Below are positions 1-50,033 of a stretch of DNA of 50,033 bases, one piece after another. Numbering within the stretch: the first letter of the stretch is position 1; every line of letters starts with the position of its first letter. The notes beneath the pieces were generated by a model. It had not been told where the DNA came from. It saw nothing but the letters and a program-made list of their open reading frames with translations, and ran no database searches. This DNA comes from a virus, in the IMG/VR virus record IMGVR_UViG_3300043399_001084, positions 1 through 50,033 of that record. One strand, written 5' to 3'. A program made the translations under genes and the position numbers.

Positions 1-122
1 TCAAAGTATTTCGTTCATTATCTGGAATGGAGAAATGGACATTGACAAAATACCTAGCATATAGTATTTTATGCACTCTGCTTGCTACTGGTTCTCTTAT
101 TACTTTTGTAATTCTATTTTAA
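1..122 (+). CDS. C-terminal end of a membrane protein (partial)
   Basis: An open frame enters from the left edge (first full codon at base 3) and stops with TAA at 120-122. The last 31 residues can also be read from an ATG at 27. The tail is hydrophobic (about 20 residues rich in L, I, T, A, G), so it looks like a C-terminal transmembrane helix. It converges with the HNH endonuclease gene and overlaps its stop by 4 bases. No family can be named from this fragment. A TTGACA at 42-47 lies inside it and could be chance. Confidence 0.4.
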   Translation, partial: KVFRSLSGMEKWTLTKYLAYSILCTLLATGSLITFVILF

Positions 123-826
123 GGAAAATCGGGATGAGACCATTTAAAATGATTTTTCATATTATTTGATTGGATTATCCTTTTACAGTAAAGACAAGAA
201 AATCTAACTATCGGTTGCCCTTTTCGGCCATCACTAATTGCTTTTCTGGTCCTCGAATTATAATCGGGGTCTTTCCATCGTCGCTTAGTTCTTTCGATAT
301 TAGCAGAAATGAATGATGGTTCTTTAAAGAAATTATCAACACCGTATGTTTCTAACATAGTTTGTTTATACTGACTTTTGATAGAATCCGAGGCAAATCC
401 CAGACCACCATGCCTTTCAATGATTTTGGTCTTTACCGAATTTTTTGTCCAAGGATTGTCTACAGACATTTTTTGAGACTGAATTGTTCTCAGTTCATTT
501 TTAAGATTTTCGTACATTTTGCCATTTTTTATTCGACATTCTCGCCCAACAGTCATAATTTGAAACGCCCTTGCCATTTTTCCACCAAATGCCTTCCATA
601 AAATTAAATGGGCAACATAATGAGCTTTACCTGATAATCTTTTTCTGTTTTGTGGAAATAAAGAAAAATCTGAAAATTCTGGAAATAATGATCTTGGTAG
701 TATGTGATGGTCTTCGCCGATTTCGGATTCTGAACATTTGGTTATAAAATTCACATACCTTTTGACGTAAAAAGGATTATTTGGTTGAACATTGATTAAT
801 AGATCATAAATAGAGTGGCTGAACAT
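119..826 (-). CDS. HNH homing endonuclease with C-terminal zinc finger
   Basis: 235 aa. An HNH core is visible: EDHHILPRSL near residue 38, an Asn about 20 residues on, and the SGKAHYVAH segment with further histidines. A middle segment (TYGVDNFFKEPSF) resembles the NUMOD-type DNA-binding repeats of phage homing endonucleases. The C-terminus has a C2H2-like finger (CLYCK ... H ... H). Seen: start at 826 has AAAGGA about 8 bases upstream. Known: free-standing HNH enzymes of T4-like phages cut cognate sites in related genomes and spread themselves. It is transcribed away from the SPFH gene. Its leader carries the structured motif shared with the other two endonuclease genes. Confidence 0.85.
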   Translation of the reverse strand: MFSHSIYDLLINVQPNNPFYVKRYVNFITKCSESEIGEDHHILPRSLFPEFSDFSLFPQNRKRLSGKAHYVAHLILWKAFGGKMARAFQIMTVGRECRIKNGKMYENLKNELRTIQSQKMSVDNPWTKNSVKTKIIERHGGLGFASDSIKSQYKQTMLETYGVDNFFKEPSFISANIERTKRRWKDPDYNSRTRKAISDGRKGQPIVRFSCLYCKRIIQSNNMKNHFKWSHPDFP

Positions 827-855
827 ACGTTTCCTTTCAAGTTAAAATGTTTAGA

Positions 856-885
856 GTCCTTGGGTTTGGGAGAACCGCGAAGGAC
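856..885 (-). ncRNA. Structured leader of the HNH endonuclease mRNA (shared motif, copy A)
   Basis: Read on the minus strand: stem 1 GTCCTT with AAGGAC, internal loop CGC opposite C, stem 2 GGTT with AACC, a six-base loop, then TCTAA. The same architecture, with compensatory base changes in both stems, precedes the two GIY-YIG-like endonuclease genes. Unlike those copies, no TAAATA late promoter sits just upstream; the -35 box of the divergent SPFH promoter occupies that place. Confidence 0.75.
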
Positions 886-892
886 ATTTTTG

Positions 893-921
893 TTGACAGC
901 TTAATCTAAATCTGTTATAGT
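893..921 (+). promoter_or_regulatory. Sigma70-type promoter of the SPFH gene
   Basis: TTGACA (893-898), 17-base spacer, TATAGT (916-921). Expected start near 928. Confidence 0.8.
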
Positions 922-955
922 ATTTATACATTAACTTAACATGAGGTCATTTGTA

Positions 956-1753
956 ATGAAAAAGACAGTTATAGCAATGTGTGTTCTTGGTCTGTTCGCC
1001 CTTCAGGGATGCGAGAGAATTTCGACCGGCGAAGTTGGTGTTCGCGTAGGTTTTGACAAACAAGTCAAACCTGGCGAGCTTATGCCAGGTTCATTCAACC
1101 AAGTTATTATCGGCGATGTACTTACGTTCCCAGTCAAGGATGTAAATGTCGCACTTGACAACATGACTCCTGTTGCCAAAGATAATTCGACTATGAAGGA
1201 TCTTGATGCTGTAATCGTATACAACATCAATCCCAATCAAGTTAGCGAACTATACGCCACAAAGAATCGTGCTTTCCATGCACTAGATAAAAGTGGTGAT
1301 GTACTGCTAATGTACAATTACATTGTTCAAAACGCACGTAACGCCATTTACAAGGCTGCTCGCAAATACGAAGCACTTGACATGGCTGACAACCGTAGCG
1401 AAATGGAAACTTTTATTCGTGAAGAGATTATTCGTAATCTTGCCGAAGAAAAACTAGATGGTGTCCTAAACATCACTCAGGTTCTAATTCGTAATGTAGT
1501 TCCTGCCGATACAGTTGTTCAAAGTGCCAATGATCTAGTACGCGCTAAAAACGAACTAAAGCAGAAAGAAATTGAAGTACAAACTGCCAAGAAAGAAGCC
1601 GAGCGTATGGCTGCACTAGCTAACAATAGTGCAAACTCAATCGCATTTATGCAGGCACAGGCTATGCTGAATATCAGTGAGGGTATTAAAGCTGGTAAGG
1701 TACAAACTATCGTAGTACCTTCAAACTTTACCGCACTAATGATGAACAAGTAA
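956..1753 (+). CDS. SPFH/Band 7 (prohibitin-like) lipoprotein
   Basis: 265 aa from the ATG at 956, which has GAGGT about 8 bases upstream; the in-frame ATG at 941 has no ribosome site. N-terminus: KK, hydrophobic stretch, lipobox LQGC with Cys19. Residues about 25-190 look like an SPFH (stomatin/prohibitin/HflC) domain: GEVGVRV near the start, a conserved N-box-like alpha/beta region, then an Ala/Glu/Lys-rich helix (about 195-235) typical of SPFH oligomerisation helices. Known: SPFH proteins form large membrane-bound rings, and phages of aquatic bacteria often carry them. Inferred: a lipid-anchored periplasmic or outer-membrane assembly, perhaps for membrane stabilisation or exclusion of other phages. 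The lipobox is unusual for this family, which usually has a membrane helix. Confidence 0.85.
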   Translation: MKKTVIAMCVLGLFALQGCERISTGEVGVRVGFDKQVKPGELMPGSFNQVIIGDVLTFPVKDVNVALDNMTPVAKDNSTMKDLDAVIVYNINPNQVSELYATKNRAFHALDKSGDVLLMYNYIVQNARNAIYKAARKYEALDMADNRSEMETFIREEIIRNLAEEKLDGVLNITQVLIRNVVPADTVVQSANDLVRAKNELKQKEIEVQTAKKEAERMAALANNSANSIAFMQAQAMLNISEGIKAGKVQTIVVPSNFTALMMNK

Positions 1754-1768
1754 TATTAAAGGGAAAAA

Positions 1769-2305
1769 ATGGTAACCATCGTTAAAAGTGAATGGCATCA
1801 GGTAGAAAAGCGTTATGGGCTCGACGTTGATGAGGATATCATTGCCGAAATCTATCCTGATTTTACTGAGGATGAAGTCAAAGAAGTTTTGGAGCAACTT
1901 GTTTCAGGTGACATTACTGTAGAAACTCTATTAGAAGATGCCGAAAATAATGGTGTCTACCTAGATTTTGATTGGCTGGATGAAGATGATTGGTGGACTG
2001 ACCGTAAAGGTGGGTATGAGGTCACTTACCAAGTAAGTAGGGATGATGACGAACCTACAAGCAAAGTGGGTGATGAGTTTGATCCTGTAGCGGCAGTTGA
2101 AGAAAAAGAGGAAGAAACTCCTGAATTATTTTGCTTTGAATGCCTTTGGGAGGGAAAGCGTGAAGAAGGTGTCGTAGAAGATGACCTTCTAATGTGTCCT
2201 CAATGCAATAAACCTGTAGGACATGTGGATGATACTCCTCAAGAGGAGGCTGATTTGGATATTCTTCGCAGCCAACTTTATGATATGATGAAGAAAGATG
2301 TTTGA
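1769..2305 (+). CDS. Acidic protein with C-terminal zinc ribbon
   Basis: 178 aa, not recognised as a family. Very acidic (Asp/Glu-rich). Residues about 123-155 hold CFEC ... CPQC, a four-cysteine ribbon that could bind zinc. It starts 15 bases after the SPFH gene with AAAGGG upstream, so the two are probably co-transcribed. It overlaps the next gene by 8 bases. Confidence 0.8.
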   Translation: MVTIVKSEWHQVEKRYGLDVDEDIIAEIYPDFTEDEVKEVLEQLVSGDITVETLLEDAENNGVYLDFDWLDEDDWWTDRKGGYEVTYQVSRDDDEPTSKVGDEFDPVAAVEEKEEETPELFCFECLWEGKREEGVVEDDLLMCPQCNKPVGHVDDTPQEEADLDILRSQLYDMMKKDV

Positions 2306-2504
2306 CCTGCAAGGAAAGTCTTATAAATTTGACGACGGTAATTCTATTACTGTCGTCCAAGTCAAAAAGACAGATGAAGATAGGGGTGGGTACCTGGTTA
2401 CATACCACATTCAAACAGGGCCAGGTATCCCACAAAAATTGATTCTACCCCTTAATGAATTTATTGGTCATTACGGACACCTTTTTGGGTTAGAAGAACA
2501 ATAG
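2298..2504 (+). CDS. Small hypothetical protein
   Basis: 68 aa, not recognised. Predicted soluble beta-rich protein (alternating hydrophobic residues, YKFDDGNSITVVQVKK). The start lies inside the end of the previous gene, which implies translational coupling. It ends the SPFH operon. Confidence 0.75.
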   Translation: MFDLQGKSYKFDDGNSITVVQVKKTDEDRGGYLVTYHIQTGPGIPQKLILPLNEFIGHYGHLFGLEEQ

Positions 2505-2521
2505 TCAATAGTTTTAGTTTT

Positions 2522-2543
2522 TAGTTATTTCGATAGCTAAATA
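2522..2543 (+). promoter_or_regulatory. T4-type late promoter core with a UUCG hairpin beside it
   Basis: TAAATA at 2538-2543. By T4 rules the start would be at 2549, the A of the ATG of the next gene. A hairpin TAGTTAT/ATAGCTA with a TTCG loop (2522-2539) overlaps the left side and may end upstream transcripts. Confidence 0.6.
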
Positions 2544-2548
2544 TAACT

Positions 2549-3931
2549 ATGACTATTTTTTCTCTTACAAACTTAACCCTACTAACCGCTTTAGCACTTA
2601 GCAGTATAGCAGCCTGGTATAGCATACTGGGCTTGACTGCAATTTTCGCCGCCGCCACTATACCCATTATAGTAATGGGTGGCACATTAGAAATTGCTAA
2701 AGTGGTGACTACTGTTTGGCTACATAAACACTGGAAGCAGATCCAGTGGTCAATGAAGCTGTACCTAGTCACGGCGGTACTGGGTTTAGCATTGTTGACA
2801 AGTATAGGTGTTTTTGGTTTCCTTTCAAAAGCACATATAGAACAAGGTGTACCTACAGGCGATATTGCAGCTAAATTAGCTCTCATAGACGAAAAAATAA
2901 AAATACAAAGAGAAAATATCGCTGCATCCCGCGCAGCATTATCACAGTTAGATGCACAAGTAAATGCACGCCTTGACAGAGGCACAAGTGAGCAAGGTGC
3001 AGAACGTGCAGTACAAATTCGTAGGCAGCAACAAGCCGAACGCAATAAGTTGTTAAAAGAAATAAACGATGCACAAGCAATCATCACAAAGCTTAACGAG
3101 GAACGAGCACCTATTGCCTCAGAATACAGAAAAGTAGAAGCAGAAGTTGGCCCTATTAAATACATTGCAGCACTGATTTATGATGATGGTGGCGACAAAG
3201 ATTCATTAGAGCGCGCTGTAAGATGGCTGATATTACTGATTGTGTTTGTATTCGATCCCCTAGCATTGACATTAGTGTTGGCGGCTAACGCTAGCCGAGA
3301 ATGGGACAAACAGAAAGTCATCGCCTTACCATCTAATCAAGTGATTGAGGAGCTAAAAGTGGAAGAAAAGGTTAAACAACAAATAAAAGAAATAGAAGAA
3401 AAAGATAGCTTTGATATTAATAAGCACGCATACTTATTCAAGCCCTTCAAGCATTTTGCTGCTAATGCGCCACAAATCCCTAATCCGCCCATAGGTATCG
3501 ATGAACCAAGCAAAGTCGTACAGGAACCTGCACCAACCGACACTTTGCAAGTCGAAGAAAATCCTACAAAAGCCTATACCGAATTGCCAGGTGGGTATGT
3601 AAATTTCAAGGGAAAGCATATGTCACTAGAAGCATTGCAACAAATGCATCCTGAATTGTTTTTGGTCGCTGATTTTCCTAAAAAGATGTCCACAGGATTC
3701 CCAAAAAATCCTCAAATAGATGATGTTCACATTAGGACGGATATTAATCCAAATCGTGTTTACAGGTTCAATGGTACGGATTGGGAAGAAATGGATAAGT
3801 CAAAAATAAATTTTGATGAAAAATACATTCAAATCCTAATTCAAAAATTAGAAAAGGGTGAAATGGATGTCCAATTTCTGACGGAAAACGAAAAAGCCCA
3901 AATCGAAGAATATCTTAAAAATAGGTCTTGA
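2549..3931 (+). CDS. Multi-pass membrane protein with coiled coil
   Basis: 460 aa. Hydrophobic helices at about 5-30, 33-58, 72-95 and 222-247. Between the third and fourth lies a long charged heptad-like region (about 108-190, rich in K, E, R, Q, A), probably a coiled coil. The soluble C-terminal half is Pro/Glu/Lys-rich. The segment IKYIAALIYDDGG followed by a last helix with FVFDPLAL is a pattern I associate with conserved membrane proteins of T4-like aquatic phages; that is recollection, not a search. No ribosome site is visible; the late promoter would give a leaderless mRNA. Function unknown; possibly virion-associated because it is late-expressed. Confidence 0.75.
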   Translation: MTIFSLTNLTLLTALALSSIAAWYSILGLTAIFAAATIPIIVMGGTLEIAKVVTTVWLHKHWKQIQWSMKLYLVTAVLGLALLTSIGVFGFLSKAHIEQGVPTGDIAAKLALIDEKIKIQRENIAASRAALSQLDAQVNARLDRGTSEQGAERAVQIRRQQQAERNKLLKEINDAQAIITKLNEERAPIASEYRKVEAEVGPIKYIAALIYDDGGDKDSLERAVRWLILLIVFVFDPLALTLVLAANASREWDKQKVIALPSNQVIEELKVEEKVKQQIKEIEEKDSFDINKHAYLFKPFKHFAANAPQIPNPPIGIDEPSKVVQEPAPTDTLQVEENPTKAYTELPGGYVNFKGKHMSLEALQQMHPELFLVADFPKKMSTGFPKNPQIDDVHIRTDINPNRVYRFNGTDWEEMDKSKINFDEKYIQILIQKLEKGEMDVQFLTENEKAQIEEYLKNRS

Positions 3932-3956
3932 CATAAAATATAAGTTTGTATAGGAT
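3928..3956 (+). promoter_or_regulatory. Sigma70-type promoter of the lipoprotein pair
   Basis: TTGACA (3928-3933), 17-base spacer, TATAGG (3951-3956). It overlaps the stop of the upstream gene and precedes the lipoprotein gene at 3994. Confidence 0.7.
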
Positions 3957-3993
3957 GTCACAATCATCAACTTTACTCTAACGGAGAGTAAAA

Positions 3994-4656
3994 ATGAAAG
4001 TTAAACTTCTAGTAGCCTCTATTGCACTTTTCGCAGCCGGGTGTTCAACTGTACCACACAAAGATGGTATTGAGCCAGGTAATATTACAGCAGTTAACGC
4101 TCAAACTCTAACTAGCAATTTCAGCCGAAATTCTATTAAGGTAGAATGGAATTGTTTTTGGGGGACAGGCATCACGCAGTCCACGTGCGTTCAAACTAGT
4201 ATCAAATCGATCACTGTAACCGGATATGCTCCTTCATTTGGCTCAAGTGATGCCCTTCGTGAAACAGCGTTCCGTGTAAGTTATGATGTAGCCTTGGACA
4301 AGTTGATCCGGTTTGTCAAACAAGACATTGATAGTAGCAGAGTCACAAATACTATGGCTAAAAACATTGAAAAGGCAGCGGATCGTATGAAAACACGTAT
4401 TAGTGCGGGAGAAGATGTAGCAATGTCTGATGCTGATGCTGCTAAGGATACCAATTATGCTGTACGAGAAAATACAAACGACACAGTACGTTCTTTTACA
4501 GAAGTAATTCGCACACAAGCTAACGGTATTATCCGTGGCGCTCAAATTGTAGAAGAAAAGGTGGTTGATCGCCAGACAGTAGCCACTACAATTAAGTGGG
4601 AATCTAGCGTATCAAACGCAGTACGTGGTCTTAGGAAACAATTTGGCACTAAATAA
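3994..4656 (+). CDS. Lipoprotein, function unknown
   Basis: 220 aa. Signal peptide with lipobox FAAGC (Cys17). Start supported by ACGGAG about 8 bases upstream. The mature part has two cysteines near residues 52-67 that could form a disulfide and an alpha-helical middle. Not recognised. Two bases separate it from the next lipoprotein gene, so they form an operon and may act together in the envelope. Confidence 0.8.
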   Translation: MKVKLLVASIALFAAGCSTVPHKDGIEPGNITAVNAQTLTSNFSRNSIKVEWNCFWGTGITQSTCVQTSIKSITVTGYAPSFGSSDALRETAFRVSYDVALDKLIRFVKQDIDSSRVTNTMAKNIEKAADRMKTRISAGEDVAMSDADAAKDTNYAVRENTNDTVRSFTEVIRTQANGIIRGAQIVEEKVVDRQTVATTIKWESSVSNAVRGLRKQFGTK

Positions 4657-4658
4657 AA

Positions 4659-5681
4659 ATGAAACTGCTACTATTGTTTGTAGTATCGCTTCTCACTGCC
4701 TGTGCCCATACTACTCAAGTGGAGCCACCACTTAGGGTAGTGGGCAAAGGTGCGACATACGAAGCAGCAAAGCAAAGTGCGTTCAGGGATGCCATTGAAC
4801 TAAAAGTAGGTTCAATGGTTCTTAGCGAGCGCGAAACAGCTAACTTCATTCAAACCCGTAATGAAATTTTAGTGTATAGTGCTGGCTTTGTTGACGACTA
4901 TAAAATAATCAACAGAGTAGATGGTGCGGGCACAGTATATATTACTATGGATGTTTGGGTTAGTTCCACAAAACTATCTAATAGATTGCTCAGTACCAAC
5001 AACTCAATTCAATCATTTGACGCATCAAGGCATTTGGCTCAGACCTCAACTATTCAGCGTGAAAGAGAGCAATCAGGTAAAATGCTGCGTGAAGTGATGA
5101 ATGACTATCCCAAACGAGCTTTCAAACTAGAGCAGTTTCCCTATAAACTATCAGTTACTAACGATAATAAAACTCTACTATCTGTGGGCTATAGGCTAAG
5201 TTATGACTATAATTGGCTACAATCAGTAAACGCGGCATTGTTGAAGTTTAGTGATGGAACGAATCCACTAAATAACTTTTTGAACGGTGCTGCGATTCAA
5301 TCACAAGCTGAAGCTGTAATTATCAGTAAAAGTCCCAATGCTATTATCATGGGTGAAAAGCGGCACTATACATTTACGAATATGGATAACTTTTTAATTT
5401 TTAGAGATTCATTCTTTTATGGTAATGAGGTTAGAATTAGTATGAAATTTTATGATAGCAATCATAGAGTTATTCATTATAGTTGTTGGCGTCCCGTGTT
5501 CATGAATGAACGCAGCAGTACTGGCGAATTTTATAGGTTTATTTCACCTGAGGGTAATAGATTTGCAGTGATGGGTAATTCTTACGAAGATGGTACCATT
5601 AAAGTGACCCTAAGTAAGGATTTGCTTAAAAACATGAGGCATATTGAAATTGCAATTTCATCTGTAAATGAATGCAAATGA
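4659..5681 (+). CDS. Lipoprotein with FlgT/LPP20-like N-terminal domain
   Basis: 340 aa. Lipobox LLTAC (Cys15). Residues about 25-105 read like the small alpha/beta domain of FlgT, LPP20 and related envelope lipoproteins: RVVGKGATYEAAKQSAF, then a VGSMVLSE segment and an AGFVDDY segment. The rest is not recognised. Inferred location: periplasmic face of a membrane. It starts 3 bases after the previous stop and depends on the promoter at 3928. Confidence 0.75.
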   Translation: MKLLLLFVVSLLTACAHTTQVEPPLRVVGKGATYEAAKQSAFRDAIELKVGSMVLSERETANFIQTRNEILVYSAGFVDDYKIINRVDGAGTVYITMDVWVSSTKLSNRLLSTNNSIQSFDASRHLAQTSTIQREREQSGKMLREVMNDYPKRAFKLEQFPYKLSVTNDNKTLLSVGYRLSYDYNWLQSVNAALLKFSDGTNPLNNFLNGAAIQSQAEAVIISKSPNAIIMGEKRHYTFTNMDNFLIFRDSFFYGNEVRISMKFYDSNHRVIHYSCWRPVFMNERSSTGEFYRFISPEGNRFAVMGNSYEDGTIKVTLSKDLLKNMRHIEIAISSVNECK

Positions 5682-5721
5682 GCAAAAGTTAATGTAGGGC
5701 ATAATAAAGATAAGTATAATA

Positions 5722-6915
5722 ATGACGACAGAAAACAAACTTAATCATTGTTCTTTTTGCGGGAACCATAAGGATGTAGTTAAAAAACTTATAGTAGGTG
5801 ATGACGTAGCTATATGCAGCGATTGTATCGACCTATGTAATACGCTCATCAAAGATGACAAGGTTGATGATTCTACTACTCAATCTGGTGTCAATGATCC
5901 CGTTTTAGTAAAACAATACTTAGATGACCACGTAATAGGGCAAGATCATGCTAAAATGATTTTGAGCGTAGCAATTACTAATCACTATAAGCGCATAAAC
6001 AATCCCCCAAAAGACCTAGAAATACAAAAAGGTAATGTGCTCCTTTTAGGTCCTACTGGATCAGGTAAAACATTATTAGCTAAAACTGTAGCAAAGTATC
6101 TCAATGTTCCTTTTGTGGTTGCCGATGCCACTTCATTGACTGAAGCAGGTTATGTGGGTGATGACGTTGAAAGCATGATTAGTATGCTATTAAACGCGGC
6201 TAACGGTGATGCAAAATTAGCTGAACGCGGTATCGTATTCATCGATGAAATTGATAAAATTGCTAGAAAAAGCGAATCAACAAGTATTACCCGAGACGTT
6301 TCAGGTGAAGGCGTACAACAAGCATTACTAAAACTAGTTGAAGGAACTACATGTAGAGTACCTTCTACAGGTGGCAGAAAACATCCCAGCGGAGATATGG
6401 TTGAGATTAATACAAAAAACATATTGTTTATTGCTGGTGGAGCATTTGTGGGTTTAGGTGAAATTGTTGAAAGCAGATTGCGTGGTACTAACATTGGATT
6501 CGGAGCAGAAGTAAAAAGTAAATTAGACTATGATCTAAGTGATGTCACACCTGATGATCTTACAAAATTTGGTATGATTCCTGAACTAATTGGTAGATTT
6601 ACTACGGTAGTGAGTTTGGATAAATTAACTAAAGAAGATTTGGTGCAAGTTTTGACTGAGGTAAAAAACAACTACATAGATCAATATAAGTATTTGTTTA
6701 GTTTAGACGATATTCAACTAGTTATAGATAAATCTGCAATTGATGAAATCGCAGAAAAATGTCTGAGGTTGAAAACAGGTGCCCGAGGATTGCATACTGA
6801 GATAGAGCGAGCTTTATTGCCACATATGTTCAATGTACGTAAATATGTAGAAAAAAACATTGGCAAGATAAATATAAGCAGAGAAGAAATTCTCAATCCT
6901 AAACCATTTATTTGA
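5722..6915 (+). CDS. clpX: ATP-dependent Clp protease unfoldase subunit ClpX
   Basis: 397 aa, close to the bacterial length (E. coli 424). All hallmarks are present: N-terminal zinc domain (C10, C13, C32, C35), Walker A GPTGSGKT (110-117), pore loop GYVG (143-146), Walker B VFIDEID (172-178), and the IGF loop (NIGFGAE) that docks on ClpP. It should therefore be an active AAA+ unfoldase able to pair with a ClpP, either the host's or the one encoded at 11305. Known: ClpX unfolds tagged proteins and feeds them to ClpP. No Shine-Dalgarno is visible; TATAAT abuts the ATG. It is followed 6 bases later by the bS21 gene. Confidence 0.96.
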   Translation: MTTENKLNHCSFCGNHKDVVKKLIVGDDVAICSDCIDLCNTLIKDDKVDDSTTQSGVNDPVLVKQYLDDHVIGQDHAKMILSVAITNHYKRINNPPKDLEIQKGNVLLLGPTGSGKTLLAKTVAKYLNVPFVVADATSLTEAGYVGDDVESMISMLLNAANGDAKLAERGIVFIDEIDKIARKSESTSITRDVSGEGVQQALLKLVEGTTCRVPSTGGRKHPSGDMVEINTKNILFIAGGAFVGLGEIVESRLRGTNIGFGAEVKSKLDYDLSDVTPDDLTKFGMIPELIGRFTTVVSLDKLTKEDLVQVLTEVKNNYIDQYKYLFSLDDIQLVIDKSAIDEIAEKCLRLKTGARGLHTEIERALLPHMFNVRKYVEKNIGKINISREEILNPKPFI

Positions 6916-6921
6916 GGAATT

Positions 6922-7143
6922 ATGAAGTTACAAGGAAACAAAGTTTATGTAAAGGACGACAATGTTGATCGCGCTTTACGTCAATTCAAGAAAAAAGTAG
7001 CAGACTCAGGTCTACTACAAGATTTACAAGAGCGTCAAGCTTATGTAAAACCTACAATCAAGAAAAAGCTTGCAAAGGCACAGGCTAAACGTAGATGGAA
7101 AAAATATCTTAGGGATCAAGAGTTGCCCAAAAAGATGTTTTGA
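6922..7143 (+). CDS. rpsU: Small ribosomal subunit protein bS21
   Basis: 73 aa, the usual bS21 length. Matches the family pattern: VDRALRQFKKKV near the N-terminus, then the RQAYVKPT segment and a Lys/Arg-rich C-terminal helix. Start has TGAGGA about 7 bases upstream. Known: bS21 sits on the 30S platform near the anti-Shine-Dalgarno region and influences initiation; phage copies occur in some large aquatic phages. Inferred: it exchanges into host ribosomes to favour phage mRNAs, which matters here because many predicted mRNAs lack a leader. Confidence 0.93.
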   Translation: MKLQGNKVYVKDDNVDRALRQFKKKVADSGLLQDLQERQAYVKPTIKKKLAKAQAKRRWKKYLRDQELPKKMF

Positions 7144-7178
7144 TACACAAAATCTCTTTATTTTTTACGCAAACATAG

Positions 7179-7189
7179 TATAATAAATA
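7179..7189 (+). promoter_or_regulatory. Promoter of hsp20 (TATAAT and TAAATA overlap)
   Basis: TATAAT at 7179-7184 runs into TAAATA at 7184-7189. There is no good -35 box, so the T4-late reading is preferred; it would start the mRNA at about 7195, the foot of the first leader hairpin. Confidence 0.55.
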
Positions 7190-7193
7190 AATT

Positions 7194-7248
7194 TGTAGAT
7201 GCTTCGGGTCTACACATTATGTCATTATTTGCTTAAAAGGAGGAATAA
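7194..7248 (+). promoter_or_regulatory. Leader of hsp20 with SD-sequestering hairpin (possible RNA thermometer)
   Basis: Hairpin I: TGTAGA (7194-7199) pairs with TCTACA (7209-7214) around a CTTCGG loop. Hairpin II: TTATT (7225-7229) pairs with AATAA (7244-7248); inside it TTGCT faces AGGAGG, with loop TAAA. The second hairpin buries the whole Shine-Dalgarno and ends next to the ATG. The UUGCU/AGGA pairing with an unpaired G is the core signature of ROSE-type thermometers of small heat-shock genes. Thermometer function is inference. Confidence 0.6.
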
Positions 7249-7249
7249 A

Positions 7250-7693
7250 ATGACCAAAACTTTAACATTACGTGCCTTAGACATTCCATCAGTACATAAA
7301 TTTGGTATCGGGTTTGACCGAATGTTTGATGAACTACAACGTCTAACAGAACAACAAGGCACTTATCCACCTTATAACATTATTAAAGTCAGTGACAATG
7401 AATTCACTATTGAATTAGCTGTTGCTGGATTCAGTGAGGGTGAGATTGATATTCAAGTAGAAAAAAATATTCTTACAATCAAAGGTAGTAAAATCAAAGA
7501 CATTGATGCTGCTCCCGTTGAATTCTTAGTAAAGAATATTGCTACAAGGGACTTTGAACGAGAGTTTACGCTAGCAGAATATGTAGAAGTAGTTGACGCC
7601 AGCGTTTCTAACGGAATTCTTTCAGTTTCACTAGAAAGAAAAGTACCTGAACAAGATTTACCTAAGCGTATTGCGATTACTTATAATAAATAA
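7250..7693 (+). CDS. hsp20: Small heat shock protein (Hsp20/IbpA family)
   Basis: 147 aa from the ATG at 7250, which has AGGAGG 6 bases upstream; an in-frame ATG at 7199 lies in the leader hairpin and is rejected. The alpha-crystallin domain spans about 38-130: PPYNIIK, ELAVAGFSEGEIDIQVE, LTIKG, then the insertion loop and the ASVSNGILSVSL strand; the last part carries a KRIAI motif (I-x-I type anchor). Known: ATP-independent holdase. It lies between clpX/rpsU and clpS, so a protein-quality-control cluster is plausible. Confidence 0.93.
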   Translation: MTKTLTLRALDIPSVHKFGIGFDRMFDELQRLTEQQGTYPPYNIIKVSDNEFTIELAVAGFSEGEIDIQVEKNILTIKGSKIKDIDAAPVEFLVKNIATRDFEREFTLAEYVEVVDASVSNGILSVSLERKVPEQDLPKRIAITYNK

Positions 7694-7701
7694 TATAATA
7701 A

Positions 7702-7721
7702 GGCGTGTCTCAAGGCACGCC
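7702..7721 (+). other. Strong hairpin between hsp20 and clpS
   Basis: GGCGTGTC pairs with GGCACGCC (one G-U) around a TCAA loop. No T run follows, so it is not a classic terminator; it may protect the 3' end of the hsp20 message or lower clpS expression. Confidence 0.6.
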
Positions 7722-7739
7722 ACTAACAAGTGAGATAAA

Positions 7740-8048
7740 ATGTCAAAAACAGAAATTAAACCCAAAATTGCTCCGCTAACAAATCTAAAAGAGCCATCTT
7801 TGTACAAAGTGATTTATTTCAACGATAGTGTTACCACTATGGACTTTGTTATGGGAACTCTTATAGATTATTTTGATTACAACGATGAAACTGCCCTAGC
7901 AATCACTAAAAATATTCATGAGCAAGGCAGTGCTGTGGTTGCAGTTCTACCCTATGAAATCGCAGAGCAGCGTGGAATTGAAGTTACACTTGACGCAAGA
8001 GCAAGTGGTTTCCCATTACAAGTTAAAATTGAAGCGGAAACTAATTAA
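7740..8048 (+). CDS. clpS: ClpS adaptor-like protein
   Basis: 102 aa, same size as bacterial ClpS. The core YKVIYFNDSVTTMDFV matches the ClpS motif with the N-degron pocket residues (Asn, Asp, Met) kept, and NIHEQG keeps the pocket His; the second Asp of NDD is Ser. Known: ClpS delivers N-end-rule substrates to ClpAP. No clpA is seen in the window, so the partner would be the host ClpA or, less likely, the phage ClpX. Start has AGTGAG about 6 bases upstream. It converges with the next gene with a 4-base overlap. Confidence 0.85.
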   Translation: MSKTEIKPKIAPLTNLKEPSLYKVIYFNDSVTTMDFVMGTLIDYFDYNDETALAITKNIHEQGSAVVAVLPYEIAEQRGIEVTLDARASGFPLQVKIEAETN

Positions 8049-8743
8049 ACCTCGATCGATATTCTTTTAGGCCAATAAGGTCGTTTTTTGAGGTAAGGGT
8101 TATTTATATAGTGGATATTACTAATTGTAGTATCCACTATTTTTTCATATGTGCCAAAAGCCCAACTGACAACTTTCTTTTGGGTATCAGAAGAAAGTAT
8201 AACATCTAATGATATTTCATCTTCCGCACTTTTTGGATGCTCACCAAAATATAATTGTAGTTTAGGAACTGAGCTACTTACAATCATAATTTTTTTCACA
8301 TCTAAATGCATTTGAAGTTTTTCTATAGTTGCTTGAAGATAAGCTAAATCTTCATATCTATGAACTTCATTTTGCGCTTGTTCAATAATACTGAATTTAT
8401 CTTCTAATCCATACCAGCCATTTGACCCCACTACTGCCACGCCATCCACAATTATTACATGATGATGAAGCATAGTTACACCTCTTATATCATCGCATAA
8501 TATGGCAATCTCAGCCGTTCTTTCATGTATGTTAAGAATGTTTTTATATTCTAAGAATCCAGGCGTGTAAAAGATAGCATGATAGAATCTGCCCAAATGC
8601 CTTAGAGTTTGTTCTATAGTTCTTAAATCATTGCTTATATTACCTGCAATGACGCAATATAGGCTGGTAGCCTTAGATTCCCAATTAAAAGAATCATCAG
8701 GTTCTAGATACAAATCGCTGATTAAATCAAATCCTACTGACAC
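8045..8743 (-). CDS. Metallophosphoesterase-like protein lacking the metal ligands
   Basis: 232 aa. It lines up segment by segment with the metallophosphoesterase at 20672-21511, but the metal-binding motifs are changed: DLHLEF becomes DLYLEP, SGDI becomes AGNI, GNHEFY becomes GFLEYK, VGHHAP becomes VSSSVP, and GHTH becomes GTYE. The fold pattern is kept over the whole length and the frame is open. Inferred: a catalytically dead paralogue kept for binding or a structural role. The pairing is by eye and needs a profile search. It precedes no recognisable partner. Confidence 0.7.
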   Translation of the reverse strand: MSVGFDLISDLYLEPDDSFNWESKATSLYCVIAGNISNDLRTIEQTLRHLGRFYHAIFYTPGFLEYKNILNIHERTAEIAILCDDIRGVTMLHHHVIIVDGVAVVGSNGWYGLEDKFSIIEQAQNEVHRYEDLAYLQATIEKLQMHLDVKKIMIVSSSVPKLQLYFGEHPKSAEDEISLDVILSSDTQKKVVSWAFGTYEKIVDTTISNIHYINNPYLKKRPYWPKRISIEV

Positions 8744-8745
8744 GA

Positions 8746-9081
8746 TTACTTTTTAGGTGTTGATTTTTGTTTTTTGGGTTTTCCTGACTTTACTCCTGAT
8801 GCTTTAGCTTTAGGTGCCTTTGGCCTTTTAGCTGCGGCACCGCCATCAACTTTTTTAAGTTTAGGTTTGGCCATCTTGGCAGGTTCTTGTGCTGATTTTT
8901 CTTCAGCAGAAGTTACAACTGTAACACCAAAAGTTTCGTCCATTGTGTAAACAACAGGAGTTTCAACTTTATAAGGAACAGATTCTGGTGCAGGTTGTGC
9001 AGGCTTACGGTTAGACCAATAATAGAATATGCCATAAGCTACAGCTACCAAAACAATAACACCCATAATAAATAATTCCAT
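8746..9081 (-). CDS. Single-pass membrane protein with Lys/Ala/Pro-rich tail
   Basis: 111 aa. One N-terminal membrane helix (about 3-22), then a flexible acidic linker and a tail from about residue 67 very rich in Lys, Pro and Ala, like histone H1 tails. AGGAG stands about 7 bases before the start. Inferred: the basic tail faces the cytoplasm or the DNA-filled head and binds nucleic acid. A late promoter (9103-9108, minus strand) precedes it. Two bases separate it from the downstream phosphoesterase-like gene, so they are probably one transcript. Confidence 0.7.
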   Translation of the reverse strand: MELFIMGVIVLVAVAYGIFYYWSNRKPAQPAPESVPYKVETPVVYTMDETFGVTVVTSAEEKSAQEPAKMAKPKLKKVDGGAAAKRPKAPKAKASGVKSGKPKKQKSTPKK

Positions 9082-9102
9082 TTTTATCTCCTAGTAAAAT
9101 AG

Positions 9103-9108
9103 TATTTA
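9103..9108 (-). promoter_or_regulatory. T4-type late promoter core
   Basis: TAAATA on the minus strand, 22 bases before the ATG at 9081; predicted start about 9097. Confidence 0.5.
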
Positions 9109-9145
9109 CTATGGTTTTTACCATAACATACTTTTCCTGTCAGTA

Positions 9146-9179
9146 TTGACATGCTACTATTTTTACTTTATACTAAATA
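9146..9179 (+). promoter_or_regulatory. Overlapping sigma70-type and T4-late-type promoters
   Basis: TTGACA (9146-9151), 17-base spacer, TATACT (9169-9174). TAAATA (9174-9179) starts in the last base. Predicted starts are 9181 and 9185; the latter is the A of the ATG, so the mRNA is nearly or fully leaderless. Confidence 0.75.
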
Positions 9180-9184
9180 TTACT

Positions 9185-9673
9185 ATGCCTAATTTAGATT
9201 TGCTAAACCTGATGCATGAACCACTACCCAATATTTCTTATCAAAAGAAAATGGGTTATAGGACTCATATTGGTGAAGTTGAAAATTTATATAAGCTTAT
9301 AAATGAAAGCGTTTTTGATAATAAGTTGTCCATGCCCGAAATTATAGTCAAGGGAAGGTGCAGACAATATTGGGGGGTATGTTTTGGAGAAATAGAGAAA
9401 CCTGACGAGTCCCACAGTTATTGTAGAATCAAATTGATGGACAAATGGTTTTGTAGACAATGGTTGATAACTACATTAGCACACGAAATGTGTCATCAAT
9501 ACCAATGGGACATCATTAGTGAAGAGCGTAAGTTATTAGGTAAAGAACCCATCATGAGTCATGGTCCTACATTTTTTATCCATAGACCCAGGTTAGCCGA
9601 ACATATGATTAGTTTGAAAAGATACCACGGTATGAAGAGCTGGTTCAAAACACAAGACTTTTTCAAATCATAA
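9185..9673 (+). CDS. SprT-like zinc metalloprotease-fold protein
   Basis: 162 aa from the ATG at 9185; an in-frame ATG at 9146 lies in the -35 box and is rejected. The HExxH motif is LAHEMCHQYQW (His100, Glu101, His104), with a possible third ligand in the SHGPTF or later histidine region. Two cysteines and a WGVC segment precede it, as in SprT/Spartan domains. Known: such proteins cleave DNA-protein crosslinks, and phages often carry short forms. Predicted leaderless mRNA. Confidence 0.8.
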   Translation: MPNLDLLNLMHEPLPNISYQKKMGYRTHIGEVENLYKLINESVFDNKLSMPEIIVKGRCRQYWGVCFGEIEKPDESHSYCRIKLMDKWFCRQWLITTLAHEMCHQYQWDIISEERKLLGKEPIMSHGPTFFIHRPRLAEHMISLKRYHGMKSWFKTQDFFKS

Positions 9674-9677
9674 CAGA

Positions 9678-9683
9678 TAAATA
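9678..9683 (+). promoter_or_regulatory. T4-type late promoter core, leaderless context
   Basis: GATAAATA; predicted start 9689, one base before the ATG at 9690. Confidence 0.6.
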
Positions 9684-9689
9684 CATATT

Positions 9690-11234
9690 ATGCGTGATAT
9701 TTTAGACTTACTTGAAAGTATTGTATTAGACGAAAGCCGTGGTTTAGCGGGTAGGAAACCTGGAGATATATTCAAAAATTCAAAAGGCGAAGAAATAACA
9801 TTTGATAACATAGCATTTTATCCTGATGGTGGGGGTAAGTACGAATCTGAGCAAATGGATGCTGCTATTCAGCAAGTTCAACAACAAGCAAACAATATAC
9901 GATGGCAAAATGCACGCACTGCTAAAAGTGGTGGATTCGCTATAGCTACTTTTCAGGGCCCTAATGGACCTATATATGTAGGAAGATATTTAGAAAAAGT
10001 AAGTCCAGATCCATTACAAAATAAAGTACCTAATGAGTTTGATGATTTTAGATTGGCGGGTAAAGCTGCCGCAAAAACACAAGCAGGTTTGACGCCACAA
10101 GACTTACTAATAGATAAACTCAATCTTAGTATACCTAAGATAATGAATCAGCTTGCTAAATCATTGGGCACAGATAATCCCCTATATGCTGTAGCTCACA
10201 AAGTGGCTATGGGTGAGGGGTTACCTATTGTATTTCCTGCACCTCAAAGTATAAGCTTTAGTGCATTCCGTGATTATTTTTGCGAGATACTACAGCCAAT
10301 AGCACTTATCAATGGAACCTACACAGGTAATGCTGGAGAAGCAGCAGAAATTTTCATGGATGGTACATTTGAAAATTGTTTAGCAAGCTTTGACGATAGT
10401 AAGAATGCTGGGTTGAGTGATAGTATTCTAACAAATCCTGAAGGCAAAGAAATAAAAATCAGTAGTAAAGGTGGAAAGGGCGCAACTGCTAGCGTGAGTA
10501 ATCTAGTTGATAGCGTAAACGATTTACAAAGCACACCTAATGGTAGAAAGCTATTAAAGAAATATGGTACAGTTATTGATCTAGTTAAAGATTTAAAAGC
10601 AGCAGGTCAAGCAGGTGCCCCATTGATTTTAGGTGTTAAATATGGCATCATAAATGAACAAGAAGCGGATCAAATTCGTGCTATGAAAACTATGGCACCT
10701 GTCCCATATGACAGTATCAGCAAACTTAAACTTACTCCTAATCTTAAAAAGTTAGCCAATAGTAAAAAGCCAGAAAACCTAGAGCAAGTGAACATGTATT
10801 ATCACTTGATTGCTGTAGTAGCACATTTGGCAGCAGATGAAGTAAATGAAAAAACTGACTTTAGTAAAGCCGCCGCTGATATTCTAAACAACGGTGCATT
10901 GGTTCAAGTTTATACTAAAGCCAAAGAGGGCAAAACAGAATGGATCCTGCAAGAGTTTAATACAGTATATCCTGGTGAAAGCATCAAAGGGGTTTATCTA
11001 TCTGCTGGTAAAACTTACTATAGTACAGGCATCAAAGGTAACTATACATTCAAGATCGACAAAGGTGCAGGTGTAGCTAAAGAAAAACTAGCAGATGCAC
11101 CTACAGCAGTTGGCGTAGCTGACATAGACTTGGCTACCGCCTCACAAAAAATTGTAGGTGGACCTTCTACCAGAAAAGCAATTAAACCCGCTCAGGATGC
11201 CGTTCCTGGTGTGGGCAGAACAAAGCGCCGATAA
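9690..11234 (+). CDS. Late 514-aa protein with PD-(D/E)xK-like motif
   Basis: Not a family I can name. Seen: residues about 217-265 contain a conserved-looking Glu, an LSD with Asp244, and EIKISSKGGKGA with Glu254 and Lys256, which fits the D-(x9)-E-x-K core of restriction-type nucleases. The N-terminus MRDILDLLESIV is a short amphipathic helix also seen on the superoxide dismutase (MRDIIKLLEEKS) and the protein at 26482 (MDDIKKILDLFRE). The C-terminal 30 residues are basic. Inferred: possibly a nuclease packaged in the head through its N-terminal peptide, as T4 internal proteins are. It is expressed from a late promoter with no ribosome site. Confidence 0.65.
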   Translation: MRDILDLLESIVLDESRGLAGRKPGDIFKNSKGEEITFDNIAFYPDGGGKYESEQMDAAIQQVQQQANNIRWQNARTAKSGGFAIATFQGPNGPIYVGRYLEKVSPDPLQNKVPNEFDDFRLAGKAAAKTQAGLTPQDLLIDKLNLSIPKIMNQLAKSLGTDNPLYAVAHKVAMGEGLPIVFPAPQSISFSAFRDYFCEILQPIALINGTYTGNAGEAAEIFMDGTFENCLASFDDSKNAGLSDSILTNPEGKEIKISSKGGKGATASVSNLVDSVNDLQSTPNGRKLLKKYGTVIDLVKDLKAAGQAGAPLILGVKYGIINEQEADQIRAMKTMAPVPYDSISKLKLTPNLKKLANSKKPENLEQVNMYYHLIAVVAHLAADEVNEKTDFSKAAADILNNGALVQVYTKAKEGKTEWILQEFNTVYPGESIKGVYLSAGKTYYSTGIKGNYTFKIDKGAGVAKEKLADAPTAVGVADIDLATASQKIVGGPSTRKAIKPAQDAVPGVGRTKRR

Positions 11235-11247
11235 GTTACCAAAACTA

Positions 11248-11276
11248 TTGACCTAGACCATATTTTATTGTATAAT
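11248..11276 (+). promoter_or_regulatory. Sigma70-type promoter of clpP
   Basis: TTGACC (11248-11253), 17-base spacer, TATAAT (11271-11276). Confidence 0.75.
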
Positions 11277-11304
11277 CTATTATACAAATTAAAAGGAATA
11301 AAAT

Positions 11305-11895
11305 ATGGCATTGGTACCTATCGTATTGGAAAATACAGCCCGTGGCGAACGTAGCTATGATATCTATTCACGCCTATTAAGGGACAGAGTTATTCTACTT
11401 GAAGGTGAAGTTCACGATCAAATGGCAAATTTGGTTGTAGCACAATTGTTGTATTTGGAAAGTGAAAACCCTGAAAAGGATATCAGTCTTTACATAAATT
11501 CACCTGGTGGCAGCGTAACGGCAGGTATGGCTATGTACGATACTATGCAATTCATCAAGCCTGATGTTTGTACCATTGTAATGGGTCAGGCTTGTAGTAT
11601 GGGTAGTCTATTAGCACAAGCAGGCGCTCCTGGAAAGCGTTTTATTCTACCCAATGCCCGCCACATGATTCATCAACCTTCAGGGGGTGCCCGTGGTCAA
11701 GCTACTGATATGGAAATTCAGGTTAAAGAAATTCTAGCCATGAAAAAGTCATTGACGGAAATTTATCTAAAACATAATAGTAAAGGTAAAACATATGACC
11801 AATTACTATCGGATATGGAACGTGACCGTTTTATGTCGGCTCAACAAGCGTTGGATTACGGTCTAGTAGATCAGATACTTGAAAAAAGAGTTTGA
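11305..11895 (+). CDS. clpP: ATP-dependent Clp protease proteolytic subunit ClpP
   Basis: 196 aa. Very close to proteobacterial ClpP: N-terminal ALVPIV loop, INSPGGS, catalytic Ser98 in GQACSMGS, His122 in MIHQPSGG, and Asp173 in ERDRFMSA, so the Ser-His-Asp triad is complete. There is little or no propeptide. AAAGGA stands about 8 bases upstream and a sigma70-type promoter precedes it. With ClpX (IGF loop intact) at 5722 the phage can build its own ClpXP or subunits that mix with the host's. The close similarity to bacterial sequences suggests acquisition from a host. Confidence 0.96.
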
Positions 11896-11920
11896 CAAAA
11901 ATAGTAAATTATAGTATAGT
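11892..11920 (+). promoter_or_regulatory. Sigma70-type promoter of the Rap1a-like gene
   Basis: TTGACA (11892-11897), 17-base spacer, TATAGT (11915-11920). It overlaps the clpP stop codon. Confidence 0.75.
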
Positions 11921-11954
11921 GTAATGAATAAATTGCTAGGTCCCCATATAATTT

Positions 11955-12341
11955 ATGCTCAAATATATCATTAGTATTGGTTTTATTACACTATCTAACC
12001 TGTCTTACGCCAATATTGGCTTTATAACCGGAGAAAGACTGTATATTTTAATGACAGGGAACAGTATGAATCAGCTGGAAGCTGCTAACTATATTATGGG
12101 AGTGACCGATGCGATGCTGCCCTCAACCTGTCCTAATACATACGTAATACTCAGACAGGTAGTGGACTCAACTAAAAAGAGCTTAGAGCAATTTCCCGAA
12201 GAAAGAAACAAAAGGAATGCATCTGATTTTATTATCCAAGCTCTAAAAAAAGAATTTTCTTGTAAAAACGAATCTTCAAAAGAAGATAAAAAATTTTTTG
12301 AAGATAGAATTAAAAAGTCTAAACCAAAACTTTTAATTTAA
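11955..12341 (+). CDS. Exported Rap1a/Tai-like protein
   Basis: 128 aa. Signal peptide (cleavage about residue 19, SYA-N). The mature part follows the pattern of Rap1a/Tai immunity proteins: FITGERLYILM, NYIMGVTDA, a CP, RQVVDSTKKSLEQFPEER, and ALKKEFSC. Known: family members bind and block type VI secretion amidases or occur as orphan periplasmic proteins. Some cysteines of the canonical family are missing. Inferred: possible protection of the infected cell envelope. A decayed second copy follows. Confidence 0.7.
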   Translation: MLKYIISIGFITLSNLSYANIGFITGERLYILMTGNSMNQLEAANYIMGVTDAMLPSTCPNTYVILRQVVDSTKKSLEQFPEERNKRNASDFIIQALKKEFSCKNESSKEDKKFFEDRIKKSKPKLLI

Positions 12342-12351
12342 CAGAAATATT

Positions 12352-12670
12352 ATGAAAAAATTTGTTGCAGCATCGCTTCTTACTATTTCATCTGTTGCGT
12401 ATGCTGCAGGCGAATTTGACACTAACATACACTGCTTCAAGCTATGAATGGCAGTGATGTAAATCGCGCGTTTGCGTTAGGATATGTAATTGGTGTCCAT
12501 GACGCATTATCTGGCATCGCCGTATGCACACCTGATAGTATTACCAAAGGACAGGTTCGTGACTTTGTTAGAATCTACTTTTAGTTAACAACATGAGTAA
12601 ACTTGGCACCGAGGCTAGTCAACTGGTAATACAAGCCCTTTAGCAAATTTGGCTCTGCCGCAGATAATTG
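12352..12670 (+). pseudogene. Decayed second copy of the Rap1a-like gene
   Basis: The ATG at 12352 starts a good signal peptide (MKKFVAASLLTISSVAYA) that runs into TGA after 31 codons. A shifted frame continues with FALGYVIGVHDALSG and VCTPDSITKGQVRDFV, the same core as the upstream gene (YIMGVTDAML, CP, RQVV), and stops at TAG; a third frame then continues to SQLVIQAL. At least two frameshifts are needed. This explains the gap without an open frame between 12341 and 12672. Confidence 0.75.
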
Positions 12671-12671
12671 A

Positions 12672-12857
12672 ATGAGAATGATAATTTGGCCAATAATAGC
12701 AATTGCTATGTTTGGTTGGTTGATATTGATTTCAACATTCTTGATTGGTTCATCTACTATTCAATGGATAATAGGTAAGCCCATAGTTATACGAGAAAGT
12801 GGCGAGGTAACCGGCTATTTCCGTTGGTTCAAGTTTTACCCAAAATTTGACAAATAA
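12672..12857 (+). CDS. Small membrane protein
   Basis: 61 aa. One or two hydrophobic helices (about 3-35) and a short basic C-terminal tail. Start ATG at 12672 (a second ATG two codons on). Its end overlaps the -35 box of the next promoter. Not recognised. Confidence 0.6.
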   Translation: MRMIIWPIIAIAMFGWLILISTFLIGSSTIQWIIGKPIVIRESGEVTGYFRWFKFYPKFDK

Positions 12858-12890
12858 TTGGATTGGTGCTAGAATACTCTCATATGCTGA
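12847..12890 (+). promoter_or_regulatory. Extended early-type promoter
   Basis: TTGACA (12847-12852), spacer with the shared ATTGGATTGGTGC bases, TAGAAT (12870-12875), then the shared leader motif CATATGCTGA. Confidence 0.8.
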
Positions 12891-12906
12891 AAAAACGGAG
12901 TTAAAG

Positions 12907-13062
12907 ATGGTTACGGTAGAAGTTACGCTGAAACTGACGGTCGATCTTAGCAACCCCAAAGCTGTGGCTGCGTGGATGGAGGACGTGCTTGAAAAGAACC
13001 TCCAAGAGGAAGGTGAAGCCGTCGAAGTTCTGCGTTGGATCAAAGTGGATCTTGACAAATAA
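12907..13062 (+). CDS. Small hypothetical protein
   Basis: 51 aa from the ATG at 12907 with GGAG 6 bases upstream. Predicted beta strand then helix (EVTLKLTVDL, AVAAWMEDVLEKNL). A first gene after an early-type promoter; not recognised. Confidence 0.75.
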   Translation: MVTVEVTLKLTVDLSNPKAVAAWMEDVLEKNLQEEGEAVEVLRWIKVDLDK

Positions 13063-13096
13063 TCGGTTTGGGTGTATAATAGCTTTATACACTGAA
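13052..13096 (+). promoter_or_regulatory. Extended early-type promoter
   Basis: TTGACA (13052-13057), spacer AATAATCGGTTTGGGTG, TATAAT (13075-13080), then TTATACACTGAA. It overlaps the stop of the previous gene. Confidence 0.85.
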
Positions 13097-13115
13097 CGAA
13101 CAGGAACTGATCCAA

Positions 13116-13718
13116 ATGGTTACCAAAGCTGAAATCATCAATCTTCTCCGCACGAACGACCGCGCTATCGCCCGCGCCCTGGTGGTTCTGGCTGATCGTC
13201 AGACGGCGGATGAGCAGGCTTCGGAGAGTACCAAGTACAACAACGGTCGAGGCTTTCGTCCGTGTCACGCTCACATGGGCACTTCGATGGCGAAGTTTTT
13301 CCGGGCCCGCGGCTACCTGAGCCCCAAGCAGGTCGCGTACTGGCGCGCCAAGATGAAAACTGGCCAGATGCGGATCGAAATCTACGCTGGTCAACTTCTT
13401 GAGGCTGCTCAAGCCAAGGCTGCTGCTAAGGCTGTCGCAGTCAAGTCGGGCGGTCCTAAAGGTGGTGTCTATAAACCCCAGACTGAAATGGTCAAGGTCA
13501 ACGGTGAGTGGGAGCGTCCTGCTAACCCTTACGTGGGGCAAGATGTTGGCAACATGATGGAAGAGCGTATGGTTCGCATGGAGATGGACCCCGCCGATCC
13601 CCGTATCGCTATGATTGACGAGGCTGCTATGCAGGCTATGGATGCTGAGGCTGACCGTCGTCGAACGGAACTGGACGAGCAGCGTAAGTTCCTGGCCAGG
13701 CTTCAGATGGAAGGTTGA
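13116..13718 (+). CDS. Conserved phage protein, GC-rich gene
   Basis: 200 aa. The N-terminal part (NDRAIARALVVLADRQTADE, then GRGFRP, SPKQVAYWRAKM, YAGQLLEA) matches a helical domain I recognise from many phage and plasmid proteins, where it is found alone or beside helicases; function unknown. The C-terminal half is Ala/Met/Glu-rich. Codon use is much more GC-rich than most neighbours, a sign of transfer. AGGAACTG precedes the start. Confidence 0.8.
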   Translation: MVTKAEIINLLRTNDRAIARALVVLADRQTADEQASESTKYNNGRGFRPCHAHMGTSMAKFFRARGYLSPKQVAYWRAKMKTGQMRIEIYAGQLLEAAQAKAAAKAVAVKSGGPKGGVYKPQTEMVKVNGEWERPANPYVGQDVGNMMEERMVRMEMDPADPRIAMIDEAAMQAMDAEADRRRTELDEQRKFLARLQMEG

Positions 13719-13759
13719 TAATAAATCCCATTTCCTGTATAATACGCTTATACGCTGAC
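13715..13759 (+). promoter_or_regulatory. Extended early-type promoter
   Basis: TTGATA (13715-13720), 17-base spacer, TATAAT (13738-13743), then CTTATACGCTGACA. Confidence 0.8.
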
Positions 13760-13773
13760 AAATGGAAACGACG

Positions 13774-13908
13774 ATGAAATACACTCTGATTACTCGCAAA
13801 GGTAAGATTATGTGTTTCTATCTCAAGGACATGGCAGAACTGTATCAGCAACTTTATGGCGGCACTATCGTTACTGGTAGTGTCATTGAACAAAAGGAAG
13901 TGGCGTGA
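13774..13908 (+). CDS. Very small hypothetical protein
   Basis: 44 aa (MKYTLITRKGKIM start); an in-frame ATG at 13762 is possible. GGAAACG lies upstream. First gene of a chain of six small genes linked by 4-base start/stop overlaps that leads into rIIA. Resembles the next gene in pattern (short beta hairpin then helix). Confidence 0.65.
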   Translation: MKYTLITRKGKIMCFYLKDMAELYQQLYGGTIVTGSVIEQKEVA

Positions 13909-14048
13909 AAGTATATATCGTTATTCGTAACGATAAAATCGAAACGGTGTTCCTAACCCTAGAACAAGCCCAACATCATGTGGCTGCCGTCAAAGGGTGG
14001 AATGTTTGGCAAATCGTAGAAAAAGAAGTTGAAGGATCACTGGCATGA
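13905..14048 (+). CDS. Very small hypothetical protein
   Basis: 47 aa, GTG start overlapping the previous stop (GTGA), AAGGAAG upstream. The opening VKVYIVIRNDKIETVFL resembles the previous small protein, so they may be paralogues. Confidence 0.65.
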   Translation: MKVYIVIRNDKIETVFLTLEQAQHHVAAVKGWNVWQIVEKEVEGSLA

Positions 14049-14212
14049 ACGAACTGAAGTTTTCTAAACGCACTCGGAATGGCAAGACTTATGTCTCCGT
14101 TCAAGGAGACTTTGATTACAATACTTTGGTTCAAGCATTGTTAAAAAAGTATCCGAGTGCTCGCATCACTTCGGGTGGTGCATATACAGGCGTTACAGGA
14201 GTATTGGCGTGA
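14045..14212 (+). CDS. Very small hypothetical protein
   Basis: 55 aa, ATGA overlap with the previous stop, AAGGATC upstream. Basic N-terminus (MNELKFSKRTRNGK), not recognised. Confidence 0.65.
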   Translation: MNELKFSKRTRNGKTYVSVQGDFDYNTLVQALLKKYPSARITSGGAYTGVTGVLA

Positions 14213-14436
14213 ACGAACGAATTAAGGAACTTGAACTTCAGGCTTATGTTGAAGTTACACAACCTTGGAGGGATCCAAGTAGCGGTTATGTTTATGAAAT
14301 AACGGGTAAAGAATTCAGTCGTGAAAAGTTCGCCGAGTTGATTGTGCGGGAGTGTGCTAACTACATTACCGATAAGGCAACTATTGAAACTTTGCTGGGC
14401 GAGAGACTCATGGAACATTTCGGAGTTGAAGAATGA
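14209..14436 (+). CDS. MNERIKEL-family small protein, copy 1
   Basis: 75 aa, GTG start in a GTGA overlap. Shares MNERIKEL at the N-terminus, KFAELIVRECA in the middle and HFGVEE at the end with the next two genes. The middle segments differ. Function unknown; the family is common in T4-like phages by my recollection. Confidence 0.8.
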   Translation: MNERIKELELQAYVEVTQPWRDPSSGYVYEITGKEFSREKFAELIVRECANYITDKATIETLLGERLMEHFGVEE

Positions 14437-14669
14437 ACGAACGAATCAAGGAACTGGCAGAACAAGCTAGAGAGTATGCCTCTACAAGGGATATGACAGG
14501 CGAATATCTGATCGCTTTTGATCAAGATAAGTATAGCCAAAAATTCGCCGAGTTGATTGTCAAGGAATGTTTAGAAGTAATGCGGTTAGTCCCGTATGAC
14601 ACTGACAGGGAATTTGGTGATGAAGTTATCTATCAGGATTCAGTTAAGAAACATTTCGGAGTTGAATGA
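14433..14669 (+). CDS. MNERIKEL-family small protein, copy 2
   Basis: 78 aa, ATGA overlap. Same N-terminal, KFAELIVKECL and KHFGVE blocks as copies 1 and 3; TRDMTGEYLIAFDQ insert differs. Tandem paralogue. Confidence 0.8.
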   Translation: MNERIKELAEQAREYASTRDMTGEYLIAFDQDKYSQKFAELIVKECLEVMRLVPYDTDREFGDEVIYQDSVKKHFGVE

Positions 14670-14917
14670 TGAACGAACGAATCAAAGAACTTGCCGAACA
14701 GGCAGGCATTGAAACAGAATTTGACAACTACGGAGAAGTTAGGCTTTCAATGGCATACGGATCAGCCCTTGAAAAGTTCACCGAATTGGTTCTGAAGGAA
14801 TGCGAAAAGGTTGCTAAGAATCCACAGTGGTATGGCGAATCGCCGTCTAATGGTTGGCGCAACCCTATTCGGCATGTGTGTAATGTAATGAAAGAACATT
14901 TCGGAGTTGAAGAATGA
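14666..14917 (+). CDS. MNERIKEL-family small protein, copy 3
   Basis: 83 aa, starts with two ATG codons (14666 and 14669), overlapping the previous stop. Shares MNERIKELAEQAG, ELVLKECEKVA and EHFGVEE. Its stop overlaps the rIIA start, so translation of rIIA is probably coupled to this chain. Confidence 0.8.
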   Translation: MMNERIKELAEQAGIETEFDNYGEVRLSMAYGSALEKFTELVLKECEKVAKNPQWYGESPSNGWRNPIRHVCNVMKEHFGVEE

Positions 14918-17055
14918 TCCTAAATAACACACCTCAAAACGAAGCCATCCTGTCCAATGTAGGTCAGGTAGGCGAGTTTCGTATTCGTAACAGTGCCAAA
15001 GCTTTCAGCATCCTATCAAGTGGTCTGTATGCTAACAAGATTAGGGCTATTGTAAGAGAGTTGTCATGTAATGCCTACGACAGTCACGTTGCCGCAAACA
15101 AAACCACAGTGCCCTTCGACGTTCACCTGCCTAATTTGCTTGAGCCATGGTTCAGTATCCGTGACTATGGTACTGGTCTGAGCCGAGAACAGGTTACGAA
15201 CCTCTATACTACATACTTTGAATCCACTAAAACTACCTCCAATGAATTCATTGGTGCGCTGGGTTTGGGTTCAAAATCGCCTTTCTCTTATACTGACAAC
15301 TTCACGGTTACTGCGGTCAAAGACGGCGTTCGGGGTATCTATACTGCCTTCATCAATGAGCAGGGTGTGCCTTCTATCGCACTAATGGCTGAAAGTGAAA
15401 CTACCGAGCCTAATGGTGTCGAAGTCAAGTTTTCAGTAAACGATACTAAAGACTTTGGTAAGTTTCAGCAAGAGGCTGGTGTCGTTTACAAACATTTCAA
15501 ACTTCGCCCAGTAATTTCGGGCGCAAGCAATTTTAAGTTTACAGACCCTGATTACAAAGAGCGGGATATTGTTCCAGGCATTCACCGAGTACATGCCAAT
15601 CTCCATGGCGGCAAGCAAAGTGTCGCAATCATGGGTAACATTGAGTATCCGATCAATGTTCCTGATTCTGAGCTTAAAGGGTTCGGTGATCTTGCCCCAA
15701 TGCTAAACTGTGGCCTGGTCATTGAGTTTGGTATTGGTCAACTTGACTTTCAGGCAAGTCGTGAAGGTCTTAGTTACGTGGGCGTAACGCTGGCTAGCAT
15801 CAAATCAAGGCTGGAACAACTGCGTGACTCACTATCACTTATCATTACTAGGGAAGCCAAAAAGCTAGAAAACATTTGGGAGCGGGCGATTTACCTAGCA
15901 GCAATGCTAAATGATCCGCTATACAAAGCAAGCGCCACTAAGTACATCAAAGATACTGGCTTTGATTTTGTATCAATTGATGGCTATGTTAAGCTAAAAT
16001 CTTGGGAGCTAACTGAAAAGCTGCTACAGGAAGAATTCAACATTGTACTAAAAATGGGTGGCCGCGCCCGACATGAGCGTAGGGCTTATCTTACGCACCC
16101 AACAACTAACTACAACGATCCCACTGCAGGTAGCCGCCGCTATCATACTATCACAATCAGCAAAGATCACTATTTTGTAATCAACGATACCAAAAAAGGT
16201 GTCTTTGAGCGTACAAAGTATCATTGGGCACGCAAGTCTATCACGGCTTATAGTGAGACTTTTTGCGTAATTGAAAAATTCGACAAAACTAAACCCCTTA
16301 AAACTACCGAGTTCTTTGCGTTTATCTCCAACCCACCAAAGAATCAAATTCTACTAGCAACTGAGTTGAGCGAAAAACCCAAAAAAGAGCGGGGAGAAAA
16401 AGCTACTATTCTTTCGCTACAAAAACGCAATTACGAACGGCGTCGGGATAGTCGTTGGGTTTGGGAAGATGCGGGTACACTAGATGACTTTGACGATAGC
16501 AAAACATACTACTATGTTCCACTATCGCATTACACTATTGGTACCAAATCTACAGAAAAAGAAATCAAAAATCTGTATGAAACAGTCGTTCAAGCAGGCA
16601 TTCAACCTAATAAACTGTACGGCGTTCGCAAGCAGGAATGGGATGCTGTAAGCAAGAAAAAGAATTGGGTTCATCTTGATACGCTAGTTTTGGACAAACT
16701 CAAGTCAGCGGGTACGCATACGGCAAAAGGTTTGGCTAAATCGGCAGTTGACTTTTCAGAATTTTTCAAGCATAATGTAGTGCAGCATCTAAATAGCAAT
16801 AGTCCTTTCGCTAAACTATTCGCGGAGTTGAAGGATGTGAGGGTGGTTCATAATGACTACAACATCAAGCAACTTATCAGGTGGTATGGTGTAGAGGATA
16901 ATAGCAAAGTACATGAGGCAGAGAAAAAAGTTTGGATTGATAAGATTCAAGAAGTAAACAAGCGTTATCCGTTCCTATCACAACTGGGTTATAGGACTGA
17001 GGTAAAGGACGTAATTGAGTACATCAACATGATCGATCAAGTAAAAGGAATTTAA
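14914..17055 (+). CDS. rIIA: rIIA-like protein (GHKL ATPase fold)
   Basis: 713 aa (T4 RIIA is of similar length, 725). N-terminal GHKL ATPase motifs: N box with Glu49, Asn53 and Asp57 in RELSCNAYDSH; G1 box DYGTG (84-88); G2 region GALGLGSKSPFSYTD (114-128). Known: T4 rIIA and rIIB act at the membrane, control lysis timing and allow growth on lambda lysogens by blocking RexAB exclusion; the biochemistry is unsettled. The start overlaps copy 3 of the small family (ATGA); rIIB follows two bases after the stop. Confidence 0.9.
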   Translation: MILNNTPQNEAILSNVGQVGEFRIRNSAKAFSILSSGLYANKIRAIVRELSCNAYDSHVAANKTTVPFDVHLPNLLEPWFSIRDYGTGLSREQVTNLYTTYFESTKTTSNEFIGALGLGSKSPFSYTDNFTVTAVKDGVRGIYTAFINEQGVPSIALMAESETTEPNGVEVKFSVNDTKDFGKFQQEAGVVYKHFKLRPVISGASNFKFTDPDYKERDIVPGIHRVHANLHGGKQSVAIMGNIEYPINVPDSELKGFGDLAPMLNCGLVIEFGIGQLDFQASREGLSYVGVTLASIKSRLEQLRDSLSLIITREAKKLENIWERAIYLAAMLNDPLYKASATKYIKDTGFDFVSIDGYVKLKSWELTEKLLQEEFNIVLKMGGRARHERRAYLTHPTTNYNDPTAGSRRYHTITISKDHYFVINDTKKGVFERTKYHWARKSITAYSETFCVIEKFDKTKPLKTTEFFAFISNPPKNQILLATELSEKPKKERGEKATILSLQKRNYERRRDSRWVWEDAGTLDDFDDSKTYYYVPLSHYTIGTKSTEKEIKNLYETVVQAGIQPNKLYGVRKQEWDAVSKKKNWVHLDTLVLDKLKSAGTHTAKGLAKSAVDFSEFFKHNVVQHLNSNSPFAKLFAELKDVRVVHNDYNIKQLIRWYGVEDNSKVHEAEKKVWIDKIQEVNKRYPFLSQLGYRTEVKDVIEYINMIDQVKGI

Positions 17056-17056
17056 A

Positions 17057-18031
17057 ATGGCATATCCCTTCATTATTCAAGGCAACAATCTTACTGTCGT
17101 TATCGACGGTAACCCCCACACAATCAGCAATACTCACGTTACCTTCGACAAGGTAAAAGAGGCAATCAAGGCTGGTGATTGGTCTAAGGTCAAAGATATT
17201 ATCGAACCCAAGAAAGTAGTTCTAAGCTATGGAATGGGTAATGTCAGTATTCAAGGCGAAACTCTTTACTGGAAAGGTCAACCATGGCACAACGCAATGG
17301 CAACACGAATGGTTCAAATGCTTCAGGATGGTTTTCCGATCGAACCTATGGTCGAGTTTATGGAAAATCTAATGGAGAACCCCAGCAATCGAAGTGTCAC
17401 GGAACTCTATGGCTTTCTGGAAAAGAACAATCTACCAATCACTCCGGATGGTTGCTTTCTGGCTTACAAAAAGGTACGAAGTGATTTTAAGGATGTATAT
17501 TCAGGTACGATGGACAACTCACCTGGAAAGGTAGTTGAAATGCCGCGTAACCAAGTTGATGATCGCGCTGACAATACCTGCTCACATGGTCTACATTTCT
17601 GTAGCAAGGATTATCTACAACATTTTAATGGGGATCGTATCGTTATCGTAAAAATCAATCCCAAAGATGTAGTCAGTATTCCTACAGATTACAACCATAG
17701 CAAGGGTCGTGCTTGCCGTTACGAAGTTATTTCGGAGCTAGGTGTAAGCCCCGATGATGCTTTTGTTAAGCCAGTTCAAACTGATGCTGGTTGGCCTGAA
17801 CCAGTGCTGGTTCAGCCTGAACCGGCAAAACATCAACCCAAACTAGGTAAGACTGAATTTTATCGTGGCTATAGTGATGGTTTCTATGGTTACGATGAGC
17901 AAGAGTTTCTGTCACAGGATTACTATGAGGGTTATGAAAAGGGCTGGCGTGATGCTGAAGATGATCGTCCCGAGCGTTATCGCTTTGAGGATGATGGTTA
18001 TTCAGAAGATGACCCTGAAGTAGGTTGCTAA
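17057..18031 (+). CDS. rIIB: rIIB-like protein
   Basis: 324 aa (T4 RIIB 312). N-terminal region resembles RIIB (NNLTVVIDGNPHTISNTHVTF, then KAGDW), followed by the FLEKNNLPITPDGCFLAYKK and CSHGLHFCS segments typical of RIIB in T4-like phages. The C-terminal 60 residues are acidic and Tyr/Gly-rich. AAAAGGA precedes the ATG. Adjacent to rIIA, the usual rII order, so they should be co-expressed and work together. Confidence 0.88.
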   Translation: MAYPFIIQGNNLTVVIDGNPHTISNTHVTFDKVKEAIKAGDWSKVKDIIEPKKVVLSYGMGNVSIQGETLYWKGQPWHNAMATRMVQMLQDGFPIEPMVEFMENLMENPSNRSVTELYGFLEKNNLPITPDGCFLAYKKVRSDFKDVYSGTMDNSPGKVVEMPRNQVDDRADNTCSHGLHFCSKDYLQHFNGDRIVIVKINPKDVVSIPTDYNHSKGRACRYEVISELGVSPDDAFVKPVQTDAGWPEPVLVQPEPAKHQPKLGKTEFYRGYSDGFYGYDEQEFLSQDYYEGYEKGWRDAEDDRPERYRFEDDGYSEDDPEVGC

Positions 18032-18034
18032 AAA

Positions 18035-18382
18035 ATGAATGACGATCAAGTCGATGGACTGAATAGTTCTACCTATTGGCGTGACAGGAACGAACAAGAG
18101 TCCCGAGAAAAGCGCATTGAAGGTAAAAAAATGATGCGCGACCTTATGGCGTGGTGGGCTGAAAAGGATCGCTGGGCAGAATTTGTCAAGTCATATCCGC
18201 AGCGATTTGCCCAAACTCTCCACAAAGCCAGTGTTATTGGTAAAGTAGAATTCCTGCCTGACTCAAATCTATACAGGTTTGACGTTGATGGTGGGGTAGA
18301 AATTGGGGTAGAGATTCCCCATCTACCTGATTGTCCCGTAAAAGAGACATTTGAAAAAGTAGAAAGCACATTCAATTCATAA
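18035..18382 (+). CDS. Hypothetical protein after rIIB
   Basis: 115 aa, charged and helical in the first half (RDRNEQESREKRIEGKK, then LMAWWAEKDRWAEF), beta-like in the second. Starts 3 bases after rIIB. Not recognised. Confidence 0.75.
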   Translation: MNDDQVDGLNSSTYWRDRNEQESREKRIEGKKMMRDLMAWWAEKDRWAEFVKSYPQRFAQTLHKASVIGKVEFLPDSNLYRFDVDGGVEIGVEIPHLPDCPVKETFEKVESTFNS

Positions 18383-18395
18383 TTGAGGAATTATC

Positions 18396-18830
18396 ATGTC
18401 TACTCATTCAGCAATTGGTATTCTCGCCGACGGAAAAATCACTGCTATCTATGCTCATTATGACGGCTATCTTAGCCATTATGGCGTTATTCTTCTAAGA
18501 TACTATGACGAGGCAAAGACAAAACGCCTTGTTAGCATAGGGGATCTTAGTACGCTTGGCACAGAAATTGGTGAAGAGAAAAATAATCTATTCAATGGGG
18601 CCTTTTCACCAAAAGCAGAAGATACAACCTTTCCCAAAATTTGTAGGTTCTATGGCAAAGATTATGGGGAAGAATTCGACACCAAAACAGAATTTTACTA
18701 TGAAATGACTATGCGTGGATGTGAGTACATTTATCTAATGCTAAATGGTAAGTGGACCGTCAAAACCGACGGTAATAAATGGATGGACCTAGAAAAAGCC
18801 CTTGTAGTGGATACCCTAATTAGGGATTGA
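18396..18830 (+). CDS. Conserved phage protein of the MSTxS-IGI type
   Basis: 144 aa. The opening MSTHSAIGILADGKITAIY, then AHYDGYLSHYG and ISIGDLSTLG-like segments, match a conserved phage family of unknown function that I recognise from many T4-like and large phages. GAGGA is 8 bases upstream. Confidence 0.8.
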   Translation: MSTHSAIGILADGKITAIYAHYDGYLSHYGVILLRYYDEAKTKRLVSIGDLSTLGTEIGEEKNNLFNGAFSPKAEDTTFPKICRFYGKDYGEEFDTKTEFYYEMTMRGCEYIYLMLNGKWTVKTDGNKWMDLEKALVVDTLIRD

Positions 18831-18855
18831 CAATAATTCCCACTTCTGCTATAAT
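18827..18855 (+). promoter_or_regulatory. Early-type promoter with a leaderless start
   Basis: TTGACA (18827-18832), spacer ATAATTCCCACTTCTGC, TATAAT (18850-18855). Expected start about 18862, only three bases before the ATG at 18865. Confidence 0.8.
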
Positions 18856-18864
18856 ACGGAAACT

Positions 18865-19251
18865 ATGAAAGTACCTACTATTGGCAGCAAGATCAAGATC
18901 CGTGTCAGTTATTGGCAGGGTCCCCGAATGATTCCCCCTCAGCCCGGATTTCATGAGTATGAGGGTGAAGTTGTCAAGTCCTACAATTGGCTGAATGATC
19001 GTCAATTCTGTATGACTGGCGACAAAGATTGGCCCATCAGGGTAATCAGCATGGATATGGTTGAGGACATCCAGCTGCTGAAGGGTACATTCAAAGAAGT
19101 GGATACGGGGGTCAAGGTATTCACGGTCAAAGGTAGCAAGGGCAATAGCTACACTGTGACTAGAAATGGTAAGGGTTGGAATTGTACTTGCCCAGGTTTT
19201 CAATTCCGTCGTCAATGTAAGCATGTTTCGGAACTGAGTGGTGTAAAATGA
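18865..19251 (+). CDS. Small protein with SWIM zinc finger
   Basis: 128 aa. C-terminal motif WNCTCPGFQFRRQCKH matches the SWIM pattern CxCx(n)CxH, a zinc-binding module for DNA or protein. The N-terminal half is a beta-rich domain (KIRVSYWQGP, EYEGEVVKSY). Predicted leaderless mRNA; no ribosome site. First of four overlapping genes. Confidence 0.8.
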   Translation: MKVPTIGSKIKIRVSYWQGPRMIPPQPGFHEYEGEVVKSYNWLNDRQFCMTGDKDWPIRVISMDMVEDIQLLKGTFKEVDTGVKVFTVKGSKGNSYTVTRNGKGWNCTCPGFQFRRQCKHVSELSGVK

Positions 19252-19400
19252 AACATCTTTGTAGCCTCATTCTTACCATCATGTGGGTAGCAGGTATTGT
19301 AATTGCTAAAGGCGTTGTAAGTACATTCTTCGCAATCATTTTCCCTCTTTGGGCTTGGTATCTTGTAGTCGAACAGGCTGTAATCAAATATTTACTATGA
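19248..19400 (+). CDS. Small two-helix membrane protein
   Basis: 50 aa. Two hydrophobic helices (about 4-20 and 23-42) with few charges. ATGA overlap with the SWIM gene and with the next gene. Too short for many gene finders but clearly in the overlapping chain. Confidence 0.75.
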   Translation: MKHLCSLILTIMWVAGIVIAKGVVSTFFAIIFPLWAWYLVVEQAVIKYLL

Positions 19401-19588
19401 ACGAGAAAGAAAATACTGTTAGAATTCTAAAAGAAGAACGCCTATTGGTTACTGGCTTTTGGTGCCGTTTTGGTCTACACAATTGGACAAAATGGAGTAC
19501 ACCTTATAGAGCTAGCATTTACCTTATCCAAGAAAAAACTTGCGGTTGTTGCGGCTTAGTTAGACACAGAAAAGTAATGGCTCCATGA
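19397..19588 (+). CDS. Small zinc-ribbon-like protein
   Basis: 63 aa from the ATG at 19397 in an ATGA overlap. Contains WCRFGLHNWTKWS and CGCCG; the pattern resembles DUF1660-type prophage proteins (C ... GHxW ... CxxC). Function unknown. Confidence 0.75.
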   Translation: MNEKENTVRILKEERLLVTGFWCRFGLHNWTKWSTPYRASIYLIQEKTCGCCGLVRHRKVMAP

Positions 19589-19866
19589 TTTATTACAAAA
19601 TTAGAAATAAAGATACCGGGTTGTTTGTGAAAGGTACACCTGCCTATTACAGTTACGATAAAGATGGTCGCGTTTTTCAAACACTGGGCAGGCTTAGGTC
19701 GTTCTTGTCCAACGTCATATCTAATGATGAACATTATAATAAATACCATGACCAAAAACGCAATCGTCTATCAGAATGGGAAATCATTGAATTAGAAATG
19801 CTTGTCAAGGATGTTAAAGGCGTTCACGAAGTAATCAAAGCAGACAAACTTATTAAACTATTATGA
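19585..19866 (+). CDS. Conserved small phage protein
   Basis: 93 aa, starts in an ATGA overlap. IYYKIRNKDTGLFVKGTP, then FQTLGRLRSFLS, resembles a small phage family with an N-terminal beta hairpin; function unknown. Last gene of the chain; converges with the endonuclease gene. Confidence 0.75.
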   Translation: MIYYKIRNKDTGLFVKGTPAYYSYDKDGRVFQTLGRLRSFLSNVISNDEHYNKYHDQKRNRLSEWEIIELEMLVKDVKGVHEVIKADKLIKLL

Positions 19867-19873
19867 AATTGGT

Positions 19874-20509
19874 CTAGTATAGAACACACCAATTTTTTCC
19901 TGTAGAGCCTTTTTGTATCATATCACACATTACGGATTTATTTACACCATAATAATTTATTAGCACCCATCTAGTACAATGTATAATTTCCCCTGTTTTT
20001 AAATTAAAAAATGTGTACGTATTATTGTCAAATCTGGGATTTTTCTTGTACGAATTGTCTTTGCCCTTTAAGCTTCGCGACCTTAACTTTTTTAATTGTG
20101 TAGCTTTTTCTATACCATATAATTCTTCGTATGATTTTCCTTTAAATTGTTTTATTGCTCTTTCTCGTAATGCCGATTTAACTTGATTAGTATGAGTTTT
20201 TCCGAACATACCATTGACTGCACCAAAACACCCTCCACCATCACCATTCTCATCTTTTAGATTAGCCCATTTTTTACTAGTAGACACAGACCAAAGCTTG
20301 CTATAAAATAGCCCCCAAGCTTTTATTGCTGATTTGGATATACACTTATGAAGTATTTTAGTATCGTAATTGTATCCGTGTTTCTTTAGATGAAGGTTCC
20401 AATATGTACCTGATCCTGTATATGTATGTGGATTTTTATGTGAAGTAAAACCTAAATATTGTAGCCCAGTAATTCTATGCGTCTTTACATAGAGGTAATA
20501 AATATTCAT
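19874..20509 (-). CDS. GIY-YIG-like homing endonuclease (Seg-type)
   Basis: 211 aa from the ATG at 20509 (AAGGAG 7 bases upstream; the longer frame would start inside the leader hairpin). The N-terminal IYYLYVKTHRITGLQYLGFT is a variant GIY-YIG core, followed by TYTGSGTYW. The middle has a NUMOD3-like GKTHTNQVKSALRERA segment; the end (TRWVLINYYGVNKSVMCDMI) looks like a helix-turn-helix. The last 70 residues resemble the second endonuclease at 49234. Known: such free-standing enzymes cut near their own insertion site in related phages. It lies head to head with the interrupted metallophosphoesterase gene. Confidence 0.85.
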   Translation of the reverse strand: MNIYYLYVKTHRITGLQYLGFTSHKNPHTYTGSGTYWNLHLKKHGYNYDTKILHKCISKSAIKAWGLFYSKLWSVSTSKKWANLKDENGDGGGCFGAVNGMFGKTHTNQVKSALRERAIKQFKGKSYEELYGIEKATQLKKLRSRSLKGKDNSYKKNPRFDNNTYTFFNLKTGEIIHCTRWVLINYYGVNKSVMCDMIQKGSTGKNWCVLY

Positions 20510-20534
20510 GCTGATTGCTCCTTGTAGCATTAGA

Positions 20535-20564
20535 GAGGATGGGTATTCCACTACCGCGATCCTC
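20535..20564 (-). ncRNA. Structured leader of endonuclease mRNA (shared motif, copy B)
   Basis: Minus strand: GAGGAT/ATCCTC stem 1, CGC opposite C, GGTA/TACC stem 2, loop GTGGAA, then TCTAA. It starts exactly at the predicted +1 of the late promoter at 20570-20575. Confidence 0.85.
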
Positions 20565-20569
20565 ATTTT

Positions 20570-20575
20570 TATTTA
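20570..20575 (-). promoter_or_regulatory. T4-type late promoter of the endonuclease
   Basis: AATAAATA on the minus strand; predicted start G at 20564, the first base of the leader hairpin. Confidence 0.65.
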
Positions 20576-20583
20576 TTATAATG

Positions 20584-20612
20584 TTGACAACAATTAAAAT
20601 TGTATCTATAAT
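20584..20612 (+). promoter_or_regulatory. Sigma70-type promoter of the metallophosphoesterase
   Basis: TTGACA (20584-20589), 17-base spacer, TATAAT (20607-20612). Intact although the gene downstream is interrupted. Confidence 0.8.
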
Positions 20613-20662
20613 AACAATTCAACTTCATTTAAGTGACTATTATGGAAAATAAAGGAAAAGGT

Positions 20663-20695
20663 GTCGGAGGCATGCGGATCGCGCTCGCCTCCGAC
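20663..20695 (+). promoter_or_regulatory. GC-rich hairpin with the start codon in its loop
   Basis: GTCGGAGGC (20663-20671) pairs perfectly with GCCTCCGAC (20687-20695). The GGAGG is in the stem and the ATG (20672) opens the 15-base loop. The right arm encodes Ala-Ser-Asp, one codon before the stop pair in this gene. Confidence 0.75.
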
Positions 20696-21511
20696 CTTTA
20701 GTGACTCCACCTAGAATTTGGAGACCTCAATCTTACTAACGATGAAGGTGCAGAGGTCCTTATCCTATCTGGCGACATCATGATCGCTGAGGACCTGCAC
20801 GATCATCCTGAAGGTGCGGCTAACGGAGTCAATTTGGGTCGCCGTCAAATGGCAGCCCAAATGTACCGTGATTTTCTAAAACGGTGCAGTCACCAGTTCC
20901 CGCATGTAATTTATGTGGCGGGCAACCATGAATTTTATCATGGCAAGTTTTGTCGTGGATTGGATACTCTGTATGACGTATGCGCTAAGTTGCCCAATGT
21001 ATACTTTTTGGAAAATGAAACCAAGGTAATTGGCGAAGTGTCTTTTATTGGATGTACGCTTTGGACGGATATGAATCATGGCGATCCGTTGACCCTTCAT
21101 GCTGTCCGAGACATGATGAACGATTACAATGTGATTGTAAACGATAGCCAAGGTTATACTAAACTCAGACCTGCTCATACACTAAGCAGACACCTTAAAT
21201 CGCTACAATACATCAAAAATGTAATTCAAGGCAAGCACGATGAAAAATTTGTGGTAGTTGGACATCATGCTCCTAGTAAACTCTCTACGCATGAGAATTA
21301 CAAGAATGATTTTATTATGAATGGCGCTTATAGCAGTGACCTCAGTGAATTTATCCTTGACAATCCTCAAATCAAACTTTGGACTCATGGCCATACTCAT
21401 TATCCATTCGATTACTTGATTGGTTCTACCCGAATTGTGTGTAACCCACGCGGGTATATTGGACATGAGCCTCAGGCAGATGACTTCAAACTCAAGTATT
21501 TGGAAGTATGA
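20672..21511 (+). CDS. Metallophosphoesterase with nine-base stop-containing insertion
   Basis: Read from the ATG at 20672 the protein begins MRIALASDL, then TAG (20699) and TGA (20702), then CTC and HLEFGD in the same frame, continuing open to 21511. Removing the nine bases restores the canonical SDLHLEF motif. Further motifs are intact: SGDI, GNHEFYHG, VGHHAPS, and THGHTH, so the enzyme would be active (calcineurin-like, two metals). Known fold substrates: phosphomonoesters, cyclic nucleotides or nucleic acids; the target here is unknown. If translation cannot cross the stops, only a truncated product from the ATG at 20780, lacking the first motifs, is possible. Type could equally be pseudogene. 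Confidence 0.75.
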
Positions 21512-21546
21512 GCTATAGTTTAGGTAAACAAGGTTACCAAACGCTA

Positions 21547-21599
21547 TTGATTAAGCACCTCGACTAATCTATAATGCTGGTACGTTGTAAGTCACAACG
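21547..21599 (+). promoter_or_regulatory. Sigma70-type promoter and 5' hairpin
   Basis: TTGATT (21547-21552), 17-base spacer, TATAAT (21570-21575). CGTTGT (21583-21588) pairs with ACAACG (21594-21599) at the 5' end of the message. Confidence 0.7.
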
Positions 21600-21623
21600 A
21601 AACATTTAAAAGGAAATAATATT

Positions 21624-21878
21624 ATGACTAAGCAAGAACGTGTACTAGAAGCCCTTCAGCGCGGTGAGCAACTAACCGCCAAGCAAATCGCTGCTCGTTT
21701 TGGTGTTGCTAACCCAAGAGCCACAATCAGCGACATTCGCTATCAAGGTTTTGCAATCTACGCAAACCGTAACGTTGACACCAAAGGTCGTGTCACAACC
21801 AAGTATCGTCTAGGTCGCCCCTCACGCGCTCTAGTCGCTGCTGGTTATCGTGCCCTATCACTAGGTCTATCTGCCTAA
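21624..21878 (+). CDS. Helix-turn-helix DNA-binding protein
   Basis: 84 aa. MTKQERVLEALQRGEQLTAKQIAARFGVANPRATISDIR is the winged-helix domain common in phage and prophage proteins (HTH_39 type), with a C-terminal KYRLG strand. AAAGGA precedes the start. Probably a transcription regulator; target unknown. It has its own promoter. Confidence 0.85.
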   Translation: MTKQERVLEALQRGEQLTAKQIAARFGVANPRATISDIRYQGFAIYANRNVDTKGRVTTKYRLGRPSRALVAAGYRALSLGLSA

Positions 21879-21940
21879 CTTTTAGAACCAGAAAGGTTTG
21901 ACGGGTACCTTAAACAAAGCCCGTCGACAATTCAAGGACT

Positions 21941-22471
21941 ATGATGAATTTATTTCACGAAATCATGGACAAACTGGGTCGATACAGATTGATCCCAGAT
22001 CGCAGAACAGGTGCAAACTATATGCACCGTTATTACATTTTTCTCAAAGATCGCAAACGCTTCCCTTTCAACGTCACGCTACATAAAATTGTACGTAGTG
22101 ACGATCCTATTTTTCACGATCATCCCTGGCCTTACATGACTATTGTCCTAAAAGGTGGTTATTGGGAACACACACCTAACTTTGATGAGAATGGTAAACT
22201 AACAGGTGAAAACAGGGTATTTAAAGGTCCAGGAAGTATTGTACGTCGCAAATCAAAAGAGTATCATTGGCTTGAGCTTGACAATGAACAACCCGCAGTG
22301 ACTTTGTTTTTTATGGGTCCTCAACAGCGTGAATGGGGTTTCTTAGTTGAGCTAAAGCGTGGCGTTACTCGTTGGGTAAAATGGACACATTACTTAGAAG
22401 ATTGGAAAAACTATCACGAAACTAAAGTAATGAGCAAAACTTTAAAAGCACTGAATGAGAAAAAAGAATGA
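21941..22471 (+). CDS. Cupin-like protein
   Basis: 176 aa; two ATGs in a row at the start, AAGGAC upstream. The centre has FHDHPWPYMTIVLKGGYWEH and later GSIVRRKSKEYHWLEL, a cupin-like metal-binding pattern (HxH ... H). Known cupins include epimerases and dioxygenases; substrate unknown. Overlaps the next gene by 4 bases. Confidence 0.75.
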   Translation: MMNLFHEIMDKLGRYRLIPDRRTGANYMHRYYIFLKDRKRFPFNVTLHKIVRSDDPIFHDHPWPYMTIVLKGGYWEHTPNFDENGKLTGENRVFKGPGSIVRRKSKEYHWLELDNEQPAVTLFFMGPQQREWGFLVELKRGVTRWVKWTHYLEDWKNYHETKVMSKTLKALNEKKE

Positions 22472-22707
22472 AAACTAAATGCGATGAGCTTAAAGATTAT
22501 GCCATCTTAGAGGGCTCTGAATGGGGCGAGGCTATGATGGCTTTATGTCATGTAAGTCATTACTCCTATCTACTAAGCGAAGAACTATCTACTGCTCTAC
22601 AAAAAGAAATCTCAGATAACTTGGAGTACGTCAAGGCTAACGCTACTATCGTAGAATCATCTGAAACACGTACTACTAAGTATAAAACATTAGAGTGGAA
22701 TGAATAA
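22468..22707 (+). CDS. Small hypothetical protein
   Basis: 79 aa, helical, ATGA overlap. Not recognised. It sits in the chain between the cupin-like and MazG-like genes. Confidence 0.75.
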   Translation: MKTKCDELKDYAILEGSEWGEAMMALCHVSHYSYLLSEELSTALQKEISDNLEYVKANATIVESSETRTTKYKTLEWNE

Positions 22708-22988
22708 TGACTAGTCAAACAGAAGAAATTCTACATATTCTACAAGAAGAATGCGCCGAGGTAATTCAGGCAATTAGTAAGTGCCAAAGGTTTGGATTTA
22801 ATAATGCTAAGCCAGGCACTGACAAAACTAACTTGGATCAACTACAAGAAGAACTAGGTGACGTAATGGCTATGGTTGAACTATTAGTAGAACAAAAAAT
22901 TGGTGTACAGCATATTAATATCACAAAAGCCAAAGCCAATAAGTTTGACAAACTAAAAAAATGGTCTACAATCAGCACCAATAAATAA
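22707..22988 (+). CDS. MazG-like nucleotide pyrophosphohydrolase
   Basis: 93 aa. The EExxE ... ExxD pattern is present: EECAEVIQAISK near residue 13 and LQEELGDVMAM near 49, giving the four acidic metal ligands of the all-alpha NTP-PPase fold. Known: phage MazG proteins hydrolyse (d)NTPs to monophosphates and may lower toxic or alarmone nucleotides. Starts on the last base of the previous stop. Confidence 0.8.
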   Translation: MTSQTEEILHILQEECAEVIQAISKCQRFGFNNAKPGTDKTNLDQLQEELGDVMAMVELLVEQKIGVQHINITKAKANKFDKLKKWSTISTNK

Positions 22989-22992
22989 AATC

Positions 22993-23352
22993 ATGGATCT
23001 TTTGTCTATTATTCTAAATGCTATTTGGATTGCCTTTTGGTTTTGGGTAGGTACTAAACTTGTTGAAAGAGTAAAATCTCTCAAAGAGAAAGATAATCTT
23101 CTATCTAAAGAAGCAGTGATTCTAAGTCAAATCAAAAAGATCCCCACACTAAAAACAGAAATTCATGGTGAAGTAATTTTTGCTTTTAACACAGGCGATG
23201 ATACATTCGTTGCTCAAGGTTCAAGTATTGACGAAGTAGCAGAAGTAGCATATAAATACAGAAAAATTGATTTGGCTTATGTATTACACAATGGGCAACC
23301 TATTTGGTTCTTGAATGGTAAAGTTACAACAACAGATGTAAAGCTTACATGA
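22993..23352 (+). CDS. Membrane-anchored small protein
   Basis: 119 aa. N-terminal helix (about 4-22, Trp-rich) then a soluble alpha/beta domain. ATGA overlap with the next gene. Not recognised. Confidence 0.7.
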   Translation: MDLLSIILNAIWIAFWFWVGTKLVERVKSLKEKDNLLSKEAVILSQIKKIPTLKTEIHGEVIFAFNTGDDTFVAQGSSIDEVAEVAYKYRKIDLAYVLHNGQPIWFLNGKVTTTDVKLT

Positions 23353-23882
23353 AAGCAAAATTAGGAAAGTATCTTACTAAGAAAAATAGAAAAATTGATA
23401 TTGTCATCGACAAGTATGATACATGGGGTCTAGACCATACCCTAGCGTTGATAATCCTTCCCTGCCTAATTCAACTGAAACACACGAAGCATGGTGTTCC
23501 TGGAGATTTCGCTAGTGTTGGTGGCGAAGATTACGAACTTCAACAGGCTTTTGACTTTTACAGAGATAGTCATAATTGGGCCTTTGATGAAAAAATAAAA
23601 GAATGGGATGAAGTTCTTGACAAGATGATTTGGTCTTTTCATGAAATTGCCAAAGATGAGTATGGGGACAAATATCATCATGGTAAACCAAAGTATGAAT
23701 TCGTAAAAACTAATACTAAGTTCCCTAACCCTGTTACAGGTAAAATGGAAGATACATTTGAAATGGTCGATAAAAATCCCGAAGAACATTGGTACGACCA
23801 CGTGGGTCATAGACTGCACGAAGAAAGAATCCAAGAAGGTTTAGATTTGTTCGGCAAATACTTTAGAAATCTTTGGGACTGA
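23349..23882 (+). CDS. Conserved T4-like phage protein
   Basis: 177 aa. DHTLALIILPCLIQLKHTKHG, then WDEVLDKMIWSF and GLDLFGKYFRNLWD, form a pattern I recognise as a conserved protein of unknown function in T4-like phages. It is rich in Asp, His and Tyr. Confidence 0.75.
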   Translation: MKAKLGKYLTKKNRKIDIVIDKYDTWGLDHTLALIILPCLIQLKHTKHGVPGDFASVGGEDYELQQAFDFYRDSHNWAFDEKIKEWDEVLDKMIWSFHEIAKDEYGDKYHHGKPKYEFVKTNTKFPNPVTGKMEDTFEMVDKNPEEHWYDHVGHRLHEERIQEGLDLFGKYFRNLWD

Positions 23883-23883
23883 T

Positions 23884-24165
23884 ATGAACTCATTTGACCA
23901 CATGGTGATGGCATTAAATAAGGCCGCAGTAGAATATGAAAAACTCAAACTTCCTAAAATTGAAGTTCAACCAAATCCTGACAAGATTAAAATTACTCAA
24001 GAAGAGTTTGACAATTTTTATAAAGAATTTGTCTTTGAAAAGCTTAAAGGCGTAAGTTTGGCATCGGCATTTTCGGAAAAGTTTAAAATAACTGACGTAA
24101 TTTTCATGGTAAAAACCAGTGATGACTTTGCGTTAGATTTCATAAAAACACATTACTTAAAATGA
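23884..24165 (+). CDS. Small hypothetical protein
   Basis: 93 aa, charged. ITQEEFDNFYKEFVFEKLKG suggests a helical bundle. Overlaps the deaminase start by 4 bases. Confidence 0.7.
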   Translation: MNSFDHMVMALNKAAVEYEKLKLPKIEVQPNPDKIKITQEEFDNFYKEFVFEKLKGVSLASAFSEKFKITDVIFMVKTSDDFALDFIKTHYLK

Positions 24166-24677
24166 AACAAAAGTTTATAGACTATTATATGAAAATGGCT
24201 GAACTCACAGCCGAACTATCATACGCTAAACGATTACAAGTTGGTGCAGTAATAGTAAAAAATCAACAGGTAATTGGTACTGGGTATAATGGTACTCCTG
24301 CTGGTTGGGACAATACCTGCGAAGATAAGGAGTGGTGCAGCGGCGGCGGGTGGCTGGATTATGAAGAAATTATAGAAGGATGGCCCTATGAAGGCACATA
24401 CCTTGATTCAGATGGCAATGAAATGCAGGGTAGGTATCGTCTAAAAACCAAACCTGAGGTTCTACATTCAGAAATGAACGCACTGATGAAAGTTGCTAAA
24501 TCAACAGAAAGCAGTGAGGGCGCTACACTATTCTGTACTCACGCACCCTGTATTGATTGTGCTAAAGCCATTTATCAGGCTGGTATTAAAAATGTATTTT
24601 ACAGAAATCATTACCGTGATGATAATGGACTTAAATTCTTAGAGAAGAGTGGTGTAAGTGTTACCAACTACGAATGA
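24162..24677 (+). CDS. Deoxycytidylate (dCMP) deaminase
   Basis: 171 aa. Catalytic zinc motif LHSEMNAL (His102, Glu104) and APCIDC (Cys130, Cys133). The long insert with Cys and acidic residues between them is as in T4 Cd. Known reaction: dCMP to dUMP, feeding dTMP synthesis. It lies two genes after the MazG-like gene in a nucleotide-related chain. Confidence 0.92.
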   Translation: MKQKFIDYYMKMAELTAELSYAKRLQVGAVIVKNQQVIGTGYNGTPAGWDNTCEDKEWCSGGGWLDYEEIIEGWPYEGTYLDSDGNEMQGRYRLKTKPEVLHSEMNALMKVAKSTESSEGATLFCTHAPCIDCAKAIYQAGIKNVFYRNHYRDDNGLKFLEKSGVSVTNYE

Positions 24678-24861
24678 CTATAAAAGCGAGATAAAGCTTA
24701 ATTTTGGAGAGTTGGGTCCCATTATTGAATGGTGCAATACTAATTGCGTAGGTGAGTGGGGATATCAGGTTTTGGGCATGGCTGGGGAACTGCAAGGCGA
24801 ATATGAATTTTATTTTGCCGATAAAGCAGATTACATCAACTTTACACTATATAAAAAATGA
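24658..24861 (+). CDS. Small hypothetical protein
   Basis: 67 aa from a GTG at 24658 that overlaps the deaminase by 20 bases; no ATG in frame lies near. Trp/Tyr/Gly-rich (EWGYQVLGMAGE). Not recognised. Confidence 0.6.
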   Translation: MLPTTNDYKSEIKLNFGELGPIIEWCNTNCVGEWGYQVLGMAGELQGEYEFYFADKADYINFTLYKK

Positions 24862-25100
24862 AGTATTTTACGTTCATCCGAGAGTCAAATAAGTTTGACG
24901 ACATTCTTAAAGATGCCACAATCAGAAAAGCAATTAGAACGAAAATTCTATTCCGTAATCATTTGATTATTGGTATAGAATTAGATAAGGGCCAAATTGA
25001 ATCTTATATCACATTGAAATACGGGGAAGACCTTAATACCGAATTGATTAAGGATTTTTCCCCTATTCCTAATATTGATTATAAACCCAAGAGAGATTAA
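24858..25100 (+). CDS. Small hypothetical protein
   Basis: 80 aa, ATGA overlap. Basic helix then beta strands; MKYFTFIRES start. Converges with the peptidase gene with a 4-base overlap. Confidence 0.7.
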   Translation: MKYFTFIRESNKFDDILKDATIRKAIRTKILFRNHLIIGIELDKGQIESYITLKYGEDLNTELIKDFSPIPNIDYKPKRD

Positions 25101-25840
25101 AACTTACTAATCAATATCCTTGCTTCTGGAATACGATCACTAATAGTTCTACTTCCCAAGATAATGATTGTTTTTGTTCCTTGAATAGTAGAAACAATCA
25201 TAGCTATACATCCCCCAGCACGCTGTATGTAACCTGTTTTACTAACAGCAAATCTTTCATTGGCTACAATAGGATTAGTATTTCTGAATACTATCTTTTG
25301 CTTTTTATTTACTTGCCAAGAAACGATATTTTTGTTGCTATCTTCTTGAATAGCTTCGTATTGGCTAGCTGCTGCTAATAGCTTGACCAAATCTTCAGCA
25401 GTGCTTACATTAGTATGCTGTAATCCTGTGCTATCTGTAAAGGTTGTATTAGTCATATTCAAGGACATTGCTTTGAGGTTCATAGCAGAAATACAAGCAT
25501 TGAAACCGCCAGGATAATACTCACATAGATATCTTGCTGCTATATTATCAGATTTTACGATAGCTAGTGTAATTAATTGCCTACGAGTCAAATTTACACC
25601 GTATAATTTCTTTGGCACTACCTCATCTAATGATTGTCCACTGTCAATAACGACCATAGCAGTCATCAATTTGGTTATACTGGCAATGGATCTTATTTCA
25701 GTAGTATTCTTACCACTGATTATTTCACCTTGTTCGTTGGCAACTAGCCAAGATTGGGCACTTATTTCGTCAGCATTCGCAATGCCAAATGTTGATGAAA
25801 TAACCAATCCTAATAATGTTTTTTTGAATATATTACCCAT
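25097..25840 (-). CDS. D-alanyl-D-alanine peptidase (peptidase S11, PBP7-like)
   Basis: 247 aa with a signal peptide (cleavage after about ANA-D, residue 23). Penicillin-binding motifs are complete: SITK (Ser54, Lys57), SDN (97-99), KTG (201-203). Shorter than E. coli PBP7 (310) because the C-terminal extension is missing. Known: cuts D-Ala cross-links in peptidoglycan. Inferred: wall remodelling during infection or an aid to lysis. AAAGGAG precedes the start and a sigma70-type promoter is present; it stands alone on the minus strand. Confidence 0.88.
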   Translation of the reverse strand: MGNIFKKTLLGLVISSTFGIANADEISAQSWLVANEQGEIISGKNTTEIRSIASITKLMTAMVVIDSGQSLDEVVPKKLYGVNLTRRQLITLAIVKSDNIAARYLCEYYPGGFNACISAMNLKAMSLNMTNTTFTDSTGLQHTNVSTAEDLVKLLAAASQYEAIQEDSNKNIVSWQVNKKQKIVFRNTNPIVANERFAVSKTGYIQRAGGCIAMIVSTIQGTKTIIILGSRTISDRIPEARILISKF

Positions 25841-25857
25841 TATTACTCCTTTAAAGT

Positions 25858-25886
25858 ATTATATATCATTTTTGTTTCATTGTAAA
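25858..25886 (-). promoter_or_regulatory. Sigma70-type promoter of the peptidase
   Basis: Minus strand TTTACA (25886-25881), 17-base spacer, TATAAT (25863-25858). Confidence 0.75.
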
Positions 25887-25902
25887 GACTAACAGGTGAG
25901 AA

Positions 25903-25908
25903 TAAATA
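25903..25908 (+). promoter_or_regulatory. T4-type late promoter core, leaderless context
   Basis: AATAAATA; predicted start 25914, at the ATG (25913). Confidence 0.6.
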
Positions 25909-25912
25909 GTGG

Positions 25913-26455
25913 ATGAAAGCAAATGAGATAATCGGTAAAAAAGAAATTCCCCATCTATATTTGGACATGGACGGTGTAACCGCGGATTTTTTTGGGGAGT
26001 GGGCCCGCCATCATAATGTTCCAACATATAAACACATTCCAAATCGCGAAGAAGCCATAGATATATTAGCACATAGTAGCCCAAAACAAGTTTATACCTT
26101 TTTTCGTGAGTTGCCTCCATTAAAAGGTGGTTTGCAAATCATAAATTGGTTAAAATCAAACAAAGTTCCTTTTACTGTTTTAAGCGCACCCCTAAAAGGG
26201 CCTTATTCCAAATATAGCATTCAAGCTAAAAAAGATTGGCTGGATCAGTACAATCCTGGTACAAGTAACGATGCTATATTTACAGGTGATAAATTTCTGT
26301 ACGCGGTTAGAAATGGAAAACCAAATGTGTTAGTAGACGATTTTGGTAAATATATCAATGCTTGGCGTGAAGCAGGCGGTATTGGCATTAAACATGACGA
26401 TGTTAGTACTGGTACTACTATAAAACAACTTGAAAAGCTATATTTAGATAAATAA
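25913..26455 (+). CDS. HAD-family 5'-nucleotidase-like phosphatase
   Basis: 180 aa. Motif I is LYLDMDGVTADF (nucleophile Asp in DMDG), motif II is around VLSAP, and motif III/IV is the NVLVDDFGKYINAW segment. It is like the NT5C-type deoxyribonucleotidases of phages. Inferred: dephosphorylates a nucleoside monophosphate. Late promoter, no ribosome site, predicted leaderless. Confidence 0.8.
   Translation: MKANEIIGKKEIPHLYLDMDGVTADFFGEWARHHNVPTYKHIPNREEAIDILAHSSPKQVYTFFRELPPLKGGLQIINWLKSNKVPFTVLSAPLKGPYSKYSIQAKKDWLDQYNPGTSNDAIFTGDKFLYAVRNGKPNVLVDDFGKYINAWREAGGIGIKHDDVSTGTTIKQLEKLYLDK
26449..26454 (+). promoter_or_regulatory. T4-type late promoter core
   Basis: GATAAATA spanning the stop codon of the HAD gene; 28 bases before the next ATG. 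Confidence 0.45.
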
Positions 26456-26481
26456 TAATATTATTAGATTGGTAAAATAAA

Positions 26482-27015
26482 ATGGACGATATTAAAAAAA
26501 TTCTTGATTTATTCCGTGAAGCTGAACCCCAAACAGAAGAAGTTTATGAAGACGGCATAAACTTATACGATAGCTTTGATTTTGAAATCGGTGAAGACCT
26601 AATAATTGAAACAGGTGTTGTGGGAATAACTGACGAGGGCGACATTATTGTAGAAGGTGATGATGTCATGTTAGGTATTTTAAGTATTAACACCTTAATT
26701 ACTGAGGCAGAAGATATAGCTGAAAAAATGAAGATGGGTGCTAGTACAGATGCCGCAGCATCAGGCACTATTGGAGAAGCTGAATATCAAGGCCGCAAAG
26801 TGCCTTTAGGTAAGCCCATGAAGGGCGATGTGAAAAAATCTAAAGTGTATGTTCGTAAACCTGATGGAAAAGTAGTAAAAGTAAATTTCGGTGATAAAAA
26901 TATGCGGATCAAGAAATCCAATCCCGATCGCCGCAAATCATTCCGAGCCCGTCATAATTGTGATAATCCTGGACCAAGGTGGAAAGCAAGATACTGGTCT
27001 TGCAGAGCTTGGTAA
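26482..27015 (+). CDS. Conserved late phage protein with Cys/Arg-rich C-terminus
   Basis: 177 aa. The amphipathic N-terminus MDDIKKILDLFREAE resembles the start of the proteins at 9690 and 27915. The acidic middle is followed by a basic end: VYVRKPDGKVVKV, then RRKSFRARHNCDNPG and KARYWSCRAW. I recognise this end from other phage proteins; it looks like a small Cys-containing fold of unknown role. Late promoter upstream. Inferred: possible head-internal or scaffold-related protein. Confidence 0.75.
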   Translation: MDDIKKILDLFREAEPQTEEVYEDGINLYDSFDFEIGEDLIIETGVVGITDEGDIIVEGDDVMLGILSINTLITEAEDIAEKMKMGASTDAAASGTIGEAEYQGRKVPLGKPMKGDVKKSKVYVRKPDGKVVKVNFGDKNMRIKKSNPDRRKSFRARHNCDNPGPRWKARYWSCRAW

Positions 27016-27018
27016 AAT

Positions 27019-27204
27019 ATGGCTAAAAAGGCACCAAAAACTTCTACTAGATATGAAGTAATCACACAACAGGATGACAATCCTGACGATATGCTAATCC
27101 CAATTCCACCCCCATTGTTACAACAAATGGGGTGGAAAGAGGGTGATGAAATCGAGTTTTCCATGGACGAATTGGGCAGATTAGTACTGCGCCTAAAACG
27201 TTGA
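27019..27204 (+). CDS. AbrB/MazE-like DNA-binding protein
   Basis: 61 aa. MLIPIPPPLLQQMGWKEGDE then a VLRL strand fits the swapped-hairpin AbrB fold (antitoxin or regulator). No toxin gene is adjacent. Three bases after the previous gene; its stop overlaps the next promoter. Confidence 0.75.
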   Translation: MAKKAPKTSTRYEVITQQDDNPDDMLIPIPPPLLQQMGWKEGDEIEFSMDELGRLVLRLKR

Positions 27205-27229
27205 CAATAAATCGCCAATGTAGTATAAT
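27201..27229 (+). promoter_or_regulatory. Early-type promoter
   Basis: TTGACA (27201-27206), spacer ATAAATCGCCAATGTAG, TATAAT (27224-27229). Confidence 0.85.
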
Positions 27230-27259
27230 AGAGTTTAAATTGACTATCCATATATCAAC

Positions 27260-27643
27260 ATGACTATGCACCTTCTACCGCCCATGTACTCTACTACGGG
27301 CAAGAAAAAAGGCAAACAAAAGTGGGCCAGTGCCGATGCTAAACGCAAAGCACAGGAATTGGACAGGGAGTGGCAGAAAAAACAACAAGAATGGGCAGCC
27401 ATTTCTAAGCCCAAAGTCAAGCCTGTTGTCTCGGCAGTAAAATACAAAATGCCCACCGTACCTCAGGACAGGCGCGTGCAGGGCAAATCTATTGACACTG
27501 GTGTCAAGGGTGCAGTAACAGTCAAACAAACTCAACATTATACAGGTGATCGCCTTCTTGGCATCACTATCATGCACAAGTCTTGCCTACAACCTGTATT
27601 TTCACAGGAACAGGCAGTGGATGCGGCCCACATGCGTCGCTAA
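27260..27643 (+). CDS. Conserved phage protein
   Basis: 127 aa, basic. The order [15 protein letters not shown], helical Lys/Glu part, then [16 protein letters not shown] and [14 protein letters not shown], is one I recognise as a widespread phage family of unknown function. Start ATG 27260 (another at 27266). Driven by the promoter at 27201. Confidence 0.8.
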
Positions 27644-27668
27644 TATCAGGAGCAAAAAAGTAAATTTT

Positions 27669-27884
27669 ATGGCAAAAGAAAGCACAGTAAAGATTGACGG
27701 AACAGTGGTAGAGGTTCTACCCAACACTCTATTCCGAGTCAAACTAGAAACTGAACAAGTAGTTCTAGGTTATATTTCTGGTAAAATGCGCCAGAACGAG
27801 ATTAAGATTCTAATGGGTGATCCCGTTGAATTAGAATTTTCACCCTACGATATGTCTAGAGGTAGGATCGTAAAGCGAAAATGA
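27669..27884 (+). CDS. infA: Translation initiation factor IF-1
   Basis: 71 aa, the exact bacterial size. Follows IF-1 throughout: [48 protein letters not shown], and [13 protein letters not shown]. An OB-fold that binds the 30S A site. The ORF can be read further upstream but MAKES is the family start; AGGAG lies about 15 bases upstream, which is far. With bS21 it forms a pair of phage-encoded initiation components. Presumably acquired from a host. Confidence 0.95.
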
Positions 27885-27903
27885 TATAATGTCTCCAGTC
27901 CGA

Positions 27904-27909
27904 TAAATA
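27904..27909 (+). promoter_or_regulatory. T4-type late promoter core, leaderless context
   Basis: GATAAATA; predicted start 27915, the A of the ATG. Confidence 0.65.
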
Positions 27910-27914
27910 TATGG

Positions 27915-28469
27915 ATGAGAGACATTATCAAACTACTTGAGGAAAAATCAAAGCCTCAAGACATTGAAATCATAGCACTCAACTTCGAACCTAAAGAAGT
28001 TGCTCCTGTGCTGTCCAAAGACACCATAGACCTTCACTATGGTAAGTTGGCTCACGGATACGCTGAAAGATACAATAAGAAAGAAGGCGATCCTGAGTTT
28101 AACTACGCGGGTGTATTTCTACACAACCTGCTATTCACACAATACCGCGAAGTAAGAAGCAACAATCAACCTAATGGTCCAATGTTTGGATTCATTAACA
28201 AGCATTTTGGTTCATACGAAGCCATGAAAGAAAAATTTGAGTCAGAGGCAATGCCTCTACAAGGTTCAAATTGGATCTATCTAGCGTATGATGGAAGTAT
28301 TAAAACAATTAAAAATCACGAAGTTAGAAAAGACATACTTTTACTAATCGATTGGTGGGAACATGCCTTCTTGCTAGACTATGGATCAGACAAGAAAAAA
28401 TACTTAAATGAACAGTGGAAGATCATAAACTGGAATGTCATTAATACCCGTTGGGGACAAAGTTTATAA
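27915..28469 (+). CDS. sod: Iron/manganese superoxide dismutase
   Basis: 184 aa. Metal ligands are all present: His41 (DLHYGK), His70 (FLHNLL), Asp146 and His150 (DWWEHAF); Gln116 in LQGSNW and Tyr49 (the gateway Tyr) too. The His that normally accompanies the gateway Tyr (GKHH) is replaced (GKLAH). The first 15 residues (MRDIIKLLEEKSKPQ) precede the usual SOD start and look like a targeting peptide. Known reaction: 2 superoxide to O2 and H2O2. Late promoter and no ribosome site; a leaderless mRNA is predicted. Confidence 0.85.
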   Translation: MRDIIKLLEEKSKPQDIEIIALNFEPKEVAPVLSKDTIDLHYGKLAHGYAERYNKKEGDPEFNYAGVFLHNLLFTQYREVRSNNQPNGPMFGFINKHFGSYEAMKEKFESEAMPLQGSNWIYLAYDGSIKTIKNHEVRKDILLLIDWWEHAFLLDYGSDKKKYLNEQWKIINWNVINTRWGQSL

Positions 28470-28487
28470 AATAAATAGGGTTTATGA

Positions 28488-28530
28488 ATTTACCTTTATC
28501 ATATTTTGAATAAATAGTTTAAAGGTAAAT
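28488..28530 (+). promoter_or_regulatory. Late promoter inside an SD-sequestering inverted repeat
   Basis: ATTTACCTTTA (28488-28498) and TAAAGGTAAAT (28520-28530) are perfect complements. TAAATA (28511-28516) lies between; its predicted start (28522) is inside the right arm, which holds the AAAGG ribosome site of the next gene. Confidence 0.75.
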
Positions 28531-28535
28531 AAAAC

Positions 28536-29018
28536 ATGGGTTTAAAAATTGTAGGAGGAGTAACAGTACGTCAAGGTATGACTATACTTGTTACAGGGGG
28601 TAATGTCCCATCCGAGCCTACCTATTATACTACAGCATTATATCCAATCCTCACCGAAGATTCTTTAGAAGTTGGTACGTTAACCAGCCAGAAATCCACA
28701 TTGTGGGGCATAAATATAGAAAATATGGATGTAGGGTTTGATGCAGTAAGTGCAACCCTTCCTGTGGTAATTAATTATATAAATTATACTGACGGACTAC
28801 CCGAAAATATGAATATAGGGTTTGATGCAGTAAGTGCAACCCTTCCTGTGGTAATTAATTATATAAATTATACTGACGGACTACCCGAAAATATGGATGT
28901 AGGGTTTGATGCAGTAAGTGCAAACATGGTAGTTGTTATAAATTATATAAATTATGATAACTATCCTACAGAACAGTTGAATGTGGGATTCGATGCAGTA
29001 AGTGCTAGTTTAATATAA
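28536..29018 (+). CDS. Late protein with four 28-residue repeats
   Basis: 160 aa. After a 60-residue beta-rich start, four repeats of 28 residues begin at about 65, 93, 121 and 149 (last truncated), each with a variant of VGFDAVSATL and VVINYINY. First of the fibre module and on a late promoter. Inferred: virion surface or fibre accessory protein. Confidence 0.75.
   Translation: MGLKIVGGVTVRQGMTILVTGGNVPSEPTYYTTALYPILTEDSLEVGTLTSQKSTLWGINIENMDVGFDAVSATLPVVINYINYTDGLPENMNIGFDAVSATLPVVINYINYTDGLPENMDVGFDAVSANMVVVINYINYDNYPTEQLNVGFDAVSASLI
28725..28978 (+). repeat. Tandem repeat, 84-base period
   Basis: Units begin at 28725, 28809, 28893 and 28977. The first two units differ at only a few bases, so the last duplication is recent. 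Confidence 0.9.
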
Positions 29019-29029
29019 CGGAGTTTTAC

Positions 29030-29956
29030 ATGATTAATGTGAATGCTCGCCTTCAAGGCGATTATAATGTAGTAATAAAAAGAGGTGACGGTAAAACCGA
29101 AGAAACAGGTTGGTTTAAAAACTTAATTCTAAATCAAGGATTAGACAGATTAGGTTCAACAGGACAGGTAATATCCTATGGACAAGTAGGTTCGGGTACA
29201 AATGCTCCCGCCATAACAGATACACAATTACAGACTTATGTAGCAAGTAGCGAAGCTCAATTTGTTGCAAGTTCAGCAACAAATAGCGGATCACCTGACT
29301 ACTACGCAGAACTTACCTGGGCTTTTAGGTTCCCTCAAGGTTCAGTAGTAGCTATAATTAGCGAAGTAGGTGTCGGATGGGATAATAGTGCAGGGGCAAA
29401 CTTATTCAGTAGAGCACTCATTTTAGATGGGTTGGGCAATCCAACAACTTTATCTGTAACAGCAGAAGATGAACTTTTTGTTTATTACCGATTAAGAATA
29501 TATCCCCCATTGACAGATGTTACAGGTTCATTGACTATTGGTTCAGCCAGTTATCCTTATACTATCAGATTAGCAAATGCAAATAATTTTGGTGTGAGTA
29601 TCTTTACTTTGTCATCCGCTGAAACTTTTAGTGGTTACGGTTATGCGTACACTTATCAGGCTGGTGCAACTTTAGGATCAATAACAGATAGTGGATTAAG
29701 TGGTTCTTATACAAACAACCCATCTCCCTCAAGTGCATCCGCACCGCCATCATCTTCAGGGGTTTATAGACGAGATATTTCGTATACTTGGGGAATTAAT
29801 GATGGCAATGGACCAGGTGGATTTCAAGGAATATTATTTGGCGTAGGACAGAGTTATGCACCGTTTGTATTTAAAATGTACTTTAATGATTTAATACCAA
29901 AAAATAATACCAAGCAGTTTAATCTAACAATGCGATTTAGTTGGGCAAGATTATAA
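29030..29956 (+). CDS. Probable tail-fibre or receptor-binding protein
   Basis: 308 aa. The start (INVNARLQGDYNVVIKRGD, then TGWFKNLILNQGLDRLG) is typical of phage tail or surface proteins that open with a small beta domain. The rest is Ser/Gly/Ala-rich beta sequence with a Pro/Ser-rich loop near residue 235. ACGGAG precedes the start. One-base overlap with the next gene. Confidence 0.7.
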   Translation: MINVNARLQGDYNVVIKRGDGKTEETGWFKNLILNQGLDRLGSTGQVISYGQVGSGTNAPAITDTQLQTYVASSEAQFVASSATNSGSPDYYAELTWAFRFPQGSVVAIISEVGVGWDNSAGANLFSRALILDGLGNPTTLSVTAEDELFVYYRLRIYPPLTDVTGSLTIGSASYPYTIRLANANNFGVSIFTLSSAETFSGYGYAYTYQAGATLGSITDSGLSGSYTNNPSPSSASAPPSSSGVYRRDISYTWGINDGNGPGGFQGILFGVGQSYAPFVFKMYFNDLIPKNNTKQFNLTMRFSWARL

Positions 29957-30528
29957 TGGCTATTCCTGGTGGTAATCAAAATTTTACACCTACACCCGAT
30001 GTGGGTATATTTTTACCACCTAATGATATTGCTTATAATCCACTATCGCAGATCATTAGGGGAGGTTTAGCTGTTGGCAATACCAGTCAAGGTAGGGATT
30101 ATCAAAATTGGCAAGTATTCTATGAAAGTGGTGATATCAAAATCAAACCAGTTACTGGTAATGTAGAGTTTACTTATCCTGTACCTAATGCGACTATAGT
30201 AAGTGGTGCTTTTGACCAAAATATGAGTCCTATTATTGCTTGGGTAGACACAAGTAATTCGGCGTCGATATACTTTTTTGGACCAAGTGGATACACCACT
30301 TTAACTGTAAATGGTGTAAACTCAATGAGGTTAGGTATAGACGATATAAGAGAGTTTTATTCAGCGGCAAGTGATATATTCTTTGCATATACTAAGAACA
30401 ACAATTTGTATTATAGGATACAGAGAGATAATTATACAAATGAATATCTCATAGGTTCTGCTCCAGGTATGACCTTGCGTAGAATGGGGCCCACAAATAA
30501 AAATAGATTTCAATTTGAGTTGTTATGA
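29956..30528 (+). CDS. Probable fibre-associated structural protein
   Basis: 190 aa from the ATG at 29956 (TAATG overlap). Beta-rich with aromatic residues and possible blade-like repeats ([34 protein letters not shown]). Not recognised; assigned by position. Confidence 0.6.
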
Positions 30529-30529
30529 T

Positions 30530-30871
30530 ATGATGATAAAGCTAACTCCCCAAGCACAGAAAAAAATAGAAGAAATAATACTAGAAGAAAATGATCCTAC
30601 ACTAAAGTTACGTGTATTTGTTCAAGGTGGAGGCTGTTCTGGGCTACAATATGGTTTTGCATTAGACAATGAACAATCAGAAGAAGATTTTGAAATTGAA
30701 GTGGGGTCAGTAAAACTCATAGTTGATGTAATGTCATCACAGTATCTTCAAGGTGCTTCTATAGATTTTAGTGAAGATATAACAGGGACACAGTTTAAAA
30801 TACAAAATCCTAACGCGCAATCTACTTGTGGATGTGGTAACTCCTTTTCAGCGCCTGACTGGAATATTTAA
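30530..30871 (+). CDS. A-type iron-sulfur carrier (IscA/ErpA/HesB family)
   Basis: 113 aa; ATG at 30530 or 30533. Three conserved cysteines: Cys36 in [11 protein letters not shown] and Cys100/Cys102 in STCGCGNSF. Full-length family member. Known: A-type proteins carry Fe-S clusters to apo-proteins. Placed inside the fibre module, one base after the previous stop. Confidence 0.92.
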
Positions 30872-30899
30872 ATAGCCATTTTATTTTTGTTCTTTTTGA

Positions 30900-30905
30900 T
30901 AAATA
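30900..30905 (+). promoter_or_regulatory. T4-type late promoter core
   Basis: GATAAATA; predicted start 30911, leader of 13 bases with AAGGA before the ATG at 30924. Confidence 0.65.
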
Positions 30906-30923
30906 CTCAATAAGGACTAAACA

Positions 30924-33182
30924 ATGGCTATTCCAAATATTGCTAATATTAGGGTAGGATTACCCAATGAATCCATAAACAGTGATTCATTGTTTACAGC
31001 ATTTACAAAAACTAGAGATAACTTTAATACTATTGCTAACCTAGCCAGCCCCTATAACACCTTTACAGGTAATGGAGTAAGTATAAATGCTAACTCCCAA
31101 GCAGGCATAGTTGATATAACTAATACTGGAGTTACTCGTATTGTTGCTGGCACAGGTGTGAGCATTAGTTCTGCTAATGGCGAGGTTACTATCTCATCAA
31201 ACGGTGGTGGTAACGGTGGTTCGGGCACAGTAACTAGCGTAAGTATACAATCACCTAATTCAACTTTGAATGTGTCAGGGACGATTGTTTCTGCGGGTCC
31301 CTTACTTGTTGATTTGCCTCCCATACAAAAACCATTAAGTAATGTAAATATAGCAGGAAATTATACAGCAGCAAACATTACTGTTGATGCTTTTGGTAGA
31401 ATCACAAACGCTTCAAGTGGTAGTTTAGGTATAACAAGTTTAGCCTTAATACCTGGTTCGGGAATAAGAGTTGAAGGTAGTCCTGCTACGGCATCATCTA
31501 GTAATATTACAGTTATAAACACTGGTGTAACTAGATTAAATGCAGGAAGTGGAATAGCATTAAGCGGTAGCAATGGTAATGTAACAGTAAGTCTTACAGG
31601 GGCAGTAGGTAGTGTCACATCAGTTGGCGTTTCAAGTAATACATTAGTAGTAGCAAATTCACCCATAATAACTTCTGGTGTAATATCAGTTAATTTACCA
31701 AATGCTATTACTCTGAGTGGTAACCTTCAAGGTGGTAATTTAAGAACAGCAAATGTATTAAGTGTGGGCGGCAACGCAAATATTGGTAACATAGGTACTG
31801 CAGGTCTAATCACTGCAACAGGTAATATTCAAGGTGGTAACCTAAGAACAACAGGTATATTATCAGTTGGTGGTAACGCTAATGTAGGTAATCTAGGAGT
31901 TACTGGTGTCTTTGCAACTACACTAAGTGCTACAGGTAACGCTAATGTAGGTAATCTAGGAGTTACTGGTGTCTTTGCAACTACACTAAGTGCTACAGGT
32001 AACGCTAATGTAGGTAATCTAGGAGCTACAAATGGCGTATTTACTAATGTCTCGGGTAATGGCGCAGCACTAACAAGTATAACAGGTGCTAACGTAACAG
32101 GTACAGTAGCTAATGCAACATTTGCTACTACAGCAGGTACAATAACAACAAATGAACAACCAAACATTACATCAGTTGGTACATTGACAAGTTTAAGCAT
32201 TAATGGTGATGTCACAGTAGGAAATAATCTTTTTGTAAATGGTAATCTAACTTATATAAATGTTGATTCATTGCAAGTACAAGATCCATTAATTAATTTA
32301 GGGGGTGGACCTAATGGCACACCTTTAACTACCAATGATGGTAAAGATAGAGGAGTTGTATTGGATTATTATACTACTACCCCTGTTAGTGCGTTTATGG
32401 GTTGGGATAATAGTAATTCAGAATTTGCATTTGGTAGAAATGTAAGTGTATCAAACGAAATAATTACGTTTAATCAATTGGCAAACACAAGATCGGGTAA
32501 TGTAATATCTGCGGGAGGTGTGTTTGCTCAATCATTATCGGCTTCAGGAAATGCTAATGCTAGTAATGTATTCGCTTCAACTGCCACGATAGGTGGACTT
32601 ACCGTAACTTCTGACAGAATTAATTTAGTACCCACAACTATCTCTAATACTACTAACAACGGTGATATATGGTCCACTGCAAATGGGTTGTATGGCCAAT
32701 TTAGTGGCAATTCTAATTATATTGGTGGTGCGTTGATATCATTTCAAGCAGTTACTAATCCAACAGTAATGTTGGCTCTAAATAGCAATTTAGGAGGCGA
32801 CGACGACTTACTTTACCCATTCGTTAATCATAATTTTGGAAATTGTTTTAATGCTACTACTGGTAAATTTACAGTACCAATAACTGGTATTTATAGTATG
32901 AGCGCCTCCGTTACAGGATCAATAATAGGTAGCTCCGGTCCCACTATTGATATTAGTATCTATACAGCAAGTAATGGATTTCCAATTAATGATGGATTGG
33001 GCGCGATATCAGCAGGCACTTTTTCAGGTAATGTAGGTGTACTAACTGCCAGCGATAGTACTGTTTTTAGACTGGTTCAAGGGCAAGTCATAAGTGCAGG
33101 AGTAATTAAACCTTCTACACCGAGCACTAATTTATTAGTTACTGTAAAATTTAGTATGACATTAATAGCCCCCACTACATAA
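30924..33182 (+). CDS. Tail-fibre protein with C1q-like C-terminal domain
   Basis: 752 aa. A Gly/Asn/Thr/Ser-rich shaft has many copies of motifs such as GNANVGNLG and VTGVFATTLSATG. A middle block (LTYINVDSLQVQDPLINLGG, then GVVLDYYTT) is seen in many phage fibres of this kind. The C-terminal 130 residues (TGKFTVPITGIYSMSASV onward) look like a C1q/TNF-type jelly roll, a common receptor-binding tip. Late promoter. Confidence 0.8.
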   Translation: MAIPNIANIRVGLPNESINSDSLFTAFTKTRDNFNTIANLASPYNTFTGNGVSINANSQAGIVDITNTGVTRIVAGTGVSISSANGEVTISSNGGGNGGSGTVTSVSIQSPNSTLNVSGTIVSAGPLLVDLPPIQKPLSNVNIAGNYTAANITVDAFGRITNASSGSLGITSLALIPGSGIRVEGSPATASSSNITVINTGVTRLNAGSGIALSGSNGNVTVSLTGAVGSVTSVGVSSNTLVVANSPIITSGVISVNLPNAITLSGNLQGGNLRTANVLSVGGNANIGNIGTAGLITATGNIQGGNLRTTGILSVGGNANVGNLGVTGVFATTLSATGNANVGNLGVTGVFATTLSATGNANVGNLGATNGVFTNVSGNGAALTSITGANVTGTVANATFATTAGTITTNEQPNITSVGTLTSLSINGDVTVGNNLFVNGNLTYINVDSLQVQDPLINLGGGPNGTPLTTNDGKDRGVVLDYYTTTPVSAFMGWDNSNSEFAFGRNVSVSNEIITFNQLANTRSGNVISAGGVFAQSLSASGNANASNVFASTATIGGLTVTSDRINLVPTTISNTTNNGDIWSTANGLYGQFSGNSNYIGGALISFQAVTNPTVMLALNSNLGGDDDLLYPFVNHNFGNCFNATTGKFTVPITGIYSMSASVTGSIIGSSGPTIDISIYTASNGFPINDGLGAISAGTFSGNVGVLTASDSTVFRLVQGQVISAGVIKPSTPSTNLLVTVKFSMTLIAPTT
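31872..32027 (+). repeat. Tandem repeat, 63-base period, in fibre gene
   Basis: Units start at 31872, 31935 and 31998 with nearly identical bases (21 residues each). A similar unit followed by the same coding block occurs in the next large fibre gene near 36193. Confidence 0.9.
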
Positions 33183-33203
33183 TATTTAAGGATATAACAT
33201 ATA

Positions 33204-33854
33204 ATGACAACGCAAATAAAAATAACAGAGTTAGGCAGCATCGACAATGCTAACTTAACAGCCACTACGCTATTCCCAGGTGTTAATATGGTGGGGACAC
33301 CTTTAACGCAAAAGGTGACACTTCAGCAAATAGGCAACGAAGTTCTTACAGGTGCGGGGGGAGTCTATTTTCCTCCCGCAGCGATAGCAAATATATCTTA
33401 TTCGGTAGTAAATGCAGCACAGCCTAATATCACAAGCGTAGGTACTTTAACCAGCTTAACAGTTAGTGGTAACATTAATGTATCAGGCGGTAATGTAGCT
33501 ACTAAGGCAAATACAGGATATAATATAGTTAGAAATACGCAAGTAACTGTAGATAATATTATAGCGAGAGTTTCTAGTGAGGGTAAAGCGCAGATTACAA
33601 CAAATGCAGGCACCTCATTATTAGCATATAGTGGATACGGAATAGTTTCTGGTATGTATAATGCATTTACTAATGGGGGGTCTTCTGTAAATCCTGGTAT
33701 CTGGGTAGATATTACTGATACTAGTTTGAGTTCTACGGGAGACAGTATCATAGTTACTCTACAAAATATGAGTACTTCAAGCGTATATAGAATTACATAT
33801 GTACAAACTGGAAACATGGCAAATGCTACTATAATAATTGAAAAATTATTATAA
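33204..33854 (+). CDS. Short fibre-like protein
   Basis: 216 aa. N-terminal TTQIKITELGSIDNANLTA is a fibre-type attachment segment; a short shaft motif (NISGNINVSGG type) is followed by a soluble beta domain of about 110 residues. AAGGATA upstream of the ATG. Inferred from sequence style and position. Confidence 0.7.
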   Translation: MTTQIKITELGSIDNANLTATTLFPGVNMVGTPLTQKVTLQQIGNEVLTGAGGVYFPPAAIANISYSVVNAAQPNITSVGTLTSLTVSGNINVSGGNVATKANTGYNIVRNTQVTVDNIIARVSSEGKAQITTNAGTSLLAYSGYGIVSGMYNAFTNGGSSVNPGIWVDITDTSLSSTGDSIIVTLQNMSTSSVYRITYVQTGNMANATIIIEKLL

Positions 33855-33857
33855 ATA
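33850..33857 (+). promoter_or_regulatory. T4-type late promoter (TATAAATA)
   Basis: Full T4 consensus at 33850-33857; predicted start about 33863, AAAGGA then the ATG at 33877. Confidence 0.65.
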
Positions 33858-33876
33858 AATTAAAGGAATACTAATT

Positions 33877-36800
33877 ATGGCACGTAAATCCCCGGTAGCT
33901 AACGAAAATGACCCGTCATTGTTAAGGCAGATTGAAACACTAAATAATCAATCACTTATAAGACCTAATGTAGTAAGCAATCCTACTGTTTTCGCTTTAG
34001 CTACTCAGAGTACAAACAACAATAATGTTACAATTACTCAAAGTATTAATAACGATTCAGGGGATATAGTAACTGTTTATAATACTGATGGTACAATAAA
34101 TGTCACAAGTATTGATCAGACAATAAACGACTATACTACTGTAGATTCAGGTGTTAGTCAAATCATTGCAGGTGAAAATGTAACTATTTCATCTACGCAA
34201 GGTAATGGTGTGGGTGTAGTAACTATAAGCGTAAATGCTAACCTATCCTTAAGTGATAGTAGAATATCAAATGGAACTAGTAATGTAGAAGTTTTACTAA
34301 ATGGTCCTGTCACCATTGGCGCAAGTGGCACACCTAATACAGTAATTATAAGCAATACAGAACTAAGAACGACTGGATCCATAATTTCCAATGACGCTAA
34401 TTTAGGAAATGCAGCAAGAGCCAATTTTTTCATAGGTGATGGTAGTTTACTAACTAACCTGCCAAATGTGGGTGGAGATTATAGTAATAGTAATGTAGCA
34501 AGCTATTTACCGTTTTATACAGGCACATTAGCGGGAAATAGTATAGGTGTTACAGGTATTTCTAGTGCGAACGTATTTGTTGGTAATGGTGCTTTCCTTA
34601 CTAATTTACCAGGTGCTAATGTAAACGGTACTGTGGCTAACGCCACATTCGCAATTACAGCAGATAATGTATCTAACGCAGCACAACCTAATATTACAAG
34701 TGTTGGCGCTCTCACATCACTGAGTGTAATTGGTAACGTTACTGGTGATTACTTTATTGGTAATGGCTATTTACTAACTGGTATTGTAGCCAACACAGCC
34801 AATTATGCCCACATCGCAGGCGAATCATATAGTGTTTCCGCAGCAAATATAGTTGGAAATGTCCAATACGCAAATACAGCATTAAGCATAGATGGATCCA
34901 ATGTTAGTGGCGAAGTCCAATTCGCTGCAACTGCTAACAACGTTGCCGGCTCTAATGTTAGTGGAGAAGTAAGTTATGCGGCAGTAGCAAATAGCGTAGA
35001 GGGGAGTAATGTAGTTGGATTCGTGAATGATGCTAACTTTGCAACTGCTGCCAATACGGTAATATTACCTGATCAACCCAATATTACAGCAGTGGGTAAC
35101 CTAACATTTCTATCAGTAATAGGTAATGCTGATGTAAATACCCTAAACGTATCCAATGGTATATTATTAAGTAGTAGTGTAGGTAGTAATATAAGTGGTG
35201 TAGATTATATCACAGCTAACTATTTTGTAGGTAATGGTTCAAGTTTAACTGGATTACCTACACAAAGCATAATCGCTAACGGCAATAGTAATGTAAGTAT
35301 AGCAACTGCTACTGGAAATGTGGTATTGAGCACTCAAAATACGGTAAATACCTCACAAACTAATAGACTGTTTTGGACTACAAATGGCACATTGCGCTTA
35401 CAAAATCCAGCAGCATCGCTTACTAATGCAATGATTATAGAAGGTTATCGCGACGCGCAACAAGCAACTAATTTAGTATTCTTAAGAGGTCGGGGAACAT
35501 TAGCCGTCCCACAAAGCGTGCAGTCAGGCGATATATTAGGGGGTATTAATGGATCAGGAATTAATTCAAGCAATATTTGGGAATCAGGTAATGGTGCTGT
35601 AGTAAGATTTCAAGTTGCTAACACTTATAACTCTACTAGTGATTATTTAATACCAATGAACGTTCAAATACTTACAGTGGATAATGTAGGTAATGTTGCA
35701 ACTTATAGAACAACTGATTTCTTTGCTAATGGTACATTTACACCAGCAGGAAATATTGTGGCTATAGCAAATAGCGACCATATTTTGGGAAATAGCATTA
35801 CTGCTAACTTCTTTATTGGTAATGGTTCATTATTAACTGATATCATATCATCAACAGCAAACTATGCTAACTTCGCAGGTAATGCCTTCTCTGTAGATGG
35901 TTCGAACGTAGTGGGTGCGGTAAGTGCTGCTAATATCGCAAATGTCGCATACTCAGTAGATGGTGCAAATGTATTTGGTGAAGTAGCATACGCTGCACAA
36001 GCAAATAGTATCGGCATTTTAGCAAGCATAACTGTAACAGGTAATATTGGCAATGCTGATTATGTCATTGCCAACTATTTCGTGGGTAATGGTTCAAGTT
36101 TAACGGATGTTACTGCCACTACAGCAGGTACCGTTACATCTAACGCACAACCAAATATTACTTCTATAGGAATATTATCAACATTATCGGTAAGTGGTAA
36201 TGCTAATACAGGTAATATAGGTGCAACAAATGGCGTATTTACTAATATTTCAGGTAACGGTGCTGGATTGACTAATCTTTCTCCTGCTAATATGGTGGGG
36301 ATGCCCTCTGCCATGACACTATTAGTAGACCCTGATGGTAGTGATGTAACAGGTGATGGTAGTGATAATAAACCCTTCGCTACTGTACAGGCGGCGCATG
36401 ACTATGCTGCGGCAAACATTGCGTCAACTGCTTACGTCGTAATCAAGCTTAATGCAGGTAGTTATGCAGGTAATGTCACACTAACAAGACCTAGAACCGC
36501 TATAGTGGGAGCAAGTGATGGTATTATAAGATCATCGTGGATCACAGGCTCTGTAACTATCAACATGACTTCTGGCGCTACAATACTATCAAGTGATATT
36601 TTTGCTTTAGAAAATCTTATAATAACAAGTAGTAGTGATGCAGTAGTTTTAGGAGGTAATCAAAGATACGTATTTTTTGGTAGAAACATTTACGTTTATT
36701 CATCTTCTACAGCAAGTGCCTTAAGTGTTACTAATACTTCTACAGGTGGTATTAAGGTAGATTTATTAAATGCTTACTTACAATCTGACGGCAGCGGTAC

Positions 36801-37221
36801 AACTTTAGTAACATCTAACACTTATTATCTAAACGTTAACTCCTCTACAATCGACGCAAATACGGGTCCTGCATTAAGTTTAACCACAACTGGTGGGTTA
36901 ATTGGTACTACCCGTATTTCTACATCTTCAGGATCAAATACTGTAGTGGTAAATAGTCCATTCACACCGGGTGGTGCTATCACTTTTGGTGTTTGCACGT
37001 TTGAGAGTACTGCGACTAATGGTAATGGTATCTACATTGCATCTGGTGCTACAGTAGCATTGGGTGGTTGTGCTTTCAACGTACCTACTGGTACAGGTTT
37101 CGCTGTAGCAGGTGCAGCTGGATCATTCTTAGTCAAATCTGCTAATAACAATCAGATAGCATACAATACCAACGGTGCTACACAGGGTACAGTTACAGTA
37201 GTACCAATGACATATCTGTAA
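33877..37221 (+). CDS. Large tail-fibre protein with beta-helix C-terminus
   Basis: 1114 aa. A short N-terminal attachment part, then a long repeat shaft (units like ANYFVGNGSSLTG, NVSGEVSYAA, QPNITSVGALTSLSV). From about residue 805 (TLLVDPDGSDVTGDGSDNKP) to the end the pattern is that of a right-handed beta-helix (pectate-lyase-like) adhesion or depolymerase domain. No catalytic residues can be assigned by eye. The largest gene in the window; ends 15 bases before a strong terminator. Confidence 0.8.
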   Translation: MARKSPVANENDPSLLRQIETLNNQSLIRPNVVSNPTVFALATQSTNNNNVTITQSINNDSGDIVTVYNTDGTINVTSIDQTINDYTTVDSGVSQIIAGENVTISSTQGNGVGVVTISVNANLSLSDSRISNGTSNVEVLLNGPVTIGASGTPNTVIISNTELRTTGSIISNDANLGNAARANFFIGDGSLLTNLPNVGGDYSNSNVASYLPFYTGTLAGNSIGVTGISSANVFVGNGAFLTNLPGANVNGTVANATFAITADNVSNAAQPNITSVGALTSLSVIGNVTGDYFIGNGYLLTGIVANTANYAHIAGESYSVSAANIVGNVQYANTALSIDGSNVSGEVQFAATANNVAGSNVSGEVSYAAVANSVEGSNVVGFVNDANFATAANTVILPDQPNITAVGNLTFLSVIGNADVNTLNVSNGILLSSSVGSNISGVDYITANYFVGNGSSLTGLPTQSIIANGNSNVSIATATGNVVLSTQNTVNTSQTNRLFWTTNGTLRLQNPAASLTNAMIIEGYRDAQQATNLVFLRGRGTLAVPQSVQSGDILGGINGSGINSSNIWESGNGAVVRFQVANTYNSTSDYLIPMNVQILTVDNVGNVATYRTTDFFANGTFTPAGNIVAIANSDHILGNSITANFFIGNGSLLTDIISSTANYANFAGNAFSVDGSNVVGAVSAANIANVAYSVDGANVFGEVAYAAQANSIGILASITVTGNIGNADYVIANYFVGNGSSLTDVTATTAGTVTSNAQPNITSIGILSTLSVSGNANTGNIGATNGVFTNISGNGAGLTNLSPANMVGMPSAMTLLVDPDGSDVTGDGSDNKPFATVQAAHDYAAANIASTAYVVIKLNAGSYAGNVTLTRPRTAIVGASDGIIRSSWITGSVTINMTSGATILSSDIFALENLIITSSSDAVVLGGNQRYVFFGRNIYVYSSSTASALSVTNTSTGGIKVDLLNAYLQSDGSGTTLVTSNTYYLNVNSSTIDANTGPALSLTTTGGLIGTTRISTSSGSNTVVVNSPFTPGGAITFGVCTFESTATNGNGIYIASGATVALGGCAFNVPTGTGFAVAGAAGSFLVKSANNNQIAYNTNGATQGTVTVVPMTYL

Positions 37222-37235
37222 AACGTCAATAATAC

Positions 37236-37261
37236 AAAAAGGCCCCTTAGGGGCCTTTTTT
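37236..37261. terminator. Bidirectional rho-independent terminator
   Basis: AAAAAGGCCCC, loop TTA, GGGGCCTTTTTT. It separates the rightward fibre module from the long leftward cluster and can serve both. Confidence 0.95.
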
Positions 37262-37278
37262 ATTGTGTAACTTAATTG

Positions 37279-37461
37279 TTAGGCTAGACTGTGTTCGGTA
37301 TACTTTGCCATACACATTGCTGGGACATCAGAGTAGGGAAACTCCAGATGAAACGGACAGCCATTACGCCATTTTTTGTTCTTGATAAAGAACCCCAGTT
37401 CATCAAGATCCTCTTTGTTAGAGGGATCAAAAGAACGCTTAGTAGTGAGAGCAGCCTTCAT
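37279..37461 (-). CDS. Conserved small phage protein
   Basis: 60 aa. RSFDPSNKEDLDELGFF, then WRNGCPFHLEFPY and PAMCMAKY, matches a small conserved phage family of unknown function; a conserved Cys pair. AGGAA precedes the start. Last gene of the leftward cluster before the terminator. Confidence 0.8.
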   Translation of the reverse strand: MKAALTTKRSFDPSNKEDLDELGFFIKNKKWRNGCPFHLEFPYSDVPAMCMAKYTEHSLA

Positions 37462-37510
37462 TTTGTTTCCTGTTAGGTTACAAAAAGGGGCAGAACTTGC
37501 CCCTGTTCTT

Positions 37511-37936
37511 TTACATCAGAGCGGGTTCGTCAGCACCTTCAACAGCAGCTTGAACAACCTCTTCCGCTGACACTTCGACCTTTGCCTTGCGTCCACGGGC
37601 TTTGATAGCGTCGAGTGAGGGCTTCTCTTTCTTCGCGCGGGGAACGCGAACCTTGACTTCACCATTAGCCTTGCTAGCCACCTTAGCGCGATAATCATAA
37701 GCGTCAGTGATCACACTCTGATCTTCGGCTGACTGGAAGTCGGGATGCGACTTCATAAAGTTTAGAGCATCCAGCTTGTTCATCTCCTGGGGGAGGTCAA
37801 CAAGATCAATGCGAGTAGCACCGCCTTTGGTGAACTGCTTGATGCGCCGAATACGGTCGACACCGAAACGAACCTTAGCATTACCGTTGTGAACAGTGAT
37901 ACCAACACAAGTCCAAAGTTGATCTGCTTTTGCCAT
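37511..37936 (-). CDS. Basic phage protein, function unknown
   Basis: 141 aa from the ATG at 37936 with GAGGT 8 bases upstream (an in-frame GTG 3 codons earlier is possible). Beta-like N-terminal half, then a basic Lys/Arg/Ala region and an acidic end. GC-rich codon use. Its promoter has a perfect inverted repeat around the -10. Confidence 0.75.
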   Translation of the reverse strand: MAKADQLWTCVGITVHNGNAKVRFGVDRIRRIKQFTKGGATRIDLVDLPQEMNKLDALNFMKSHPDFQSAEDQSVITDAYDYRAKVASKANGEVKVRVPRAKKEKPSLDAIKARGRKAKVEVSAEEVVQAAVEGADEPALM

Positions 37937-37981
37937 TTGAAACACCTCGTTATAGAGTTAAGATTGAAAGAATGTCATTGC

Positions 37982-38020
37982 GACAATTATTAGTATAACT
38001 CCGGGCCCAATAATTGTCAA
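37982..38020 (-). promoter_or_regulatory. Sigma70-type promoter with overlapping inverted repeat
   Basis: Minus strand TTGACA (38020-38015), 17-base spacer, TATACT (37997-37992). GACAATTATT (37982-37991) and AATAATTGTC (38009-38018) are perfect inverted repeats covering the -35 edge and the region just past the -10; operator-like. Confidence 0.75.
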
Positions 38021-38037
38021 ACACTATTTGCCCAGAA

Positions 38038-38307
38038 TTAGAATTCGATACGGACTGAACCAGGAACTACGCGGTCATTGGCGTCAAATTCCTTTACTAC
38101 TTTGCCACCATAAGCCTTAGCAAAGTCTTCCATCATGTCCGAAAGATAGGTACCAGGAAGTTCTTGGCGATAGTCAACAGTCACAACTCCTTGGTCAAAG
38201 ATTGCTTTGCCAATCTCGGTACGGCGAACAACTTTTGCGCCAGTAAACTTGTGCCAAGATAGAATGCCAAAAACAACATTACGATATAGGTCTTTATCCA
38301 TGTACAT
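38038..38307 (-). CDS. Small hypothetical protein
   Basis: 89 aa (ATG at 38307, a second at 38301), AAGGAG upstream. Alpha/beta pattern (YRNVVFGILSWHKFTGAKVV). Not recognised. Confidence 0.75.
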   Translation of the reverse strand: MYMDKDLYRNVVFGILSWHKFTGAKVVRRTEIGKAIFDQGVVTVDYRQELPGTYLSDMMEDFAKAYGGKVVKEFDANDRVVPGSVRIEF

Positions 38308-38319
38308 ATAAAACTCCTT

Positions 38320-38478
38320 TTAGTTAGCGGGAATAGCGTATTGAGAAATAAGTAGTTTGCCGTACTGAGCCTTAGCCATTTGAAATGCCGAATAAGGATC
38401 AGGGGCAGTTACATAAGCCTTGACGGTGCCTGCGCCAGGCTCATCTTTTAGTTTGATAATGACAAAATAAGTATTCAT
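38320..38478 (-). CDS. Small hypothetical protein
   Basis: 52 aa from the ATG at 38478, which overlaps the previous stop (TAATG). NTYFVIIKLKDE, then DPYSAFQMAKAQYG, resembles a short ferredoxin-like phage family. Not recognised further. Confidence 0.65.
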   Translation of the reverse strand: MNTYFVIIKLKDEPGAGTVKAYVTAPDPYSAFQMAKAQYGKLLISQYAIPAN

Positions 38479-38588
38479 TAGAATAGTCCAAAAAGTAGGC
38501 CAATGCCTGTTAGTGTCAGAACAGTATAGCAAAGTGCCACACCGAAGTCAACTGATTTGGTAAAACACCAAGCCCAAAGTTTATCCAT
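38478..38588 (-). CDS. Very small membrane protein
   Basis: 36 aa, mostly one hydrophobic helix (VALCYTVLTLTGIGLLFGLF). GAGGAGC about 8 bases upstream. Start overlaps the end of the upstream gene. A promoter-like TTGACT-17-TATACT lies within it (38551-38523) and may serve the next gene. Confidence 0.6.
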   Translation of the reverse strand: MDKLWAWCFTKSVDFGVALCYTVLTLTGIGLLFGLF

Positions 38589-38865
38589 TATATTGCTCCT
38601 CAAGGTCGAAGAATTCCATCGTTACGATGCTGTTATCCAAAATCTTTTTGGGGATGAGAATAGAACCAAAAGTACCCCGATCACCCGCCCCGTTACCAAT
38701 ATTGGTCAATACCAAACACGGCATTTCTCCCCTTTCAATTTCCGAGATTAGGGTATACATGTCATCCTTAACAATATCCCATTCATCGTGTTCGGCGTAA
38801 ATGCCTTTACAAATAACATTACCTGATTCGTTGGTCAGAGTAACGAATAAAGTAAACCGTTTCAC
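38581..38865 (-). CDS. Small hypothetical protein
   Basis: 94 aa from a GTG at 38865 with GGAG 8 bases upstream, one base after the previous stop. Beta-rich (RFTLFVTLTNESGNVICK), then helix. Not recognised. Confidence 0.7.
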   Translation of the reverse strand: MKRFTLFVTLTNESGNVICKGIYAEHDEWDIVKDDMYTLISEIERGEMPCLVLTNIGNGAGDRGTFGSILIPKKILDNSIVTMEFFDLEEQYNG

Positions 38866-38866
38866 T

Positions 38867-39280
38867 TCACTTCTCCAGGATGTAGGGAGCGTTCCACTTG
38901 CCGATGTTGATATCGACATACCAACCCACATCAAAGTAGTCGGTTTGGATATCGGAGTTGTCGTGGTTGCCCATCATCATCGCAGCATAGACCTCAGTCA
39001 GAAACGCCTTAGCATTGCCGTCGAAGTGGTCTCGGAAGTGATAGACATTCACATCCACGTAACCTTGGGTCACGGGCCTGAACCGGCGCGCGTTTTGATA
39101 ATGATCGCTACCGCAAACTTTGTTCATGTTGCCGATGAAGTCGATCGGACCCGACTTGACATTGAGCACCAGCGTGCTGTGGTTGCGAACCGCCAGCGTA
39201 GCCTTGACGCCGTATTTTTTACACACAGCCTTGATCTTGGGGGCCAGAGCTTTCTTGCGATCTTGGGACACGTAAGCCAT
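38867..39280 (-). CDS. Conserved phage protein, GC-rich gene
   Basis: 137 aa. SQDRKKALAPKIKAVCKKYGVKATLAVRNH, DFIGN, then SDIQTDYFDVGWYVDINIGKW, match a widespread family in large phages, function unknown. GC-rich codon use compared with neighbours. CGGAG precedes the ATG; an extended early-type promoter drives it. Confidence 0.8.
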   Translation of the reverse strand: MAYVSQDRKKALAPKIKAVCKKYGVKATLAVRNHSTLVLNVKSGPIDFIGNMNKVCGSDHYQNARRFRPVTQGYVDVNVYHFRDHFDGNAKAFLTEVYAAMMMGNHDNSDIQTDYFDVGWYVDINIGKWNAPYILEK

Positions 39281-39296
39281 TTGTTACTCCGTTTGT

Positions 39297-39340
39297 TCAG
39301 CGTATGAGAGTATTATACACCCAAACCGATTTATTGTCAA
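39297..39340 (-). promoter_or_regulatory. Extended early-type promoter
   Basis: Minus strand TTGACA (39340-39335), spacer ATAAATCGGTTTGGGTG, TATAAT (39317-39312), leader CATACGCTGAAC. Confidence 0.85.
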
Positions 39341-39558
39341 GCCTTTTTGTTCGCGGTACTGATCGAGGACTTGAAGAGGAAGTTACAGAGGATAGTGATC
39401 CCCCACATTTGTAGCCAAGTGACCTCGTTGACGCCAGCTACAGCACCAACCAAGCACCAGTTCCACAGCATGTAAGCAGGCCAACTCAGGAGAAAACCGA
39501 TAAGCAGGATCGTACCCACAGCGACAAAAATCACTGCCAAGCTATCCATAATACGCAT
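39337..39558 (-). CDS. Small membrane protein
   Basis: 73 aa. Two hydrophobic helices (about 5-35 and 48-63). AAAGGA upstream of the ATG at 39558 (second ATG at 39549). A similar small membrane protein is common in T4-like phages; function unknown. Confidence 0.75.
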   Translation of the reverse strand: MRIMDSLAVIFVAVGTILLIGFLLSWPAYMLWNWCLVGAVAGVNEVTWLQMWGITILCNFLFKSSISTANKKA

Positions 39559-39581
39559 TTCTTTTCCTTTAGAAAAGTTGT

Positions 39582-39710
39582 TTAAACTTCAAGGTCAACT
39601 TGGACTTCGTTGACCTGCTGATTCGGGTTTTGTTGGTTGAAGAGTTTCACGGCTTGGTCAAAAGACTTGGCAAAGACCGTGAAGTTTTTATTGATCGTGT
39701 AAAGTTTCAT
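39582..39710 (-). CDS. Very small hypothetical protein
   Basis: 42 aa (MKLYTINKNFTVFAKSFDQ); an ATG one codon earlier (39713) sits exactly at the predicted +1 of the promoter. No ribosome site, so the mRNA would be leaderless. Short beta hairpin plus helix. Confidence 0.6.
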   Translation of the reverse strand: MKLYTINKNFTVFAKSFDQAVKLFNQQNPNQQVNEVQVDLEV

Positions 39711-39719
39711 CATACCGTT

Positions 39720-39748
39720 ATTATAGCACCAACCCGATTATTTGTCAA
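39720..39748 (-). promoter_or_regulatory. Early-type promoter, leaderless start
   Basis: Minus strand TTGACA (39748-39743), spacer AATAATCGGGTTGGTGC, TATAAT (39725-39720); +1 about 39713, the A of ATG. Confidence 0.85.
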
Positions 39749-39953
39749 GTGTTTTGACAAAATCATCATACAGTTCAAATCCACGTTCCAGGCATTCTTT
39801 GTATGCCCCAACTTGCTCAGTTGCCTTAAGCAGGGTTTTATTTCGATTGGACACTGTGCACCAGCCTGTCATGTGTGGGCGCATATGTTGGTCGCAGTAG
39901 ATCCAAACATTCTCACCGAAGTATCGGCTATCTTCTTTAGGATCAATCATCAC
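39738..39953 (-). CDS. Conserved small phage protein
   Basis: 71 aa. VWIYCDQHMRPHMTGWCTV then AYKECLERGFEL matches a small family frequent in large phages; the Cys and His residues could bind a metal. Overlaps the upstream gene by 4 bases. Confidence 0.75.
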   Translation of the reverse strand: MMIDPKEDSRYFGENVWIYCDQHMRPHMTGWCTVSNRNKTLLKATEQVGAYKECLERGFELYDDFVKTLDK

Positions 39954-40168
39954 TTACCTCCGAAAAGACTGTATTTGGTGCGGTAACCAATCTGCCAAAC
40001 CGCAGCAATATCGTCTACACCTAGTTGAACCGGCTTGTTACGGTCACTATAACTGCCCCATTCACAGCGTCCACCAGTGACCTTAAAATGGGTACACTCA
40101 AAATCGTGGGTATAACCACTCTTGTAGACGACACGAACCTTGTAGATAACCGTTTTCTTAAGAAACAT
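39950..40168 (-). CDS. Small hypothetical protein
   Basis: 72 aa from the ATG at 40168, one base after the previous stop. Beta-rich (TVIYKVRVVYKSGYTHDFECT); hydrophobic residues alternate. Not recognised. Confidence 0.7.
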   Translation of the reverse strand: MFLKKTVIYKVRVVYKSGYTHDFECTHFKVTGGRCEWGSYSDRNKPVQLGVDDIAAVWQIGYRTKYSLFGGK

Positions 40169-40169
40169 T

Positions 40170-40382
40170 TTAGACACACTCAACTTTGTCAAGAAACAAG
40201 GGAATGCGGATCAGGTTCTCGGAGTACTCGCGGTTACCCGATCCGCGACGGGCGTGAACCGTGTATTCTTGGGGTTCGATCACAGCCCAGACATCGTTGC
40301 CGATACCTGATTCAGACCAAAGATACGTGCCCATCCACTGGATACGTCCTTCAATAACTTTGACCTTTTGGCCTTTTTCCAC
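40170..40382 (-). CDS. Small hypothetical protein
   Basis: 70 aa, GTG start with AGGAG 6 bases upstream. KGQKVKVIEGRIQWMGTY suggests a KOW/SH3-like small barrel. First gene after an extended early-type promoter. Confidence 0.7.
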   Translation of the reverse strand: MEKGQKVKVIEGRIQWMGTYLWSESGIGNDVWAVIEPQEYTVHARRGSGNREYSENLIRIPLFLDKVECV

Positions 40383-40399
40383 AGACTACTCCTAAAATT

Positions 40400-40442
40400 T
40401 CAGCGTATAAGATATTATACAAGGAATTGGATTTATTGTCAA
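40400..40442 (-). promoter_or_regulatory. Extended early-type promoter
   Basis: Minus strand TTGACA (40442-40437), spacer ATAAATCCAATTCCTTG, TATAAT (40419-40414), leader CTTATACGCTGAA. Confidence 0.85.
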
Positions 40443-40512
40443 ATTATAGGTTATAAAATTCGCACTTAGATTTGTCGATACCTACGGTTCTCCACTTTTG
40501 AGGCATGTTTAC

Positions 40513-40662
40513 TTAGTAATAATAAGCTAGCCAAATTTCAGTAATTTGTTGTTCAAACCAAACTATACCTTTCATGAACACCAATAGTTCTTTATTTGAA
40601 TATAGCTTGTGTAGGCGACTATCTCTGTCATAATGACTTAATATTTGACTTTTTATTTCCAT
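40513..40662 (-). CDS. Small hypothetical protein
   Basis: 49 aa from the ATG at 40662; a longer frame from 40698 overlaps the upstream gene. Helical, Tyr/Trp-rich end (WFEQQITEIWLAYYY). Not recognised. Confidence 0.5.
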   Translation of the reverse strand: MEIKSQILSHYDRDSRLHKLYSNKELLVFMKGIVWFEQQITEIWLAYYY

Positions 40663-40672
40663 TGAAATGCGA

Positions 40673-40852
40673 TTATTTGGAAAATGCAATTTGCACACAT
40701 TTGTACTTTATTTTCTGATTGTTGTCCATTTCCAAACGCATACCCTCGGCCTTATTCACACATTCAATAAGTGTGTCAAAGCTATCTAGATTTCCTGAGG
40801 ATAGCACTACTTGATTAAATCCAACAGTCATATAAAAAATCAGTACAAACAT
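40673..40852 (-). CDS. Small hypothetical protein with hydrophobic start
   Basis: 59 aa (MFVLIFYMTVGFNQVV start, then NLDSFDTLIECVNKAEGMRL). Ends about 10 bases before the next ATG. The start could also be the internal ATG at residue 8. Not recognised. Confidence 0.55.
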   Translation of the reverse strand: MFVLIFYMTVGFNQVVLSSGNLDSFDTLIECVNKAEGMRLEMDNNQKIKYKCVQIAFSK

Positions 40853-40854
40853 TC

Positions 40855-41199
40855 TTAATTTTTTTTAGTCAGAGTTTCAATAGGGGTCGTAAGTTTTTTT
40901 GCCCAAGTAGGTCGAGGGAAACCCTCCATCCAAGGTCCACCTCTAGGTCCATCAATGATCTGTTTTCCAAATTTTTCTTCAAATTTAACCTTACCCTCAC
41001 CATAACTTTGAGGTAACGGTACATTATTTTTTAATACCGCATATGACCTGAGAATGTTATCGTCAGTTTCGTTCTCGACCAACCACTTAATTTTTTGGTC
41101 GTAACTTTTGGATTGTTCTGCATCCAAAAATTCTTCAGAATCCTTAACCTTGAATTCAAATACCCATTTCCAAACTCTTTCGGCTGCTTCTTTATTCAT
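40855..41199 (-). CDS. Hypothetical late protein
   Basis: 114 aa, charged, Trp-rich. AGGAG before the ATG and a TAAATA late core at 41218-41223. GPRGGPWMEGFPRPTWAKK is a distinctive Pro/Trp segment. Not recognised. Confidence 0.7.
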   Translation of the reverse strand: MNKEAAERVWKWVFEFKVKDSEEFLDAEQSKSYDQKIKWLVENETDDNILRSYAVLKNNVPLPQSYGEGKVKFEEKFGKQIIDGPRGGPWMEGFPRPTWAKKLTTPIETLTKKN

Positions 41200-41217
41200 A
41201 ATAGTCTCCTATACTAC

Positions 41218-41223
41218 TATTTA
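41218..41223 (-). promoter_or_regulatory. T4-type late promoter core
   Basis: CTAAATA on the minus strand overlapping the stop of the upstream gene; predicted start 41212. Confidence 0.55.
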
Positions 41224-41442
41224 GAATAGTTTGAAAAGATTGGGCAAAATACCTTTAGTGTTATACTCTTGTTCAATCTTTTTTGCAGCTTCTATGGCCG
41301 CCTCCTCATTATCATATTGAGGGGATGTTCTAATCATACCGCCAGGCACACTGTCGCGGTATAATTCAAATTTCAGAAGCCATTTTTGGGAAAGCGATCC
41401 CTGTTCAGCACCTACAAACTTGATTTCTCGTTTACTGAGCAT
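41221..41442 (-). CDS. Small hypothetical protein
   Basis: 73 aa, alpha/beta (KWLLKFELYRDSVPGGM, then EEAAIEAAKKIEQEY). Overlaps the upstream small gene by 11 bases. Not recognised. Confidence 0.7.
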   Translation of the reverse strand: MLSKREIKFVGAEQGSLSQKWLLKFELYRDSVPGGMIRTSPQYDNEEAAIEAAKKIEQEYNTKGILPNLFKLF

Positions 41443-41584
41443 TTTTAGCTACTCGCATAAGCTTATACAGGTACACTGCCACATAATCGGCGATGGCATC
41501 TACCTGCATTGTAATCACACCTGCCTCAATAGTCATAAGAAGAATTTCCAGTTCTTCATCTGTAAGAATGTCAAAGTCTCTCAT
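41432..41584 (-). CDS. Small hypothetical protein
   Basis: 50 aa (MRDFDILTDEELEILLM start), helical. ATGA overlap with the gene upstream at 41581. Part of a chain of overlapping genes. Confidence 0.65.
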   Translation of the reverse strand: MRDFDILTDEELEILLMTIEAGVITMQVDAIADYVAVYLYKLMRVAKNAQ

Positions 41585-41811
41585 TCGTCATCCCCCATTA
41601 CAAAAGTAAATAGAACCCATTTAGCACAATTGATTGCTTGCTTTGCTTCTTCGGGTTTACCCTGATTAATAAGGGAAAAGGCCCGATCCATAACACTTGA
41701 TGCGTACATTACGGGACCAAATTTTTTGAAAATTTCATTATCGACTGTGGTTTGGTTAAGTTTAGCTACTGAGCACCCACAAATTAGAAATTCATTTTCA
41801 ATGTGGCTCAT
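41581..41811 (-). CDS. Conserved small phage protein
   Basis: 76 aa. Helical; INQGKPEEAKQAINCAKWVLF resembles a recurring small phage family. ATGA overlaps on both sides. Confidence 0.7.
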   Translation of the reverse strand: MSHIENEFLICGCSVAKLNQTTVDNEIFKKFGPVMYASSVMDRAFSLINQGKPEEAKQAINCAKWVLFTFVMGDDE

Positions 41812-41978
41812 GCTACGTATTTCCCGAATTCGTAAAAAACGGCGTCGATGGAATCGTTCCAGCCATCTGATCCCACTTCAAACTGATAAACAGCTTCCGC
41901 CATTACGATAAAGTCCTCTAGCTCATTCTCAGGGAGAAGAAAAACGTTTTGCCTAAAAACTACCCTAGTAATTTTCAT
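41808..41978 (-). CDS. Small hypothetical protein
   Basis: 56 aa (MKITRVVFRQNVFLLPENEL start, then AVYQFEVGSDGW). ATGA overlap with the next gene and a 4-base overlap with the preceding gene. Real because it fits the overlap chain exactly. Confidence 0.65.
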   Translation of the reverse strand: MKITRVVFRQNVFLLPENELEDFIVMAEAVYQFEVGSDGWNDSIDAVFYEFGKYVA

Positions 41979-42256
41979 GCGTCCGCCTCAATCATGTTTG
42001 CAGGTACACGCCACATCGTGCTTCCAACCTGAACCGTGATAAACTTGCGGGCGATCTTAGTGATCTTGCCGTAGCTGATTTCATTCCGCTTGCTGTTGCG
42101 GAATTTGACATCGCTGCCAACTTTGAAGTTATACCTGATATTCGCTTTTGCGATGTTAGAGCGTGCGAATTTTACAGCCATGATAACGCTATCCAGCTGG
42201 TCGTTGGTCAGACCATTGAACATGATGGCGTGATTGATTTCGGAGATAGTAGGCAT
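41975..42256 (-). CDS. Conserved small phage protein with SH3/KOW-like end
   Basis: 93 aa from the ATG at 42256 (AAGGTAAAG upstream). TISEINHAIMFNGLTNDQLDSVIMAVKFAR is a helical pair; VGSDVKFRNSKRNEISYGKITKI then WRVPANMI is a small barrel. A family frequent in large phages; function unknown. Confidence 0.75.
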   Translation of the reverse strand: MPTISEINHAIMFNGLTNDQLDSVIMAVKFARSNIAKANIRYNFKVGSDVKFRNSKRNEISYGKITKIARKFITVQVGSTMWRVPANMIEADA

Positions 42257-42269
42257 TGTCTTTACCTTT

Positions 42270-42578
42270 TTAGATTTTGACGCGGTTATCCGCCAGGAAC
42301 TTTTCCATGCCAGCTTTGCTGACCTCGTAGCCACCTTCCTTGAGCCACCGCTTGATGTGGGGCAGGAGATAACCCTTCGATTCCAGAATCGTCAGCGGGG
42401 ACTCACCCCCATCCAGTCTGGCAAAGTATTCCTCAACCGTGAAGTTTTTGACCAGGAAAGTCAGAAACGAACCCCGTCCACCACGCTTGAAGCGTGCGAC
42501 AAACTTGCCCTCGTACATGGCGTACTCGCCCGAAGTAAACTTGGACTTGTCAAACTTGGTCACGATAGCTCCGTTCAT
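42270..42578 (-). CDS. Conserved small phage protein
   Basis: 102 aa, basic. FVARFKRGGRGSFLTFLVKN then EEYFARLDGGESPLTILESKGYL and a C-terminal helix. Only about 7 bases of leader follow the predicted +1 and no ribosome site is seen. Function unknown. Confidence 0.75.
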   Translation of the reverse strand: MNGAIVTKFDKSKFTSGEYAMYEGKFVARFKRGGRGSFLTFLVKNFTVEEYFARLDGGESPLTILESKGYLLPHIKRWLKEGGYEVSKAGMEKFLADNRVKI

Positions 42579-42591
42579 TCACTATACCGCT

Positions 42592-42620
42592 ATTATAGTA
42601 CCAATCCGATTTATTGTCAA
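42592..42620 (-). promoter_or_regulatory. Early-type promoter
   Basis: Minus strand TTGACA (42620-42615), spacer ATAAATCGGATTGGTAC, TATAAT (42597-42592), leader GCGGTATAGTGAATG. Confidence 0.85.
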
Positions 42621-42628
42621 ACTTTGGG

Positions 42629-42961
42629 TCAGAGGTAACCCAGAGCCCGGCCCCAGCGACGGGCAGCAGCCTTGTCGTCAAGACCCAGATCCTTACACAC
42701 ACGGTCAGCCATCTTGTCACCCTCTTCGCGCAGCGCCTTGAACGCCTCACGGTCACCTTTGGTGTAGGAGTGATCCGCCCAGTTAGCGAGGTCAAACTCA
42801 CAAGTGACGGGCATGGTCATGTCCGCACCGCTGTGGAATCGTGCCATGCGCCACACGTATGCAGCAAACCCGAAACCTTTAGGTTTCGTGGACCTAAGAC
42901 CTTTACGGCCCTTGACGGCGTCAAGAACCAGGGAGTACTCGGGAGCGGTATAGTTAGCCAT
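42629..42961 (-). CDS. Conserved phage protein, GC-rich gene
   Basis: 110 aa. GFGFAAYVWRMARFHSGADMTMPVTC, then DREAFKALREEGDKMADRVC and RRWGRALGYL, match a conserved phage family, function unknown. GC-rich codon use. Extended early-type promoter upstream; GAGGAA before the start. Confidence 0.8.
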   Translation of the reverse strand: MANYTAPEYSLVLDAVKGRKGLRSTKPKGFGFAAYVWRMARFHSGADMTMPVTCEFDLANWADHSYTKGDREAFKALREEGDKMADRVCKDLGLDDKAAARRWGRALGYL

Positions 42962-42979
42962 TGCTTTTTCCTCAAAATT

Positions 42980-43022
42980 CAGCGTATAACCGTATTATAG
43001 AACCAATCCGATTTATTGTCAA
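42980..43022 (-). promoter_or_regulatory. Extended early-type promoter
   Basis: Minus strand TTGACA (43022-43017), spacer ATAAATCGGATTGGTTC, TATAAT (42999-42994), leader GTTATACGCTGAA. Confidence 0.88.
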
Positions 43023-43471
43023 TCTACTGATTCCAGCCTAGACCTGATCTCCAGATAGAATTTTTGGTATTTTGCGATGCGAGCAATGTCTTTGTCAGAC
43101 ACACCTTTTAGACGGCGAATATCGGTATTGTGCCTGAGGTCTGCTAGTTTCACTCGCATTGCATCAACATTGGCAAAAACACACTCTTTATACTCATCGT
43201 ATGTTTGTCCCGGCTGTTTTGTCAAGGCTTTGATGCCTGCAATGACCCGCTCGCTAATGCCTGCATCACGAAGGTCTTTATAAGTAACATCAGTATCCTC
43301 GATAACGTCGTGACCCAATGCCATGCACATTAGTTCCTCGTCGTCGGATTTGAGGTAATGCATTACTTTAAGCGGATGCAGAATGTAGGGATTCCCACCT
43401 TTGTCAAACTGACCATGATGGGCGTTAGTTGCAATAACTAACATCTTGTCTAACATTTCACCCTTTTTCAC
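43019..43471 (-). CDS. HD-domain (p)ppGpp hydrolase-like protein (MESH1/SpoT type)
   Basis: 150 aa from a GTG at 43471 that has AAGGAG 6 bases upstream; an earlier in-frame GTG at 43489 precedes that site. Motifs: AHHGQFDKGGNPYILHPLKV, ALGHDVIEDTDVTYKDL with the HD and ED pairs, ALTK, and KLADLRHNTD. No synthetase domain, so it is a stand-alone hydrolase type. Known: converts (p)ppGpp to GDP/GTP and pyrophosphate. Inferred: prevents a host stringent response during infection. Confidence 0.88.
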   Translation of the reverse strand: MKKGEMLDKMLVIATNAHHGQFDKGGNPYILHPLKVMHYLKSDDEELMCMALGHDVIEDTDVTYKDLRDAGISERVIAGIKALTKQPGQTYDEYKECVFANVDAMRVKLADLRHNTDIRRLKGVSDKDIARIAKYQKFYLEIRSRLESVD

Positions 43472-43495
43472 ACCATTCTCCTTTTTCACAATTTT

Positions 43496-43524
43496 ATATT
43501 ATCAAATAATAGATTTATTGTCAA
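43496..43524 (-). promoter_or_regulatory. Sigma70-type promoter of the HD hydrolase
   Basis: Minus strand TTGACA (43524-43519), spacer beginning ATAAATC as in the early set, TAATAT (43501-43496). Confidence 0.65.
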
Positions 43525-43526
43525 TC

Positions 43527-43560
43527 CAAAAAAAAGCCCCGTTTCCGGGGCTATTTTTTA
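43527..43560 (-). terminator. Rho-independent terminator
   Basis: AGCCCCG and CGGGGCT around a four-base loop, followed on the minus strand by eight T. It ends the gene at 43558 and overlaps its last bases. Confidence 0.9.
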
Positions 43561-43830
43561 TCGCTTGTTGCCTTGATTTACAAAGTCATACATCTTTTGA
43601 GCAGTCTCCAAAACTTTATCAAGTCCTGGAAACTCAGGCATTCCCACTTTGGTAGTAACGATGCCTTTCTCATCACGTTGGGCAGTTACTTCCCAACCCA
43701 TATATTTGGTACGATACTCTTCAGCTACTAGGTCTTTAGCCATAGCTAAGATTTCAGTACGGATCTCGTATCCGTTTTTTGTAAACTTTACTTCGGGCAG
43801 TTTAGGTGCCCAGTCTTTATTTTCAAACAT
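43558..43830 (-). CDS. Conserved T4-like phage protein, late
   Basis: 90 aa. PKLPEVKFTKNGYEIRTEILAMAKD then MGWEV is a pattern I recognise from T4-like aquatic phages; function unknown. AAGGAG before the ATG; TAAATA late core at 43853-43858; terminator at the end, so it is a single-gene late unit. Confidence 0.8.
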   Translation of the reverse strand: MFENKDWAPKLPEVKFTKNGYEIRTEILAMAKDLVAEEYRTKYMGWEVTAQRDEKGIVTTKVGMPEFPGLDKVLETAQKMYDFVNQGNKR

Positions 43831-43852
43831 GTGTGTCTCCTTGTGTGTAAGT

Positions 43853-43858
43853 TATTTA
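43853..43858 (-). promoter_or_regulatory. T4-type late promoter core
   Basis: GGTAAATAAC on the minus strand; predicted start 43847. Confidence 0.6.
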
Positions 43859-43861
43859 CCG

Positions 43862-43966
43862 TTATAGGTAAGGTGTTTTATTTTTTGTTCTGTGTTCTTG
43901 GTATTCACGAATAGATGCTATAAGTGCTTTGCCAATGTCTAGTAATCTTGCTAATAGTGGCTTCAT
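43862..43966 (-). CDS. Very small hypothetical protein
   Basis: 34 aa (MKPLLARLLDIGKALIASI start), a basic amphipathic helix. AAGGGG 8 bases upstream; ATGA overlap with the next upstream gene. Confidence 0.55.
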   Translation of the reverse strand: MKPLLARLLDIGKALIASIREYQEHRTKNKTPYL

Positions 43967-44130
43967 GCTATAAATCCCCTTGAGATTTTTTCTGTAAACT
44001 CACGTTCTAATCTTTCTACATCACCTGCAGTTTTGGGATTATGAGCCGTGATGTACTCTTCCATACGCTTACCATAGTTATCCATACGGACAATTTTAGC
44101 TAAAATAAAATCAATGATATAATAGAACAT
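43963..44130 (-). CDS. Small hypothetical protein
   Basis: 55 aa (MFYYIIDFILAKIV start, then EEYITAHNPKTAGDVERL). The end resembles DUF3563-like small proteins. GGGAGGT precedes the start. Short N-terminal hydrophobic helix. Confidence 0.6.
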   Translation of the reverse strand: MFYYIIDFILAKIVRMDNYGKRMEEYITAHNPKTAGDVERLEREFTEKISRGFIA

Positions 44131-44132
44131 GA

Positions 44133-44348
44133 TTACCTCCCAAAGAATTCTTTGGAAGTTGCCAATTTTCCTAGTTTGGTTGCGGTTTCAATACTGGTAG
44201 CAACGGCTGCTTTAGTGTAAGCTGTTTGAGCATCGACAAATTCTTCCATGATTGTGGCTAGTCTGTCGTTTGTAACGAATGTAGCAATAAATTGTTTCTT
44301 GCCACCTTGAATTGTGTCGATAAAGGCGTTAGCCATAAAGTTTAGCAT
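44133..44348 (-). CDS. Phasin-like small helical protein
   Basis: 71 aa. NAFIDTIQGGKKQFIATFV, then VDAQTAYTKAAVATSIETATKLG, resembles phasin-type helical segments. AGGAG before the start and a late core at 44385-44390. Function unknown. Confidence 0.7.
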   Translation of the reverse strand: MLNFMANAFIDTIQGGKKQFIATFVTNDRLATIMEEFVDAQTAYTKAAVATSIETATKLGKLATSKEFFGR

Positions 44349-44384
44349 AATAATTCTCCTGTGTGTGTAAAGTTATTATACTAC

Positions 44385-44390
44385 TATTTA
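44385..44390 (-). promoter_or_regulatory. T4-type late promoter core
   Basis: CATAAATAG on the minus strand; predicted start 44379. Confidence 0.6.
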
Positions 44391-44430
44391 TGTCGCAACG
44401 CAACATAAAAACTGCTACTATTTGCCCAGA

Positions 44431-44598
44431 TTAACCGCCTCTTGTACTGCGTTTAGTTTTCTTGGGAGTAACTACCGCTGAAGTTGATGTTGAACTAACT
44501 TTACCTTCAGTCTTTTTCTTTCTACCTTTAGTTTTCTCAGGCTTAGATGCGTTTTTAGCTTCTAGCGCAGACTTTAATATACTTGACAGTGATTTCAT
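44431..44598 (-). CDS. Lys-rich small protein (histone-like tail)
   Basis: 55 aa. Helical N-terminus MKSLSSILKSALEAK, then a very basic part (KPEKTKGRKKKTEGK, TPKKTKRSTRGG). No ribosome site is visible. Inferred: DNA- or RNA-binding, perhaps packaged in the head. Reads like the tail of the protein at 8746. Confidence 0.6.
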   Translation of the reverse strand: MKSLSSILKSALEAKNASKPEKTKGRKKKTEGKVSSTSTSAVVTPKKTKRSTRGG

Positions 44599-45002
44599 TT
44601 TATTTTTATACTCTCCAAATAATCTTTTAAATTACCGTACAAACTAACCATCATGGCTATACGACTATCGTATAATCGTATTATAAATTTGCCCTTTGTA
44701 GTATTTACATCCAAATAATAGGGACAAGCTATTTTTTTGCTAAGTTGAAGGGCGAATGAATGATAAGTTACTGCGATACTGCCTGCAGGTATCTCATACT
44801 CATAGAATTCAATTTCAGCCAATTTGAATGCTTGATCGCCACGTTCAGTAAGTCTCAATCCACCACTTCTACCTGTAAACCACCATTTAGTCAATAAATC
44901 ATTGGATTTAAGCCTACCGCTCAAATCATAGTTGAGATTTTTTGGTATTTGACCTAGAACCAACTCAGTGATTTTTAGCTTGGTGTCTAAAGTATTATGC
45001 AT
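44595..45002 (-). CDS. Conserved phage protein, winged-helix-like
   Basis: 135 aa from the ATG at 45002, which overlaps the previous gene by 8 bases. SNDLLTKWWFTGRSGGLRLTERGDQAF resembles a wing region and is shared with T4-like phage proteins by my recollection. Function unknown. Confidence 0.75.
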   Translation of the reverse strand: MHNTLDTKLKITELVLGQIPKNLNYDLSGRLKSNDLLTKWWFTGRSGGLRLTERGDQAFKLAEIEFYEYEIPAGSIAVTYHSFALQLSKKIACPYYLDVNTTKGKFIIRLYDSRIAMMVSLYGNLKDYLESIKIK

Positions 45003-45288
45003 CAGGGTAAACAATAGTACCAGAATTCATAAACACAACTGTAAATTTATTTGTTTTGAATTGTGAGTTCAATTTTCTACATAAATTTCTAGCATGACCT
45101 GGATTACTGAAACTTGTTTTTTTATATTTGGGAGTTGATTCGTTATTTAAGTAATGAGCAGTTTTAAGGTTAAAAGGCTGCCCGTCATAAAATACAGACC
45201 ACACGCCATAAGCTTCTACAATTTGATCTACTTTGTAGGTAGTTTTGTCTACCATTTCTGCTAGTACTTTAGGCTGTGTTCTTGCCAT
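44995..45288 (-). CDS. Conserved small phage protein
   Basis: 97 aa. YKVDQIVEAYGVWSVFYDGQPFNL then NPGHARNLCRKLNSQF; alpha/beta, function unknown. Shares one base with the upstream stop. Confidence 0.75.
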   Translation of the reverse strand: MARTQPKVLAEMVDKTTYKVDQIVEAYGVWSVFYDGQPFNLKTAHYLNNESTPKYKKTSFSNPGHARNLCRKLNSQFKTNKFTVVFMNSGTIVYPDA

Positions 45289-45515
45289 TAAAATTTACCA
45301 CCATTTACTTCTATTTTTATTACTTCGTCTTTGCTATCTGTTTTATTGATTATCGAATAATAATCATGTAATAATTTAGATAACTCGTCCCTGAGAATTC
45401 TGGCGTCATTAATAGGCATCCTATAATCAACGCTGCCACCCCTACCGTCTAAATAAGACACTTTTTCTATGAATTGTTTGATTGCTGACATAAGACTATT
45501 TATCTTATTTTGCAA
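45288..45515 (-). CDS. Small helical phage protein
   Basis: 75 aa from 45515. A second in-frame ATG at 45491 is exactly at the predicted +1 of a late promoter (TAAATA 45502-45497), so late transcripts would give a 67-aa form and readthrough transcripts the longer one. SVDYRMPINDARILRDELSKLL is a helical segment of a recurring phage family. Confidence 0.7.
   Translation of the reverse strand: MQNKINSLMSAIKQFIEKVSYLDGRGGSVDYRMPINDARILRDELSKLLHDYYSIINKTDSKDEVIKIEVNGGKF
45497..45502 (-). promoter_or_regulatory. T4-type late promoter core, leaderless context
   Basis: GATAAATAG on the minus strand; predicted start 45491, an ATG. Confidence 0.55.
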
Positions 45516-45954
45516 TCTCCTCTACACTTTTAAAAGGGCCCACATATTTATAGCGTTGAATAAAAATATACTTGGGGCAGAACTGAACACCTAGTTCTTC
45601 GTTTTCGGGAAACTTAAACCATCCTGCTGCGTGATAGCATTTGCTGTTATTACTTTTAGTAAACAAGTGTAATTTACGATGAATATCAAATATAGAGTTG
45701 TATATCCTTTTAGGAGTAGGATATTGTTGAAAGGGTAGGGGAGTTTTATGCTTTTCAATCTTGACGTTGGTAAAATCAATCTTTAGTTGCTTTTTGATTG
45801 CTGCTGTATTCTTAAAATGCTCTACGCTACCGTTAAGCTTTAAATCGTATCCTTCAGGGCTAGCAATTACATTCCCAACTTTCTCTTTACCATCGGTAAT
45901 AACCCAAAACTTATCTTTAACTACAGGTTTAGCAATTAGTGTTTTCGTCGTCAT
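45505..45954 (-). CDS. Conserved T4-like phage protein
   Basis: 149 aa. FWVITDGKEKVGNVIASPEGYDL (beta), then KRIYNSIFDIHRKLH and CYHAAGWFKF. A pattern I associate with proteins of T4-like aquatic phages; function unknown. Overlaps both neighbours. Confidence 0.75.
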   Translation of the reverse strand: MTTKTLIAKPVVKDKFWVITDGKEKVGNVIASPEGYDLKLNGSVEHFKNTAAIKKQLKIDFTNVKIEKHKTPLPFQQYPTPKRIYNSIFDIHRKLHLFTKSNNSKCYHAAGWFKFPENEELGVQFCPKYIFIQRYKYVGPFKSVEEIAK

Positions 45955-46228
45955 GTTCTATCCATTTTTTGTTACTATAGTCCCAATGTCTATTATCATA
46001 TATTTTAGCACATACTGCATACGAAAGCAACCCCAGTAGTATACTGATACCACCATGATCTTTGCCCACAATAGAGGTATCAATGTTGAAATCAAAAAGG
46101 GTTTGATCCTGTTTGTAAATTTCAAATTCCCAATATTTGTTTTGGGTAATTTTACCATAGCGATTATAAATGTTCTCAAATAAATCCCTACTGCGGGGAT
46201 TAAGTATAGAGAATGATAGGTTAATCAT
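45929..46228 (-). CDS. Hypothetical protein
   Basis: 99 aa from the ATG at 46228 inside the end of the upstream gene. Contains a hydrophobic segment GGISILLGLLSYAVC, possibly membrane-associated or buried. Not recognised. Confidence 0.65.
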   Translation of the reverse strand: MINLSFSILNPRSRDLFENIYNRYGKITQNKYWEFEIYKQDQTLFDFNIDTSIVGKDHGGISILLGLLSYAVCAKIYDNRHWDYSNKKWIEHDDENTNC

Positions 46229-46430
46229 TTTTCTTAAACTCCATATATGGGGCAATATCGTTGTCAAAAATTTGTGCCATTTGACTCCAAAGAATCTTTG
46301 CTTCTCGTTCAGTCATGCCACTACTGATATTGTTTACAAAATCTCCTAATGTATGTTCTTGCTTTCTTAATCCATAATCATGGCGGAAAGTATAGCACAT
46401 ACTAGTAATAATTTCTTCTCTTGTTTTCAT
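46221..46430 (-). CDS. Small helical phage protein
   Basis: 69 aa. EEIITSMCYTFRHDYGL then SGMTEREAKILWSQMAQIFDNDI; looks like a compact helical domain. ATGA overlap with the upstream gene. Confidence 0.7.
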   Translation of the reverse strand: MKTREEIITSMCYTFRHDYGLRKQEHTLGDFVNNISSGMTEREAKILWSQMAQIFDNDIAPYMEFKKND

Positions 46431-46657
46431 AATTTCAATAGATATGCTGTTACGTCGGCACTGTTAACGATAGCCAAGTCTTGGGGGTATTTGTTGTATT
46501 CCCAAGTTTGCTTATTAGCAAGCTTTTTAATTTTAACCATTTTAGGTGTAAGTTTAATCACTTTAGCTACCATAAGACTATTATGGTATGGTGCAACCAC
46601 ACAATCACCCAAATTAATCTGCCTGCCTAATTTATCCCTATGTTCGCTGTCAGCCAT
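46427..46657 (-). CDS. Small SH3/KOW-like protein
   Basis: 76 aa from the ATG at 46657. QINLGDCVVAPYHNSLMVAKVIKLTPKMVKI is a small beta barrel of the type that binds RNA or protein. Function unknown. Confidence 0.7.
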   Translation of the reverse strand: MADSEHRDKLGRQINLGDCVVAPYHNSLMVAKVIKLTPKMVKIKKLANKQTWEYNKYPQDLAIVNSADVTAYLLKL

Positions 46658-47114
46658 TTTTTTCTTCCTTAACCAATTCACACACCATCAAAAATTTGTC
46701 ATAAGCATCTTTGACGGCAGGATGGGTCATGAGTTTTTCGGCTTCCTCAATCATAGCCTTGACACCAACCTCAGCAATAGTACGGGCAGCGGGCCATTGT
46801 AATGTTCTAGCTTCGTCCCCCCAAACTGTGATAAGATTGTGCCATGCCTCTCGTTCAGCATCACTAAGTGGCATACGCCTTGTTTGAACTTTGCTGGCAT
46901 CCATGATAGCTTTAGCAATAGCATCTTCTGCTGTTTGCCCAGCAGCAATCATAGCAGCGTGATTGGGATTGATGTTGTAGCGGCGACTTATCCCACCTGG
47001 ATAACAAACAACCACATGGGTACCTTTAGGATAGGAATCCATAAGCTCATTGTCATATTCATAGACAGGCTCATATTTTCTGCCCACTTTTTTATAGAAG
47101 GTAGTTTTCTTCAT
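46650..47114 (-). CDS. Conserved phage protein
   Basis: 154 aa. VGRKYEPVYEYDNEL, SYPKGTHVVVCYPGGISRRYNI and AEDAIAKAIMDASK match a family widespread in large phages; function unknown. ATGA overlap with the upstream gene. Confidence 0.8.
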   Translation of the reverse strand: MKKTTFYKKVGRKYEPVYEYDNELMDSYPKGTHVVVCYPGGISRRYNINPNHAAMIAAGQTAEDAIAKAIMDASKVQTRRMPLSDAEREAWHNLITVWGDEARTLQWPAARTIAEVGVKAMIEEAEKLMTHPAVKDAYDKFLMVCELVKEEKNG

Positions 47115-47362
47115 GGCTTCATGTATTTCTGCAAAATTCGTTGAGCGATGTTAAATTCAGTTTTTTTAGATAAGCTTTGTTCCAATACTTCCATCAATAA
47201 TAGCATTTGTAATTTTTCTACAATAGCTAACTCACCTTCAGAAAGTCCAGATTTGAAATATTCCAGTTCTTCAGTTGTTTGAATGTTCCATAGGATATCA
47301 AGATACCAACATTCTATCAATGATAAACCTTCTATCCTTATAGGACCTTCTTCAAAATCCAT
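47111..47362 (-). CDS. Small hypothetical protein
   Basis: 83 aa from the ATG at 47362, overlapping the previous stop by one base. Acidic, helical. Not recognised. Confidence 0.7.
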   Translation of the reverse strand: MDFEEGPIRIEGLSLIECWYLDILWNIQTTEELEYFKSGLSEGELAIVEKLQMLLLMEVLEQSLSKKTEFNIAQRILQKYMKP

Positions 47363-47595
47363 TATCCCCCCAGTTGCTCCCAAACATACTCACTTTCTTT
47401 CATATATGCTACTGGCTTGATCCAACCATTTTCAATACATTCAATAAGAAATCGTTTATGGTTTTGTGGGCAATTAGCATCAATTTCAAAGCCTGCTCTA
47501 GGAGCAGATTGTAAACCTACGTTAAAATAAAAATCTTTGTCCCCTCGTCTAATAGTTTTCAACTTGTCTGCGGGCACTGAAATTTTATACTTCAT
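47362..47595 (-). CDS. Conserved small phage protein
   Basis: 77 aa. ISVPADKLKTIRRGDKDFYFNVGLQSAPRAG then CPQNHKRFLIECIENGWI. Overlaps the exonuclease stop by one base; same transcript. Function unknown. Confidence 0.75.
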   Translation of the reverse strand: MKYKISVPADKLKTIRRGDKDFYFNVGLQSAPRAGFEIDANCPQNHKRFLIECIENGWIKPVAYMKESEYVWEQLGG

Positions 47596-48590
47596 TATAG
47601 ATTGCCCACGTAAGGTGAATTAAGCCATCGTGCGTAGGCTTCAGCCTGCTCACTAATACGATTTAGTTCATACTTGCTACAGAATTTCATAAAATGAATA
47701 CCTACACTTGGAGTAGTATTGCGTCTAACCATTTCTTTGATAGCAGTATCTACTTTGTCTTTGATTTCTTGTGGCTGTGCATTGAGGTCGATTAGTGTGC
47801 GATTGCGTTCATAATCGTCACGAACCCTATGCTCGACACCATCATGATCCATCCAACGCTGTAGCATTAGATTGTTCCAGTTAAAGCCCTGTTTGTCACG
47901 ATCAGCATATGCTTCGATCAGTCCAACTTTGTTTTTGCTGCCTTTTGTACGAACACCAGGATATGCGCTAAACACGTTATCAGTACCATCTCCACGCATA
48001 CATTTCTCAAATAGAATGAATTGTGGATCAGCCAATGTTTTTAGTTCCTTTGTCTTTTTATCGACAATCATTTTTCCTCGCTCATCAAAGTATCCTTCGT
48101 TAGTGATAAATTGTTTTGCGATACCATTGTATTGGAACACGTTTGGACTAATAAGCTGAATATAATCAGTGTCGCTACTAATAATGTAATGTTGGTCATT
48201 GGGGTGGAGGTCAATAAATCTGGCAATCACATCGTCTGCTTCTGCTTCAGGATGACGGATTACACTACAGTTGGTCTTTTCAGCAAGGAATTTGGTGAAC
48301 AACTCATATGTTTCCCAAAACATTTTGTTTTCATCAATCTCAGCCTGCGTCATCGCGGTCTCGTCCAGAACACGGTGGGCTTTGTAGGGCTTGTAGAATG
48401 ATTTGCGCCAACTACGACCTTCAAGGCAAAACACAACATGGTCAATGCCAAATTTACGAACGATTTGGTTAGTTGATGCAAGAGTGAGGTGTAGTGCCAT
48501 GCCCACTTTTTCCCAAGTATCGCTGCGCTTAGAGGCAATGTGCCTGGCGCGGAAAAAAGTGTTAGCCGTGTCTACCAAAGCATATTTCAT
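47595..48590 (-). CDS. 5'-3' exonuclease / RNase H (T4 Rnh type)
   Basis: 331 aa. FEN/PIN-type fold: first Asp in YALVDTANTFFRA, RxxxxPxYKxxR in WRKSFYKPYKAHR, acidic cluster HPEAEADDVIARF, SSDTDYIQL, and a GDGTDN loop. Known: T4 RNase H removes RNA primers and flaps during lagging-strand synthesis. First gene of the last leftward operon, driven by the promoter at 48626. The leader is about 30 bases. Confidence 0.88.
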   Translation of the reverse strand: MKYALVDTANTFFRARHIASKRSDTWEKVGMALHLTLASTNQIVRKFGIDHVVFCLEGRSWRKSFYKPYKAHRVLDETAMTQAEIDENKMFWETYELFTKFLAEKTNCSVIRHPEAEADDVIARFIDLHPNDQHYIISSDTDYIQLISPNVFQYNGIAKQFITNEGYFDERGKMIVDKKTKELKTLADPQFILFEKCMRGDGTDNVFSAYPGVRTKGSKNKVGLIEAYADRDKQGFNWNNLMLQRWMDHDGVEHRVRDDYERNRTLIDLNAQPQEIKDKVDTAIKEMVRRNTTPSVGIHFMKFCSKYELNRISEQAEAYARWLNSPYVGNL

Positions 48591-48625
48591 TGTGTGGATC
48601 CAATGTAGGTATTTGTCATAATAAC

Positions 48626-48654
48626 ACTATACTACAAACCACATTTATTGTCAA
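48626..48654 (-). promoter_or_regulatory. Early-type promoter of the exonuclease operon
   Basis: Minus strand TTGACA (48654-48649), spacer ATAAATGTGGTTTGTAG, TATAGT (48631-48626). Confidence 0.85.
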
Positions 48655-49100
48655 CTAATCTCTGTCCTACCATCACCAATATTACGGCTTCTGACTACTC
48701 GTAGATCCCTGTTTGTAGGATCAGCTTGATCCTGCTCATAAATTTCTAATGCCACATTACGGCATACATTTTGGAACCAACGATCAACAATTATTTGGTC
48801 AGTATCATCTTCGCGGATTTTATAACCTGTTTTGATAAGATTGATGATAAATTTGTCATTCCAATCTAATTCAAATGCGCCATTATTTATATCGTTTGGA
48901 TCTAAATCTACCTTAAGAATAGCAATATAAGGTTCTCCTGCAGCAGTTGCCTTTTGTTTAGGAGTCAGTTCTGTTTTAGGAGCCTTAGGTTTTTTTGTTT
49001 TTGTACGAGTTTGCGGGGTAGGAGGAACAGGGAATCCTCCCCAAGGTTCTTGGTTATTGGGATCTTTAGCCTTAAAGAATTCTTTAATTTTATTCCACAT
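48651..49100 (-). CDS. Conserved T4-like phage protein
   Basis: 149 aa from the ATG at 49100 (another ATG at 49106). A Pro/Lys-rich N-terminal third, then FELDWNDKFIINLIKTGY and IIVDRWFQNVCRN. A pattern I associate with T4-like aquatic phages; function unknown. Its stop overlaps the -35 box of the next promoter. Confidence 0.75.
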   Translation of the reverse strand: MWNKIKEFFKAKDPNNQEPWGGFPVPPTPQTRTKTKKPKAPKTELTPKQKATAAGEPYIAILKVDLDPNDINNGAFELDWNDKFIINLIKTGYKIREDDTDQIIVDRWFQNVCRNVALEIYEQDQADPTNRDLRVVRSRNIGDGRTEIS

Positions 49101-49163
49101 TATCATTTCTCTGTTTTCAATTTACAATTTAGCACAAATTTATATCTTTAGCAACATTAATGG

Positions 49164-49171
49164 TATAAATA
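49164..49171 (+). promoter_or_regulatory. T4-type late promoter (TATAAATA)
   Basis: Full consensus; predicted start G at 49177, the first base of the leader hairpin. Confidence 0.7.
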
Positions 49172-49176
49172 AATTT

Positions 49177-49207
49177 GAGGATCGCGGTACTGGAAATACC
49201 CATCCTC
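49177..49207 (+). ncRNA. Structured leader of endonuclease mRNA (shared motif, copy C)
   Basis: GAGGAT/ATCCTC stem 1, CGC opposite C, GGTA/TACC stem 2, loop CTGGAAA, then TCTAA. About 90 percent identical to copy B by eye. Confidence 0.85.
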
Positions 49208-49233
49208 TCTAATGCTATTGAGGAGCAGTCAGC

Positions 49234-49860
49234 ATGACTATTTATTATCTGTACGTCAAGACCCATAAAATTACTGGCCTTAAATATTTGGGCAAAACAT
49301 CATGCGATCCATTTAAGTATAATGGTTCGGGAAAATATTGGCGCCGCCACTTAAAAATTCATGGTAATACATGTGATACAGAAATTATAAAAGAATGTTC
49401 TTCTAATGAAGAAATAAAGAAATGGGGGAAATATTATAGCGATTTTTGGAACATCGTTGCTAGTTCTGAATGGGCAAATTTAAAACCTGAAGAAGGTGAT
49501 GGTGGTAGCGTTTTCGGAAAAGACCACTATTTATATGACAAAACTATCTATTCATTTAGAAATTTAATCACCCATGAAACAGTAATTATGACCCAAAATG
49601 AATTCTGTAAAAAATATAAATTAAGTAGAGGCAATGTTTCTATGCTGTTAAAAGGAAAAAGAAACCATGTCGGTGAATGGGTAACTTCTGAATCGGCCTA
49701 TAAATTGCCTTTAAAATATAAATTTTTCCATATAAAAACACAGAAAATAGTCGAAATGACTGCTCGGGAGTTTATTAAAACATATGCGCTTACTCCAAAC
49801 AATGTATATAAAATGATTAGAAATATGTCAGGTACCGTTAAAGGATGGAAAGTTGTTTAG
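49234..49860 (+). CDS. GIY-YIG-like homing endonuclease
   Basis: 208 aa. IYYLYVKTHKITGLKYLGKT is the same variant GIY-YIG core as the gene at 19874, followed by KYNGSGKYWRRHLKIHG. The C-terminal half has two copies of a helix-turn-helix repeat (NEFCKKYKLSRGNVSMLLKG and REFIKTYALTPNNVYKMIRN), each introduced by a short beta hairpin. GAGGAGC 8 bases upstream. It shares leader and late promoter with the first. Converges with the last gene with a 23-base overlap. Confidence 0.85.
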   Translation: MTIYYLYVKTHKITGLKYLGKTSCDPFKYNGSGKYWRRHLKIHGNTCDTEIIKECSSNEEIKKWGKYYSDFWNIVASSEWANLKPEEGDGGSVFGKDHYLYDKTIYSFRNLITHETVIMTQNEFCKKYKLSRGNVSMLLKGKRNHVGEWVTSESAYKLPLKYKFFHIKTQKIVEMTAREFIKTYALTPNNVYKMIRNMSGTVKGWKVV

Positions 49861-50014
49861 CATATTCGTATAGTTTAAAGCTGGCGAGATTTTTGGCCTT
49901 TGCCTCGACCATAATGTCCGCATAAGAAATATGCTCTAACGCCCAATCATTTGCGGCTTGATTCCACATGTAATCAGAATGGGCGCGCAAATCTTGTTTT
50001 TTCTTTCCTTCCAT
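49838..50014 (-). CDS. Small hypothetical protein
   Basis: 58 aa from the ATG at 50014. Charged and helical (DLRAHSDYMWNQAANDWAL, then ADIMVEAKAKNL). The upstream region is cut by the window edge, so a longer form is possible. Not recognised. Confidence 0.55.
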   Translation of the reverse strand: MEGKKKQDLRAHSDYMWNQAANDWALEHISYADIMVEAKAKNLASFKLYEYAKQLSIL

Positions 50015-50033
50015 GATCAATGATTGTAAATTG

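What the first reader, a model, noticed from the sequence alone, without database searches (positions are those of the whole stretch)
7194..7248. Possible ROSE-like RNA thermometer before phage hsp20
Seen: hairpin II pairs TTATT with AATAA and places TTGCT against AGGAGG, with an unpaired G, next to the start codon; a CTTCGG-capped hairpin lies upstream. Known: ROSE thermometers of bacterial small heat-shock genes use UYGCU against AGGA. A thermometer in a phage would link chaperone output to host temperature.
Basis: partly seen in the sequence, partly recalled or inferred. Interest (0 to 1): 0.7.

Follow-up and report, generated by a model that had tools for sequence, protein, structure and literature searches.

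The report
Phage ROSE-type RNA heat switch
The RNA just ahead of a virus gene for a small heat-shock protein folds into the same two-hairpin "ROSE" shape that bacteria use as a heat-sensitive switch, and the same element sits ahead of heat-shock protein and DnaK genes in well over a hundred bacterial virus records, which suggests that phages control their own chaperones with it; nobody has yet tested whether it responds to heat.

Summary
The window leader (7194-7254) has an upstream hairpin with a bulged G and a second hairpin in which UUGCU faces the Shine-Dalgarno sequence. The second hairpin is longer than reported: GUCAU (7221-7225) pairs with AUGAC (7250-7254), so the start codon lies inside the stem. 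In hsp20 leaders of related phages, hairpin I is held by compensatory changes in 8 of 10 pairs and the CUUGCU/AGGAG core is almost invariant. A model built from these leaders also finds the proven two-hairpin ROSE leaders of Pseudomonas ibpA, and Rfam ROSE_3 finds about 40% of the phage records tested (E down to 1.3e-9, below the curated cut-off; the window itself is missed). Two collection-wide pattern scans land almost only on chaperone genes. The element also precedes phage dnaK (80 of 80 loci examined); none of the 80 nearest bacterial dnaK genes has it. T4-late-type promoter motifs sit at a fixed distance upstream. Heat-induced opening is untested; folding energies do not discriminate. 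A rival or partner mechanism is binding by Hsp20 itself, as in E. coli IbpA. I found no earlier report in the library searched.

The parts
7182..7189 (+). T4-late-type promoter motif AATAAATA; by the T4 late rule the RNA would start at about hairpin I
   Evidence: Sequence; ATAAATA in 45 of 57 hsp20 leaders, ending 9-11 nt before the YGC motif in 42 of those 45; the start-site rule is own knowledge of T4 late promoters
7194..7214 (+). Hairpin I: UGUAGAUGC(UUCG)GGUCUACA-type stem with U7200-G7208 wobble and bulged G7201
   Evidence: Fold; 8 of 10 pairs with double changes across relatives; RNAalifold 7 of 9 pairs
7221..7254 (+). Hairpin II: closing stem GUCAU 7221-7225 / AUGAC 7250-7254 around the ROSE core; hides SD and start codon
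   Evidence: present in most relatives
7229..7233 (+). UYGCU anti-SD motif (UUGCU) with unpaired G7231
   Evidence: UCGCU in L061/L063, S-PM2, P-TIM40, S-CAM9, Phosso
7238..7243 (+). Shine-Dalgarno AGGAGG, paired to the anti-SD motif
7250..7693 (+). hsp20 (IbpA-type small heat-shock protein, 147 aa), the regulated gene
   Evidence: carries the equivalents of the E. coli IbpA residues R93 and Y34

Best explanation
A ROSE-type 5' leader of a T4-like phage chaperone gene. A late promoter starts the transcript at hairpin I, a stable stem with a bulged-G motif that is likely to protect or help fold the leader. Hairpin II pairs the SD with a UYGCU anti-SD (one bulged G) and, in hsp20 leaders, clamps the start codon with GUCAU/AUGAC, so translation is low while the hairpin is closed. 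The loose, bulged hairpin opens when temperature rises, releasing SD and AUG and boosting Hsp20, and in related phages DnaK through the same element. Shown here: the structure, its conservation, its gene linkage and its likeness to proven ROSE leaders. Inferred: start site, translational repression, and opening by heat.
For: Covariation of hairpin I. Core 99.4% paired and near-invariant, with only the unpaired position changed to A in 9 of 80 dnaK leaders. The phage-built model R1 finds hsp20 leaders of ten isolated phages of cyanobacteria, Pelagibacter, Methylophilales and rhizobia, E 4.9e-10 to 0.067, and all 13 Pseudomonas ibpA leaders tested. Rfam ROSE_3, full length, matches 22 of 54 phage records at E <= 1.4e-4 (searches of 14 and 41 records, leaving out the bacterial-looking Y7 record), at the hsp20 leader where checked. 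Linkage: 71 of 80 and 65 of 71 pattern matches across IMG/VR precede hsp20, dnaK or a small ORF directly followed by hsp20; the rest look intragenic. In Pseudomonas the two-hairpin ROSE melts at hairpin II and keeps hairpin I closed (PMC3669281). Predicted hairpin II stability is similar: median -5.2 kcal/mol at 37 C (window -7.2) against -5.9 for the Pseudomonas-type leader.
Against: The nearest-neighbour model does not predict the SD to be more hidden than in control genes of the same phages at any temperature (p 0.7-0.8); only the AUG is somewhat more hidden, p about 0.02. For the window it predicts the closing stem still formed at 50 C. All ROSE_3 matches in phages lie below the gathering score and the window has none; ROSE (RF00435) matches none, but that search had no positive control. 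The core cannot show much covariation because the SD is fixed. No transcript, melting or reporter data exist here.
Confidence: 0.68

Rival explanations
1. Protein-fed switch: the leader is mainly the binding site of the phage's own Hsp20, which represses hsp20 (and dnaK) translation until unfolded proteins titrate it away, so the phage senses aggregation and not temperature as such.
For: E. coli IbpA binds its own 5' UTR and represses translation, needing R93 and an aromatic residue at Y34 (PMC10474464). The window Hsp20 and the other ROSE-bearing phage Hsp20s have an aromatic residue in the YPPY/FPPY motif, and nearly all have an R at the R93 position (C48C1 looks shifted by one); the Vibrio phage without the leader has a different residue there. 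Hairpin I keeps a bulged-G motif although it pairs no SD, as a protein site might.
Against: The same residues are shared with IbpA proteins generally and may serve other functions. No binding data. Hairpin II alone suffices for heat control in Pseudomonas (PMC3669281).
Confidence: 0.3
2. Fixed translational tuning and mRNA protection: hairpin I is a 5' protective hairpin and hairpin II only sets a constant low-to-medium initiation rate; no signal is sensed.
For: Folding predictions show no special temperature behaviour; a 5'-terminal hairpin can stabilise mRNA (discussed in PMC3669281).
Against: The sequence-specific UYGCU core with its unpaired base, and the restriction to chaperone operons, are hard to explain by mere tuning.
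Confidence: 0.15
3. Coincidence, or sequence conservation without RNA structure.
For: The isolated hairpin II fragment is not more stable than shuffles.
Against: Compensatory changes with slid and shuffled controls, and covariance-model matches in both directions.
Confidence: 0.02

Closest known systems
ROSE_3 (Rfam RF02523), short two-hairpin ROSE of Pseudomonas ibpA (Krajewski 2013, PMC3669281)
   Same: Two hairpins; hairpin I of type GAUGCCGA..UCGGGUC; U(U/C)GCU facing the SD with a bulged G; before an IbpA-type hsp20; reciprocal model matches
   Different: Phage genomes; T4-late-type promoter instead of the sigma-32 promoter; in most hsp20 leaders the start codon is clamped by GUCAU/AUGAC (reported unpaired in Pseudomonas); AT-rich; also before dnaK; scores below the Rfam cut-off; the window itself does not match
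ROSE (Rfam RF00435), classical rhizobial ROSE1
   Same: UYGCU/AGGA core, hsp20 linkage
   Different: Three to four hairpins; no match to the phage records
Lambda cIII thermometer and SPbeta blyA fourU thermometer (PMC10586365)
   Same: RNA thermometers in phage genes
   Different: Not ROSE type, not chaperone genes, single cases; lambda cIII is from own knowledge
E. coli IbpA self-repression through the ibpA 5' UTR (PMC10474464)
   Same: Hsp20 with R93/Y34 equivalents and a ROSE-type leader
   Different: Protein-mediated; untested in phages

Membership tests
ROSE-type RNA thermometer | UYGCU anti-SD motif facing AGGA with a bulged G | tested here: met
   Window 7229-7233 / 7238-7244; near-invariant in relatives
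ROSE-type RNA thermometer | Two or more hairpins, the 3' one holding the SD | tested here: met
ROSE-type RNA thermometer | Directly upstream of a small heat-shock gene | tested here: met
ROSE_3 (RF02523) | Covariance-model score at or above the gathering score of 43 bits | tested here: not met
   Best phage score 42.6 bits (E 5.0e-9); best E 1.3e-9 at 40.8 bits; window no match
ROSE_3 (RF02523) | Statistically significant full-length match of relatives at the hsp20 leader | tested here: met
   reverse test with R1 on Pseudomonas, 13 of 13
ROSE (RF00435) | Match to the covariance model | tested here: inconclusive
   No match in 14 records, but no positive control rang
ROSE-type RNA thermometer | Heat-induced melting of the SD hairpin and heat-induced translation | not testable with these tools
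   Energy calculations inconclusive
IbpA-type self-repression | R93 and aromatic Y34 equivalents in Hsp20 | tested here: met
IbpA-type self-repression | Hsp20 binds the leader RNA | not testable with these tools
   No binding data

The most novel reading that the evidence does not exclude
Tailed phages carry their own heat-shock regulon: a shared ROSE-type leader, started by late promoters, coordinates phage Hsp20, DnaK and associated small genes, and is repressed in trans by phage Hsp20 until virion assembly or heat produces unfolded protein, so that one RNA element reads both temperature and protein aggregation.
Probability: 0.25. Interest if true: 0.88.

Novelty: new variant of a known kind. 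Interest (0 to 1): 0.72.

Why it matters
RNA thermometers known to me in phages are isolated cases of other types. A ROSE-type leader conserved across phages of very different hosts, and extended to dnaK, would mean that phages keep a dedicated post-transcriptional control of chaperones late in infection. It would make testable how temperature or protein aggregation sets phage yield, and it offers hundreds of natural ROSE variants to define how the element works. It also suggests a revised, broader Rfam ROSE model.

Tried and rejected
Rfam at gathering threshold on the window and on 12 relatives: nothing; relaxed scan of the window leader: only chance-level families. Energy-based accessibility versus temperature: the SD is not different from control genes, so it was not used as support. 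A crude melting estimate gave unrealistically high values and was dropped; only relative stabilities are quoted. ROSE_3 in 61 genomes of the family of Limnohabitans: nothing, but no control rang, so uninformative. R1 in seven bacterial genomes: only chance-level hits, and only part of the candidates were scored, so uninformative too. A groES leader with a UCGCU core (L008, L434-L436) looked promising, but it occurs in one small phage group only and the other groES loci are unrelated, so groES was not included. A sigma-70 promoter scan of the region was at chance level. Literature searches found no report of phage ROSE elements; the library lacks most subscription journals.

Full report
What the window is. 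The window is a 50,033-base virus record with T4-like features (rIIA and rIIB homologues). The leader lies in a protein-quality-control cluster: ClpX-like AAA ATPase (5722-6915), ribosomal protein bS21 (6922-7143), Hsp20 (7250-7693) and ClpS (7740-8048).

Checking the observation. Both hairpins are present. Hairpin I is UGUAGAUGC(UUCG)GGUCUACA, 7194-7214, with a U7200-G7208 wobble, bulged G7201 and C7202-G7207. Hairpin II pairs UUGCU (7229-7233) with the SD AGGAGG (7238-7243). The SD of the window, AGGAGG, offers UUGCU two AGGA partners; the relatives have one (AGGAG), and there the pairing is C-U-U-(G)-C-U against A-G-G-A-G. Single-sequence folding alone would not carry the claim: z -2.15 for the whole leader, 0.25 for the fragment 7216-7252.

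Relatives. Eighty viral loci encoding related Hsp20 were read upstream of the gene. Seventy-eight have the same leader (46 of the leaders also trained the model). The other two (L058, L072) have hsp20 directly behind dnaK and carry the element before dnaK instead. RNAalifold proposes hairpin I without help, 7 of 9 pairs having double changes. On the model-fitted alignment (69 distinct rows), 94.4% of cells pair, 11 of 20 pairs show changes on both sides, and the covariation score is 0.386 against 0.141 +/- 0.008 shuffled and at most 0.11 when slid. This alignment leans towards the structure and includes some dnaK leaders; the shuffle control ignores relatedness. The core helix is 99.4% paired but almost invariant, so its support is conservation, the U-G to C-G variant (UCGCU), and the fact that in 9 of 80 dnaK leaders only the unpaired base changes, G to A (by inspection).

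Gene linkage. A pattern for hairpin II alone, scanned through the viral collection, gave 80 shown loci: 71 precede an hsp20 gene and the other 9 look like chance matches inside genes. A pattern for hairpin I plus UCUUGCUU gave 71 further loci: 57 hsp20, 4 dnaK, 4 a small phasin-like ORF directly followed by hsp20, and 6 chance. The phasin likeness rests on a related protein (Pfam Phasin_2 E 0.0017, below cut-off).

Spread. Hsp20 leaders of isolated phages of Methylophilales (Melnitz), Pelagibacter (Mosig, HTVC008M, HTVC115P), cyanobacteria (S-PM2, S-CAM9, P-TIM40), rhizobia (Atu_ph07, Phosso) and of phage C48C1 carry it. The model R1 scores them at E 4.9e-10 to 0.067. Vibrio phage IBT_VpB-34 lacks it.

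Phage dnaK. Eighty phage dnaK loci: 71 have UYGCU before the SD and 9 have UYACU; 65 leaders are distinct. Sixty-seven have an hsp20 within 400 nt downstream and 66 of those have their own core. R1 finds most of them. The 80 nearest bacterial dnaK loci, mostly Burkholderiales, have none at E <= 0.1. The phage loci were chosen as the closest to one query, so the 80 of 80 describes that clade and not all phage dnaK genes.

Likeness to known ROSE. Rfam ROSE_3 matches phage leaders at full length, E 1.3e-9 to about 1e-4, always under the gathering score of 43 bits and not in the window itself. R1 in turn finds 13 of 13 Pseudomonas ibpA leaders (E 3.7e-6 to 0.066), whose hairpin I reads GAUGCCGA..UCGGGUU/C. 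Such leaders are experimentally proven thermometers in P. putida and P. aeruginosa: two hairpins, only hairpin II melts, hairpin II alone suffices (PMC3669281). Whether the similarity reflects common descent or convergence is not settled; the gene product is IbpA-type in both.

Transcription. ATAAATA, the T4 late promoter core (own knowledge), is present in 45 of 57 leaders and ends 9-11 nt before the YGC motif in 42 of 45. By the T4 rule the RNA then begins at about hairpin I. This is inference.

Temperature. Predicted opening of SD and AUG rises with temperature, but so it does in control genes; the SD is not more hidden than in 39 control genes of the same phages (p 0.7-0.8), the AUG somewhat more (p about 0.02). 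The Pseudomonas-type leader is likewise not predicted to open its SD at 37-42 C, so the energy model, which does not treat the non-standard pairs of the ROSE core, cannot decide.

Mechanism. Best reading: ROSE-type translational switch opened by heat. A partner or rival is feedback by Hsp20: E. coli IbpA binds its own 5' UTR through R93 (PMC10474464), and phage Hsp20s with the leader carry the matching residues in nearly all cases. The two can act together, so the confidences of the two readings overlap. Membership: ROSE-type by anatomy and by reciprocal model matches; not a formal Rfam ROSE_3 member by cut-off; thermal function untested.

Host. The phage DnaK of relatives is closest to Burkholderiales, several of them freshwater genera; in the family of Limnohabitans none of 26 genomes had an Hsp20 match at 1e-8, while 13 of 13 Pseudomonas did. 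The host of the window phage is not established.

Noticed in passing
5722-8048: Protein-quality-control cluster in a phage: ClpX-like ATPase with zinc finger, ribosomal protein bS21, Hsp20 and the adaptor ClpS in a row.
   Followed up: partly
L354-L433, about 2440-2509: Phage-encoded DnaK genes, often with hsp20 next to them, each with its own ROSE-type leader; the nearest bacterial dnaK genes lack it.
   Followed up: yes
L362, L363, L380, L385, L387, L389, L391, L411, L418, upstream of dnaK: Variant leaders with UYACU instead of UYGCU (A at the bulge position), several with an extra GGGC..GCCC hairpin.
   Followed up: partly
L219:189-229; L112:14141-14206; L466, L484, L519, L524: Phasin-like small ORFs preceded by hairpin I only (L219, L112) or by the full ROSE-type leader and followed directly by hsp20 (L466, L484, L519, L524).
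   Followed up: partly
L008:826-980; L434-L436: A ROSE-type element before a short 11-codon ORF upstream of groES, and a second UCGCU core directly before groES, in one small phage group.
   Followed up: partly
L212 (OQ572409.1, 'Pseudomonas phage Y7'): This deposited, unverified 'phage' record carries a bacterial-type ibpA with its ROSE leader (ROSE_3 69 bits) and is probably bacterial DNA.
   Followed up: no
7702-7721 and 8108-8140: Terminator-like hairpins after hsp20 (minus-strand orientation by the scan) and after clpS.
   Followed up: no
L021, L024, L026: 3475-3525: Another hairpin leader (GCGGG..CCCGC) before a ClpS gene, weak R1 score (E 0.067), probably not ROSE.
   Followed up: no
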